Shown here one piece after another: positions 1 to 47,058 of a stretch of 47,058 bases of DNA (position 1 is its first letter; each line of letters starts with the position of its first letter). This stretch comes from Candidatus Zipacnadia bacterium (lineage in GTDB: Bacteria; Armatimonadota; Zipacnadia; Zipacnadales; Zipacnadaceae): NCBI GenBank assembly GCA_029821195.1, contig JALGTU010000003.1, positions 1 to 47,058 on the forward strand, in the 5' to 3' direction. The translations under genes were made by a program, and so were the position numbers. The notes beneath the pieces were generated by a model that did not search any database, was not told where the DNA came from, and worked only from the letters and a program-made list of their open reading frames with translations.

Positions 1-264
1 ACCTACGACCAAGCTGCGGCCCGTGACTTGATATCTGATGTGCTGAGCGTCTGGCGCGAGCAAGGCGTCTTCGAGTGCATCAGCCCGTACGCTCCGCCCA
101 AGGACGAGGGATATGCCGCGAGCGCCGCCTGTATACTGGGCGCAGTGCGGGCGGACAAGAAACTAGCCCGGATTATTGATGAACGGCTTGTGGGAAACCC
201 GCTTTTTAGGCAAAAAAAGCCGGTTTCCCACACCCTTCCGGCAAAAACTTTGAAAGTTGAGTAG
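1..264 (+). CDS. C-terminal end of an unidentified protein (truncated by window edge)
   Basis: An open frame enters from the left edge and stops with TAG at 262-264, giving 87 residues. The part up to about residue 68 looks like ordinary folded protein, with a stretch GVFECISPYAPPKDEGYAAS that recalls the end of an (alpha/alpha)6-barrel sugar-active enzyme. That resemblance is only a guess. The last 25 or so residues are encoded by a long inverted repeat and look like a tail acquired when the palindrome entered the 3' end of the gene. The next gene starts 137 bases downstream on the same strand. Confidence 0.5.
   Translation, partial: TYDQAAARDLISDVLSVWREQGVFECISPYAPPKDEGYAASAACILGAVRADKKLARIIDERLVGNPLFRQKKPVSHTLPAKTLKVE
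189..232. repeat. 19-bp inverted repeat inside the 3' end of the first gene
   Basis: The left arm at 189-207 (TGTGGGAAACCCGCTTTTT) and the right arm at 214-232 pair over 19 bp with one mismatch around a six-base loop. The stem lies in frame before the stop codon at 262. It could fold in RNA as a terminator-like hairpin, with A/T runs next to the loop. No second copy was seen in the window. Confidence 0.75.
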
Positions 265-400
265 CGCAGTTGACAGTTGCAGCGTGTCGCTGCTGACAAT
301 GAACTGTGAACTGCCGTCAATGGCTTTTGAGCGGTATCTGCACATCTTTCGAAGGCTGATCCCTTTTATCTTCGTGAGTAATGCAGGCTAGGAGTCAGAA

Positions 401-700
401 ATGGCCCGCCCGCTTGAAGAACTGGTGCGTGAGGTCGAAGGGGCAATTGGGCAGCCCATCGTGCTCCGGGCGGTCCGCACACCGGAGCGAGAGCTGCGCG
501 GGCGTATAGTGTCCCGGGCGGGCTACTTGCTGCTGGAATACCGCGATGATACGCCCGGGTACTTCTGGCATCACGATATAATCAGAGAGCTGCTGGCACT
601 GGTCCGTGAGGGCTGCGAGGAATTTGTGCTATACGACTGGGACGCGGCTCTGCAGGGCCTGGCCGGCGAATCAAACCAGGACTTCACCGAGGACAAATGA
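401..700 (+). CDS. hypothetical protein, 99 aa
   Basis: I do not recognise the family. The protein is small, acidic and probably cytoplasmic, with no signal peptide or membrane segment. The N-terminal half alternates short beta-like segments (PIVLRAV, RGRIVSRAGYLLLEY), and the C-terminal half is probably helical. A clear AGGAG lies seven bases before the ATG. Its stop overlaps the start of the next gene in ATGATG, so the two are probably translated together and may be functionally linked to the exported isomerase that follows. Confidence 0.7.
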   Translation: MARPLEELVREVEGAIGQPIVLRAVRTPERELRGRIVSRAGYLLLEYRDDTPGYFWHHDIIRELLALVREGCEEFVLYDWDAALQGLAGESNQDFTEDK

Positions 701-1662
701 TGCAAAGCTGCCGCACGCTGCCCACCAGGATGGTTGTCAACGCGATTGTCATTGGCTGTTGCCTGGCGCTAAGCGCGATATCCTGTGGCGATAGCGACAA
801 GACCGGCGAGCCACGGGTGGTGGCAATCGTAAACGGTACGCCGATCACCGAGGCCCAGCTCATCGAGCGGCTCAAGTACGGCCCCGGCCCGCGGGCGCTG
901 CTGAGAAGGATTGACGCCTGTTTGATATCGGCGGAGGCCGCCCGGCGCAAGATCAGCCCGGGCCGCGAGCAAGTCGAGCTCAAGCTCAGCCAGGCGGCCT
1001 CGCGATTCGGCTCCGAGCAGGAGCTGGCGGCAATGCTGCGCCAGCGCAACGCCTCGCTGGCCGAATTGAAAGACCGCCTGCGCCTGGACGCGATGCTCGA
1101 TACCATAGCAATGCAGCAGATCACGGTCGAGGATGGCGAAGTGCAGCAGTATTACCAGGAGCACCTCGATGAGTTCTCGCACGGTGAGCAGGTGCGGGCG
1201 CGGATGATACTGACCGAGACTCAGGAGAATGCGGAAACGATCAAGGGCGCGCTGGACGCCGGGGGCGACTTCGCCGGGCTGGCTGAGGCGCTGTCCATTG
1301 ATCCCGCCACCGCCGAACAAGGCGGCGATATGGGCTACTTCGAGCGCGAGGATTACGCCCAGGAAATAGCAGAGGTGGCCTTCGCCCTGGCGCCGGGGCA
1401 AGTCAGCGCCCCCTTTGCGGTCCCGGACGGCTACTGCATCATCAAAATCGAGGAGCGCCGCGCCGCCGGCGTCAGGCCGCTGCAGCAAGTACGCGATCAG
1501 ATCATCTCGCGCCTGAAGCATAAGCAGCGCGGTAAGATGCGCCAGGAGTGGCTGGTGCAGCAGCGCCAGCGGGCACGCCTGAAGATCCCCGACCCGCGGT
1601 TGCGCGGGCTCGTAGAGGTGCTGTTGGACAACGCCCCTCCGCCCAATCCCTATGAGTTTTGA
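697..1662 (+). CDS. parvulin-type peptidyl-prolyl isomerase lipoprotein (PrsA/SurA-like)
   Basis: The protein is a predicted exported folding catalyst of 321 aa. The N-terminus has a basic start, a hydrophobic segment at about residues 12-28 and a likely lipobox ending in AISC, followed by VVAIVNGTPITEAQL, the usual beginning of the SurA_N-like chaperone region. A rotamase (parvulin) domain covers roughly residues 160-260, with the recognisable GGDMGYF motif and a final F.V..GYCIIKIEERR strand. It probably sits on the outer face of the cytoplasmic membrane and assists folding of exported proteins. The gene overlaps the small hypothetical gene upstream and converges with the UROD-like gene 21 bases downstream. 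No terminator hairpin is obvious between them. Confidence 0.85.
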   Translation: MMQSCRTLPTRMVVNAIVIGCCLALSAISCGDSDKTGEPRVVAIVNGTPITEAQLIERLKYGPGPRALLRRIDACLISAEAARRKISPGREQVELKLSQAASRFGSEQELAAMLRQRNASLAELKDRLRLDAMLDTIAMQQITVEDGEVQQYYQEHLDEFSHGEQVRARMILTETQENAETIKGALDAGGDFAGLAEALSIDPATAEQGGDMGYFEREDYAQEIAEVAFALAPGQVSAPFAVPDGYCIIKIEERRAAGVRPLQQVRDQIISRLKHKQRGKMRQEWLVQQRQRARLKIPDPRLRGLVEVLLDNAPPPNPYEF

Positions 1663-1683
1663 CCAGCGAAGAGCGAAGCGAGG

Positions 1684-2727
1684 CTACTGCTCCAGCCACG
1701 TCAGCGGGTACCCGCCATACTTGTAGAACGACGAGTACAGCGCTTCGATGTTCTCGAAGGGCACCTCCGGGCCGACCTCGCCGTGCAGCATCACCCCCCC
1801 GTTGAAGTTGCCGAACGCGGCGATGGCCTCCTTGACCTTATCTTCAACCTGCTCCGGGGTGCCCCAGGGAATGGTCCACTGGCGGTCAATGTCGGTGCGG
1901 ATGCAGATCCGTCCGCCCACGATCTCGGCCACGCGCTCGATACCCATACAATCGTGCTGCGGGTTGAGCAAGGTGACGCCGATCTCGATAAGGTCTTCGA
2001 TGATATCCAGAATGTAACCGTCGGTGTGCATCCAGACGTGGATGCCAGCATCACGCGCCATCTCAAAGACCCGCCGGTAGCGGGGCTTGAAGAAGCTGCG
2101 CCACTGGTCGGGATGGATCAGCAGCCGGTCCTGCGCGCCCCAGTCGTCGCCCAGGACGATGCAGTCCACGTCGGTCTTGACATACCGCTCCAGTGCGTGC
2201 AGGTGGCGTTCGACCAGGCGGTCGGCCAGCTCGTGGACGCCTTCGTTGTCTTCGGCGAGGTCCATGAAGAGATTACTGGGCCCGCGCAGGTGCTCCATTG
2301 TCTCAAAGAAGCGCCCGCACCCCACTCGCACGAACTCCTCCGGATGGCGGGCTTCGACCTGGGCAGCAAACTCCTCGAAGTAACTATCATCGGGCAGGGG
2401 CGGAAACTCGTAGGTCCGCCACGCATCCCAGTCGGGGATTGCCGGTCGCAGCACCTCCCCGGAAGTGTAGCCGCGCAGCCGCCGCCAGACTACACCCCAC
2501 TCATCCTGCCACTCGACAACATCTTCGGCGTCCTCGTCTTGTGCGGGAGGCGGGAGGGTATTGTGCTTGATGTTCTCATTGTCGAAGTCGTCGGGATACT
2601 TGTCGGCCAGGTCGAGCAGGCGTTGGCCGTGACGCCAGATCGCGCCCGGGAAGATGTAGTGATGAATGGGGCACCGATCCGGGCCGGTGAATTCAATTGC
2701 CGCCAAAATGCGTTCGCGTGGAGTCAT
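1684..2727 (-). CDS. uroporphyrinogen-decarboxylase-like (URO-D family) methyltransferase
   Basis: The 347-aa protein begins MTPRERILAAIEFTGPDRCP, the typical start of the broad URO-D/MtaA/CmuA family. It contains HTDGYILDIIEDLIEIG and LNPQ...GRICIRTDIDRQ in the C-terminal half of the barrel. True haem-pathway HemE keeps other substrate arginines. Members of this divergent type are usually thought to move methyl groups to or from corrinoids. The zinc-type H-x-C motif of MtaA/CmuA is H-x-D here, so the metal site, if any, differs. No porphyrin genes are nearby, while B12 uptake and corrinoid enzymes are in the window. The specific substrate is unknown. A remnant of a second family member lies directly upstream. 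Confidence 0.8.
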   Translation of the reverse strand: MTPRERILAAIEFTGPDRCPIHHYIFPGAIWRHGQRLLDLADKYPDDFDNENIKHNTLPPPAQDEDAEDVVEWQDEWGVVWRRLRGYTSGEVLRPAIPDWDAWRTYEFPPLPDDSYFEEFAAQVEARHPEEFVRVGCGRFFETMEHLRGPSNLFMDLAEDNEGVHELADRLVERHLHALERYVKTDVDCIVLGDDWGAQDRLLIHPDQWRSFFKPRYRRVFEMARDAGIHVWMHTDGYILDIIEDLIEIGVTLLNPQHDCMGIERVAEIVGGRICIRTDIDRQWTIPWGTPEQVEDKVKEAIAAFGNFNGGVMLHGEVGPEVPFENIEALYSSFYKYGGYPLTWLEQ

Positions 2728-2824
2728 GGCTGTTGCTCTTGCTCATGGGGTAGCTATCGCTGAACGAGTATGGTCGGGTGAACTCAATCCAGCTCAGGAT
2801 TCGTTCGCTGTTATGCCCAATCAT
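2693..2824 (-). pseudogene. remnant of a second URO-D-like gene (N-terminal fragment)
   Basis: A 43-codon frame starts with ATG at 2824 and stops at 2693. Residues 6-16 read SERILSWIEFT. This matches the N-terminus of the intact URO-D-like protein just downstream (RERILAAIEFT), after which similarity is lost. The similarity is also visible in the DNA, comparing about 2770-2810 with the start of the gene at about 2680-2720. The simplest reading is a decayed tandem paralogue of which only the first 18 or so codons survive. It is unlikely to encode a functional protein. Confidence 0.6.
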
Positions 2825-2850
2825 TTCCCCGAGATTATTATCATTAGACC

Positions 2851-2926
2851 CGTAGGGGCGCTGCTTGCCGCGCCCCGATGGGGCGCGATGGGTAACGCAA
2901 GGGACGCAGCAAGCAGCGCCCCTACG
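2851..2926. repeat. nested palindromic element, GTAGGGGCGCTGCTTGC type
   Basis: The outer arms at 2851-2868 and 2909-2926 are an 18-bp perfect inverted repeat. Inside, 2869-2876 and 2880-2887 form an 8-bp perfect hairpin (CGCGCCCC/GGGGCGCG). The element starts CGTAGG and ends CCTACG, like the other intergenic palindromes of the window. It sits ten bases after the PIG-L stop codon and could serve as a 3' hairpin for that transcript. Confidence 0.85.
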
Positions 2927-2935
2927 GTGGTGTGT

Positions 2936-3637
2936 TTACGGCAAGATCCGCTCGGTGCGCAGGCGCGGCCAGAGCTTGGCGATCTGGAAGCCCTCGGCGT
3001 ACTTCACGCCGCACTGCTCTCCCCGGGTGCGGGCAATAATCTCAATGAACTCCGCCACGTCCATATTATCGTGGTCCATCATCCACTGTACCTGGCTCTG
3101 GTGGCATAGCAGCGCCGCGTGCTTCTTCTCGAAAGTGTCGGTGATGTCCACGTACAGCTCGGGGATGAAGTTGGTCGCTGCTACCGTGTCCATATAGAGG
3201 ATCGCGGCGATACCCTCTTGAGAGGCGTGTTCCGTCTCGATATGCGGCACCGTAGACAGGAAGCTCGCCGCAAAGACCAGGTCTGAGGCGGTGCGATGGT
3301 CGGGATGGTAGTCGTCCGGAGAGTGGGTGATGATCACATCGGGATTAGCCCAGCGGATGGCGTCAATCATCAACGTCCGCGTGCGCTTGTCGTGAAAGAG
3401 CCATTCGTCATTCTCCCCGATCATCAGGAACTCCGCCCCGATCGTCTCCGCGGCCTTACGGGCCTCGTTGGTGCGGATCTCGGCCAGCTCGTCAGGCGGA
3501 ATCTCTACGCTGCCCATATTGCCATTGGTGCAGACCACGTTGAAGACCTGGTCGCCCCGCTCGACATACTTAGCCAGCGTCCCCGCGCACAGAAACTCAA
3601 TATCATCGGGATGTGCTCCTACTGCCATTACACGCAT
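2936..3637 (-). CDS. PIG-L/LmbE family zinc deacetylase
   Basis: The 233-aa protein begins MRVMAVGAHPDDIEF, with the AHPDD zinc and catalytic motif of LmbE-like N-acetyl-sugar deacetylases. The second metal motif appears as YHPDHR near residue 120. Known members remove acetyl groups from GlcNAc-containing lipids, mycothiol or bacillithiol precursors, or antibiotics, and the substrate here cannot be told. I chose the ATG at 3637 rather than an in-frame ATG at 3670. The family starts at this point, GAGG lies just upstream, and the longer form would overlap glyA. The gene follows glyA by 19 bases, probably in one transcript. Confidence 0.85.
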   Translation of the reverse strand: MRVMAVGAHPDDIEFLCAGTLAKYVERGDQVFNVVCTNGNMGSVEIPPDELAEIRTNEARKAAETIGAEFLMIGENDEWLFHDKRTRTLMIDAIRWANPDVIITHSPDDYHPDHRTASDLVFAASFLSTVPHIETEHASQEGIAAILYMDTVAATNFIPELYVDITDTFEKKHAALLCHQSQVQWMMDHDNMDVAEFIEIIARTRGEQCGVKYAEGFQIAKLWPRLRTERILP

Positions 3638-3656
3638 TTGCCTCACTGTCCTTTCG

Positions 3657-4904
3657 TCAGAGATCCTCATAGATAGGGAAGGCCTCGCACAGCCCCTGAA
3701 CCTGGCCCCGTACTTCTTCGAGGACCTCCGGGTTATCGCGGCCTTCGTGGATGACTCGGGCTATCCATTGCCCCACCAGCTTCATCTCCGGCTCTTTCAT
3801 TCCCCGGCTGGTCAGGCCGGGCGTGCCGGGCCGGATGCCGCTGGTCTCGGTGGCCGGGGCGGGATCGCCAGGGATAAGGTTCTTGTTGACCACCATGCCG
3901 GCCGCCTCCATCAGATCGGCGGCTTCCCGGCCAGTGATCTGTTTGTTGCGCAGGTCCACCAGCAGCAGGTGGTTGTCCGTGCCGCCGGTGACCAGCGTGA
4001 AGCCCTCTTCCAGCAAAGCCTGGCCCAGAGCCTGGCAGTTGCGGACGATCTGGCGCTGATACTCGCGGAAGCCGAATTCCTGGGCTTCTTTGAAGCAGAC
4101 CGCCTTGGCCGCGATGATCTGCATCAGCGGCCCGGCCTGGATACCGGGAAAGACCGCCCGGTCAATCTGGTCAGCATACTCTTGCTTGCACAGAATGAGT
4201 GCTCCGCGGGGCCCCCGCAGGGTCTTGTGGGTGGTGGAGGTGATCACATCAGCGTAGGGCACGGGCGTCGGATGGGCCTCGGCAGCCACCAGCCCGCTGA
4301 TGTGGGCGATGTCGGCCATCAGGTAAGCGCCCACCTCGTCGGCGATCTCGCGGAACCTCTTGAAATCAATGATGCGCGGGTAGGCGCTGTATCCGGCGAT
4401 GATGAGCCGGGGCCGGACCTCCTTGGCGGCCTCCATTATCATATCGTAGTTGAGCCGATCGGTGTCAGGGTCGAGACCATAGAAATGTGACTCATAGAAC
4501 TGTCCGCTGAAGCTGATGGGCGAGCCATGGGTGAGGTGACCGCCCGTGGCGACGCTCAGCGCCATTATCTTGTCACCGGGCTTGAGCAGCGCGTAGTACG
4601 TGGCCATATTAGCCTGCGAGCCGGTATGGAGCTGGACGTTGGCGTGGTCCGCGCCGAACAATTCCGTGGCCCGGTCAATGGCGAGCTGCTCCAGTTCGTC
4701 GTAGAACTCGCAGCCGTTGTAGAAGCGCTTATATGGATAGCCCTCAGCATACTTGTTGGTGAAGACCGAGCCCATCGCTGCCATCACCGCGCGGCTGGCG
4801 TAGTTCTCCGAGGGGATGAGCATAAGCGTCGTCTTCTGGCGCTCCAGCTCGTCTTGCATGATCCTGTAGACCTGGGCGTCGGCCTGATGCAAACTTCGGT
4901 TCAT
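3657..4904 (-). CDS. glyA: serine hydroxymethyltransferase
   Basis: GlyA interconverts serine and glycine with tetrahydrofolate and methylene-THF, using PLP in the cytoplasm. The 415-aa protein shows LIPSENYAS near the N-terminus, the substrate loop KYAEGYPYKRFYNG, a Gly/His region GGHLTHGSP, and the PLP lysine in TSTTHKTLRGPRG (about K227). The frame stays open to 5009, but the family begins at MNRSLHQADAQVYRIMQ, so the ATG at 4904 is used, preceded by AAAGAAG and GTGAG. The gene is followed closely by the PIG-L deacetylase. Its one-carbon role fits with PurH and the pterin-dependent corrinoid methyltransferase elsewhere in the window. Confidence 0.95.
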   Translation of the reverse strand: MNRSLHQADAQVYRIMQDELERQKTTLMLIPSENYASRAVMAAMGSVFTNKYAEGYPYKRFYNGCEFYDELEQLAIDRATELFGADHANVQLHTGSQANMATYYALLKPGDKIMALSVATGGHLTHGSPISFSGQFYESHFYGLDPDTDRLNYDMIMEAAKEVRPRLIIAGYSAYPRIIDFKRFREIADEVGAYLMADIAHISGLVAAEAHPTPVPYADVITSTTHKTLRGPRGALILCKQEYADQIDRAVFPGIQAGPLMQIIAAKAVCFKEAQEFGFREYQRQIVRNCQALGQALLEEGFTLVTGGTDNHLLLVDLRNKQITGREAADLMEAAGMVVNKNLIPGDPAPATETSGIRPGTPGLTSRGMKEPEMKLVGQWIARVIHEGRDNPEVLEEVRGQVQGLCEAFPIYEDL

Positions 4905-5127
4905 TATTCTCACTTCTTTCAGGTAGACAGGGTATCGCTCCCCGCCCTGAGAGAGGTCTAAGCATTGCCCAAAGACAGCAGATAGATTCGTGCGAGGAAG
5001 GCGTTTCACCTTCTTGCCGCCACAGGCGGCCTGGTTGTACCGAGGTTATCGAACTGCCTGGACGCTGTCGCCTCCGGTAGGGGCGAAATATGCATGAGCA
5101 CATCCCCTCCTACATACGGCCCCATCC
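4905..5127 (-). other. leader region upstream of glyA with several hairpins
   Basis: This stretch of just over 200 bases holds no supported gene. In the glyA direction I see three short stems in succession: CCGCC/GGCGG, GAAGG/CCTTC and CAGGG/CCCTG. A degenerate GTAGGGG...CCTCCTAC palindrome lies at about 5076-5113. It does not match the glycine, THF, SAM or ZTP riboswitch consensus as I know them, nor a convincing T-box. It may be only untranslated leader plus repeat DNA. Confidence 0.3.
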
Positions 5128-5152
5128 GACAGGCGAGACGCCTGTCCTACCG
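5128..5152. repeat. short palindrome, GACAGGCG-AGA-CGCCTGTCCTACC family
   Basis: GACAGGCG and CGCCTGTC pair perfectly over 8 bp around AGA and are followed by CTACCG. The same unit recurs at 22537, 28932 and, diverged, at 39852. This copy overlaps the 3' end of the sialidase-like gene and supplies its TAG stop (CTA at 5147-5149 on the plus strand). Confidence 0.85.
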
Positions 5153-6202
5153 AGCCTCACTCAGCAGAATCTCGTCTTCGCGAAAGCGGCACGCCCGGAT
5201 CCAAGCGAGCGGCGCATCGCGCCGGATGTAGTTGACGCAGTAGACGATCCCGTCGGGAAGCTGCACCCAGCCCGAATACCCAGTATCGGGAGTAGGGCTG
5301 TTGTCGTGGTCGAGCATCATCACCTGCCCGCTTTGCTCGTCCGGGGTTGGCTGGAGGGTACTGTCAATCTCCTCCAGATAGGCCATCAGATTGTGCGCAC
5401 CGCGGCCTGCGCCGTGCAGCAACAGCCGGTAGGTGACCAGCACCCGCCCGCTTGCCAGCAGCCCGGCGGTGGGCCGGTGGCAGCCAATCATCAATGTCGG
5501 GTAGGGGCCATCCCAGGTCAGCCCGCCGTCGGCGGAGAAGCACTTGAAGCCCGGATAGGCTTGGCGGGAGTTCTCGCGCATGTAGCAGACCAGCTCGCCG
5601 TCGGGCAGCCGCAGGATGCTCGCCTCACAGTGGTTGTACCGGCCGTCGTCGGCGAGGGTGATCGGCCCCGGCCAGGTCAGGCCGCCGTCGGTGCTGCGGT
5701 GCAGGTACTGGCAGCGCCTGTCGGTCTCCTGGTTCTGCCAGTGGGTGGCGATGAGCAGCGTCCCGTCGGCCAGCTCGCAAGGCCGGTCCGGCACGATGCC
5801 GGGGATGCCCGTCTCCTGGCGGTCGCTCCAGCTCTCACCGTCGTCGCTCCACCACAGGAAGTTGGTCGCGCCTTCCTGGGTGTGGCGCTTCTCAAAGTCT
5901 GTTGCCGCGTTGCAGACCAGCAGCAGCCGCCCGTCTTGCAGTACGCGCATGCGTGGACAGTCGTAAGTCAGATAGTCGGCCGCATCTACCTTCGTGACGT
6001 CGGGCCCCTCGGCGACGACGATCCGCGCGCTCCAGGTCTCGCCGTCGTCATCGCTGACGCGGACGACTATCCGCGAGAACTTGGCGACTACGTGGTGATC
6101 CGACTCCCGGTAGGCCACCACCAGCCGCCCTGAAGCCAGCCGGGCCAGGTCGGGGAAGCATTCGTAGACGCTGTCGTCACGGGTTACCGTCAAGTAGTCC
6201 AC
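5147..6202 (-). CDS. sialidase-like (BNR/Asp-box) six-bladed propeller protein
   Basis: The 351-aa protein carries repeated Asp-box-like motifs (SDDDGETW, SDDGESW, STDGGLTW, SADGGLTWDG), each at a beta-propeller blade as in exo-sialidases. It also has RPTAGLLASGRVLVTYR, typical of the family. There is no signal peptide, so it is probably cytoplasmic or not a secreted sialidase, and the glycan substrate is unknown. The reading frame stays open into purH, but the start is taken as GTG at 6202. That codon lies 12 bases after the purH stop and has AGGGG seven bases upstream. The N-terminus is then MDYLTVTRDDSVYECFPDLA. Its stop codon lies inside a palindromic repeat. Confidence 0.75.
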   Translation of the reverse strand: MDYLTVTRDDSVYECFPDLARLASGRLVVAYRESDHHVVAKFSRIVVRVSDDDGETWSARIVVAEGPDVTKVDAADYLTYDCPRMRVLQDGRLLLVCNAATDFEKRHTQEGATNFLWWSDDGESWSDRQETGIPGIVPDRPCELADGTLLIATHWQNQETDRRCQYLHRSTDGGLTWPGPITLADDGRYNHCEASILRLPDGELVCYMRENSRQAYPGFKCFSADGGLTWDGPYPTLMIGCHRPTAGLLASGRVLVTYRLLLHGAGRGAHNLMAYLEEIDSTLQPTPDEQSGQVMMLDHDNSPTPDTGYSGWVQLPDGIVYCVNYIRRDAPLAWIRACRFREDEILLSEAR

Positions 6203-6213
6203 GGGATCACCCC

Positions 6214-7851
6214 TTAGTGCCAGAAATGGCGCATTCCGGTAAAGACCATCACCAGCCCGTGTTCGTTGGCCGCGGCGATGACCTCCTCGTCGGCCCGTGA
6301 GCCGCCCGGCTGGATGATCGCAACCGCGCCGGTCGCTGCCGCCGCGTCCAGCCCGTCGCGGGCCGGGAACATCGCGTCGGAGGCCAGTACCGAGCCCTGC
6401 GCACGGTTGCCGGCCTTGCGGGCGGCGATCAGGCACGAGTCAATCCGGCTCATCTGCCCGGCGCCGCAGCCGACCAGCCGCGTGCCCTGTACCAGCACAA
6501 TCGCGTTGCTCTTGACGTGCTTGGCGACCCTGTCGGCGAACAGCAGCGACTCGAGTTGCTCGGGCGTGGGCTGCTTTTCCGTCACTACCTGGATATCGTC
6601 GGGAGCGACAAACTGGGCGTCCTCGGTTTGAACGACCAGCCCGCCCGGAATCTTCTTCAGGTCGAGGTCGGGCTGGGTAGGCGCATCGAACTGGTCCATC
6701 TGCATGATGCGCAGGTTCTTGTGCCGGCGCAGAAGCTCGAGGGCCTCAGGTTCGTAACCGGGGGCGACGATGGCCTCGGCGAAGGCGCTGATAATCAGCG
6801 ACTCCTCGTCACCGGACTCCGCGCGGTAGCGCGGCGCGATCACCTGGTTGAGGAATCCTTTGTTCCCGATCATCTCGGCGGTCTCGGCGTCAATGACGCG
6901 GTTGAAGCCCATCACTGAGCCGAAGGCCGAGATCGGGTCGGCCGCCCAGGCATCCTGAAAGGCCTGGGCGAGCGTTGGCGCGCTGGCGAGTCCGCAGGGG
7001 TTGAGATGCTTGATAATTACCGCCGTCGGCTCGGTGAAGTCGCGGGCGGAGGTGAGCGCGGCGGTCAGGTCCAGGTAATTGTTGAACGACAGCTCCCGCT
7101 CGCCGTGAATCTTCTCAGCCTGGGCCAGGCCCGGCTCAGCCGCGTCAACCTGGGCGTAAAGCACGGCCTGCTGGTGGGAGTTCTCCCCGTAACGCAAATC
7201 CCCGCCCTGCTTGATGTACCACGGCGCGAAGTAGCCGGGGAACTCGCTCTCTTCGGTGGCGAACTGCTTGGAGAGATACTGGGCAATCGCCGCGTCGTAC
7301 TGGCCGGTGTGGGCAAAGACTTCCAGGGCGAGCTGGCGGCGGGTCTCGTCGGACACAGCACCGTCGTTGGCCTGCATCTCCGCGATAATCTCGTCATAGC
7401 GCTCCGGGTTACAGACCACCGCGACGCTGGCGAAGTTCTTGGCGGCCGAGCGCAGCATCGTCGGCCCACCGATGTCAATGTTCTCGACAGCCTCCTCCAG
7501 CGTCACGTCCGGCCTGGCGATCGTCTCCCGGAACGGATAGAGATTGACCACCACCAGGTCAATCAGCTCGATGCCGTGCGCTTCGGCCTCCTCGAGGTGC
7601 TCGGGGATATCCCGATTGGCGAGCAGCGCACCGTGAATCTTCGGATGCAGCGTCTTGACCCGGCCCTCCATCATCTCGGGGAAGCCGGTGTACTCCTCCA
7701 CCGCTGTCACCGGCACGCCGGCCTCCTGAAGCGCGCGCATGGTGCCACCGGTCGAGAGAATCGAGACGCCCATCTCGCTAAGCTGCCGGGCGAATTCGAC
7801 GATGCCCGTCTTGTCAGACACACTAATCAAGGCTCTCTGAATCTTGCGCAT
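6214..7851 (-). CDS. purH: bifunctional AICAR transformylase/IMP cyclohydrolase
   Basis: PurH performs the last two steps of IMP synthesis: formylation of AICAR with 10-formyl-THF, then ring closure. The 545-aa length is close to normal. The N-terminal MGS-like cyclohydrolase domain begins RALISVSDKTGIVEFA and contains STGGTMRALQEAGV. The transformylase domain shows the catalytic Lys-His in IIKHLNPCGLAS and ends with the conserved HGLVMVFTGMRHFWH. The gene starts 21 bases after the heparinase-like gene, with AAAGGA upstream of the ATG. No other purine gene is nearby, so its place in this operon looks incidental or linked to one-carbon supply with glyA. Confidence 0.95.
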   Translation of the reverse strand: MRKIQRALISVSDKTGIVEFARQLSEMGVSILSTGGTMRALQEAGVPVTAVEEYTGFPEMMEGRVKTLHPKIHGALLANRDIPEHLEEAEAHGIELIDLVVVNLYPFRETIARPDVTLEEAVENIDIGGPTMLRSAAKNFASVAVVCNPERYDEIIAEMQANDGAVSDETRRQLALEVFAHTGQYDAAIAQYLSKQFATEESEFPGYFAPWYIKQGGDLRYGENSHQQAVLYAQVDAAEPGLAQAEKIHGERELSFNNYLDLTAALTSARDFTEPTAVIIKHLNPCGLASAPTLAQAFQDAWAADPISAFGSVMGFNRVIDAETAEMIGNKGFLNQVIAPRYRAESGDEESLIISAFAEAIVAPGYEPEALELLRRHKNLRIMQMDQFDAPTQPDLDLKKIPGGLVVQTEDAQFVAPDDIQVVTEKQPTPEQLESLLFADRVAKHVKSNAIVLVQGTRLVGCGAGQMSRIDSCLIAARKAGNRAQGSVLASDAMFPARDGLDAAAATGAVAIIQPGGSRADEEVIAAANEHGLVMVFTGMRHFWH

Positions 7852-7872
7852 AGCGTACTATCCTTTCCGTAG

Positions 7873-10107
7873 TTACTGGCTTGGGTCCTCTGCCCGCACC
7901 TGGCCGTCCGCGTCCACGATTCGTCCACAAGCGACCAACGGTGGCTGCCCCGGCCGGAGGACTGCGCAGCGGCCTTTCAGCGTCAGCCCGTCCGAAAGCT
8001 CCACCGGTCCCTCACCAGACAGCCGCACCGCGATTTCCATGCGGTCAGCGCCGGGCGCAGTGATCTGCACACGCAGCGCGCCTTCAGGCGCAGGCAGTAG
8101 CTTGCCGGTTGCCTCGGGCACGACCCCTGGTGCTGGGAGGATAATCCACGCGAAGTCGGCGGCGCCGGGAATCTGCGCGCTGTATACTGCGCACGAGCTG
8201 GCCTGCTTTTTGTTGTAGGCTCCGCTGTACCATCCCTGGATGTGCGGCTTTTCCTGGCCCGTGACGATCTTGACGTTCCAATCCAGATCAGCGACGGGCA
8301 CAATGCGCAGATTTCCCTTCTCTGCGTCAGTCGTTACGACCGAACGGCCCTCGGCGGATAGCGTGCAATCGGGGTGGAAGTGCCAGAGCGGCGAGATCGT
8401 GCGGGGCTGGTCGGTCTCCAGCCGATCGAAGACGACCCAGCATCTTCCCTGTAGGTAGACCACCGCGCGCGTATGCGTTCCCGGTATGTACTCCGTCCCA
8501 TCCGGTTTCCAGCGCTGGTCGCCAAAGCCATCTTTATATGTCGCCACCGCGAAATCGAGGCCCGGCTGGAGGCTGTAGGTTCCCTGCATAGGTGCAGATG
8601 AGACGCGGTCGAAGCCGTTCTGGCCAATGCCATCCACCAGGATCACGTTGTGACCGGCGGAGAGCTGGAAGTACTCTCGCCAGGGACCTCCTTTGTACGT
8701 GTATCGGCCACTGTCAACGAGTAGGTCGCGGCCACCGGCGTGCACCGACAGATGCAGCTTATCACTGTGCTGATGTGACAGGCCCCAGGGTCCGGCGTCA
8801 AAGAAGGCCCAGTGGGCGTCTTGACCCCAGCCACTGCGCACAATGAGCTGGCCAGCCCAGGGGAAGATGTGGGATGGCAGGCCTTCGGGCTGCTCGCCTT
8901 GAGCGCCGTTGGTCGCGATGTAGACCCAGTCGGGACGGTCGTAGGTCTCGGCGGCGTCGGTCACTCTGGTGCGGTAGTCGGCGATGTCCGAATCGTTGTT
9001 CAGAGGCCCGGTACCATTGGGGCGCATGGCATACGCCAGATAATTGTACATCCGCTCAAGGCCTTGTGCAAACTCAGGCGGCACGGCCTGCCCAGCATTT
9101 TGCAGGCGCTGCGCAAACTCCTGGAATCTTTTCAATACTACCCAGTGATAGCTGCTGGTCAGTTCCTTCTGCACGCCGTCGGGATAGATCTGGAAGCTCA
9201 TTTCCTCCTGCATCTGCTCCTGGGCGTGGGCCAGCCAGGTCGCGGAGTCCTGGAACTCCGGAAAGCACAACGCGACCGCGGCCAGTCCGTTGAGCTCGAT
9301 CGCGGCTTTATTGTGATGTCTCTGGTGATACTTGTACAAGTAGTCGGCATGCTCAGGAAAGCTCGACAGCATAAGAATACGCCCGCCGGGGGTGAAGGCT
9401 TCGGCTTGCTGGAAACCGTAGAAGACCGCAGGCCAACTGTTGCCCATACGCTCGCCGGTATCAATTGCCCGCCAGGGCCCGCCGTGATCGTACTTGGGCG
9501 GGACAGGCATGTGAATGACCCAGTCGCGAATGAACCGGTCAAAGCCTTCAGCGTAGATCGAATTGCCGGTGTCCTGCCAGGCGCGGAGCAGCGTATTGAA
9601 GTAACTGTGCCGGTTGAGGCAACACTGCCACTCGACGTCATTGCTGTCGCCGTAGCTGAACCAGTTTATGGCCCCGTTTGGTTTGCGGATTTCGGTGCCG
9701 GTAATGCCCAGGAACGGGAAGGTGTCGTTGAGCAGCGCATCGCCCTCGCTGTCCCGGTCCTCACCGGGTACCACTGGCGGTATCCGCAGCCATTGACAAG
9801 TATCCCCGTCCCGGTAATAGGCAATCAGCGCGTCACACGCTGCGGGCATATCATCGTCTTCCACCGCAGCCTTGACCGTTTCGAGTCCGGGCCGAGCCAG
9901 GTCCAGGGCGGCCATTAGCCCCGACACCTTATCGGGATACGCGGCGCACACCGCCGCGACGGTGGTTGCATTGCTCCAGTTTTGCTTCGGCTCTTCAGCC
10001 ATGACTATTCCTCCGTACAGCAACACTAATAGCAGCATGGTCACCAGGCCCGCCGACGGGCGTTGGCCGCCTTGATTTTTTACATAACCTTCTCTAGCCG
10101 TACTCAT
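7873..10107 (-). CDS. exported heparinase II/III- or alginate-lyase-like polysaccharide lyase
   Basis: The 744-aa protein has an N-terminal signal peptide (hydrophobic core LVTMLLLVLLYGGIVMA, predicted cut near residue 37). It continues with an all-helical toroid domain (about residues 60-420) and a heparinase-II/III-like beta-sandwich domain. The latter carries GPWGLSHQHSDKLHLSVHAG followed by LLVDSGRYTY, the family signature around the active-site His and the metal site. It probably degrades an acidic polysaccharide (uronate-containing glycan) in the periplasm, and the actual substrate is unknown. TGAGGA lies before the ATG. It is downstream of btuC, with a 130-base gap holding only weak inverted repeats, so read-through from the B12 operon is possible but unproven. 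Confidence 0.85.
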   Translation of the reverse strand: MSTAREGYVKNQGGQRPSAGLVTMLLLVLLYGGIVMAEEPKQNWSNATTVAAVCAAYPDKVSGLMAALDLARPGLETVKAAVEDDDMPAACDALIAYYRDGDTCQWLRIPPVVPGEDRDSEGDALLNDTFPFLGITGTEIRKPNGAINWFSYGDSNDVEWQCCLNRHSYFNTLLRAWQDTGNSIYAEGFDRFIRDWVIHMPVPPKYDHGGPWRAIDTGERMGNSWPAVFYGFQQAEAFTPGGRILMLSSFPEHADYLYKYHQRHHNKAAIELNGLAAVALCFPEFQDSATWLAHAQEQMQEEMSFQIYPDGVQKELTSSYHWVVLKRFQEFAQRLQNAGQAVPPEFAQGLERMYNYLAYAMRPNGTGPLNNDSDIADYRTRVTDAAETYDRPDWVYIATNGAQGEQPEGLPSHIFPWAGQLIVRSGWGQDAHWAFFDAGPWGLSHQHSDKLHLSVHAGGRDLLVDSGRYTYKGGPWREYFQLSAGHNVILVDGIGQNGFDRVSSAPMQGTYSLQPGLDFAVATYKDGFGDQRWKPDGTEYIPGTHTRAVVYLQGRCWVVFDRLETDQPRTISPLWHFHPDCTLSAEGRSVVTTDAEKGNLRIVPVADLDWNVKIVTGQEKPHIQGWYSGAYNKKQASSCAVYSAQIPGAADFAWIILPAPGVVPEATGKLLPAPEGALRVQITAPGADRMEIAVRLSGEGPVELSDGLTLKGRCAVLRPGQPPLVACGRIVDADGQVRAEDPSQ

Positions 10108-10237
10108 GATGAATCCTCAGATCGGCTGCAACGCGTGAAGATAGTTAACAACGAGGCTATTGTCCCTGACAATCGTATTCGCCGCTGCCCCGAGGGAACC
10201 TCCCTCCCGCACGGACAAGCGGGTCCTGATTCAATGA

Positions 10238-11263
10238 TCAGAACTCGTACTCGCGGCTGCGGTGGAGCAGGTAGAGGAAGAACGGTGCGCCCAAGAGCGA
10301 GGTGACGATGCCGATCGGTATCTCGCCGGCGAGGTTGGCCACGATGTCGGAGAGGCCCAGCACTACGCCGCCGGCCAGCAGACACATGGGCAGGAGTATA
10401 CGGTGATTGGGCCCGACTAGCAGACGCATCAGGTGAGGTACGATCAGCCCGATGAAGCCGATGGTGCCGGTGACGGCCACCGCGGCGGCGGCCAACAGCG
10501 AGGCCAGAACGAGCAGGATGAGCTTGACCCGCTCTACCGGCACGCCCAGGTAGTAAGCCTGTTCGTCGCCCATCAGTAGGACGTTGAGCTCCCGGGAATA
10601 GAGGTAAACGATGGCCGTAGCGCCCAGCGCGTAGGGCAGGATCATCTGCACGTGCTCCCAGCCGCGATTGGCGACGCTGCCCATCATCCAGATGATGACC
10701 AGGTCCAGGTCGCCCTCCCGGCCGCGGATGAGCAGGAACGAAGAGATGGCCGAGGCCAACGCGCCCAGGGCAATGCCGGTCAGCAGCAGCAAGGTGACCG
10801 GCGTGCGGCCACCGCGGCGCGAGAGCAGGTATACCGCGGCGGAAACAGCGAGTGCGCCGATGAAGGCGGCTACGGGCACCGCGCTGAGGCCCCAGAAGCC
10901 GATCTTGAATCCGAGCATAATGGCGGCGGTCGCGCCCAAGGCCGCACCAGCGGAGACGCCGAGGATTGACGGCGCGGCCATCGGGTTCTGGAAGAAGCTC
11001 TGCATCACTGTGCCTGCTACGGCCAGCGAGGCGCCCACCAGTAGCGCCAGGATCAGGCGGGGCAGGCGGATGTCGAGCACGATTGATTGCTCTACGGAGC
11101 TGGCCTGGGGTGCCAGACCGCCCAGCCCGGGCACTGCGCCAACCAGTATCCGCATTGCCCTGGCCGGGGGCAAGCCGGAGGGCCCCACCGCCAGGGAGAT
11201 AACCACCGTAGCCACGAGTAGTACTACCAGGCTCACAGTCACTGCCACATACCGCCCCCTCAT
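10238..11263 (-). CDS. btuC: cobalamin ABC transporter permease (FecCD/BtuC family)
   Basis: The 341-aa integral membrane protein has about ten hydrophobic segments. The family signature LDIRLPRLILALLVGASLAV is near residue 70, followed by GTVMQSFFQNPMAAPSILGVSAGA. FecCD permeases import B12, haem or siderophores. The riboswitch at the head of this operon points to cobalamin. Its start overlaps the btuD stop by four bases, showing translational coupling. It is the last gene of the tightly packed btu cluster. Confidence 0.9.
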   Translation of the reverse strand: MRGRYVAVTVSLVVLLVATVVISLAVGPSGLPPARAMRILVGAVPGLGGLAPQASSVEQSIVLDIRLPRLILALLVGASLAVAGTVMQSFFQNPMAAPSILGVSAGAALGATAAIMLGFKIGFWGLSAVPVAAFIGALAVSAAVYLLSRRGGRTPVTLLLLTGIALGALASAISSFLLIRGREGDLDLVIIWMMGSVANRGWEHVQMILPYALGATAIVYLYSRELNVLLMGDEQAYYLGVPVERVKLILLVLASLLAAAAVAVTGTIGFIGLIVPHLMRLLVGPNHRILLPMCLLAGGVVLGLSDIVANLAGEIPIGIVTSLLGAPFFLYLLHRSREYEF

Positions 11264-12078
11264 GGCTGCTCACCCTTTGGCGATGCGGCTGCGGGGAGCA
11301 GGCTGACCCGAGGAGCGCCACCGGGCCCAGTATCCACCTCGACCTCAGCGTGGTAGACCTGGGCGATCATTCCTGTGGTGATTACCGCCGCCGGCGGACC
11401 CTCGACATGCACCCGCCCCTCGGACAGAACCACCAGCCGTTCGCAGTACTGGGCCGCCAGATTCAGGTCATGCGAGACGCAGACGACTGTGATGCCCTGT
11501 TCGCGGTTGAACCGGGCCAGCAGCTCGAAGATGTCGTGCTGGTGGTTGATGTCGAGAAAAGCGGTGGGCTCGTCCAGCAGCAGGATGCCGGCCTGCTGAG
11601 TAAAGGCCCGCGCCAGGGCTGCGCGCTGGAACTCGCCGCTGGACAGCTCGGTAACCGGTCGGCTGGCGAGATGAGTGATGTCCGCCAGGGCCAGGGCTTC
11701 CCAGGCAATGTGCAGGTCGCTGGGGCGCTGCGACTGCAGGCGGCCCAGATAGGGAGTGCGGCCCATCAGGACGTAGTCTTCGACGGCGAACGAGAAGATG
11801 CTGCCGGTAATCTGGGGGACGACGGCGATTCTCTGGGCAATCTGGCGCCGGGAGTAGCTGCTCAGCGGCCGGTCCTCGAGCAGCACGGCACCGGCGCTCA
11901 GGGGCAATATGCCGGTCAATGCCCTCAGCAGAGTACTCTTGCCGGAGCCGTTCGGGCCGATTAGCCCCACGAATTCTCCACGAGCCACGCCCATGGTTAC
12001 ACCGTGCAGCACCTCTCGCCCGTCATACCCGCACACTACTCCCTCGGCTCTCAATACTTGTTTCTCGCCCACCATCAC
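11260..12078 (-). CDS. btuD: cobalamin ABC transporter ATP-binding protein
   Basis: The 272-aa cytoplasmic ATPase powers B12 import with the permease encoded next to it. Walker A is GPNGSGKST (residues 41-49), the Q-loop is VPQITG, the ABC signature is LSSGEFQ (145-151), Walker B is ILLLDEP (165-171) and the switch His is in CVSHDLN (near 203). The gene overlaps the PP-loop ATPase gene upstream and btuC downstream by four bases each. Sequence alone does not separate B12 from iron-chelate importers. The cobalamin call rests on the riboswitch. Confidence 0.92.
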   Translation of the reverse strand: MMVGEKQVLRAEGVVCGYDGREVLHGVTMGVARGEFVGLIGPNGSGKSTLLRALTGILPLSAGAVLLEDRPLSSYSRRQIAQRIAVVPQITGSIFSFAVEDYVLMGRTPYLGRLQSQRPSDLHIAWEALALADITHLASRPVTELSSGEFQRAALARAFTQQAGILLLDEPTAFLDINHQHDIFELLARFNREQGITVVCVSHDLNLAAQYCERLVVLSEGRVHVEGPPAAVITTGMIAQVYHAEVEVDTGPGGAPRVSLLPAAASPKGEQP

Positions 12079-12815
12079 GTTTTCCCAGAAAGAGTGTCTC
12101 TTCCGACTAACTGGTACTGGCGAGTATCCAACAGCCAGTAGCCTTCCCGCAGGACCTTTCGGGATTCAGAAATCTGTATCCTTTGTTGAAACATAGGCCC
12201 ATCGGTCACAAAGGTATGGTATTCGCCGTTTTCACCGCACGGCTCGATGTCATTTTCTTTCAGGTAAGTCAAGAACTCTCGGTCAAGCGTCCGACCCACC
12301 CACTCTTCGTCAATTAACCCAGACTTGGCGCTCACAATTGTCGCTTCGAAGCCCACGTCTATGAACTCGCGCAGAACCTCTTCCGGGTCCCTTCCCCAAA
12401 GCGGTTCAATTGCACGAATCCCCAGTTCCCGGCAGACTCTTTCGGTCCAATCTTTGTGCTCTTGCAGGAATATATCGCCGAAGACCATAGCCTCTACACC
12501 GTCACTGAGCAGGCTTAGGACGGCCTCCCTGAATACCTGCTCATATCCGTCGTCGGGAGTCGGATTCTGGAGCAGAGAGATGCCGATTGCCTGGGATTGG
12601 AGTTGAATGAGCCGGGCTTCTGTGCCGTGAAAGCGTACTCTACGGTACTTCTCCGAGATGAAATTGACAAGGCGGGTCACATCGTGGCCCTGAGAAATCG
12701 CCGCATAGCAGGCCAAGCAGCTATCTTTGCCGCCACTCCAGGAGACGATGACCTTGCTCATAGTAATAGACGTTGCCTCTCCAACGCGGAGCCGTTCAAT
12801 ACTCCGCCTGGTCAT
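12075..12815 (-). CDS. Dph6-related PP-loop ATP pyrophosphatase in the B12 operon
   Basis: The 246-aa protein has the PP-loop VSWSGGKDSCLACY, then SEKYRRVRFHG and, toward the C-terminus, PCGENGEYHTFVTDGP. These mark the Dph6/MJ0570 (diphthine-ammonia ligase-like) family. The family activates a carboxylate with ATP and transfers ammonia. Bacteria make no diphthamide, so the substrate must be something else. Its position between btuF and btuD under a cobalamin riboswitch suggests amidation or remodelling of a corrinoid, but this is inference. The start at 12815 overlaps the btuF stop in ATGA. An ATG at 12761 (MSKVIVSWSGGKDS) better matches the family N-terminus and is a real alternative. Confidence 0.85.
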   Translation of the reverse strand: MTRRSIERLRVGEATSITMSKVIVSWSGGKDSCLACYAAISQGHDVTRLVNFISEKYRRVRFHGTEARLIQLQSQAIGISLLQNPTPDDGYEQVFREAVLSLLSDGVEAMVFGDIFLQEHKDWTERVCRELGIRAIEPLWGRDPEEVLREFIDVGFEATIVSAKSGLIDEEWVGRTLDREFLTYLKENDIEPCGENGEYHTFVTDGPMFQQRIQISESRKVLREGYWLLDTRQYQLVGRDTLSGKT

Positions 12816-13855
12816 TCTTCCGATTGAGTGACATATTGCGCCGCAGCCTCGCTTAGAAGTTGGCTAATCTGTTCAAGCCCCTCAAAGAGCCGCGGGCCCG
12901 GCCGGGCGACCAGGTCGTCGTTGATAGTGTAGACCTGGCCGGTGTGGACTGCGGCCACCTCTCGCCAGGCCGGCGTTGCTCTTAGTTCGGTGAGAATGTC
13001 GCTGGATGTCTCGCCGCCGCCGGTACCGTGTGTCTGGGTGATAATGAGCTGCGGGTCGGCGGCGACGATGGCTTCCCGGGAAACCTGCGGCCAGGGCCGG
13101 TGTTGATCAACGTGGGGCAGGCCGGCGATGGCGTTGCGGGCCCCGCAAGTGCGGATGACATCGTTGATGAAGCTGGTAGTGCCGGCGACGAACAATGGCT
13201 CGCGGGACACGATGAAGAGCACCCGCAACTGGACAGCGGCCCACCGGCGGCTATCTGCCTCGACCTGTGCTTTGCGCTCGGCCAGCTTGTCGGCAGCTTC
13301 GGCCCCCTGGCGGTCGTGTCCGGTGAGTTGGCCGAGGCGCTGTATCAGGGCGATGACGTCGTCCAGCGTCTGCGGGTCATACCCCAGAACGGGTATTTTC
13401 ATCTCCCCCAGCCGGTCCAGGAAGGCCATGTCAAGGCCCCGCGCGGCCAGGACCAGGTCCGGTTGGAGGCTGACCAGCTTCTCCAGGCTGGGGTTGATAA
13501 TTCCACCGATGCTGGGCTTATCCAGCGCCTCCCGCGGGTAATCGCAGAAATCGGTGCGCCCGACCAACTGTTCCTCAGCTCCGATCACAAAGACGATCTC
13601 AGTGAGATTGGGCGACAAGGTAACAATACGTTGCGGCGCTTCCTTGAGGGTGACTGTGTTGCCCAGGTCGTCGGTGAACGCCCGGGGCCACTCGCTTGCC
13701 ACCGGGTGCATCTTTGGACCGGAAGGTGACTGGCCGGCTTGCTGGATGCCCCGACAGCCGCCCAGGACTGCCAGCACCACCGCGGCGATTGCCACGGCTA
13801 GTGGCCTGGCCGACGCTGTTGTACTCAGGATTTTGCTGCGCTTCGGTGCTCCCAT
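12812..13855 (-). CDS. btuF: cobalamin-binding lipoprotein of the B12 ABC transporter
   Basis: The 347-aa protein has a signal peptide with lipobox VLGGC (cysteine near residue 34). It is followed by a helical-backbone-type substrate-binding domain: PQRIVTLSPNLTEIVFVIGA, VGRTDFCDYP, PSLEKLVSLQPDLVLA and the C-terminal VYTINDDLVARPGPRLFEGL. These are typical of BtuF/FecB proteins that deliver B12 to BtuCD. It would be anchored on the outer face of the cytoplasmic membrane. The gene starts seven bases after the prepilin-like gene and ends overlapping the PP-loop ATPase gene. Riboswitch control of the operon supports cobalamin as ligand. Confidence 0.9.
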   Translation of the reverse strand: MGAPKRSKILSTTASARPLAVAIAAVVLAVLGGCRGIQQAGQSPSGPKMHPVASEWPRAFTDDLGNTVTLKEAPQRIVTLSPNLTEIVFVIGAEEQLVGRTDFCDYPREALDKPSIGGIINPSLEKLVSLQPDLVLAARGLDMAFLDRLGEMKIPVLGYDPQTLDDVIALIQRLGQLTGHDRQGAEAADKLAERKAQVEADSRRWAAVQLRVLFIVSREPLFVAGTTSFINDVIRTCGARNAIAGLPHVDQHRPWPQVSREAIVAADPQLIITQTHGTGGGETSSDILTELRATPAWREVAAVHTGQVYTINDDLVARPGPRLFEGLEQISQLLSEAAAQYVTQSEE

Positions 13856-13862
13856 AGGGCGG

Positions 13863-14612
<750 letters not shown>

Positions 14613-14722
14613 TATAAGCCCTCCGTTATTGGTCAGGTGTGGGGTGCAAATTGGTTACTTCTGGGTGCTCGGTGCGTATTCAGTTGTTGCGGCGGACTGC
14701 GCCGTCGGCCGGATGCGGTAAC

Positions 14723-14751
14723 AAAAAACCACCGCTCCGGAAAGCGGTGGT
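14723..14751 (-). terminator. intrinsic terminator of the cobalamin riboswitch
   Basis: In the minus direction ACCACCGCT (14751-14743) pairs with AGCGGTGGT (14736-14728) as a 9-bp stem with a six-base loop, followed by a run of six T residues (14728-14723). It lies between the riboswitch aptamer and the prepilin-like gene, the expected expression platform for transcriptional control by B12. Confidence 0.88.
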
Positions 14752-14805
14752 GTCTACGAAATAAAATCAGCACCTCCCTTCCCGCGAAGAGATGAAACTG
14801 AACAG

Positions 14806-14978
14806 CGCTTGCGCAGCAGTGTCCTGACTCCCGGATCGTCCTACTTCCCGCGCCTTCCCGAGACCGTGATGATCTCAGTGGCTGGGTGCGGGGTTCGTCC
14901 CCGGTTACAGTTGCGGGGCAGTGACGGCTTCGCACCGTCTTCCTGCTATCGGCCCACGAAGGGCCTCAAACGCAAGCG
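14806..14978 (-). promoter_or_regulatory. adenosylcobalamin (B12) riboswitch aptamer
   Basis: Read on the minus strand, the region contains the B12-box core in order: GACGGTGCGAAGCCGTCACTG, CCCGCAACTGTAACCGGGG, then GCCACTG, TCGGGAAGGC, and CGGGAGTCAGGA. The outer P1 stem is a perfect 8-bp pairing of CGCTTGCG (14978-14971) with CGCAAGCG (14813-14806). The aptamer lies directly downstream of a good promoter and upstream of an intrinsic terminator. Bound cobalamin would be expected to terminate transcription of the prepilin/btu operon. Confidence 0.95.
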
Positions 14979-14999
14979 GTCATCTTCAATTGTTACTTT

Positions 15000-15028
15000 A
15001 CAATAACATACTGCCAGCCGGTTGTCAA
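15000..15028 (-). promoter_or_regulatory. sigma70-type promoter of the riboswitch-btu operon
   Basis: On the minus strand a perfect -35 TTGACA (15028-15023) is separated by 17 bases from a -10 TATTGT (15005-15000). Transcription would start near 14993, about 15 bases before the riboswitch P1 stem. Confidence 0.65.
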
Positions 15029-15053
15029 GGGGCAGTTCTCGACGCTGGTCACC

Positions 15054-15082
15054 TTGCTTGCACCCCATTGTTGTGGTAATAT
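15054..15082 (+). promoter_or_regulatory. possible promoter for the riboflavin gene cluster
   Basis: TTGCTT (15054-15059) and TAATAT (15077-15082) are 17 bases apart. The predicted start, near 15089, would fall right at the GGAGG of the first gene, giving a very short leader. No FMN riboswitch is present here. Confidence 0.35.
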
Positions 15083-15098
15083 GTTAGCGGAGGCGGCT

Positions 15099-15521
15099 AT
15101 GAATTCCACCGTGGCTGTTTTGCTGGGCGTAGCGGCAATTGGCATAATCATTGCGGTACTGGTGGAGTTGAGCAAGTACTTCCGCGGCCAGAGTATCATC
15201 TCTGGCCGACAGCTCGGTCTGCGGGTGGTTATGGCCGTGCTACTGCTGGCTATACTCGGCCTCAGCTTATGGGGGATGGTCTATTTCCAGAGACGCCCTG
15301 AGCCCTTTGCGGTGGTGGTGTTCGGGCTCGCGCTGGTGCTGCTGGCCGTGGTGGTGATGGTTCTGGCGGTGGTGGACCTGCGCCAGGTGCGCGCCACGCA
15401 TCACCGCGCCCGGGCCGAGCTATACCAGCGCCTGGCGGACCTGCGCCAGGAGATAGCCGAGATTACTAAGGCCAAGCAGTCCGAAGACGAGAGCGAGCAG
15501 CGGCCCGAGATACCGTCGTGA
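15099..15521 (+). CDS. small membrane protein with three predicted TM helices, first gene of the rib cluster
   Basis: I do not recognise the family. The 140-aa protein has hydrophobic segments at about residues 3-22, 39-62 and 70-95. A charged, probably coiled-coil tail follows, rich in Arg, Glu and Lys (AELYQRLADLRQEIAEITKA) and presumably cytoplasmic. The reading frame opens at 15054, but the ATG at 15099 has a GGAGG five bases upstream and is taken as the start. The stop overlaps the ribD GTG start (GTGA), so the two are translationally coupled. A role in flavin uptake or regulation is possible only from position. Confidence 0.75.
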   Translation: MNSTVAVLLGVAAIGIIIAVLVELSKYFRGQSIISGRQLGLRVVMAVLLLAILGLSLWGMVYFQRRPEPFAVVVFGLALVLLAVVVMVLAVVDLRQVRATHHRARAELYQRLADLRQEIAEITKAKQSEDESEQRPEIPS

Positions 15522-16657
15522 CCACTGAGCCCCGGCATTTGCAATACATGCACCGAGCCCTGGAATTGGCGGCTCGGGGCCTGGGTCGGACCTCACCGAA
15601 TCCCGCCGTGGGTGCGATCGTGGTCGCAGGGGGCGAAGTCGTCGGCGAGGGTTTTCACCGGGCGGCTGGCCAGCCGCATGCCGAAGTGCTGGCGCTACGC
15701 GCGGCGGGGGAGCGCGCGGCGGGCGCGGACCTTTACGTGAGCCTGGAGCCCTGCTCAACTTCCGGGCGCACGCCGCCGTGTACCGAGGCAATAATCGCTG
15801 CCGGAATCGCGCGTGTTATATACGCCTGCCGCGATTGCGATCCGAGCAACGCCGGTCGTGCGGATGAGGTGCTTAATGCCGCCGGCATCGAGACTGTCTG
15901 TGGCCCACTGGAACAGGAAGCTCGCGAGCTAAACGAGGCCTATTTCAAGCACAAGGTGACCGGGCGACCTTTTGTTACGGTCAAGCTGGCCTGCACGCTG
16001 GACGGCAAGATCGCTACACGCAGCGGCGAGTCGAAGTGGATAACCGGCGAAAAGGCCCGCGCGTTTGTGCACGTCCTGCGCGACCGCAGCGACGCGGTGA
16101 TGGTGGGGGATGGCACGGTGCTGGCCGATGACCCGGCGCTGACCACGCGCCTGGATAAGCCCGATGCCCGCGACGCGCTGCGGGTGGTGGTGGATTCGAC
16201 TGCGGCCACGCCGCCCGGGGCGAAAGTGGTAGTGGGGCCGAGCGCTGCGCCTTGTATAATTGCTGTCTCCGTGCGGGAGATGCGCAGGGAGAGTACGCGG
16301 CGGCGAGCGGGGGAGCTCGAGGAGGCCGGCGCCGAGATTCTGGAACTGCCGGAGATGCGCGAAAGGCACGGCGAGATTGACCTGAGAGAATTGATGGGCG
16401 AACTCGGCTCACGCGACATTATGTCCCTCTTAGTCGAGGGCGGCGCGCGACTGGTCGGTGGGCTGATGCGGCAGAATCTCGTGGACAAGCTCCTGCTGTT
16501 CTATGCGCCGAAGATCATCGGCGATCAGAACGCGATCAGCGCTGTCGTCGGACTCGACATCGAAAACATGTCCGAGGCTCGCACCGTCCGAATCGAGCGG
16601 GTTGAGCAAATCGGAGAGGACATACTGGTGACGGCATACCCATGTTCACCGGATTGA
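15518..16657 (+). CDS. ribD: bifunctional riboflavin biosynthesis deaminase/reductase
   Basis: RibD carries out steps two and three of riboflavin synthesis from GTP: deamination of the diaminopyrimidine and reduction of the ribosyl side chain. The 379-aa protein has the zinc deaminase motif HAE (residues 54-56) with PCSTSGRTPPC (cysteines 79 and 88). The reductase domain begins VTVKLACTLDGKIATRSGESKWITG and contains DAVMVGDGTVLADDP and LLVEGGARLVGGLMR. GTG is the start codon, overlapping the upstream stop. The gene overlaps ribE by 16 bases. All core residues look present. Confidence 0.95.
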   Translation: MTTEPRHLQYMHRALELAARGLGRTSPNPAVGAIVVAGGEVVGEGFHRAAGQPHAEVLALRAAGERAAGADLYVSLEPCSTSGRTPPCTEAIIAAGIARVIYACRDCDPSNAGRADEVLNAAGIETVCGPLEQEARELNEAYFKHKVTGRPFVTVKLACTLDGKIATRSGESKWITGEKARAFVHVLRDRSDAVMVGDGTVLADDPALTTRLDKPDARDALRVVVDSTAATPPGAKVVVGPSAAPCIIAVSVREMRRESTRRRAGELEEAGAEILELPEMRERHGEIDLRELMGELGSRDIMSLLVEGGARLVGGLMRQNLVDKLLLFYAPKIIGDQNAISAVVGLDIENMSEARTVRIERVEQIGEDILVTAYPCSPD

Positions 16658-17289
16658 TCGAAGAAACCGGGCGCGTAGTTAGCGTAGTGCCCGCGGGCGG
16701 CGGCCTGGACCTGACGGTCGAGGCGCCGGCCCTCGGCCCCCAGTGTAGGCGGGGCGACAGCGTCGCCATCAACGGGGTCTGCCTGACGGTCGAGGAGATA
16801 TCCGGCAGCAACCTGAACTTCCACGTCGGCACCGAAACTGTTGCGCGTAGCAGCGTGGCCCAGTGGCAGCCCGGCAGGCGCGTTAACCTGGAACGGGCGC
16901 TGGCGGTGGGCCAGCGCATGGGCGGGCACTTTGTCCAGGGGCATGTGGACTGCGTCGGCACGCTCGTGAATCGCGCACCGGCGGGGGGGACGACATATTT
17001 CACCTTCGCGCTGCCCGCTGAAATCCGGCCCTTTGTGGCCGAGAAGGGCAGTATCGCGGTTGACGGGATAAGCTTGACTGTCACAGAGGTCAGCGAAGAA
17101 AGCTTCGCCGTCGCCATCATCCCGTATACACTGGAACACACCAACCTCGGCGAGCTTGCTCCTGGGGCCAGCGTCAATATCGAGGTTGATATTATCGCCA
17201 GATACGTCTACAATGTCCTGCACCAGCAGGGCACGGCACCTACCGGGCGGATTACCGAAGAATTCCTGGCCGAACACGGTTTTGGCTAG
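16642..17289 (+). CDS. ribE: riboflavin synthase, alpha-type
   Basis: The enzyme dismutates two molecules of 6,7-dimethyl-8-ribityllumazine to riboflavin plus a diaminouracil. The 215-aa protein shows the internal two-fold repeat of lumazine-binding domains: MFTGLIEETGRV at the start, SVAINGVCLTV in repeat one and SIAVDGISLTVTEV in repeat two. MGGHFVQGHVDCVG follows the first repeat. It overlaps the end of ribD and is ten bases from ribBA, consistent with one transcript. Confidence 0.95.
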   Translation: MFTGLIEETGRVVSVVPAGGGLDLTVEAPALGPQCRRGDSVAINGVCLTVEEISGSNLNFHVGTETVARSSVAQWQPGRRVNLERALAVGQRMGGHFVQGHVDCVGTLVNRAPAGGTTYFTFALPAEIRPFVAEKGSIAVDGISLTVTEVSEESFAVAIIPYTLEHTNLGELAPGASVNIEVDIIARYVYNVLHQQGTAPTGRITEEFLAEHGFG

Positions 17290-17299
17290 GTGTGGGCCA

Positions 17300-18514
17300 A
17301 TGATTGATATTGAACAAGCAATCGAGCAGGTAAGAGGTGCGCAGTTGCTCATCGTGGTGGACCAGGCCGACGACCACGGTACCGGTGACCTGGTGGTGGC
17401 GGCTGAGTATGCCACGCCCGAGCGGATCAACTTTATGATGCAGCACGCGCGCGGGCTGATGGGTGTGGCCATGACCAGTGAGCGGCTCGAGCAGCTCAAT
17501 CTGCCGCCGATGGTATCGGAGGCCACCGACAGCGGCCGCCCGGCCTTCGCGGTGTCAGTTGACGCCAAGCACGGCGTTGCCACCGGGGATTCCGCCGCCG
17601 ATCGCGCCACGACGATTCGCGCCCTGATTGATCCGGACACCCGGCCGGTGGACCTGGTCAGGCCCGGGCATATCTTCCCCATACGGGCGGCGGAGGGCGG
17701 GGTGCTGCGGCGCACCGGGCACACCGAGGCAGCCGTTGATCTGGCGCTTCTGGCCGGGTTGTACCCCGCTGGAGTGATATCCACGATTCTTGATGAACAG
17801 GGCCAGGCTGCGAATATGGATGAGCTGATTGCGTTCAGCCAGATCCATGGCATCGAAATCGTCTCCATTGTTCAGTTGATCGAGTATCGCCGGCGCACCG
17901 AGAAGCTTATCGAGGAGCAGGCCGAGGCCGAGTTGCCCAGCGAGTACGGCGATTTCCACCTGGTCATCTACAGCTCACTGCTGGATAACACCGACTATCT
18001 GGCGGTAACGAAAGGTGATCTGAAAAACTGCGATCGCCCGCCACTGGTGCGGGTTCACTCCGGCTGCGTGACCGGCGATGTGCTCGCTTCGCTGCGCTGC
18101 GACTGTGGCTGGCAGTTAGCGGCGGCTCTCCGAAAAATCGAGGAGGAAGGCTGTGGCGTGGTGGTCTATGTTGCCAGCCACGAGGGCCGTGGCATCGGCC
18201 TGGCGAACAAGATCAAGGCCTATCACCTCCAGGAGGAAGGCTACGATACGGTGGAGGCGAACGAGGCCTTAGGCTTCCCGGCGGATATGCGTGACTATGG
18301 CATCGGGGCACAAGTGCTGGCCGACCTGGGCATCACCGAGATGCGGCTGATGACCAACAATCCGCAGAAATACGCGGCCATGGAGGGTTACGGCCTCAGA
18401 GTAGTCGAGCGCGTACCGCTGGAGTCCTATCCAACCGAGTACAACAAGAAATATCTCCAGACCAAGAAGGAGAAAATGGGCCACCTGATCAGCTCGACTG
18501 AGAAAGACCGGTGA
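17300..18514 (+). CDS. ribBA: RibBA-type fusion: degenerate DHBP synthase domain plus GTP cyclohydrolase II
   Basis: The 404-aa protein is a fusion of a DHBP synthase-like domain (residues 1 to about 205) and GTP cyclohydrolase II (about 210-404). The cyclohydrolase half keeps the zinc cysteines in C-x10-C-x-C (near 256, 267 and 269), HEGRGIGLANKIKAY, TVEANEALGF, MRLMTNNPQK and KEKMGHL, and should be active. HSEC is HSGC. The synthase half has lost the DRENEGD loop (DDHGTGD at residues 24-30) and has Thr162 where E. coli RibB has the catalytic Glu174. The metal-binding His (H141 in GHTEA) remains. The start is ATG at 17300. The frame is open upstream only as a shadow of ribE. Confidence 0.88.
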   Translation: MIDIEQAIEQVRGAQLLIVVDQADDHGTGDLVVAAEYATPERINFMMQHARGLMGVAMTSERLEQLNLPPMVSEATDSGRPAFAVSVDAKHGVATGDSAADRATTIRALIDPDTRPVDLVRPGHIFPIRAAEGGVLRRTGHTEAAVDLALLAGLYPAGVISTILDEQGQAANMDELIAFSQIHGIEIVSIVQLIEYRRRTEKLIEEQAEAELPSEYGDFHLVIYSSLLDNTDYLAVTKGDLKNCDRPPLVRVHSGCVTGDVLASLRCDCGWQLAAALRKIEEEGCGVVVYVASHEGRGIGLANKIKAYHLQEEGYDTVEANEALGFPADMRDYGIGAQVLADLGITEMRLMTNNPQKYAAMEGYGLRVVERVPLESYPTEYNKKYLQTKKEKMGHLISSTEKDR

Positions 18515-18541
18515 GGTGGCTCGGATAAAGGGGAGCGCACT

Positions 18542-19015
18542 ATGGCCAAGATAATCGAGGGCAACCTGGACGCGACCGGCCTGCGGTTCGGGGTAGTCGT
18601 CAGCCGGTACAACAGTTTCATTACCGAGCGGCTGATCGAGGGGGTAATGGATGGCCTGGTCCGGCACGGAGCGGATGAGGACGACACCACCATCGTCTAC
18701 GTGCCCGGGTCGTTCGAGATACCCATGATGTGCCTGAAAATGGCCCAGTCCGGTCAGTACGACGCCGTCATCGCAGTGGGGGCGGTAATCCGTGGCGCCA
18801 CTTCCCATTTTGACTTCGTGGCCGCCGAATGCGCCAAGGGCGTCGCCCAGGCCGGTATGCAGACCGGCGTGCCGGTTGTCTTTGGCGTACTCACCGCCGA
18901 TACCATCGAGCAGGCCATCGAGCGGGCCGGCACTAAGCTGCCCAACCGCGGCTTCGAAGCGGCCCTGAGTGCTATTGAGCAGGTCAACGCCCTCAAGACT
19001 CTAGCGGGGGAGTGA
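18542..19015 (+). CDS. ribH: 6,7-dimethyl-8-ribityllumazine synthase
   Basis: RibH condenses DHBP with the aminouracil to make lumazine, usually as a 60-mer or pentamer. The 157-aa protein has [17 protein letters not shown], the phosphate/ligand motif [12 protein letters not shown] and [21 protein letters not shown] with the catalytic-region His. [21 protein letters not shown] precedes KLPNRG near the end. It follows ribBA by 27 bases, so the four enzymes are probably one transcript. It needs DHBP as substrate, which matters because the RibB half upstream looks inactive. Confidence 0.95.
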
Positions 19016-19025
19016 GGAGAGCCTT

Positions 19026-20153
19026 ATGCAGAGCTCCCGAGGCTTGAGTCCGGCTTTTATTATACTGCTGGCTCTGATCTTCGGCCTGGCCGGCGGCGGG
19101 CTGGGCGCCTATGTCTATGTCAAATCGCTGCCCCCGCCGGCTGACGGCGACGGGGGCACGGTGACGATAAGGCCCCAGCCCATCAAGGTCGTCACCAGTG
19201 AAGATGCGGTGATTGAGGCCGTTAAGCGGGTCAGTCCCGGCGTGGTCAAGATCACCTCGACGCGGGTGGTCGAGCCCTCCAATCCCTTCGAGCTTTTCTT
19301 CGGGCTGCAACCTCGCGAGCAAGAGGGCATCGGGTCCGGCTTCATCTTTGAGTATGATGATGAGAAGCTGATTCTGACCAACATCCATGTGATCGGCGGG
19401 GCGGACCGGCTGGTGGTCAAGACGGTAGACGGCAAGGAATTTGAAGCCGAGAAGCTCGGTGCCGACCCCAGCCGCGACCTGGCAGTAATCAGGCCGATAG
19501 ATCCGCCCGATGACCTGGTTCCCTTGGCCCTGGGCAACTCGGAGGAGGTAAGTGTAGGGCAACGGGTTATCGCCGTCGGTAACCCTTTTGGCTTTGAGAA
19601 TACCGTGACTGACGGCATCATCAGTGCCCAGGGATGGCGCCAGATCAATGACAAGAGTCGTTACGTCATTCAGACGGACGCCGCGATCAACTCCGGCAAC
19701 AGTGGCGGGCCGCTGGTGGACCTGGGCGGCAACGTGATCGGCATCAATTTCGCCATCTTCAGCCCCACCAAGACCAGCCTGGGTATCGGCTTTGCTATCC
19801 CGGTCAACCAGGCCAAGGAGATGCTGTACTTCCTGGTCAACCGCGGCCCGTGGCTGGGTTTGCTAAACCTCCGCATCAATAGCCCCGGCTTGGCCAAATA
19901 CCTGGGCCTGCGCACCGATGCGGGCATAGTGGTATTGAATGTCGCCCAATTCGGCCCGGCGGCGCGGGCGGGTATCGAGCCGGGCGACGTGATAGTCGAA
20001 GTTGCCGGCCAGCCGGTAGCTACTCCCGATGACCTACAGAAACAGGTGCGCCGCCACAAGATTGGTGATACGATATCGCTGACCATACAAAGGCTCGACC
20101 AGCAGGAGGAAATCAAAGTCAAGGCGGGAAAGATTCCCGACGGCTACTACTGA
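19026..20153 (+). CDS. HtrA/DegP-like serine protease, membrane-anchored, one PDZ domain
   Basis: The 375-aa protein starts with one hydrophobic anchor (residues 10-32), then a trypsin-like domain. The catalytic triad is visible as His121 (LTNIHVIGG), Asp151 (SRDLAVI) and Ser226 (INSGNSGGPL). A single PDZ domain follows at about 285-370 (GPAARAGIEPGDVIVEVAGQ). It would act outside the cytoplasmic membrane on misfolded exported proteins. The start is preceded by GAGGAG and lies ten bases after the ribH stop. Functionally it is unrelated to riboflavin synthesis and may simply share the transcript. Confidence 0.92.
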   Translation: MQSSRGLSPAFIILLALIFGLAGGGLGAYVYVKSLPPPADGDGGTVTIRPQPIKVVTSEDAVIEAVKRVSPGVVKITSTRVVEPSNPFELFFGLQPREQEGIGSGFIFEYDDEKLILTNIHVIGGADRLVVKTVDGKEFEAEKLGADPSRDLAVIRPIDPPDDLVPLALGNSEEVSVGQRVIAVGNPFGFENTVTDGIISAQGWRQINDKSRYVIQTDAAINSGNSGGPLVDLGGNVIGINFAIFSPTKTSLGIGFAIPVNQAKEMLYFLVNRGPWLGLLNLRINSPGLAKYLGLRTDAGIVVLNVAQFGPAARAGIEPGDVIVEVAGQPVATPDDLQKQVRRHKIGDTISLTIQRLDQQEEIKVKAGKIPDGYY

Positions 20154-20200
20154 TTTGTGCGCAACGAGATCTTTACACTGAGAGGTAGGAGTGAAATTTC

Positions 20201-21334
20201 ATGCAGTATCGCGAGTATGGTAATACCGGCAAGATGGTATCGGCCCTGGGCTTTGGGGCGATGCGCCTGCCTGACGACGATGACTATGCTGTAGAGTGCA
20301 TGCGTCGCTACCTGGATCTGGGGGGCAACTTGATTGACTCGGCCTACGGTTACGGCGGTGGCCACAGCGAAGAGCTCGTCGGCCAGGCAATCAAGGGGCG
20401 GCGAGACGAGGTCTACATATCCACCAAGAACTCGGCGATGAAGAAGCGCGGAGACTACAATGCCGACCTGTGGAAGCAGTACATGGAGAAGAACTTCCGC
20501 GCGCTGGGCGTGGACCGGATTGATTTCTATCACGCCCACGATATGACCTGGGAGGAATTCACCGGGCCCTTCCAGGAGCCCGGCGGGGCGCTGGAGATGT
20601 GTCAGCAGGCGCTCGACGAGGGCATCATTGACCACCTCTGCTTCTCAAGCCACGATACACCTGAGAACATCATCAAGATGATTGACTCGGATCTGTTCGA
20701 TGGCATCCTGGTTCAATACAACATCCTCGACAGCCGCTCCGGTACAGGCGCCCACCAGGCCGGAGCCGGTAACGAGCCCGCGATCGCTCACGCCCGCGAA
20801 AAGGGCCTGGGCGTGCTGATTATGGGGCCGGTCGCCGGAGGACGGCTGGCAATGGCTGCCGAATCTGAGCAGTTCAAGGCCATGCTCACCGAGAGCACGG
20901 CGAGTGTCCCCGATCTGGCCATCCGCTATGTACTAGCGAATCCCGGCGTCTCTGCCGCCCTCTCCGGGATGAACACCATACAGATGGTCGAGGAGAACTG
21001 CGCCTCAGCCAGCCACGAGGAACCCCTCAGCGAGGCTGAGTACCGACAGATCCGCGAGATAGTACAGCGCAATGAAAAGCTGGCCGAACTGTACTGTACC
21101 GGCTGTGGCTACTGCCAGCCTTGCCCGCAGGGCGTGGCAATTCCCAAGATATTCGAGGCGATGAACTACCATCGCATCTGGGGCTTGACCGAGCATGCCA
21201 AGGAGCTTTATGGGAGACTCGGCGAGGCTAACGCTGAGGCGTGCGTGGAATGCGGGGAATGCGAGGAGAAGTGCCCCCAGGATATCTCCATAATCGAGCA
21301 ACTCAAAGAGAGCCACGCCGCCCTGAGCGAATAG
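20201..21334 (+). CDS. aldo/keto reductase with C-terminal 4Fe-4S ferredoxin domain
   Basis: The 377-aa protein has an AKR (TIM-barrel) N-terminus beginning YGNTGKMVSALGFGAMRLP. It has LIDSAYGYGGGHSEELVGQ, the catalytic-type Asp and Tyr region, and ISTKNSA as the Lys strand. The C-terminus has two cysteine clusters, CTGCGYCQPCPQGV and CVECGECEEKCPQD, that would bind 4Fe-4S clusters. Such fusions are predicted oxidoreductases of unknown substrate that can pass electrons to or from ferredoxin. AGGAG lies about ten bases before the ATG. A second AKR without the iron-sulfur domain follows on the same strand. Confidence 0.9.
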   Translation: MQYREYGNTGKMVSALGFGAMRLPDDDDYAVECMRRYLDLGGNLIDSAYGYGGGHSEELVGQAIKGRRDEVYISTKNSAMKKRGDYNADLWKQYMEKNFRALGVDRIDFYHAHDMTWEEFTGPFQEPGGALEMCQQALDEGIIDHLCFSSHDTPENIIKMIDSDLFDGILVQYNILDSRSGTGAHQAGAGNEPAIAHAREKGLGVLIMGPVAGGRLAMAAESEQFKAMLTESTASVPDLAIRYVLANPGVSAALSGMNTIQMVEENCASASHEEPLSEAEYRQIREIVQRNEKLAELYCTGCGYCQPCPQGVAIPKIFEAMNYHRIWGLTEHAKELYGRLGEANAEACVECGECEEKCPQDISIIEQLKESHAALSE

Positions 21335-21377
21335 AGGGATTCACCCCACGCTCGGGGTGATGCTCCCAAGGAGGAAA

Positions 21378-22385
21378 ATGATCGTGGAGTACGTCAATCT
21401 TGGTAACGCAGGAATGCAGGTTTCGCGACTTTGTCTGGGCTTTATGGACCTGCCCAACCGGGTCGAGGAAGACGAAGCGATCCGGGTCGTCCACCAGGCC
21501 CTGGACCGGGGCATAAACTTCATTGACTGTGCCGACGCCTATGGCAAAGGGTACGCCGAGGAGGTCCTGGGCCGTGCTCTTAAGGATCGGCGGGACGAGG
21601 CCATAATTGCCACGAAATTCTGGGTGAAGATGGGCCAGGGGCCCAATACCGGCGGCTGCTCGCGCGTGCACATCATCCAGGCGGCAGAAGACAGTCTCCG
21701 CCGGCTCCAGACCGACTACATTGACCTCTATCTGCTACACCATCCCGATCCCAAAACGCCGGTCGAAGAAACACTGGGCACGCTGGATACGCTGGTGAAG
21801 CAGGGCAAGGTGCGCCACATCGGAGTTGCCAACCACTATGCCTGGCAGGTAGCGCACATGCTCGGGGTCAGCGCTCTGCATAACTGGGAGCCGCTGGTCG
21901 CCCTTCAGTGCCGCTACAATATCCTCGACCGGGTCATCGAGAACGAAACGGTACCCTTCTGCGAACGCTTCAATATCGCGATAATGGCCTACGGTCCGCT
22001 ATGCGGCGGCATACTCACGGGCATATACAAGCGGGGCGAGCCGCTTCCGAAGGGTTCGCGGTTTGACCGCCTTAAAGACACAAGGGGAGAACTGGACGAC
22101 GAGGCTTTCGACATCCTCGATGAGTTGGTGAAGATTGCCGATAAGTACGACATCAGGCTAAATGAACTGGCCTACGCGTGGATACTATCCAAGCCCTACG
22201 CGACCACCCCGCTGATCGGGGGCAGCCGCGCTGAGCACTACGAGCAGGTCTGGGATACGCTGGACATCGAGATAGACGCCGAGGACCTGGCGCGCATTGA
22301 CGAGATATCCGAAAATCGCCGCTATCGCCCCTTCGCCAACCAGCCCGTCACGGACGGGCCCCGCCCCGGGCTTAGTTGGTGGTAG
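21378..22385 (+). CDS. aldo/keto reductase
   Basis: The 335-aa protein is a cytoplasmic NADPH-type aldo/keto reductase. It starts EYVNLGNAGMQVSRLCLGFM, with FIDCADAYGKGYAEEVLG (Asp and Tyr), IIATKFW (Lys) and LYLLHHPDP (His) of the catalytic tetrad. The C-terminal PLIGGSRAEHYEQV cofactor loop is present. The frame opens at 21357, but AAGGAGG sits just before the ATG at 21378. A GTG at 21384 has a better Shine-Dalgarno spacing and gives the usual family N-terminus MEYVNLG, so it may be the true start. The substrate is unknown. The pairing with the ferredoxin-type AKR upstream suggests a shared sugar or polyol pathway. Confidence 0.9.
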   Translation: MIVEYVNLGNAGMQVSRLCLGFMDLPNRVEEDEAIRVVHQALDRGINFIDCADAYGKGYAEEVLGRALKDRRDEAIIATKFWVKMGQGPNTGGCSRVHIIQAAEDSLRRLQTDYIDLYLLHHPDPKTPVEETLGTLDTLVKQGKVRHIGVANHYAWQVAHMLGVSALHNWEPLVALQCRYNILDRVIENETVPFCERFNIAIMAYGPLCGGILTGIYKRGEPLPKGSRFDRLKDTRGELDDEAFDILDELVKIADKYDIRLNELAYAWILSKPYATTPLIGGSRAEHYEQVWDTLDIEIDAEDLARIDEISENRRYRPFANQPVTDGPRPGLSWW

Positions 22386-22406
22386 GGGTCTGCTATTCCT
22401 AATACC

Positions 22407-22488
22407 GTAGGAGCGACATTCTTGTCGCGACAGGCTTCCGCGTACCCTAGCAGGCTCGGGCCTGCGAGGGCAGGAATGTCGCCCCTGC
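22407..22488. repeat. palindromic element, GTAGG-GCGACATTCTTGTC family, copy 1
   Basis: The left arm 22407-22426 and right arm 22469-22488 form an imperfect 20-bp inverted repeat (GTAGGAGCGACATTCTTGTC against GGCAGGAATGTCGCCCCTGC). An inner hairpin (GCAGGC/GCCTGC at about 22450-22465) lies between them. The same arms recur at 46458-46570. The element lies between two convergent genes, where it could act as a bidirectional transcription stop. Confidence 0.8.
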
Positions 22489-22536
22489 ATAGCCAAGAGC
22501 GGCCCCCCCCGCCCGGCATTGCGGGACCGGTAACCC

Positions 22537-22560
22537 GACAGGCGAGACGCCTGTCGTACC
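22537..22560. repeat. short palindrome, GACAGGCG-AGA-CGCCTGTC family
   Basis: This is the same GACAGGCG/CGCCTGTC stem around AGA as at 5128, followed by GTACC. It is 13 bases from the stop codon of the glycerol-1-phosphate dehydrogenase-like gene and about 50 bases from the other palindrome type. Confidence 0.85.
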
Positions 22561-22573
22561 GGATCGTCTCTTG

Positions 22574-23980
22574 CTATTGCTTCCCGCAGACTCCGCTCGC
22601 CGACAGCACCTCGTCGCGCAGCTCGTCCAGCAGCCCCAGGTCGTAGGCCAGATCGAGGACTGTGTAGCGGTCGCGGAATCGCCGCGCAAAGGTGTAAGCG
22701 TTCAGCAGGTCTGCCTTACTTAGGCCCAGTTCAGCCCCTCTCAACGGCACACCCGCCTCCCGGAATATCCGCTTCAGCTCGCCCGACGAGGTGAACAGGG
22801 GAGCCAGCGTTTCCCAGAGGGCCGGCGGATTGGCTGTGACCAGCGCCAACTGGCGACGCAGCTCCTCGCCCTCGGCATGTTTGGCCACGGCAAATCGGGC
22901 TACTTCTTCGGCAGGTTCGGCCCCGATCAGCGGCGCGTAGTGCTCGCGAGTTTCGTGGGCAAAGTCCGGGGCGGGCACGCGGCGCGCCACTAGCTCATCC
23001 AGGTCAACCTCTGGTATGCGCGGCCAGAGCCGTTCATACAGCGTCGCGCAGATCAAGTCGCCGAGTGCGACCTGCAGCCCGTGGAGGTTACGCTCGCGAC
23101 GACAGGCCGGTGCGGTCATATCCCAGTAGTGCGACATCAGATGGCCGCCGCCCGAGCCCGGCGCGGACGTGCCGGCTATCTTCATCCCGACTCCCGCCAG
23201 GATCAGCCCGCCGGTCAGGACGGCCACTGCCTGCGGCTGGCCCCGCTTGATGTCCGCGGCCACCGCCCGGCAGTGCTGATCGGCCTGGTCCACCAGCGTA
23301 GCGATGTAGGAACAGAAATAATCACCCCTTAGCAGCGCAGCCAGCTTCCAGTCGGTGCTGCTCAGCGAGCGGGAGATCAGGTCGCCCACGCCGGCAGCTC
23401 GCATTTGTGCAGGCGCAGCGGCTAGTACATCAAGGTCCGCGACGACCGCGACCGGTGGTCTGGCGTCAATGGTATCCTTGATGGCGCCGGTCAGTAGCGC
23501 GACGATGCCCGAGGTGTAGCCGGTCATTGAGGGGGCGGTGGCGACGGCTACATAGGGGATGGCGAGCCGGGTAGCGGCCAACTTGCAGATATCGTTGATC
23601 GTTCCGCTGCCGACGGCGACCAGGTAGTCCGCATCGGCTGCTTGCTCCTGCACCAACTCGACCGGCGCATCAGTGGCCTCTACATCGGTTTGCCCTGGCG
23701 CCGGTGCGACGATGAGTGTCTCCAGGTTGCGCCCTGATTCCCGCATTGCGCGGCTGGTCAGCTCTCCAGCGGCCTGGTAGGTATTATCGTCGGCGACGAG
23801 CAGCCCTGTGCCGGTCAGCTCCTGCGCTGCCAGTACCTCGGGGAGCTGCGCCAGGACCCGTGTGCCCATCAGGACTTGCCGCGTGGAGGTTTCATGCACC
23901 CGTCCGCACGGACACTCCCGCCGGGCCCTCAGCAGTTCGTTGATGCTGTCTACCAGTTGCCGGTAACTGTCGGTGGCCAT
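22574..23980 (-). CDS. sn-glycerol-1-phosphate dehydrogenase-like protein (AraM/EgsA family)
   Basis: The 468-aa protein belongs to the iron-alcohol-dehydrogenase/glycerol-dehydrogenase superfamily. The nucleotide-binding part has VAVGSGTINDICKLAA, followed by VAVATAPSMTGYTSGIVAL and PPVAVVADLDVLAAAP...AGVGDL, the pattern of G1P dehydrogenases. The metal-site His residues are probably in GSGGGHLMSHYWDM and NLHGLQVALGD. Family members make sn-glycerol-1-phosphate from DHAP, the archaeal-type lipid backbone, also used by some bacteria such as B. subtilis AraM. The N-terminal segment RRECPCGRVHETSTRQVLMG with its CPCG motif is typical. AGGAG lies eight bases before the ATG. The gene follows the Clp1-like gene closely. 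Confidence 0.85.
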   Translation of the reverse strand: MATDSYRQLVDSINELLRARRECPCGRVHETSTRQVLMGTRVLAQLPEVLAAQELTGTGLLVADDNTYQAAGELTSRAMRESGRNLETLIVAPAPGQTDVEATDAPVELVQEQAADADYLVAVGSGTINDICKLAATRLAIPYVAVATAPSMTGYTSGIVALLTGAIKDTIDARPPVAVVADLDVLAAAPAQMRAAGVGDLISRSLSSTDWKLAALLRGDYFCSYIATLVDQADQHCRAVAADIKRGQPQAVAVLTGGLILAGVGMKIAGTSAPGSGGGHLMSHYWDMTAPACRRERNLHGLQVALGDLICATLYERLWPRIPEVDLDELVARRVPAPDFAHETREHYAPLIGAEPAEEVARFAVAKHAEGEELRRQLALVTANPPALWETLAPLFTSSGELKRIFREAGVPLRGAELGLSKADLLNAYTFARRFRDRYTVLDLAYDLGLLDELRDEVLSASGVCGKQ

Positions 23981-24019
23981 GAGTCATTCTCCTGCTCAAC
24001 GGGCTGCCGTAGTCTGGGA

Positions 24020-24952
24020 TCAAACAAAGCTGACTCGACCGGGCATTGCTGTGCCGTCAGGCTCCAGCCGCAGCCGGCCAAACTGTATCGCCTGGGCTGC
24101 CTGGGCTTCAGGTGGGGCCAGGATCGTCAAACGTTCGTTGCGGTAATCAATGCCACGCAGCAGGCCCAGAGCCAGCCCGAGGCGTTGCCCATCCAGCAAC
24201 CCCAGCAGAAGCCCCCGCCACTCCTCGGGACCATGCTCGCGCATGTTGCGCTCATCAGGCAGGTTGATTACTGCCTTGTCGGCCCAATCTATCTGCTGCA
24301 TCTCGCTGCCGCGCAGCCACTCGGCGAATAGCGCTTCCCGCCACCGGCCGCGCTGATCGCGAGACTTTTCCCCGCAGCATTCGGCGGCTGGGAGGTGGAG
24401 TGCTTTTATGCCTTCATCGGTGGCGAAGGGCCGGGTCAGGGGGGCCAGCCGAGCTGTTTCCCCCAGCGCTATCACCAGCACAGGAGCCAGCAGCTCGATC
24501 TTGGCTTTCTTGAGCGAGATGGCTCCCGGGCCGTCCACGTAGCCGCTGGTATCCACGACGACGGAATCGGCCCCGGCTGCTTCAGCGCGCTGTACCAGAC
24601 GAATGGTGCCCGCGACGCAGTCGGCCGGGTGGGGGGCCGGCGTCACCTCCCCCACAAAGCAAAACTCCCCGGAGTCAGCATCAGTGAAGCGCCAGCCCAC
24701 CGCGGCAGGTGGGCCAATGCGCGACTGGCCGACATCAGCGTCCACCACTGCCGTTCGGCTGTCTTCCGAGAGCTCCCGGGCCAGCCACCAGCACAGCGTG
24801 GACTTGCCGGTGTCAGTGGCCCCGAGGATGATCACGCGTTGCCATCCGCCGCGGACCTCGTGGAGGGGGCCCTCCCACTGGGCGGGGATCTCCAGGTCTT
24901 CGGGGAGTTGAGCGCGGCGCCACTTGTTGTCCGGAGATTCGGCAGTGGGCAT
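24020..24952 (-). CDS. Clp1/Grc3-like P-loop polynucleotide kinase
   Basis: The 310-aa protein has a Walker A GATDTGKST (near residues 44-52), then AVVDADVGQSRIGPPAAVG (the Walker B-like DxDxGQ of Clp1/Grc3 proteins). It also has VVVDTSGYVDGPGAISLKKAKIELL, the conserved lid and helix region. Eukaryotic and archaeal relatives phosphorylate 5'-hydroxyl ends of RNA or DNA. The bacterial function is not settled, and it may be an RNA repair kinase. It lies between a DUF72 remnant and the G1P dehydrogenase-like gene on one strand, with short gaps, so it is probably transcribed with the Lon-like protease. Confidence 0.82.
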   Translation of the reverse strand: MPTAESPDNKWRRAQLPEDLEIPAQWEGPLHEVRGGWQRVIILGATDTGKSTLCWWLARELSEDSRTAVVDADVGQSRIGPPAAVGWRFTDADSGEFCFVGEVTPAPHPADCVAGTIRLVQRAEAAGADSVVVDTSGYVDGPGAISLKKAKIELLAPVLVIALGETARLAPLTRPFATDEGIKALHLPAAECCGEKSRDQRGRWREALFAEWLRGSEMQQIDWADKAVINLPDERNMREHGPEEWRGLLLGLLDGQRLGLALGLLRGIDYRNERLTILAPPEAQAAQAIQFGRLRLEPDGTAMPGRVSFV

Positions 24953-24983
24953 CGGGTACCGTCGAACGGAAACTGGGGATTAA

Positions 24984-25118
24984 TTATTGTGTGGCGAATA
25001 TATCGCGCAGGGCCCGGGCGTTCTGGGAGGCATAGCCCTTGGCTACGTTCTCGGGATAGAAGTTGTCCCGCCAGTGTTGGTAGCTCCAGCCCGACGTCCC
25101 CACACGCCGCTGAGCCAT
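24984..25118 (-). pseudogene. internally deleted DUF72 gene, 44 codons left
   Basis: A 44-aa frame starts with ATG at 25118, just after the Lon-like stop and behind a GGGGAGG. It reads VGTSGWSYQHWRDNFYP near the start, which is the diagnostic N-terminus of DUF72 TIM-barrel proteins (normally about 230-270 aa). The second half, KGYASQNARALRDIF, resembles the family C-terminus (G-x-A-x-x-NA-x-x-L). The whole middle of the protein is missing, so this looks like an in-frame internal deletion rather than a complete gene. A functional micropeptide is not excluded but unlikely. Confidence 0.7.
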
Positions 25119-25122
25119 TTAC

Positions 25123-27558
25123 TTAATCCTCCCCTCGCCCCTTCCCGCCCTGGGGACGGCCGTATTCCTTGAAGGCCTCGGCCAGTTCCTTGAGCCGGTC
25201 CTGGACGGCCTGGTGGACAGTACCCTTGGGGTAATTGCCCTGCGCGTCGGCCTGCCCCGCCGGCCTTCCGGTCAGAATTCCCAGGACCTCATCAACGGTC
25301 TCGACCGCCCAGACGTGGAATTTGCCCTGTTCGACCGCCGCCACGACCTCCTCGCGCAGCACCAGGTGGCGCACGTTGCTGGCCGGGATCACCACTCCCT
25401 GGTTGCCGGTGAGGCCCTTGATCTTGCAGGCGTAGAAAAAGCCCTCAATCTTGCGGGTGACCCCGCCAATGGGCTGGATCATGCCGTGCTGGTTGATCGA
25501 GCCGGTGACGGCGATATCCTGGCGCAGAGCTATGCCGCTGAGGCTGGAAAGCAGCGCAACCAGCTCGGCGCAGGAAGCGCTGTCGCCCTCGACCTGGGAG
25601 TAGCTCTGCTCGAAGCTGATGCTGGCCGCACAGCTCAGCGGCTGCTCGGTGGCATACTTCTGGCCCAGATAGCCGCTGAGGATGAGTACGCCCTTATTGT
25701 GGACGGGTCCGGAGAGCTTGGCCTCGCGCTCGATATTGACCACGCCATTGCTGCCCATGAAGCTGCGCGCGGTGATCCGGTTGGGCATGCCAATCATGTA
25801 GTCGCCGAACTGCATCACCTGCAGGGCGTTTATCTGGCCGACGGCAGCACCGTCGGTGTCAATCATCAAGGTGCCCTGCTGGATCATCTCCAGCAACTGT
25901 TCTTCGATGCGGTTCGACCGCCAGATGTGCTGCTCGATGGCGTAGTCAACGTCCTCGGGCTGGACCACCTCCCGATGGCCGTTGCGAGTGGCCCAGTAAC
26001 TGGCCTCGCGCACGAGGTCAACTACCGGCCCGAATCGGGTGGTGAGCTTCTCCTGGTCGGCGGCGGTGCGCACGCCGTACTCGACGACCTTGGCCACGGC
26101 TGCAGCAGAGAAGGCCGGCAGCTCCTCCTCCTGGCACTTGGCGGCGATGAACCGGGCGTACTCCCGGATCGTTTCCTCGCTGCGGTCAATAGTGACGTTG
26201 AAGTCGGCCTTGACCTTGAAGAGCTTGCTGAACTCATCGTCATAAATGTGGAGCAGGTAGTAGATCAGCGGAGTGCCGATCAAGACCACCTTGACGTTCA
26301 GGGGTATCGGCTGGGGCTCGAGGCTGACCGTGGAGATGAGCCGGAGTTGGTCCTGAATTGACTCAACGCGGACCTGTCCGTTCTTCAGGCATCGTTTCAA
26401 CGCTTCCCAGGCATAGGGCCGGCGCAGCACCGCCTCCGCCTCCAACAGCAGATACCCCCCGTTGGCCTTGTGCAGCGCTCCGGGCTTGATCATCGTGAAA
26501 TCGGTGACGAGCGCACCCATCCGCGTCTGGTACTCGATCTCGCCCGTCAGGTTGTCAATGGTCGGATTCATCTCGAAGACCACCGGCGCGCCCCTGCCAT
26601 CATCGTGGCCGACCAGGGCATTGATCCGGTAGCGGTCATAAGGAACGTGCTCTCCGCTCAGAAGTGCGTCGGGTATGGGGAACGGAGGTGTGTGCTCCTC
26701 ACCATCCCGGAAGCGGGCGACATTCTCCACCAGGTCCTGCTTCATCTGCTCGAGGTGTTCGATTACCGCATCGTATTCCCGGTATTCTTCGATCAGTTCG
26801 TCAATCAAGTGGCCGGTGGCAAATTGAATCGTCTGGCGGTCTAGCTCCCGCAGGGCCTTGCGCGCCTCCTTCTCCCGGCGGCGCAAATCCTGCATAAGAT
26901 CAACCAGTTTGTCCTGGAGCTGTTCGCGCTTCTTGTCCAGGGCCTGGCGCTCTTCGTCCTCGAGCGCGTCGTAATCCTGGGGACTCATCACCTCGCCGTC
27001 GCGGGCCGGCGCGACGACCAGCCCGCCCGGGCTGCGGCCGATGGTGAGGCCGGCTTTCTCCGCCTCCTGCTCAAACTCCCGCATCTCCCGGTGGCGTTCC
27101 TCCCGGAATTCCTTCAGCAGTTCGTCACGCTGGTTCTGGTATTCTTCGCTTTCAAAGGCGTTCTCAATGGCCTGGGTTACATCCTCGATAAGCTCGTCAA
27201 CGTCATTGGCCAGCCGGCGACCGTCCCCGGCGGCCAGCTCAATGGCGACCGGCGCGCGGGGGTCACTGAAGTTGTAGGCGTAGCACCAATCGCTGGGCGT
27301 GGGCTGCTCGGCGGCAATGGCCGCCAGGGCCTGACGAGTCATCGTCGAGCGCCCTGCCGCCACCGGCCCCAGCACGAAGATGTTATAGCCGTGACTGGGA
27401 ACGTTCGCGCCAAAATCAACTGCCGCCATCGCGCGCTGCTGGCCGATAGGCTCAGCCATCGGCTCCAGCTCCACGGTTGTCTCGAAATCCAGTGTCGTGG
27501 GGTCGCAGGTCCAGCGTAATCGCTCTGCGGGAACTTCGAATCTGCTATAATCTAACAC
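25123..27558 (-). CDS. Lon-like ATP-dependent protease (LonB-type, AAA plus S16 domain)
   Basis: The 811-aa cytoplasmic protein starts with GTG (27558) behind AGGAG. An ATPase domain has Walker A GPVAAGRST (residues 64-72, with Arg for Lys, as often in this subfamily). Within it is a long inserted coiled coil rich in Glu and Arg (about 110-270). The C-terminal S16 protease domain has the catalytic Ser in VEGDSASCAELVALLSSLS and the Lys in PIGGVTRKIEGFF. This class (COG1067) degrades proteins in an ATP-dependent way, and its natural targets are little known. It heads a minus-strand group with the DUF72 remnant, the Clp1-like kinase and the G1PDH-like protein. Confidence 0.92.
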   Translation of the reverse strand: MLDYSRFEVPAERLRWTCDPTTLDFETTVELEPMAEPIGQQRAMAAVDFGANVPSHGYNIFVLGPVAAGRSTMTRQALAAIAAEQPTPSDWCYAYNFSDPRAPVAIELAAGDGRRLANDVDELIEDVTQAIENAFESEEYQNQRDELLKEFREERHREMREFEQEAEKAGLTIGRSPGGLVVAPARDGEVMSPQDYDALEDEERQALDKKREQLQDKLVDLMQDLRRREKEARKALRELDRQTIQFATGHLIDELIEEYREYDAVIEHLEQMKQDLVENVARFRDGEEHTPPFPIPDALLSGEHVPYDRYRINALVGHDDGRGAPVVFEMNPTIDNLTGEIEYQTRMGALVTDFTMIKPGALHKANGGYLLLEAEAVLRRPYAWEALKRCLKNGQVRVESIQDQLRLISTVSLEPQPIPLNVKVVLIGTPLIYYLLHIYDDEFSKLFKVKADFNVTIDRSEETIREYARFIAAKCQEEELPAFSAAAVAKVVEYGVRTAADQEKLTTRFGPVVDLVREASYWATRNGHREVVQPEDVDYAIEQHIWRSNRIEEQLLEMIQQGTLMIDTDGAAVGQINALQVMQFGDYMIGMPNRITARSFMGSNGVVNIEREAKLSGPVHNKGVLILSGYLGQKYATEQPLSCAASISFEQSYSQVEGDSASCAELVALLSSLSGIALRQDIAVTGSINQHGMIQPIGGVTRKIEGFFYACKIKGLTGNQGVVIPASNVRHLVLREEVVAAVEQGKFHVWAVETVDEVLGILTGRPAGQADAQGNYPKGTVHQAVQDRLKELAEAFKEYGRPQGGKGRGED

Positions 27559-27720
27559 TTGCCACTCCTGTTATGGCTATATGAGGTGCGGATGATAGTA
27601 CAGGTATATGTATATTGCCCGCCGCTGGTCGAAGCACCTTCCTGGGTGAGCACAACTTTCCCAGCACCCGCCGGGAAGGGAACGCACCCTCAGGTTGAGA
27701 ACCTATCGTGTGTGGTGTGA

Positions 27721-28680
27721 ATGAGCTACCCGACCGTGCCGTACGAACCGCAGCAAGCGTCGGCCCTGGTTGCCCTGATAAACTCCGCCTATGCCGAATG
27801 GCGGAGCCTGCCCCGGGTCGTGGGCGTGAAGGAAGAGCTGCCGCCGCTGACCGTTGGTGCCTGGGAGGAGATGCTTCGGGACGGCCAACTCGATCCCGAG
27901 GGTATCTTCAGCATCTGGTCCGAGGGCCGACCGGTCAGCGTAGTCACCGTCCGTGTGGAATCCGAAGGCGGTCAGGCACGGCTGGGCTACCTTGCCACCG
28001 CCCCTGAGCACCGCCGCCGTGGCTGGGCCTCGGCCTGCCTGGCCAATGCGCTGGACTATGCCCGCCGGGCGGGAGCGCATACGGTCCAGCCCCAGCGCTT
28101 TGTAGACAGTCGGTGGGAATCAGCCTGTCGCTTCCTGGAAGCCAACGGATTTCTCAGGCCCGAGCCGGAGAAGAAGGACATCACGATGCTCATGGACGTT
28201 GAGCAGTATGAGCCGCGCCCGGTGGTGGTGCCCGAGGGGTATGAACTGGTCAATTTCCGGGGCGGTGACGAGGCGGTGTGGGTCGGCCTGCTCCGGGCCT
28301 GTTTCGAGGGCAATTTCCCTGACACCTTCTTCGCTGACCGCTTCGCTGGCCGTCCGTACGACTTCGATCCGCAGGGCTGGTTCTTCGTCGAGCATAACGG
28401 GGAGAAGGTGGCTACGCAGGGCTTGCGCATTTGGCACGATCCCGATGATCCTGAGCAGATAACCGGCGCGCAGATAGACTGGGTTTGCACCCTCCCCGAG
28501 CACCGGGGCAAGGGTATCGGCACGGCACTGTTGACCGCCTGCCTCAACTACGGCAAGCTGCTACGGCCCCGCCCTCTTGTGCTGGTAACCCAGCCGTTCC
28601 GAAAGCCCGCCCTCCGGCTGTACGAGAGGTTCGGCTTCCGCACGGTGCGGGAACTGCGTGTGTATACCCGTGCTCTGTAA
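27721..28680 (+). CDS. tandem GNAT-family acetyltransferase
   Basis: The 319-aa protein has two GNAT folds, one in each half. The first has the acetyl-CoA loop APEHRRRGWASACLANAL (about residues 92-110). The second has LPEHRGKGIGTALLTACLNYG (about 260-280) followed by LRLYERFGFRTV. The arrangement is like mycothiol synthase (MshD) and related enzymes, but the substrate cannot be read from sequence. There is no clear Shine-Dalgarno before the ATG, so the leader may be very short. The gene is divergent from the Lon-like protease gene across a 162-base gap. Confidence 0.88.
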   Translation: MSYPTVPYEPQQASALVALINSAYAEWRSLPRVVGVKEELPPLTVGAWEEMLRDGQLDPEGIFSIWSEGRPVSVVTVRVESEGGQARLGYLATAPEHRRRGWASACLANALDYARRAGAHTVQPQRFVDSRWESACRFLEANGFLRPEPEKKDITMLMDVEQYEPRPVVVPEGYELVNFRGGDEAVWVGLLRACFEGNFPDTFFADRFAGRPYDFDPQGWFFVEHNGEKVATQGLRIWHDPDDPEQITGAQIDWVCTLPEHRGKGIGTALLTACLNYGKLLRPRPLVLVTQPFRKPALRLYERFGFRTVRELRVYTRAL

Positions 28681-28732
28681 TCAACTGAATGGCCGGACCT
28701 GGATTCGTGCCGCTAAGGGGAGTTGGTGATCT

Positions 28733-28882
28733 ATGCTTATGATGGGCACACCGCTGCTTTACCAGGCCATCGCTATTCCTGCCCAGTTTGTGGTCACTGC
28801 GGATGGACTGAGGAACAGCAGCACAACGGCAGCTCAGTGGCAGCGCAACGACGCCACGGAATCCGATAGTGGCACCGGCTAG
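28733..28882 (+). CDS. possible 49-aa small protein
   Basis: An ATG-started frame of 49 codons follows AAGGGG about 12 bases upstream and ends at TAG 28880-28882. I recognise no family and see no membrane segment of usable length. The codon pattern is not decisive. It lies in the gap of about 300 bases between the GNAT gene and hflX, which otherwise holds a palindromic repeat. Confidence 0.2.
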   Translation: MLMMGTPLLYQAIAIPAQFVVTADGLRNSSTTAAQWQRNDATESDSGTG

Positions 28883-28902
28883 GTTCAAGAAACCCCCGTT
28901 TC

Positions 28903-28956
28903 GGTAGGACAGGCGTCCCACCGGTGTCCTTGGACAGGCGAGACGCCTGTCCTACC
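28903..28956. repeat. palindrome built of two GACAGGCG units
   Basis: Outer arms GGTAGGACAGGCGTC (28903-28917) and GACGCCTGTCCTACC (28942-28956) pair perfectly over 15 bp. The right half also contains the complete short unit GACAGGCG-AGA-CGCCTGTC (28932-28950) seen at 5128 and 22537. The element lies 33 bases after the hflX stop and could act as its transcript end. Confidence 0.88.
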
Positions 28957-28989
28957 GGTATTGAGAAGAGTACAGCGTTTTGCCCCAAC

Positions 28990-30312
28990 CTAAGGACGGC
29001 CCTCCCCCATCACGAACGGTTCCAGCTTGGCGAGCATTTCGGCGTCTACCTCCACCTGGGCCTCGACGTAGTCCGCTTCGTATTCCTGACTGACCACGTG
29101 CCCGCGTTGGTGGATCATATCTAGCAGCTCCAGCCGGTCGTAGGGCAGCCGAACCGTCGCTGATTTGCGGCGCTCCGCGACCAGCTCCTTGATGCACAGC
29201 TTGAGTTCCTCCAGGCCGTAGCCGTCCGTGGCCGAGATGCGGATGGCATTGGGCAACCGGCGCAGCCGCTGCCAGGTGGGCTCGGGGTCGGGTACCAGGT
29301 CCCACTTGTTGAGCGCGGCCACGTACGGCTTGTCCAGCGCCTGCAGTTCCCCGAGAATCTCTTCGCTGGTGCGATGCTGCTGGAGCGCCTCCGGGTCACT
29401 TGCGTCAATGACCTCGATCAGCACGTCGGCCTGGACGGCCTCTTCCAGCGTCGAGCGAAACGACGCGATCAGATTGGGCGGCAGGTCGCGGATGAACCCG
29501 ACCGTGTCGCTCGCCAGGATGCTGACACCGTCGCCTAACTCAACCCGCCGCACCGTGGGATCGAGCGTTTCGAAGAGCCGGTCGTGCGCCTCGACCTGCT
29601 CCGAGCCGGCCAGGGCGTTGAGCAGGCTGGATTTGCCCGCGTTCGTGTAGCCGATGATGCCGACGAGCGGTAGGCCCGACTCGTGGCGGGCGGCGCGCTC
29701 GGTCTCCCGGCGTCGGCCCATCTCCTCCAGCTGGCGGCGCAGTCGGGTGATGCGCTGGCGCAGCCGGAGCCGGTCCATCTCCAGCTTGGTCTCGCCCGGG
29801 CCGCGCACGCCGATGCCCAGCGCCCGGCCCCCACCGATTCGCGACATCATTTTGCCGTGGCCGACCAGCCGTGGCAGCAGGTAGGTGAGTAGCGCCAGTT
29901 CCACCTGCAGCTTGCCCTCGCGGCTGCGGGCGTGCTGGGCAAAGACATCCAGGATAAGCTCAACGCGGTCGAGGACCTTGCAATCGTCGAGCACGTCCAG
30001 GATATTGTTAATCTGCGCGGGCCTGAGCGTCGCGTTAAAGACCACCATGTCGGCCTCGTTAGCCGCCACGTTTTCTTTGATCTCCTGCAGCTTGCCTTTG
30101 CCTACGTAGGTGGCCCGGTCGGGCTTGCGGCGGGTTTGCATAACCACATCCACGACGGAGGCCCCCGCCGCGCGCACCAGTTGGAGCAGTTCCTGCATTG
30201 CGGCGTGACCGGCACCGGCGAAGTCCTCCAGGCCCACCACCACCGCGCGTTCCGGCTCGAGAGTTATCTCCTCACGGCCCACAACTATTTCTTCGTTAAA
30301 GGCCAAGTCCAC
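28990..30312 (-). CDS. hflX: ribosome-associated GTPase HflX
   Basis: HflX is a GTPase that splits stalled 50S/30S ribosomes, notably after heat or antibiotic stress. The 440-aa protein has the N-terminal HflX domain with YVGKGKLQEIKENV and the Gly-rich linker GGGRALGIGVRGPGETKLE. The G domain shows G1 GYTNAGKSSLLNAL, G3 DTVGFIRDLP and G4 NKWD. A C-terminal domain follows. Length and motif order are normal. The gene is downstream of the phosphodiesterase-like gene on the same strand with a 16-base gap. Confidence 0.95.
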   Translation of the reverse strand: MDLAFNEEIVVGREEITLEPERAVVVGLEDFAGAGHAAMQELLQLVRAAGASVVDVVMQTRRKPDRATYVGKGKLQEIKENVAANEADMVVFNATLRPAQINNILDVLDDCKVLDRVELILDVFAQHARSREGKLQVELALLTYLLPRLVGHGKMMSRIGGGRALGIGVRGPGETKLEMDRLRLRQRITRLRRQLEEMGRRRETERAARHESGLPLVGIIGYTNAGKSSLLNALAGSEQVEAHDRLFETLDPTVRRVELGDGVSILASDTVGFIRDLPPNLIASFRSTLEEAVQADVLIEVIDASDPEALQQHRTSEEILGELQALDKPYVAALNKWDLVPDPEPTWQRLRRLPNAIRISATDGYGLEELKLCIKELVAERRKSATVRLPYDRLELLDMIHQRGHVVSQEYEADYVEAQVEVDAEMLAKLEPFVMGEGRP

Positions 30313-30328
30313 CTACCTCCCCGGCGCG

Positions 30329-32008
30329 CTACATGTAGCCCAGATTGCGCAGCCGCTCGACGATTATCGCCTCTTCTTCGGCCGTATACGGTGAAGCTGG
30401 TGGCCTGCGGCTGGCTTCCTGCGCCGCAGTTGCTCGCTCCATCTCCGGGAAATCTACTTCAAAGCAGCGTGATAGCGGCGCACCATCCACATAATCAGGC
30501 ACCGGCTGGCCCAGCAGGCGCAGGATGGTCGCAGCGATATCCTCAATCCGCGCGCCGGTAGTCTCCGTCCCGCTGCGCACGCCCGGTCCGTAGATTATCG
30601 CCGTACCTTCGGGGGCATGTCCGCCGGTTATACCCGGCACGGGTATCGCCGGTGCGACTTCGATACGCTGCCCGTCCCAGTCGGCAATCAGGGGGCCCTC
30701 CAGCGTAATCTGCTGGTTCCACCAGATGCCGATGTCGGGCATGACGTCGAGATACGGGCCGTCGTACAGCTCTTCCCGGGGGAAAACCCGGTCAGCGGCA
30801 GGCTGTCCCGTGGCCCCGTCCTCAGCCGAGGATATCAGGTCAAAGAGCTGCGCGCGCACCTGTTCGTATTCTTCGCCGGGCGCGACAATCCCCTGGGGCT
30901 GTCGGCCGCGCAGGTTCACCCACGGGGCCGTCTCCCAGTAATAAGAATACGCGCGCGTCCGGGGCCAGTCAATCCGCTCGGTCAGCTGCCGGGAGAAGAA
31001 CGACTCTACCGCTCTTCGGCCCAGGCGGGTCCCATACAGGCGCATCTTGAGGCCCTTGGGCAGCAGGTGATGGAGCGTCTCGCCCAGCTTCTGCCGCGCC
31101 GCATCGCTAACGACGCGAAGTCGCCCCCCGCTAGCCGATCTCTCCACCGTCAGGCCGGCAGCGCGCAATAGATTGGGCAGGTATGTGCGCCCGCGGTTAT
31201 AGATGCCTGCTCCGTGGTCCGAAGCGATCATAATGACGGTATCGTCCCCGGCCAGCTCGCGCCACTGCCCGATGATTTCGTCCATCACCTGGTACGCCTG
31301 CAGCACCGGATTACCCCAGCGTTCTACCTGCTCGGGGGCGTAATCGGGGTGATTCGGGTCGCACAGGTGCCAGAAATAGTGCTGGAGGGCGTCGGTTTCC
31401 ACGAACGCAATGGCGAACAGGTCCCAGCTCCCCTGCTCGTAAAGATACCTGCCAATCTGCGATTTCTTGCGCAGGCCAGCCAGGGCCGCCTCGATCGCGG
31501 GCTTGTAATGTCCGCGCAGGACGTGGTGCTTGACTTCGGTGTGGAAGGGATACCGCCCGAAGCGCCGGCGCAGCTCGTCAGCCAACTCCGGCGGCCAGGT
31601 CGCGCCCCGGCGGCGCAGCGAGGGGCACAGCCAGCCGGCAATGCCCGGGCCGTTGAGCGGGGGCATCGGATAGGTGCAGGGGATGTTCAGGCACGCCACC
31701 CGCGCTCCGACTTGGCTCAGCATTGTGAAGACCGTGGGCACCTGAATGTCGGCAGAGGTGACCCGGGCCACCTCGTAGCTGCCGGGCCGGCGCTGGAGGA
31801 AGCTGAATATGCCGTGCTTGCCGGGATTTACCCCCGTTATCATACTCGGCCAGGCCTGCGGGCTGGAGAACTCCGGCGTGGAGCGCAGTGGCCCGGCCGC
31901 GCCAGCGGCGAGCATCTCCCGCAGATGCGGGAGGTAGCCCTGCTCGGTCCATTCCTGAACCAGGCTGAGGCTGAGTCCGTCAATGCCGATTAGCAGTATT
32001 CGGGGCAT
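30329..32008 (-). CDS. alkaline-phosphatase-superfamily phosphohydrolase/phosphomutase-like protein
   Basis: The 559-aa protein begins ILLIGIDGLSLSLVQEW with the first metal Asp. The nucleophile region is PEFSSPQAWPSMITG (Ser in place of the usual Thr) followed by VNPGKHGIFSF, as in the COG3379 family. Further metal ligands are in ETDALQHYFWH and IASDHGAGIYN. It probably cleaves or transfers phosphate esters, and the substrate is unknown. No signal peptide is seen, so it is probably cytoplasmic. A good promoter lies about 44 bases upstream, divergent from the CapA-like gene. Confidence 0.85.
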   Translation of the reverse strand: MPRILLIGIDGLSLSLVQEWTEQGYLPHLREMLAAGAAGPLRSTPEFSSPQAWPSMITGVNPGKHGIFSFLQRRPGSYEVARVTSADIQVPTVFTMLSQVGARVACLNIPCTYPMPPLNGPGIAGWLCPSLRRRGATWPPELADELRRRFGRYPFHTEVKHHVLRGHYKPAIEAALAGLRKKSQIGRYLYEQGSWDLFAIAFVETDALQHYFWHLCDPNHPDYAPEQVERWGNPVLQAYQVMDEIIGQWRELAGDDTVIMIASDHGAGIYNRGRTYLPNLLRAAGLTVERSASGGRLRVVSDAARQKLGETLHHLLPKGLKMRLYGTRLGRRAVESFFSRQLTERIDWPRTRAYSYYWETAPWVNLRGRQPQGIVAPGEEYEQVRAQLFDLISSAEDGATGQPAADRVFPREELYDGPYLDVMPDIGIWWNQQITLEGPLIADWDGQRIEVAPAIPVPGITGGHAPEGTAIIYGPGVRSGTETTGARIEDIAATILRLLGQPVPDYVDGAPLSRCFEVDFPEMERATAAQEASRRPPASPYTAEEEAIIVERLRNLGYM

Positions 32009-32058
32009 ATTCAGTATGCGGGTCAGGTGTGATTGTGGAAAGAGCCGGTACTCTCCTA

Positions 32059-32087
32059 ATGATACCGTGGGCGGGTGTCGCTGTAAA
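32059..32087 (-). promoter_or_regulatory. promoter for the phosphodiesterase-like gene
   Basis: On the minus strand -35 TTTACA (32087-32082), a 17-base spacer and -10 TATCAT (32064-32059) each match consensus at five of six positions. The predicted start near 32052 gives a leader of about 44 bases before the ATG at 32008. Confidence 0.6.
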
Positions 32088-32132
32088 GAGAGAACTTGTG
32101 AACCCAGTGACGGGACCGGGCAGCGAAATCAT

Positions 32133-32162
32133 TTGACTGCTCCTGGCATTCTTGGCTATGAT
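32133..32162 (+). promoter_or_regulatory. promoter for the CapA-like gene
   Basis: TTGACT (32133-32138) and TATGAT (32157-32162) are separated by 18 bases, each matching consensus at five of six positions. The predicted start near 32169 is about 30 bases before the ATG. It faces away from the promoter at 32059-32087. Confidence 0.6.
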
Positions 32163-32198
32163 AGGGGGGTATTCAGCAGTGGAAACGAGAGTTTTTGG

Positions 32199-33347
32199 AT
32201 GATGAGTAGACTGTCGCGGATATGCTTGCTGGTGGTGGCGACCGGGCTTGCAGCTGCGTTGGTGGGTTGTCCGGCGGCGCCGAACATGTCCTCGAGTGCT
32301 GCGGCTAAGCTTGGGCCTGTGCCGAGCCCGACCCCGCCGCCGCCCCGGAAGCTGCACATGGTGGCGGTCGGCGATATTATGCTGGATCGGTCGGTGGGCA
32401 GGAAGATCAACGCCAACGGCTGCGCCAGCATCGTCGCGCAGGTCGCCGAGCAGCTCCGGCGTGCCGATATCACCTTCGGCAACCTGGAGTGTCCGCTGTC
32501 CACCGTCGGGCCGCATCAGCCCAGCGGAGCGTGCGTCTTCCGGGCCGACCCGAAAACGGTGAAGGTGCTGGTACTGGGCGGGTTCGACATCGTATCGCTC
32601 GCCAATAACCATACGCTCAATTCCGGCAGCGCGGCGCTGATGCAGACCCTGGATCATCTGGAGGAGGCCGGTATCGCCTACGTGGGAGCCGCGCGCCAAA
32701 AGGAGCGCGGCTCACAGCCAACCTTCTTCGTGGTGCAGGATATGAGGATCGGCTTTTTGGCGTATACGGATTTAAGTTTCGCGCACGGAAGTTATTCAAA
32801 GGTTGACCGGGGACTGACCGAATTGCGTGCCCAGATTACGGAGACGGCGAACAATTGCAACCTGTTAGTTGTCTCATATCACTGGGGAGAAGAATATCGG
32901 CGCAAGCCGACCAGCCGGCAAGTCCAGGTGGCTCACGCCAGCATCGAAGCCGGCGCTGACGTGGTCCTGGGCCACCATCCGCATGTTCTGGAAGGCGTCG
33001 GGATCTATCAGGAGAGACCCATCTTCTACAGTATGGGCAACTTCGTCTTTGACCAGCGCAGCGGCGAGCGGATGGAGAGCGCGATCTTTGACCTGTACTA
33101 CACGCAGGGCCGGGGCTGGCGCGTCGAGGTGACGCCGGTATGGATTCCCCGGTCACGGCTAGGGCCTGAATACGCCACGGGCGAGCGGCAGGATCGGATC
33201 TTGAGCCGTTTCCAGCAGATGTCCGCCGATTTGGGCACCGAGGTGCAAATCCGGGATGGGCGGGCCTACATCAGTTGCCCCATCGAACAGCGGAAGTCAG
33301 AGACCGTGGCCGAACCGTCCGGGGCACCAATCGAAGCGGTACACTGA
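32199..33347 (+). CDS. CapA/PgsA-like metallophosphatase-fold lipoprotein
   Basis: The 382-aa protein has a lipoprotein signal (LLVVATGLAAALVGC, cysteine near residue 24), a Pro-rich linker and then the CapA domain. The domain carries MVAVGDIMLDRSVG, FGNLECPLS, VSLANNHTLNSG, LGHHPHVLEGV and YSMGNFVFDQ, which resemble calcineurin-type metal-binding motifs. Members are linked to poly-gamma-glutamate capsule formation, but many are of unknown role. The frame is open to 31983, yet only the ATG pair at 32199/32202 gives a signal peptide and lies after the promoter. The parvulin isomerase gene follows by 20 bases. Confidence 0.87.
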   Translation: MMSRLSRICLLVVATGLAAALVGCPAAPNMSSSAAAKLGPVPSPTPPPPRKLHMVAVGDIMLDRSVGRKINANGCASIVAQVAEQLRRADITFGNLECPLSTVGPHQPSGACVFRADPKTVKVLVLGGFDIVSLANNHTLNSGSAALMQTLDHLEEAGIAYVGAARQKERGSQPTFFVVQDMRIGFLAYTDLSFAHGSYSKVDRGLTELRAQITETANNCNLLVVSYHWGEEYRRKPTSRQVQVAHASIEAGADVVLGHHPHVLEGVGIYQERPIFYSMGNFVFDQRSGERMESAIFDLYYTQGRGWRVEVTPVWIPRSRLGPEYATGERQDRILSRFQQMSADLGTEVQIRDGRAYISCPIEQRKSETVAEPSGAPIEAVH

Positions 33348-33367
33348 CGGAGAAGGGGAGTATTGTT

Positions 33368-34336
33368 ATGCCAGACAGCAGACGCTTGTGCCGCATTGTG
33401 TTACTGGCAGTAGTGGGCGTACTTATCGCCGGCGTGGTGGGGGCAGATGACAAGCCTGTCGCTAAGGTCAACGGCGAGATTATCACCGAAGCGGTCCTGC
33501 TCGACGAGCTGATGGCTCGGCACGGCTATGCCGTCCTGGAGACGATGATCGAAGCGCTGGCCATCCGCCAGCAGGCTGAGGCCAGGGGCGTTTCAGCCAC
33601 GCCCGAGGAGATCGAGGCACGTTACCAGCGACTCAAGAGCGAGATCGTGGCCCGCAAGTCATCACGGCAGCTCACGGATGCGCAGGCCTTCGCCATGTGG
33701 CTGGCCCAGCGCGATCTCAATCCCCGGACTTTCCGGCAAGAGGTTGAGTTGCAGATCTTGCTGGAAGCGATGGTGAAGGATGAAGTCAAGGTAACTGAGC
33801 AGGAAGTGGCGCACTATTACGAGACTAACGCCAAGCAGCTCGAGAGGGCCGAAATGGTAAAAGTAAGCCACATTACTGTTACCACGGAGGAAGAAGCCCA
33901 GCGAATCCGCCAGCAGATCCTGGATCGCACGATCACCTTCGAGGAGGCGGCGCGAGAGTACTCCATTGATCCCTATGGCCGGGAAAACGGGGGTTTGCTG
34001 CCGTGGATGGGGCGGGGCGAACTGCCCAACGCGGCCTGGGAGCCAATTCGGGAGCAAGCCTTCAAGCTTAAGTTGGATGGGGAAATCAGCGCAGTGTTCC
34101 AGACTCCTATGGGCTGGGACATACTGCGCCGCGAGGGCTACCAGAAAGGTGGCACCCCGCCCTTCGAGGATATTCAGGAAGAGCTGACCGCGCAACTCTA
34201 CCGCTTCCGGCTGGCCCGCACCGCCCGCGAGATGCGCAGTGCCATAATCAAGATGGCCAAAGTCGAGCGGTTCATTGAGTTCTCGTCTACTGGGGAAGAG
34301 ATCGGGGTGGCCGAGGAAGCCGCTGCGGGCAACTGA
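33368..34336 (+). CDS. exported parvulin-type peptidyl-prolyl isomerase (SurA/PrsA-like)
   Basis: The 322-aa protein begins with a cleavable signal (RIVLLAVVGVLIAGVVGADD). A SurA_N-like region (VAKVNGEIITEAVLLDEL) and a parvulin domain (about residues 160-260, with SHITVTTEEEAQRIRQQI, ENGGLLPWMGRGELP and GWDILRREGY) follow. Unlike the isomerase at 697-1662 it has no lipobox cysteine, so it is probably soluble in the periplasm or released. GAAGGGGAG lies about ten bases before the ATG, and the open frame upstream of it is only a shadow of the CapA-like gene. The gene is part of a plus-strand group with the CapA-like and TPR lipoprotein genes. Confidence 0.88.
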   Translation: MPDSRRLCRIVLLAVVGVLIAGVVGADDKPVAKVNGEIITEAVLLDELMARHGYAVLETMIEALAIRQQAEARGVSATPEEIEARYQRLKSEIVARKSSRQLTDAQAFAMWLAQRDLNPRTFRQEVELQILLEAMVKDEVKVTEQEVAHYYETNAKQLERAEMVKVSHITVTTEEEAQRIRQQILDRTITFEEAAREYSIDPYGRENGGLLPWMGRGELPNAAWEPIREQAFKLKLDGEISAVFQTPMGWDILRREGYQKGGTPPFEDIQEELTAQLYRFRLARTAREMRSAIIKMAKVERFIEFSSTGEEIGVAEEAAAGN

Positions 34337-34462
34337 CCGCGACCGACCGGGCGGAGTATATCCGATGGGCGGCAAGCACGGGGAAGGAAATCCGAGTACA
34401 CTTGGTGAATAGGCTACAAAAGTAGTGCTGCGTGTCAACAAAATGAAGGGAGTAGGGAACCA

Positions 34463-34945
34463 GTGAGAGCTTACAAGGTGCTGATGGTCATACTCATCGT
34501 GGCTCTATTGGTCGGTATGTCACTGGGCTGTGGCAAGAAGAAGGGGCCGGATATTGGCCAGGGGGCGGAGGAGGAGATTGCCGAGATGCCGGAGGGCGAG
34601 GGCATGCCCCCAGGCGAAGCGGAAGAGGGTCCGCCCATGCCGGGAGGGGAAGAGGGCCCGCCGATGCCGATGATGGAGGAGACCGGTCCGATGGGTGGTG
34701 GCGACCTGGTTCAGGAGGCGATGGCGGCCAAGCGGGACGGGCGACTCGAACAGGCGGTAGTGAAGTTCGAGGCCGCGTTGCTGGAAGAGCCCGACAACGA
34801 GGACGCCCACTGGGGTCTGGCCTGGACGCTCGCCGACCAGAAGAAGAATGCCGAGGCCGTCGCCGAGTTTGAAAAGGTCCTTGAACTCACCGAGGATCCG
34901 ATGCGTAGGTCCGAGGCCGAAGCGGCTATCGAACGCTTGCAGTAG
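34463..34945 (+). CDS. TPR-containing lipoprotein with a low-complexity acidic linker
   Basis: The 160-aa protein starts with GTG behind AGGG and has a signal peptide with lipobox (LVGMSLGC, cysteine near residue 23). Residues 35-80 are a Glu/Gly/Pro/Met-rich linker with the repeated unit EEGPPMP. The C-terminal part has two TPR-like helices pairs (LEQAVVKFEAALLEEPDNED and NAEAVAEFEKVLELTED). It is likely a membrane-anchored adaptor facing outward, perhaps working with the two exported proteins encoded upstream. No specific partner is shown. Confidence 0.8.
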   Translation: MRAYKVLMVILIVALLVGMSLGCGKKKGPDIGQGAEEEIAEMPEGEGMPPGEAEEGPPMPGGEEGPPMPMMEETGPMGGGDLVQEAMAAKRDGRLEQAVVKFEAALLEEPDNEDAHWGLAWTLADQKKNAEAVAEFEKVLELTEDPMRRSEAEAAIERLQ

Positions 34946-35045
34946 CTGGTCTGGCCAAGCGGAGGGCGTACCAACCTATGGGGCCAGGTTTAGTGCTCAG
35001 TTGCCTAAATGAGCGTAGTATTGCTTGTGCCTTTGGGGCTGGCTT

Positions 35046-35112
35046 CCCTTCGACGTAGCTCCCTTCGGGTCTGAGCCTCAGGGTCGAAGACAGGGCAGTG
35101 AGCTTGTCGAAC
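35046..35112. repeat. imperfect CCCTTCGAC/GTCGAAG palindromic stretch
   Basis: CTTCGAC (35048-35054) pairs with GTCGAAG (35083-35089), and a further AGCTTGTCGAA follows. A related GTCGAAGGGTGCCCTGA run occurs in the middle of the palindrome at about 46523. This resembles intergenic palindromic DNA rather than a gene. Nothing coding is supported between 34946 and 35258. Confidence 0.4.
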
Positions 35113-35123
35113 CGTGCTGCACT

Positions 35124-35224
35124 CGATACGGCCCCTCCGACGGGCCAGTTTACCCCCTGTAACAAGATTCTCGGAGGGGCCTATCGTAGGAAGTTGCGCA
35201 GCGCGAAGCTTCCGAGACTGGCCC
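35124..35224. repeat. two interleaved inverted repeats in the gap before the GH26-like gene end
   Basis: CGATACGGCCCCTCCGA (35124-35140) pairs with TCGGAGGGGCCTATCG (35171-35186) over 16 bp with one bulged base. GGGCCAGT (35142-35149), inside that loop, pairs perfectly with ACTGGCCC (35217-35224) outside it. The two sets cannot form as simple nested hairpins. In RNA they would make a pseudoknot. Confidence 0.65.
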
Positions 35225-35258
35225 TAAGAGGGGGACAAGCTTGCGCCGACTTCTATCT

Positions 35259-36599
35259 CTACTCCGCTTCGGGCACAACGACGGCGGCTTCCTGGTGGGC
35301 GATCTCCTGGTCAGCCCGGTTGCGCGCGACCACGCGGATGATGTGCACGCCCGGCGCGGCGCGGTCGGCATTCCACGTTGAGCGATATGGCGCTACGTTG
35401 CTCATAGCATTGAATCGCCCGTCCACGTAGACTTCGACCATGTAGGCGTCAACCCCCGAACCGACCAGAACGTCCAGCGTTATCCGGCCGCTTACCGCCT
35501 CCGCGTGGCTTCCCTTGACTACGATCGCTACCTGGTTGGTGCCGAGCACGGGCTGGGCCGTCAGCGCCAGCGGCACGGGAGTTTCCGGGAGTACTGGCGG
35601 CGCCTGCTCGGGAGGTTGGGCAGCGACAATAACCGGGGCCGACGGCACTAGCTGCGCCAGGAAGTGCTCGGCGCTGATAAGCTTACGATAGGTCTCCAGG
35701 ACCAGGCTGTTGGTGGCGACGGCATAATCATTGTGCGCCAGCCCGTCACTGGCGGCATCTACCGAGAACCAGTTGAGCAGCACGACGTTGGGAAACGCTT
35801 CGCCTATCGCCTGGTACATCTGCTGCATCTTGCGAGCGGCGAAACCACTGGCGTGCTGGCGGGAGGCGGTGCAGTAGTGGGTGGCGGCGTACTCGCAGAT
35901 GGCGATCGGCTTGCGCGCGCCGTAGAGGTCGTAAACATAGCGCAGGTTGTCAAGCTGGTCGTCGGGAGCCGGCTGGCTGATGTTGCCGTCGTTGTACAGG
36001 ACGGCGTAGATATTGACGCCCACCCAGTCCACATAGGCGTCTCCGGGGTAGTAGAGTGGGATGGTGCGCCGGGGGGTGGCGAACGGGCACCACACCATTA
36101 TCACCTTCGGGGCAGCCTGCTTTATCACACTGTAGACCAGCCGCCACTTGCGCACGTATTCATCGGGGTTACCTGAGTAGGGCATCCAGGTCCCGTTCAT
36201 CTCGGAGGCGAACCGCAGCAGGATGGGCGCATCGGCCTGGGCCGCCGCCTGCGCCCAGCCACGCAGGTAAGCGTCATCCCGGACCTCCTCCAGCCCATCA
36301 TTCGGCTCCCAGGCGATATGCGGCACTGCTCCGTGGGAGAGTACCTTCTTCACCCACTCGGTGGGAAACGGCTCGCCGTAGCCCAGGTAGCACATATAGC
36401 TAGCGTGCTTTTTGCCGACGAGCCGCTCGAACAGCTCGATATCACCGGCTACGATCGGATCCTGCTCGATGTAGGCGCCGATATAGCAGCCGCCGGGCTG
36501 GGCGGTGACCGACGACCCAGCCAACGCCAGCACCAGGAGAAGCAGTACTAGGGCCCGTAGCACCGAATTGTGCGCGTGCTCAGAGAACCAGTCCATCAA
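35259..36599 (-). CDS. exported GH26-like glycoside hydrolase with C-terminal Ig-like domain
   Basis: The 446-aa protein has a signal peptide (LRALVLLLLVLALAGSSVTA). The TIM-barrel domain resembles glycoside hydrolase family 26 (beta-mannanase type), with ILLRFASEMNGTWMPYSG holding the acid/base Glu and KPIAICEYAATH holding the probable nucleophile Glu. A Pro-rich linker (about 320-345) leads to a C-terminal Ig-like beta-sandwich (VDAYMVEVYVDGRFNAMSNV). The substrate is unassigned. The ATG at 36599 is seven bases from the stop of the amidohydrolase gene. An internal in-frame GTG (VLRALVLLL) just before the signal core is a possible alternative start. Confidence 0.78.
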   Translation of the reverse strand: MMDWFSEHAHNSVLRALVLLLLVLALAGSSVTAQPGGCYIGAYIEQDPIVAGDIELFERLVGKKHASYMCYLGYGEPFPTEWVKKVLSHGAVPHIAWEPNDGLEEVRDDAYLRGWAQAAAQADAPILLRFASEMNGTWMPYSGNPDEYVRKWRLVYSVIKQAAPKVIMVWCPFATPRRTIPLYYPGDAYVDWVGVNIYAVLYNDGNISQPAPDDQLDNLRYVYDLYGARKPIAICEYAATHYCTASRQHASGFAARKMQQMYQAIGEAFPNVVLLNWFSVDAASDGLAHNDYAVATNSLVLETYRKLISAEHFLAQLVPSAPVIVAAQPPEQAPPVLPETPVPLALTAQPVLGTNQVAIVVKGSHAEAVSGRITLDVLVGSGVDAYMVEVYVDGRFNAMSNVAPYRSTWNADRAAPGVHIIRVVARNRADQEIAHQEAAVVVPEAE

Positions 36600-36605
36600 T
36601 ATGCC

Positions 36606-37871
36606 TCATACCGACAGCTTGAACGCCTCCACGGGGCTGTCGTGGAGCAGGAACTGGGCGATGCGCAGCGCTTCTTCTTCCGTGTCGTCGCCTCGGACGA
36701 CGCGCTCCGCAAGGACTTCGGCGATGTTACGCCGGGCCTCGTAGAGATGTCCGTAGACCAGCTCCACGTGCCGCACGTCGCCACCGAAGCCGATAATCTT
36801 GTTAGCGGGGACCAGGTCCAGCCAATCGGCCAGAATCTGGCGGGTGCCGGCAGCCGAGATGATATGCACCCAGGCCAGGTCGGCCCAGACGTTGGGGAAA
36901 TACTTGGCCAACACGCCGCACTCCCGGGCGTATGGGTAACCGGCGTGAAACAGGTCAAAGCGCGCTCCCCTGTACTCCAGGAAGAGATTGGTGAGGAGGG
37001 CGGGATTAGTGTTGGCAACGATGTTCTGCCCGCCGGCCTGGAGACCGGTATGGAAGATGATAGTCATATCATTTTCCATCGCCGCCTGGATGCACTTGTG
37101 CAGCATATAGTCCTGCAGCGGCTTAGCCTCCGCCCACGAAAGCCCCTCGCCCAAGTGGTCGAAGATACGGTTGAAGAGCCGCTCGGCCTCCGCATGAGTG
37201 ACCTTGTCATACTGCAGAGCGCGGCGGTAGGCTTGACCGACTTTTAGGGCCACCGCCCCCTCGGCGTGTGCCTGGCTGATATGACCTTGCGCAGCCCTAA
37301 CCAGCTCGTCAATATTGTGGGGGGAACAGTTGGTACTCGCTGATAGCTCTTCGAGTTGCTGTTTGGTGCGGGCCTCGATGAACTGGGTGGCGCGGATGGC
37401 CGGCACGAACAGTTCCCGGTCGCAGTCGAGCTTGCCTGCATCAAGAATTGAGACCGCAATGTTGCAGCGGTCCTTAAGTGCCTGCTTATACCACCCGGGC
37501 TGGTTGGCCTGCCTCATCTTTTCAGTGGCCTCAGCAAGTGCTGCGGCCGACATCTCTTCGCACCCGAACAAGTCTTTGATGGTCCGCGTCCACATCCGTG
37601 CATACGAGCCGTTGCGAATATTGGGCCAGTAAGGCTCCAATAGTTCCCAGCGTGCAGCAATCTCCCCCTTCGGGTCAACAATCTTCTGAGCGATCTCCGG
37701 CGGGCATCCGGCCGTGTGCAGGTCGCCGATTACATAGTTGTCAATCATCTCTAATACATCGGTGTCCTTTTCGACCCGCTCTGCTTCAGGATACAAATGC
37801 TCGTGGGAATCAATTACAGGAATGTCTTCAATCTCGGCAAGAATTTCCACGGTCAGCTCTTTGTTATTCAT
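36606..37871 (-). CDS. amidohydrolase-superfamily metal-dependent hydrolase
   Basis: The 421-aa protein starts with VIDSHEHLYPE, the first metal-binding HxH motif. Later come MTIIFHTGLQAGGQN, FDLFHAGYPYARE and IGFGGDVRHVELVYGH, which place His and Asp ligands at the ends of the barrel strands. The overall pattern recalls the glucuronate-isomerase/amidohydrolase-2 group, but the substrate is not identified. It is cytoplasmic. The gene runs straight into the GH26-like gene and follows the epimerase-like gene, suggesting sugar or sugar-acid metabolism. Confidence 0.82.
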   Translation of the reverse strand: MNNKELTVEILAEIEDIPVIDSHEHLYPEAERVEKDTDVLEMIDNYVIGDLHTAGCPPEIAQKIVDPKGEIAARWELLEPYWPNIRNGSYARMWTRTIKDLFGCEEMSAAALAEATEKMRQANQPGWYKQALKDRCNIAVSILDAGKLDCDRELFVPAIRATQFIEARTKQQLEELSASTNCSPHNIDELVRAAQGHISQAHAEGAVALKVGQAYRRALQYDKVTHAEAERLFNRIFDHLGEGLSWAEAKPLQDYMLHKCIQAAMENDMTIIFHTGLQAGGQNIVANTNPALLTNLFLEYRGARFDLFHAGYPYARECGVLAKYFPNVWADLAWVHIISAAGTRQILADWLDLVPANKIIGFGGDVRHVELVYGHLYEARRNIAEVLAERVVRGDDTEEEALRIAQFLLHDSPVEAFKLSV

Positions 37872-37890
37872 TGATGTACCTTCCCTAACT

Positions 37891-37955
37891 TGCTATTGAG
37901 CACTTGGCGACTACAGCTTCCCGGCGCGGTAGGCCTGAAGCATGTGCATCCAGTT
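37891..37955 (-). pseudogene. C-terminal remnant of a corrinoid-methyltransferase-like gene
   Basis: Reading minus strand from 37955 gives NWMHMLQAYRAGKL and a TAG stop at 37913-37911. This matches the last residues of the intact methyltransferase at 39024 (CMNYIQACRAGRLDV). The DNA after the stop also matches: GTGCTCAAT(A/G)GCAA occurs behind both stops. A TGA lies in frame at about 37992-37994, so no longer product exists. It looks like the tail end of a deleted paralogue between the epimerase and amidohydrolase genes. Confidence 0.5.
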
Positions 37956-38017
37956 CCTCCTGCAGTTGTGGTGCGGACGCTGGAGGGATTTTCACCTCGG
38001 CGCCGCCATGCTTTTCC

Positions 38018-38956
38018 TCAGGACTTGAGTAGCTCCATATCGAACATCCACTTCACCCCTCGCTCCATAGCCTCCTCGGGGGTGTATCTCGGATGGTATC
38101 CAAGTCGCGAGGAAATCTTGGAGATATCCGGGCACATGTGCTCAAGGAGATGAAAGTGAGCGCCAAGCTCCGGTGATATCTCTGCGGCGTAGGTCTCTGC
38201 TGACACGTATCTGACAGGTATAGTGGTCTTGTAGATCTCGCCGTAAGTCGCCATGAACCGTTCCGCCGTTAAGGCATACGCCGACCCTACGTTGAAGATC
38301 TCACCAGCAGCGCTCTCTCTGTTTTTCACCGCACAAAAGAATCCCCGCGCTACATCTTCAGCGTCACAAGGACCGATGAGGTTTGTCCCCGGGTAAGGAA
38401 GGGTCACTTCCTCACCACGCTGATGCGCTTGATGCACTTCCAGCGAACGCCCTCCCATGCCGTCAAGCGGGATCTTGCCCGGACCACAGATGTTCGGCGG
38501 CATAACGGCAGTAAAAGCAAGCCCTTCGTTCTTGGATAGCTCAAGGGTTTGCAACAGTTCACTGTAGCGTCGTTGATAGCCCTCGAATGGGCACTCAGTT
38601 TGCGTAACCTCGGGAGTGGGCACGACTTTAGGTCGCCCGAACATCCAAAGCGAGCCACAGGCCACTACGTGAGACACCCCGGCTTCTCGGCTGGCGCTAT
38701 AGACCGCGCCAATGTCACGCTGCAGGATGTCCACCACCACGGCAGGTCTTTCCTCGTTGAGCATAGCAGCAAATGAGCCATCTTGAAGTGATTCCGCATA
38801 TCGCATCGTGATGTACTTGACCTGATTGTAGCAATCCCCTTCCGGGAGGAGGGTTCTGCCGGAGGACATCACCGTAACATCCTCTCCATCCTCGATGAGC
38901 ATACGGGTGAGATTCGTCCCAATGTGACCTGTTCCACCAATGATAAGTGTTTTCAA
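38018..38956 (-). CDS. NAD-dependent epimerase/dehydratase (extended SDR)
   Basis: The 312-aa protein has the Rossmann motif GGTGHIG at residues 7-13. It continues with VVACGSLWMFG and a probable active-site YxxxK replaced by YQRRYSELLQTLE, so the usual catalytic lysine is not obvious. FTAVMPPNICGPGK follows and YPLGTNLIGP-like substrate regions come later (YPGTNLIGPCDAEDVARGF). It probably acts on a nucleotide-sugar or related substrate. The start is TTG at 38956 after GAGAG. No in-frame ATG precedes it. It lies between the corrinoid methyltransferase and amidohydrolase genes. Confidence 0.8.
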   Translation of the reverse strand: MKTLIIGGTGHIGTNLTRMLIEDGEDVTVMSSGRTLLPEGDCYNQVKYITMRYAESLQDGSFAAMLNEERPAVVVDILQRDIGAVYSASREAGVSHVVACGSLWMFGRPKVVPTPEVTQTECPFEGYQRRYSELLQTLELSKNEGLAFTAVMPPNICGPGKIPLDGMGGRSLEVHQAHQRGEEVTLPYPGTNLIGPCDAEDVARGFFCAVKNRESAAGEIFNVGSAYALTAERFMATYGEIYKTTIPVRYVSAETYAAEISPELGAHFHLLEHMCPDISKISSRLGYHPRYTPEEAMERGVKWMFDMELLKS

Positions 38957-39023
38957 CCGATATCTCTCATTTCAACGAAGATGGAGTTGGCCGAGATTTG
39001 CCATTGAGCACGGCCCGGCGAAA

Positions 39024-39827
39024 CTACACATCCAGCCTTCCAGCGCGGCAGGCCTGGATATAGTTCATGCAGAACTCGTCCTGCCCCAGCAGCGCCTCGA
39101 CGGCGATGATATGCGCCATTATCTTCTTGTCCAGTGGGTCCATTACCGCCGAGTCCATCCCCGCCTGCATGGCCAGGCCGAGGAAAGCCCGGTTCATCAG
39201 GCGGCGGTTGGGCAGGCCAAACGAGATATTGCTCAGCCCGGAGGTGATATGACAGTCCGGGCAGTACTGGCGAATAGCCGCGATGGCCTCCAAGATATGC
39301 TGGCCAACTTCGGCCGCAGTGCACAGCGGCGCGATGATTGGGTCCACGAATATCTGCTGCGGCTCAATCCCGCCAGCGGTGAGTCGGTCAATGATTTGTT
39401 GGGCTACCTGTTCGCGTTGTCCGGGCTGGGTGGGCATACCCCCCTCGCCCAGAGCGAGAGCAACTACGTTGACTTTAGCCTCCAACACAATCGGCAGCAT
39501 CTTCTCGACGCTCCCCGGCTCCATTGTCACCGAGTTTATCATTGGCATAGCCGCGCCGGTATAGGTCTCCAGCCCACGCTGGACAGCCTGCGGATTGGGC
39601 GAGTCGAAGCTGATCGGCCTGTCGGTCGCCGCCTGGATAGTCGCCACCAGCCACTGCATATCCTCGGCTTCCTGGTCACCGACCGTGCCGGGATTGCAGT
39701 CAATGAAATCCGCGCCGGCCTCGGCCTGCCTTGTCGCCAGGGCAGCGATATAGTCGGAGTCGCGACTGGCTATCGCCTCTTTCACCTTGCTTCTGGTCCC
39801 GTTGATCAGTTCACCAATGATGATCAC
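39024..39827 (-). CDS. pterin-binding corrinoid methyltransferase (MeTr/MtgA-like)
   Basis: The 267-aa protein is a DHPS-fold TIM barrel. It starts MIIIGELINGTRSKVKEAI, with GADFIDCNPGTVGDQEAEDM, PISFDSPNPQAVQRGLE, PMINSVTMEPGSVEKML, IFVDPIIAPLCT and ITSGLSNISFGLPNRRLMNR. This is the pattern of methyltetrahydrofolate:corrinoid methyltransferases, such as the MeTr of the acetyl-CoA pathway and MtgA. It would move a methyl group between a corrinoid protein and THF in the cytoplasm. No corrinoid carrier protein of the MtxC type is in the window, though the protein at 42250 has a B12-binding domain. Confidence 0.88.
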   Translation of the reverse strand: MIIIGELINGTRSKVKEAIASRDSDYIAALATRQAEAGADFIDCNPGTVGDQEAEDMQWLVATIQAATDRPISFDSPNPQAVQRGLETYTGAAMPMINSVTMEPGSVEKMLPIVLEAKVNVVALALGEGGMPTQPGQREQVAQQIIDRLTAGGIEPQQIFVDPIIAPLCTAAEVGQHILEAIAAIRQYCPDCHITSGLSNISFGLPNRRLMNRAFLGLAMQAGMDSAVMDPLDKKIMAHIIAVEALLGQDEFCMNYIQACRAGRLDV

Positions 39828-39851
39828 GCTACTTGTCTCCTTGAAGGTCGC

Positions 39852-39916
39852 GGTACGACAGGCGTCCCGCCTGTCGGGCTTTTAGTGGCTCGGACCGGCG
39901 AAACGCCTGTCCTACC
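39852..39916. repeat. diverged GACAGGCG-type palindrome
   Basis: Arms GGTACGACAGGCGT (39852-39865) and ACGCCTGTCCTACC (39903-39916) form an imperfect inverted repeat, and GACAGGCG-TCC-CGCCTGTC (39857-39875) makes an inner hairpin. The element fills most of the gap between the panE-like and methyltransferase genes, separating the first four genes of the minus-strand run from the rest. Confidence 0.8.
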
Positions 39917-39929
39917 ATATTCCGTGTTG

Positions 39930-40916
39930 TTATCCATGGCGCAGGGCCAGCCCCTTGACCAGCGCCGTCAGGCACTGGCAAAGTGGCGCTGCGACTCCGT
40001 GCTGCTGGGCTGCCGCGACTACCGCTCCGGTTATGTAATCTATCTCCGTGCGGCGCCCCGCTAGCACGTCCTGGAGCATCGAGGACTGATTGGTCGCCGT
40101 AGCCTGGCAGACCTGCTTGACTTCCTGGCCGGGGGCAAAATTGCCCCACTCAACCCCGGCGACCTGGCCCACCTCGTAGACCTCCTCGGCCACCTCGTCC
40201 AGCAGTTCGCGGAGCACCGGTATCTCGAGCAGCTCGCCGTTGCACCGCCGCGTGAGCGCGGTGAGCGGGTTGATCGCGCAGTTGATGAGCACCTTGCGCC
40301 AGAGCAGCCCGTCTACGTCCTCGGTCACTTGTACGGCCAGACCTGCGCTTTGGAGAAGCTCGGCGACGCGCTGCGCCAGCTCGTGGTTGCCTGCCGGACT
40401 GCCCAGCACAATCTTACCCAGACCCGCCTGGCGGACCCGGCCGTCGCCCAGCAGCGTGGCGCCGCTGGCGGTCGTCCCCGCCAGGACTTGCTCGTCTGGA
40501 AAGTACTTCTGAAGCACCTCGTAGTTGCCCAGGCCGTTTTGCAGCGTCAGAATCGCTGTGTCTTCACTAACCAGCGGCTCAGCATGTTCAGCAGCGGCAG
40601 CCGTGTCGTACGCCTTGGTGAAGATGATGACCAGGTCGGCAGTGCCGAAATCGTCGGGGTTGGCGCTGCACTGTGTCGGCACAGTGTAGGAGCCCTCGGG
40701 TGCTTCGATGATCACACCTTGGTTGCTGATCAGCTTGGCCCGGTCCGGGCGGTGGTCGAGCAGGCCGACCTGGAGATGCGGCATCCGGCCCAGCAATCCG
40801 GCGTGCAGACAGCCCATCGCCCCCGGGCCGACGATGACCACGCGGGGCTTAGCTGGTTGGGGGGATTGAGTGTCGCTGTGAGGGGAAGATAGCATTAGTG
40901 TTGGGTTATAGGTCAT
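39930..40916 (-). CDS. ketopantoate reductase family protein (PanE/ApbA)
   Basis: The 328-aa protein has VVIVGPGAMGCLHAGLLGR (NADPH-binding Rossmann). It continues with ADLVIIFTKAYDT, ILTLQNGLGN, and the C-terminal domain LLWRKVLINCAINPLTALTRRCNGELLE with the catalytic-type Lys. NQSSMLQDVLAGRRTEIDYITG follows. These are PanE hallmarks. Ketopantoate reduction serves CoA synthesis, but paralogues in catabolic clusters reduce other 2-keto acids, and the context here favours that. The ATG overlaps the stop of the HPS/RraA gene by one base (TAATG), so they are translationally coupled. The N-terminal 20 or so residues before KPRVVIVG are unusual. Confidence 0.85.
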   Translation of the reverse strand: MTYNPTLMLSSPHSDTQSPQPAKPRVVIVGPGAMGCLHAGLLGRMPHLQVGLLDHRPDRAKLISNQGVIIEAPEGSYTVPTQCSANPDDFGTADLVIIFTKAYDTAAAAEHAEPLVSEDTAILTLQNGLGNYEVLQKYFPDEQVLAGTTASGATLLGDGRVRQAGLGKIVLGSPAGNHELAQRVAELLQSAGLAVQVTEDVDGLLWRKVLINCAINPLTALTRRCNGELLEIPVLRELLDEVAEEVYEVGQVAGVEWGNFAPGQEVKQVCQATATNQSSMLQDVLAGRRTEIDYITGAVVAAAQQHGVAAPLCQCLTALVKGLALRHG

Positions 40917-42232
40917 TACTCCTTCGTATCAGGAGTATCGCTGCGCTGCTGCTCCCAGCGCTCCAGCTCGACGACCTGGCCCAGCGTGCTGCCGGCGTCA
41001 ATCTCCGCCTTCTCACGGCTCTCGCGCTCGACCACCGCCAGGGCGCGGTTGGCCATCTCCACGGCGCGTTCCTGCGGCACGACCACCACCCCGTCATCAT
41101 CGGCGATGATCCAGTCACCGCTGCGCACGACCGTCTCGCCTATCTTCAGCGGTACGCCGATCATGCCCATACCCTTGGGGTCGCCGGCCGCGGGCCCGAT
41201 AAGCTTCGAGAACGCCGGGAAGTCCAGCTCGCGAATTTCCGCGACGTCCCGGATCGCACCGTTGATGACTACTCCGGCCACGCCCGCCTGGAGAGAGCTC
41301 TTGCTGGCCTCTTCGCCCCAGACGGCGGGGCCTTCGCCCCGGACGTCCACGATCAGGACCTGGCCCGGCTCGGCCTGGTCAATCGCCTCGACGGGTTTGG
41401 CCCAGTCGCCCGGATAGGTCCAGACCGTCAGCGCCGGGCCGACCGCCTTCATGCCCGCAGCGATGCTGGTTATCCCCGGCAGCCAGCCCTTGCGGTGCAT
41501 AGCGTCCGAGACGTTGGCGGCGCTGCACTTGCTGAAGATCTCGCGAAGCTGCTCGACGCCCCCGCGCTTGTACAGGTCGGTTTCAATCGCCTCCCCGGTG
41601 CGCATTGCTTCGAGGATGGTGCGCGTCGCCTCGGCTGCATCGGGAGCCTTGATGATCGCGCCGCCGACAATGACAATGTCCGCGCCGGCCTGGACAGCCC
41701 GCGGCGCGGTTTCCGAATTTATGCCGCCCGCTACCGCTACGGGGATGTCTACTGCCCCGGCGACCTCGCGCAGCACTGCGAGCGGGTCCTCACCGCGCAT
41801 CTGCACGTCAATCGGGCAGTGAACGCCAATGATTGCTGCCCCCAATTCCTGCACCCCGCGCGCCCGTACTGCCGGTTCGGCGACTTCGCAAAGGTCAACC
41901 ATGATCCGCGCGTCATAACGCTGCCCGGCCTCAATACACTCTGCAATCGTCGAGTCAGATGCCGCCCCGAGCACGGTCACGATATTAGCCCCGGCTTGTG
42001 CGGCCATCTCTACTTCGACGCGGCCGGCATCCATCGTCTTCATATCGGCGACCACGGTATGGTCAGGAAATTCGCCGCGCAGCGCCCGCACGGCCTCCAG
42101 GCCTTCGCTCTTTATCAGCGGCGTGCCGGCCTCCACCCACTGCGCGCCCCCGGCCACAGCTTCCTGTGCCGCCCGCAGCGCCTGGCTGAGATTGGCAAAG
42201 TCAAGTGCAACTTGCAGAATCGGCTCTGGCAT
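40916..42232 (-). CDS. hexulose-6-phosphate synthase/RraA-like aldolase fusion
   Basis: The 438-aa protein joins two enzymes. Residues 1-215 are an orotidine-decarboxylase-fold domain (LQVALDFANLSQAL, ADMKTMDAG, GVHCPIDVQ, VAVAGGINSETAP) like 3-hexulose-6-phosphate synthase, which condenses formaldehyde with ribulose 5-phosphate. Residues 230-430 are an RraA-like domain (CSAANVSDAMHRKG, VINGAIRDVAEIRELDFPAF, GDWIIADDDGVVVVP), related to 4-hydroxy-4-methyl-2-oxoglutarate aldolase. Such fusions are known in bacteria and archaea. The frame is open upstream, but the ATG at 42232 gives the family start MPEPILQVALDFA and has AAGAAGAGA upstream. The adjacent stop and start couple it to the panE-like gene. 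Confidence 0.9.
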   Translation of the reverse strand: MPEPILQVALDFANLSQALRAAQEAVAGGAQWVEAGTPLIKSEGLEAVRALRGEFPDHTVVADMKTMDAGRVEVEMAAQAGANIVTVLGAASDSTIAECIEAGQRYDARIMVDLCEVAEPAVRARGVQELGAAIIGVHCPIDVQMRGEDPLAVLREVAGAVDIPVAVAGGINSETAPRAVQAGADIVIVGGAIIKAPDAAEATRTILEAMRTGEAIETDLYKRGGVEQLREIFSKCSAANVSDAMHRKGWLPGITSIAAGMKAVGPALTVWTYPGDWAKPVEAIDQAEPGQVLIVDVRGEGPAVWGEEASKSSLQAGVAGVVINGAIRDVAEIRELDFPAFSKLIGPAAGDPKGMGMIGVPLKIGETVVRSGDWIIADDDGVVVVPQERAVEMANRALAVVERESREKAEIDAGSTLGQVVELERWEQQRSDTPDTKE

Positions 42233-42249
42233 AACAGATCTCTTCTTTC

Positions 42250-43887
42250 TTATGACAGCAGGCTGGCAATCCGTTCCTGTTCCGTCAGAATCTCGCCGCT
42301 TTCCGGGTCCAGCGCGCGGATCGCTCCGTCCACCGGTGCGGTGGCCAGTATGCCGGCGGCATCTGGGTTGCCGCACAGGTGCGGAGCGTCAAGCAGCCCG
42401 AGCTTGATCGCGCGGCTAATGACCCGAGGATCGGTAAGCGGATCCGAGCCGCCGTCCCCCAGCGAGCGTATGGCCTCCAGTAGAAGGTTGGCCTCGGCGA
42501 CCAGTTCTTCCTTCCGCGCCTGGACAATTGGATCGGAAAGCATGTCGGGCATGTCGGTGCGGCAGTTGCGGATTGCGCCGTGGACAATCCGGCAGCTTTC
42601 GATAAGCTCGGGCGCGGTGACGGCGTGATCGCCCTCGGAGAAGCCGACGACATGTACAATGTGGGGTTGAATAGCCAATTGCACGACAGTGCCGGCGGCC
42701 AGTTGCCCCTTGGCGACGTCCATATCCGGGGAGAAGCTGAGCAGACCGGCCCGGGTCTGGCGCAGGGAGGTGAAATTGTCGTCGTGCAGCCCCTCGATGA
42801 GTTCGATCTTCGCCAGCATCTTGGCCAGGTCCATCGCCGGTGACGTGGCTGCGGGACTATTGAACATATACTGGGAGACGTACGTGTGCACGCCCACTGC
42901 TTTGCAGTTGTACGCGCCCAGATAGGCGGCGACCACCGCGATGGTATCGTGGGCGCTGCGCATGCTCCAATGGTGCGCCTCGTTACACTCCACGGGAATG
43001 CCGCGGTCGGCATACCACGCCATCGCTTGCTGGTTCTCGGCGATAGATTGCTGGGGATGACGGTCCGAGCGGCGGTCGAGGGTATTGTACCAGCATAGCG
43101 GGATCGCGCCCCAGGCGTTATTGATAGTCTCGACCGACATCTCCGCCCACTTGATCAGGTCGCGGGTGCCGCTGTAGCAGCGCAGCAGCGGATGGTTGCC
43201 GGTGCGGGTTGCCTGGTATATCGCCTGCAGGTCGTCGGGCGAGCGCAGCGCGACGCCGCCGGCCCCCGATTGCTCCGGCTTCATCTCGTCGGGGCGGAAA
43301 AAGCTGTCCTGCGCGTTCTGGTCGGGGCCGAGCGAGAGCACGTCGAGGACCCCGGCTGCGGCGATCTGGCGTGCTCCCTCGACAGTTACAGCGACTTCGG
43401 GTTGGCCGTAGTGATGGCGCAGCAGGGGATAAGGCTGTTTGTGGGCGAGCCGCGCCAGGAGAGTGTCACCCCACTCCTGCTGCGCGCCTTCGCGGGTTCC
43501 GCCCTGTAGGTAGGCCAAGACCTGCTCAGGACTCTCCCCACCGGTGAACACCTCTTCGAACAGTCCACTACTGCGCGCGACCTCGGCAACCGGTGCCGTT
43601 CCGCCGAAGACAAAGCGGCGCTCGAGCAGAGCACGCTCCGCCAGTGCTTCCTGCAACTGCGCGATCAGCGCCCCGGCAACTTCCGGGGTCAACCGGTAAC
43701 TTACGGCCACCAGTTCGGGGTCGTGCCCGGCAACTGCCTCGGCGAAATCTGCCACGCTCACCGCCGGGCCCAGGAAAACTGTTTTGTATCCAGCGGTGCG
43801 CGCCAGGTTGAGAAAGCTGAGCACGCCCGCGACATGAACGCAGTTGCCCAGCGCTCCGGCGACTACGGTGGGGCTATTGGGGGTCAC
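42250..43887 (-). CDS. cobalamin-binding, mutase-like protein (B12 domain plus glutamate-mutase-E-like barrel)
   Basis: The 545-aa protein opens with a B12-binding-type Rossmann domain (about residues 6-125, VVAGALGNCVHVAG, FLNLARTAGYKTVFLGPAV, DPELVAVSYRLTPEVA). The base-off D-x-H-x-x-G motif appears as CVHVAG with His18 and Gly21 kept but Cys16 in place of Asp. The rest looks like a TIM barrel resembling methylaspartate (glutamate) mutase subunit E, by order of blocks such as PLCWYNTLDRRSDRHP and GAYNCKAVGVHTYVSQYMFN. That similarity is faint. GTG at 43887 is the start because GGAGG is nine bases upstream. The first in-frame GTG at 43896 touches that site. It overlaps the opine-dehydrogenase gene. 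Confidence 0.72.
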   Translation of the reverse strand: MTPNSPTVVAGALGNCVHVAGVLSFLNLARTAGYKTVFLGPAVSVADFAEAVAGHDPELVAVSYRLTPEVAGALIAQLQEALAERALLERRFVFGGTAPVAEVARSSGLFEEVFTGGESPEQVLAYLQGGTREGAQQEWGDTLLARLAHKQPYPLLRHHYGQPEVAVTVEGARQIAAAGVLDVLSLGPDQNAQDSFFRPDEMKPEQSGAGGVALRSPDDLQAIYQATRTGNHPLLRCYSGTRDLIKWAEMSVETINNAWGAIPLCWYNTLDRRSDRHPQQSIAENQQAMAWYADRGIPVECNEAHHWSMRSAHDTIAVVAAYLGAYNCKAVGVHTYVSQYMFNSPAATSPAMDLAKMLAKIELIEGLHDDNFTSLRQTRAGLLSFSPDMDVAKGQLAAGTVVQLAIQPHIVHVVGFSEGDHAVTAPELIESCRIVHGAIRNCRTDMPDMLSDPIVQARKEELVAEANLLLEAIRSLGDGGSDPLTDPRVISRAIKLGLLDAPHLCGNPDAAGILATAPVDGAIRALDPESGEILTEQERIASLLS

Positions 43888-44998
43888 CCGGATCACCCTC
43901 CATCACCAGGCGCTGAATCTGGCGAATCGTCAGCCCCTTGATGCCCAGCTTCTCCACTGTCCGGCCACCCGCACACAAGTCCCGGCCCACCAGGCAGGAG
44001 GCCAGATGGGCTACCGCACCCATTGTCGGGGTCGCCACGCCCAGCATCTCGCCCAATGAGATCATCGGCATCAGGCCGGTGGGAACGTCTTCGAGGATGT
44101 AGCGGTGCGAGACTATCGCCGGGGCCATAATGCCGCTGTAGCCGGGATTGGCGGCTATGGCCTCGTAGAGATTGTCGCCGGCGGCACTGTAGGCGATGAA
44201 CAGCCAGTTTTTGGCTGACATCACGCCCACGCCCAGGGCGTCGCCGAGCCGGACGCGTTCTCGATCCATCTCCTCCAGCACGTCCGCCACCGACGGCGTG
44301 ATGCCCTGGAGATAGTACTGAAAGTCGCCGTGGGTATCTTCCACGCGTCCGGCGTTCATCACCATCACCGTGGGGTGGAAGATCACGCCCACATTGTTGA
44401 GGCTGGTCTTCAGGACATTGTCACCGGGCACAAACTGGGGATAGGCCACGCGCAGCGCTTTGACTACCTCGTTAGTGCGATAGCTGGGAATGGCCGCCAC
44501 CGGCACGCTGTTCTTGACCGAGAAGATGCGCACCTGCGCCGGCTGGGTCGCCCGGCTGGCGTATATGAACGTCTGGGCTTCGGCGATCAACACGTCCGCC
44601 GTACAGCCCCTCTCCAGGATGATATGCCGGAATTCCAGTGCGCCACCGGTGCGGCCGGGATTCAGTACCACGATCTGCCCGTCGCGCAAGTGAGGGGCGC
44701 ACACCTCCGCGATGAAGGCGTGGCCCGTGGCCGGGAGGACCACCATCACTATATCAGCGCCGTCCAGCGCTTCGCCCGCATCAGTGGTTACCACCGCTAT
44801 TGGGCCCTCGCCCTTCTCGACATCGTCCAGACCGGGGCTGAGTAGCTCGATATTGCCCCTTTCCATTATCGGCACAAGTCTTTCGTCGGACCGGTTGTAG
44901 AGGTTGACTTCAAACCCCTTGAGTGCCAGGTGAGCAGCCATGGCCGTCCCGCCATGCCCGGCACCCATCACGCAAAAACGAGGCTTATCCTGGTTCAT
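43874..44998 (-). CDS. opine dehydrogenase family protein (NAD/NADP octopine/nopaline type)
   Basis: The 374-aa protein starts FCVMGAGHGGTAMAAHLALKG, the NAD-binding site. IVMVVLPATGHAFIAEVCAPHL and VLNPGRTGGALEF follow, typical of octopine/nopaline dehydrogenases, which join or split an amino acid and a keto acid reductively. The C-terminal domain has HPTVMVMNAGRVEDTHGDFQYYLQG. It heads the catabolic-looking minus-strand operon, with AAGGAGG before the ATG and an extended -10 promoter. Its stop overlaps the start of the B12-binding gene. Which amino and keto acids it uses is unknown. Confidence 0.87.
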   Translation of the reverse strand: MNQDKPRFCVMGAGHGGTAMAAHLALKGFEVNLYNRSDERLVPIMERGNIELLSPGLDDVEKGEGPIAVVTTDAGEALDGADIVMVVLPATGHAFIAEVCAPHLRDGQIVVLNPGRTGGALEFRHIILERGCTADVLIAEAQTFIYASRATQPAQVRIFSVKNSVPVAAIPSYRTNEVVKALRVAYPQFVPGDNVLKTSLNNVGVIFHPTVMVMNAGRVEDTHGDFQYYLQGITPSVADVLEEMDRERVRLGDALGVGVMSAKNWLFIAYSAAGDNLYEAIAANPGYSGIMAPAIVSHRYILEDVPTGLMPMISLGEMLGVATPTMGAVAHLASCLVGRDLCAGGRTVEKLGIKGLTIRQIQRLVMEGDPGDPQ

Positions 44999-45020
44999 TA
45001 CCGCCTCCTTGGTACTGGGT

Positions 45021-45029
45021 ATTATAGCA
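45021..45029 (-). promoter_or_regulatory. extended -10 promoter of the opine/B12 operon
   Basis: On the minus strand TGCTATAAT gives a perfect TATAAT with a TGn extension. The -35 is weak. Transcription would start near 45014, leaving a leader of about 16 bases that just holds the AAGGAGG of the opine-dehydrogenase gene. Confidence 0.6.
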
Positions 45030-45225
45030 GGTAGTGCAGTGAAGCGACAGGTCGCGGGCGGGTAATGCCCCGGAGCGGAGTACGACTGAACTGCTGGCGT
45101 TACCGCAACTACCTGTAATGATACCGGCTCAGGTGGCTGCTGTCAACGTAACGGTATGCTTCGGGAGGATAAATGACCCGCGCGCACGAAATACTATGCT
45201 CCGATCTATGGAAGGGGGCAACTAT

Positions 45226-46383
45226 ATGAATTCCACGAAGCGCTTCCAACTCGTGCCGATGCCTGAGGTAGTCTTCGGCACCGGCACAATCGCCCAGGTG
45301 GGCGAGAGGACTGCGCAGCTCGGCAGTAAGGCGCTGCTGGTCACCGGGCGCGGTTCGCTGCGCCAGTCCGGGTGGCTGGACCGAATCGTCGGCGATCTTG
45401 TCGAGCACGGTGTAGCCGTGACCGTCTTTGAGGGTGTTGAGCCCGAGCCGTCCCTGGCCACTGTCGAGCGGGGCCGGGAGATGCTGCGCGAGGCGGGCTG
45501 CGATGTGGTGCTCGCCGTGGGCGGGGGGAGCAGCCTCGACGTGGGCAAGGCAATCGGGGCGCTGGCTAATGCGCCCGGCACGGTGGCCGATTACCACCAG
45601 GGCCGCGAGATCACCGAGACCGGCCTTCCGATCATCGCCGCGCCGACCACCTCAGGAACCGGTACCGAGGTCACGCCCAACGCCGTGCTCAGCGACCACG
45701 AGCGCGGCGTCAAGGCGAGCATCCGCGGCGACGGTATCATCCCGAAGGTGGCGATCGTAGACCCCCAACTCACGCTGACCGCCCCGCCCGCCGCTACCGC
45801 ATACAGCGGTATGGATGCCTTCGTCCAGGCGCTGGAGGCCTACACATCTACGGGCGCCAATCTCGTCACCGATGGGCTGGCTGCCGCCGCACTCGTACAC
45901 ATTGGCGGGTCCCTGCGCACCGCCTATCACGACGGCTCGGACCTGTGCGCGCGGGAGCACGTGAGCCTGGGCAGCCTGCTGGCGGGGATGGCTTTTGCCA
46001 GCTCGCGGTTGGGGCTGGTCCACGGCCTGGCCCACCCGGTCGGAGCAGCAACCGGCGAGCCGCACGGGCGCGTCTGTGGGTTGCTGCTGGCGCATGTCAT
46101 CGAGTTCAATATGGTCGCCGCCTGTGAAAAGTACGCCCAGGCCGCGCGGATGCTGGATATCACCGCCGATCCCGATGACGAGGTCGCCGCCTGGCAGCTT
46201 CACCGGTGGGTAGTTGAGTTGGTCGAGGAGCTCCAGATTGGCACGACACTGTCGGAACTGGGCGTTACCGAGGCCGACCTGGCCGCGATGATCGAGCCTA
46301 CCATCTCTTCCAGCTCGAGCCAGCACAATCCGCGCGAAGTGACCGAGCCGGATTTGTGGGACTTCCTGCGGCGGATGCTGTAA
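45226..46383 (+). CDS. iron-containing (group III) alcohol dehydrogenase
   Basis: The 385-aa protein starts LVPMPEVVFGTGTIAQVGE. It has VVLAVGGGSSLDVGKAIGAL (NAD binding), APTTSGTGTEVTPNAV, a metal-binding Asp in YSGMDAFVQALEAY and His ligands in LGLVHGLAHPVGAATGEPHG. These are the hallmarks of iron-dependent alcohol dehydrogenases. Substrates of the family range from ethanol to 1,3-propanediol, lactaldehyde and methanol, and none is indicated. The open frame runs back to 45118, but ATG at 45226 has GGAAGGGGG about seven bases upstream. It faces away from the opine-dehydrogenase operon across a gap with that operon's promoter. Confidence 0.9.
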   Translation: MNSTKRFQLVPMPEVVFGTGTIAQVGERTAQLGSKALLVTGRGSLRQSGWLDRIVGDLVEHGVAVTVFEGVEPEPSLATVERGREMLREAGCDVVLAVGGGSSLDVGKAIGALANAPGTVADYHQGREITETGLPIIAAPTTSGTGTEVTPNAVLSDHERGVKASIRGDGIIPKVAIVDPQLTLTAPPAATAYSGMDAFVQALEAYTSTGANLVTDGLAAAALVHIGGSLRTAYHDGSDLCAREHVSLGSLLAGMAFASSRLGLVHGLAHPVGAATGEPHGRVCGLLLAHVIEFNMVAACEKYAQAARMLDITADPDDEVAAWQLHRWVVELVEELQIGTTLSELGVTEADLAAMIEPTISSSSSQHNPREVTEPDLWDFLRRML

Positions 46384-46457
46384 GGCACAGATTCTTAACA
46401 GCTTGTGCGGAGAAGCTGCGAAGTTGTGTTATCTGGGGATTCAAGAGGCCAAGAGGG

Positions 46458-46570
46458 GTAGGGGCGACATTCTTGTCGCGATTGTCTCGGGTGTGGCAGG
46501 GACGTTCGGTACGCCCCGAGATAGTCGAAGGGTGCCCTGATAGCTGTCGCGACAGGAATGTCGCTCCTAC
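46458..46570. repeat. palindromic element, GTAGG-GCGACATTCTTGTC family, copy 2
   Basis: The left arm GTAGGGGCGACATTCTTGTC (46458-46477, extended by GCG) pairs with the right arm CGCGACAGGAATGTCGCTCCTAC (46548-46570) with a few mismatches. The middle contains a GTCGAAGG-type stretch. It matches the element at 22407. It fills much of the gap between the alcohol dehydrogenase and cupin genes, and no gene is supported there. Confidence 0.85.
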
Positions 46571-46667
46571 CGTGGTGAGGGTTGGAGCAAAGATGCCCCT
46601 CGCATAGCGGGATAATGTTAGTCTGGACAATGCTCGTGCCGCGAGATCCTTACCCAGGGAGGCTGCT

Positions 46668-47006
46668 ATGGAAACGGTTAATGAGTTTGAATGTGAATTT
46701 CGGTTTGGCGACCACGGGCCCAAGTACTTTCTGCGCGGGCCGCGATTTGAATGGGGTGTGATCGTCTTCCAGCCCGGCCAGGAGCTGGGCGCGCACAAGC
46801 ACGCCGAAGTCGAGGAGACCTTCTACTTCGAGAGCGGCACGCCGCTGATGGTGGTGAACGGGCAGGAGCATCGGATCACCGCCGGCGACGTCTTCCGCCT
46901 GGAGCCCGGCGAGGCGCATAACATCGTCAACGACACCGCTGGCGACACCCGCATCATCTTCATCAAGTGCCCGTATGTGCCCGGGGATAAGATTGAGATC
47001 AAATAG
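46668..47006 (+). CDS. small cupin-domain protein
   Basis: The 112-aa protein is a single cupin barrel. The first motif is ELGAHKHAEVEETFYFESG (metal His, His and Glu) and the second is RLEPGEAHNIVND (third His). These are the standard metal-binding positions. It is probably a metal-binding isomerase, sugar-processing or regulatory cupin, and the function cannot be set. A clean GGGAGG lies seven bases before the ATG. The gene appears to be converged on by a minus-strand gene at the right edge. Confidence 0.88.
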   Translation: METVNEFECEFRFGDHGPKYFLRGPRFEWGVIVFQPGQELGAHKHAEVEETFYFESGTPLMVVNGQEHRITAGDVFRLEPGEAHNIVNDTAGDTRIIFIKCPYVPGDKIEIK

Positions 47007-47058
47007 CCTCAGCCAGCCGCTGGAGGGCCGCCAGGAACGGCTCGCCGTCCAGTTGGTG
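46999..47058 (-). CDS. C-terminal 19 codons of an unidentified gene (window edge)
   Basis: Reading minus strand from the right edge gives HQLDGEPFLAALQRLAEAI and a TGA at 47001-46999. The frame overlaps the last eight bases of the cupin gene. The sequence looks like a natural helical C-terminus, but the stretch is too short for a family assignment or to be sure it is coding. Confidence 0.3.
   Translation of the reverse strand, partial: HQLDGEPFLAALQRLAEAI

Follow-up and report, generated by a model that had tools for sequence, protein, structure and literature searches.

The window analysed here, a stretch of 47,058 nucleotides from a Candidatus Zipacnadia bacterium (Armatimonadota), contains a tightly packed row of five genes for an opine dehydrogenase (ODH), a B12-binding protein, a hexulose-6-phosphate synthase/RraA-like (HPS/RraA) fusion, a PanE-like reductase and a methyltransferase-like protein (MeTr). 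There are few AdoCbl-dependent mutases, and every one of them has defined a metabolic pathway. We asked which of these genes belong together functionally, and what they might do. The initial annotation had read all five as one catabolic operon, an interpretation that as a whole we found to be partly supported, although a single catabolic pathway employing all five is not supported.

Gene content and layout of the locus

The five genes lie where they had originally been placed, all on the minus strand (Table 1). The ODH and B12 protein genes overlap by 23 bp, and the HPS/RraA fusion starts at the ATG at 42232, 17 bp past the B12 stop codon; we preferred this start to the one at 42376 given by the ORF caller, which is too early. 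The HPS/RraA and PanE-like genes overlap by 1 bp, and 102 bp separate the PanE-like gene from MeTr. A repeat had been noted in this gap, and it proved to be a perfect copy of a dispersed, palindrome-like 21-bp element, the 17-bp core of which has 90 matches genome-wide (at most one mismatch, both strands counted), whereas the reversed control pattern had none in the same genome search. The proposal of one strong promoter for the first four genes is plausible in that a site upstream of ODH gives an 11/12 promoter match, but promoter-like sites are not enriched in the region (4 found, against a mean of 2.5 in shuffled sequence). A cobalamin riboswitch is present within the window. The same-strand row of genes also runs on beyond MeTr, with an epimerase, a UxaC-like gene and a GH26 gene.

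Table 1. Features of the locus and the basis of their assignment.
Feature	Position	Strand	Basis or remark
Opine dehydrogenase (CENDH/ArODH-like)	43874..44998	-	PF02317; 1bg6 profile match; residues in 104 homologues
Predicted fused AdoCbl mutase, glutamate-mutase superfamily	42250..43896	-	PF02310 only; AF2, Foldseek, hhalign
Hexulose-6-phosphate synthase/RraA-like aldolase fusion, bifunctional	40916..42232	-	TIGR03128, PF03737, motifs
Ketopantoate reductase PanE/ApbA	39930..40916	-	TIGR00745; sole ApbA_C match in genome
Methyltetrahydrofolate:corrinoid methyltransferase-like (MeTr/AcsE-like) protein	39024..39827	-	PRK07535, PF00809
Dispersed palindromic repeat copy CGACAGGCGTCCCGCCTGTCG	39856..39876	.	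Genome-wide pattern search
Promoter-like site TTGACA-17-TATCAT	45118..45146	-	Upstream of ODH
NAD-dependent epimerase/dehydratase-like gene	38018..38956	-	Continues the row; also in G004, 93% identical
Glucuronate-isomerase-like amidohydrolase	36606..37871	-	Without Pfam family; conserved in genus
Iron-containing alcohol dehydrogenase, divergent	45226..46383	+	Conserved in genus

Conservation of the gene order had been suggested as a check on the operon, and in the family to which the organism belongs (Armatimonadota, 'Candidatus Zipacnadia'-like) it is borne out: the five genes co-occur in the same order on one contig in relatives G003, G004, G005, G006 and G014, and across contig breaks in G008 and G011.

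The HPS domain scores 211.6 bits against TIGR03128 (cut-off 200) and the RraA part 145.8 bits against PF03737; the fusion carries the catalytic DxKxxD motif (as DMKTMD) and an RD motif, and HxlB, the isomerase partner of HPS, is encoded elsewhere in the genome (contig C119, 208.4 bits, cut-off 160). PanE scores 296.6 bits against TIGR00745 (cut-off 141) and, since the window's genome (G000) encodes no other ketopantoate reductase, probably serves CoA synthesis; a housekeeping enzyme is the simplest reading. MeTr reaches 322 bits against PRK07535 (cut-off 259) and matches PF00809.

An opine dehydrogenase and a B12 protein recur as a pair

Outside close relatives we did not find all five genes together; only ODH and the B12 protein, for which we argue below a mutase function, recur across phyla. 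In at least 75 of 80 loci ODH directly precedes the mutase gene and shares its strand; 2 loci are clear exceptions, and the paired loci come from about ten phyla, archaea included. Of 101 related genomes, 40 have both genes and the other 61 have neither, so that no relative bears the mutase without ODH; in one of the 40 the two are on different contigs. The paired ODH is usually the only PF02317 gene of its genome. A divergent form of the mutase (group 2, about 32% identical) adjoins ODH in 7 of 7 loci, and in one genome collection at least 581 matches to the mutase family were confirmed. No copies of the pair were found on plasmids, and when neighbouring genes were clustered, no third gene was seen to accompany the pair repeatedly outside the family. 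We judge it somewhat more probable than otherwise that ODH and mutase make up a functional module of two genes, which does not need the others.

One distant family of the phylum (G053) again has HPS/RraA and MeTr, together with a PanE-like fragment; with that exception they are not beside the pair outside the organism's own family. They are mostly local, family-level neighbours which, like the genes beyond them, are specific to the lineage and probably co-transcribed.

These observations bear directly on the catabolic proposal, according to which an opine or unusual amino acid is imported or degraded, ODH acts oxidatively, and the mutase, HPS/RraA, PanE and MeTr process the fragments. The tight, co-directional packing and the divergent iron-containing alcohol dehydrogenase and cupin, conserved in the genus, are in keeping with it, as is the position of HPS/RraA behind the B12 gene in the distant family as well. 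We nonetheless consider it improbable: the pair stands alone outside the family, and in other phyla no transporter or catabolic gene recurs beside it; PanE is most simply a housekeeping enzyme, the HPS domain has its isomerase partner at another site in the genome, MeTr follows a dispersed repeat, and ODH has an NADPH signature (below). The statement that no described pathway combines these functions did hold in our searches of the open-access literature, which returned nothing linking ODH to a B12 mutase, or the HPS-RraA fusion to these genes.

The B12 protein has a glutamate mutase-like barrel

The B12 protein consists of an N-terminal B12-binding domain (residues ~1-130), in which the cobalt-ligand His21 and Gly24 are invariant, and a C-terminal TIM barrel (~145-548). 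Only PF02310 was matched in a Pfam search, and a single-sequence PDB search found the B12 domain alone, so that recognition of the barrel needed structure comparison. The AlphaFold (AF2) model (pLDDT 91.4) has GlmE as its best PDB fold match in Foldseek (E 5.3e-16), followed by OAM, LAM and MCM. Alignment with GlmE by hhalign is colinear (E 8e-6 to 9.5e-5), and GlmE E330 aligns near the invariant E421. Going by its modelled fold, the protein adds a new, fused and previously unnamed member to the glutamate-mutase superfamily. The window's genome encodes a CobA-type adenosyltransferase, and a genome search for the PduO type found none.

Two features could point away from a mutase and towards a protein that has the mutase fold but acts as a B12-dependent sensor, a carrier or a subunit of a methyltransferase: the Asp of the DxHxxG motif is Cys in 104 of 106 group 1 sequences, and in this family a MeTr-like gene lies nearby. 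Such a role seems to us most unlikely, given that the GlmE-like barrel is complete, is modelled with high confidence and has about 30 near-invariant polar residues; that group 2 retains these residues and has DxHxxG intact; and that MeTr is no neighbour outside the family. The group 2 model is of low confidence (pLDDT 70), although GlmE again tops its fold matches.

The mutase does not appear to be an ordinary glutamate mutase. Pfam Met_asp_mut_E has no match in the window protein or the window's genome, and the few relatives with a match score 26.7-30.6 bits (cut-off 26.6). The arginine claw of GlmE (R66, R100 and R149; PMC10947579) is not conserved: R66 corresponds to H162 and R149 to Y241, and R100 has no Arg counterpart, a mapping that is uncertain at the ~15-20% identity of these proteins. 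Free glutamate may therefore not be the substrate. The loss of the claw also speaks against the classical methylaspartate route, in which glutamate mutase would feed 3-methylaspartate ammonia-lyase and ODH would be an accessory. Superfamily and fold are indeed those of GlmE, but we regard this route as very unlikely, since nearly all relatives with the pair, like the window's genome, have no ammonia-lyase (strong matches only in G016, G032, G034 and G036, and G032 is without the pair), since ODH is always present where the mutase is among the 101 relatives, and since no MutL-like gene recurs among the clustered neighbours of the pair.

PLP-dependent aminomutase chemistry is likewise not indicated. 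Lys629 in the cobalamin Rossmann domain binds PLP in an aminomutase (PMC4256349), and no Lys in residues 1-150 of our protein is more than 55% conserved.

The dehydrogenase carries signatures for acidic substrates and NADPH

ODH scores 160.5 bits against PF02317 (Octopine_DH, cut-off 30), and the closest solved structure is 1bg6, which the family profile matches over its full length with 387.6 bits. The His208-Asp304 dyad, Arg299 and Trp265 are all present in the window's enzyme; H208, R299 and W265 are found in 104 of 104 homologues, and D304 in 103. According to published mutagenesis, Arg at ArODH position 111 together with Gly at 198 switches the substrate from Phe to Asp and selects L-Asp/L-Glu; in the same report, Arg at 35 marks the use of NADPH (PMC10787698). 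The first of these residues (R116 here) is present in all 104 homologues, the second (G204) in 91, with Ala in the remaining 13, and the third (R36) in 102. As a control, 14 ODHs without a mutase have none of the acidic-substrate or NADPH residues.

On these signatures the window's ODH most likely acts on acidic L-amino acids with NADPH as its cofactor, and they favour reductive opine formation over the opine breakdown that had been suggested. The hot-spring enzymes of that report have a low kcat/KM on L-Asp (0.04-1.5 per s per mM; PMC10787698), which leaves room for a natural amine other than Asp.

A proposed two-enzyme pathway

We lean towards the view that the NADPH opine dehydrogenase and the carbon-skeleton mutase work in one short pathway. 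Judged from the sequences, the pair would most likely use pyruvate, NADPH and Glu or Asp (or 3-methylaspartate) to make or rearrange an acidic amino acid bearing an N-(1-carboxyethyl) group. In the mutase, AdoCbl would be held base-off/His-on through His21, and homolysis of the Co-C bond would yield a 5'-deoxyadenosyl radical to start, within the barrel, the 1,2-rearrangement of a carbon skeleton resembling that of Glu. ODH would condense the acidic amine with pyruvate and reduce the imine with NADPH to give the N-(1-carboxyethyl) amino acid. The pathway would probably end in N-[(R)-1-carboxyethyl]-3-methyl-L-aspartate or the Glu isomer (C8H13NO6). Pairing and co-occurrence of the genes, the folds and the conservation of catalytic and specificity residues are observations; which acidic substrate is used, the exact product, the order and direction of the steps and the physiological role we infer. 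Hypotheses built on beta-alanine and PanD, with an amine shift on the opine, were dropped as having no plausible PLP-free mechanism.

The same end product would result whether the mutase precedes or follows the dehydrogenase. If ODH acts first, Glu (or Asp) and pyruvate would give an opine, and this opine, not the free amino acid, would be the mutase substrate. Replacement of the glutamate-clamping residues of GlmE by H162, Y241 and Gln/Asn would suit such an order, and other invariant Arg, His and Gln residues (R160, R239, R276, R313, R382, H308 and H415 among them) could hold a larger tricarboxylate; the ODH gene leads the pair, and the published enzymes take L-Asp and L-Glu directly (PMC10787698). 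The residue mapping is, however, uncertain at this level of identity and gene order is weak evidence on reaction order, and we consider dehydrogenase-first a possible but rather unlikely sequence of events.

More tentatively, and with somewhat less than even confidence, we propose that the pair represents a widespread, undescribed pathway that joins AdoCbl radical rearrangement to opine chemistry and by which many anaerobic and thermophilic bacteria and archaea would make a rearranged N-(1-carboxyethyl) amino acid, starting from pyruvate, glutamate and NADPH. If true, this would add a new metabolite class and a new B12-dependent reaction. A new mutase family that is present in hundreds of genomes and strictly partnered with ODH is a directly testable lead to an unknown metabolite, and the substrate class, readable from ODH residues, can guide the search for it. 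The pairing also offers a physiological context for metagenomic ODHs (mODHs) already in use as biocatalysts.

Comparison with known systems

The mutase most resembles GlmES (EC 5.4.99.1; PDB 1cb7, 6h9e), with which it shares the TIM-barrel fold, a colinear sequence profile, a distinct B12 Rossmann domain with the cobalt-ligand His, an E330-like Glu421 and the C-terminal LDxP region. It differs in that the B12 domain, separate in GlmES, is fused N-terminally, that the claw is not conserved, and that an opine dehydrogenase takes the place of methylaspartate ammonia-lyase as partner; identity is 15%. The next-best fold matches, ornithine 4,5-aminomutase and lysine 5,6-aminomutase, likewise combine AdoCbl with a TIM barrel, but the conserved PLP Lys is missing from the B12 domain here and the domain order is reversed relative to OraE.

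For ODH, the closest characterised enzyme is N-(1-D-carboxyethyl)-L-norvaline dehydrogenase (CENDH/ArODH) of Arthrobacter sp. 1C (1bg6), which is homologous over the full length and shares GxGxxG, the His-Asp dyad, Arg and Trp. The window's enzyme differs in its acidic signature (R for A111, G for N198), its NADPH signature and the strict link to a B12 mutase gene. The hot-spring enzymes mODH-45/47/48/49/55/582 were studied as lone biocatalysts, and the portions of that report drawn on here mention neither a B12 partner nor a physiological role (PMC10787698). They use NADPH, are about 40% identical to ArODH and have an R110/G198-type signature with the 88-residue spacing seen in most of the paired-ODH family (PMC10787698). 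By signatures, identity to ArODH and R-to-G spacing, as far as that report describes them, they probably belong to the same family as the paired ODH.

Gene order and its conservation

The five co-directional genes of the initial annotation encode an opine dehydrogenase (ODH), a fused AdoCbl mutase-like protein (B12 protein), a hexulose-6-phosphate synthase/RraA-like fusion (HPS/RraA), a ketopantoate reductase-like protein (PanE) and a corrinoid methyltransferase-like protein (MeTr), and all were located on the minus strand. The ODH gene extends 23 bp into the B12 gene; HPS/RraA starts 17 bp beyond the B12 stop and overlaps PanE by 1 bp; and the 102-bp gap before MeTr holds the repeat that had been noted there, a copy of a dispersed palindrome whose core has 90 hits genome-wide (both strands counted), with 0 hits for a reversed control pattern in the same genome. 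The strong promoter proposed for the row is plausible, but a consensus scan did no better than chance. Beyond MeTr the row continues with epimerase-like, UxaC-like and GH26 genes, and on the other flank lie divergent iron alcohol dehydrogenase and cupin genes. The UxaC-like (glucuronate-isomerase-like) protein has no Pfam match, and its place next to a GH26-like gene is conserved in the genus.

Coordinates of the features discussed
Feature	Location	Strand	Detail
Five-gene row	44998-39024	-	
ODH	44998-43874	-	
B12 gene	43896-42250	-	
HPS/RraA start	42232	-	ATG
Palindrome copies	39856-39876; also 5127, 22536, 28932		core ACAGGCGTCCCGCCTGT or ACAGGCGTCTCGCCTGT
Glucuronate-isomerase-like gene	36606-37871	-	
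Cobalamin riboswitch, then prepilin-like gene and ABC operon	14986-10238	-	riboswitch 100.5 bits; prepilin-like gene N_methyl, DUF1559
Second ODH, locus L180 (G073:C382)	3409-4527	+	LNPGITCGA, SAFAP

The five-gene order recurs in other genomes of the family, on single contigs in G003, G004, G005, G006 and G014 and across contig breaks in G008 and G011; in G004 an extra gene with a weak copper-amine-oxidase-N1-type domain follows the B12 gene. Beyond the family only ODH and the B12 gene stay together, and clustering of neighbours there found no other widely recurring neighbour of the B12 gene. In one distant family (G053) the mutase likewise has HPS/RraA, a PanE-like fragment and MeTr nearby. 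Because of this recurrence and the conserved placement within the family, a functional tie of these three genes to the pair is possible, though nothing demands one. The HPS domain scores above its curated cut-off and has the DxKxxD motif, and an isomerase is encoded as a separate gene at another site in the genome; the RraA half carries the aldolase RD motif; PanE is the sole ketopantoate reductase-like gene of this 95%-complete genome; and MeTr is above its domain cut-off. The genes described initially are present, and their interpretation as one five-gene B12-dependent catabolic pathway finds partial support and is best narrowed to the ODH-mutase pair, which is more widespread and more tightly constrained than could then be known.

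The dehydrogenase and its partner

Among the matches listed, 80 mutase loci from a GTDB-based collection included Bacillota, Bacteroidota, Ignavibacteriota, Aminicenantes, Planctomycetota, Chloroflexota, Gemmatimonadota and several archaea. ODH lies directly upstream in 73 of the 80 by a strict rule and in 75 by inspection; three are cut off at the contig start, and the only clear exceptions are L101 and L102 (Bacillota). Strong matches to ODH and to the B12 protein fall in an identical set of 40 of 101 related genomes. This co-occurrence is more than linkage, since the two genes are on separate contigs in G071 and on opposite strands in G058 and G084. The distances of the two proteins correlate (r = 0.70 in the main mutase group, Mantel p = 0.001), as expected from joint travel, and also from shared species history. 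We did not find the pair in the open-access literature searched.

The ODH family profile matches CENDH/ArODH (1bg6) over its full length at 387.6 bits. A set of characterised hot-spring opine dehydrogenases favours L-Asp, L-Glu and sulfonate analogues as partners of pyruvate, in most cases with NADPH; double mutants showed that Arg at ArODH 111 and Gly at 198 set the acidic preference, and Arg at 35 was proposed as an NADPH marker (Telek et al., PMC10787698). The window equivalents are R116 (kept in 104/104 mutase partners), G204 (91/104) and R36 (102/104). Fourteen more distant ODHs of the same phylum, with no adjoining mutase, have Ser/Gly/gap, Asn or Thr, and Leu/Trp/Ile/Phe at those positions, and Met/Ala/Val in place of the active-site Trp. 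Because the signature is kept in the partners and absent from these 14, the mutase-linked ODHs, judged by sequence, very probably act as opine synthases that use NADPH and an acidic amine. A second ODH in L180 lacks the catalytic His and an R116 equivalent, and is possibly a degenerate or repurposed copy.

The mutase and a proposed pathway

AdoCbl supply is plausible, because the genome encodes a CobA adenosyltransferase and the window has a cobalamin riboswitch close to an ABC transporter of the FecCD/periplasmic-binding-protein kind. Between this riboswitch and the periplasmic-binding-protein/FecCD/ATPase operon, directly ahead of the latter, is a prepilin-like gene, and the operon includes a diphthamide-synthase-like gene; a pilin-like protein within a B12-uptake operon would be unusual.

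Pfam recognizes only the N-terminal B12-binding domain of the B12 protein. Its AlphaFold model (34 homologues) is a confident two-domain structure (pLDDT 91.4), for which Foldseek ranked glutamate mutase epsilon first (E 5.3e-16), followed by ornithine and lysine aminomutases and methylmalonyl-CoA mutase. Profile alignment with real GlmE sequences was colinear through the barrel, with an E value of 9.5e-5 when 34 sequences were used and 8e-6 when 113 were. The B12 motif has an invariant His21 and Gly24, and its Asp is replaced by Cys in group 1, the main form, which includes the window protein. A longer, divergent group 2 (L059-L065, ~32% identical) has the standard DxHxxG and an adjoining ODH in every case; one genome (G031, locus L064) carries both groups with two paired ODHs.

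Both enzymes point to an acidic, glutamate-like amine, and the pair gives precise biochemical predictions. The most economical model would be a single short reductive pathway, in which AdoCbl radical chemistry would rearrange a glutamate-type skeleton and ODH would N-carboxyethylate with pyruvate and NADPH; should the rearrangement be of the glutamate mutase type, either step order would yield N-(1-carboxyethyl)-3-methylaspartate. Were the mutase to act first, the true amine of ODH would be a branched aspartate, which would fit the poor published kinetics with L-Asp. Were the dehydrogenase first, the mutase substrate would be the opine, which would rather fit an altered substrate clamp. GlmE holds glutamate with an arginine claw of R66, R100 and R149 (PMC10947579); in the B12 protein, R66 corresponds to His162, R100 to no Arg and R149 to Tyr241. 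Ornithine aminomutase binds PLP through a Lys in its B12 domain (PMC4256349), and the B12-protein alignment has no conserved Lys of this type there. Given the fold and profile matches, together with the missing claw and Lys, the B12 protein is a glutamate-mutase homologue best labelled neither glutamate mutase nor PLP aminomutase, and on sequence and model it is predicted probably to work similarly to glutamate mutase.
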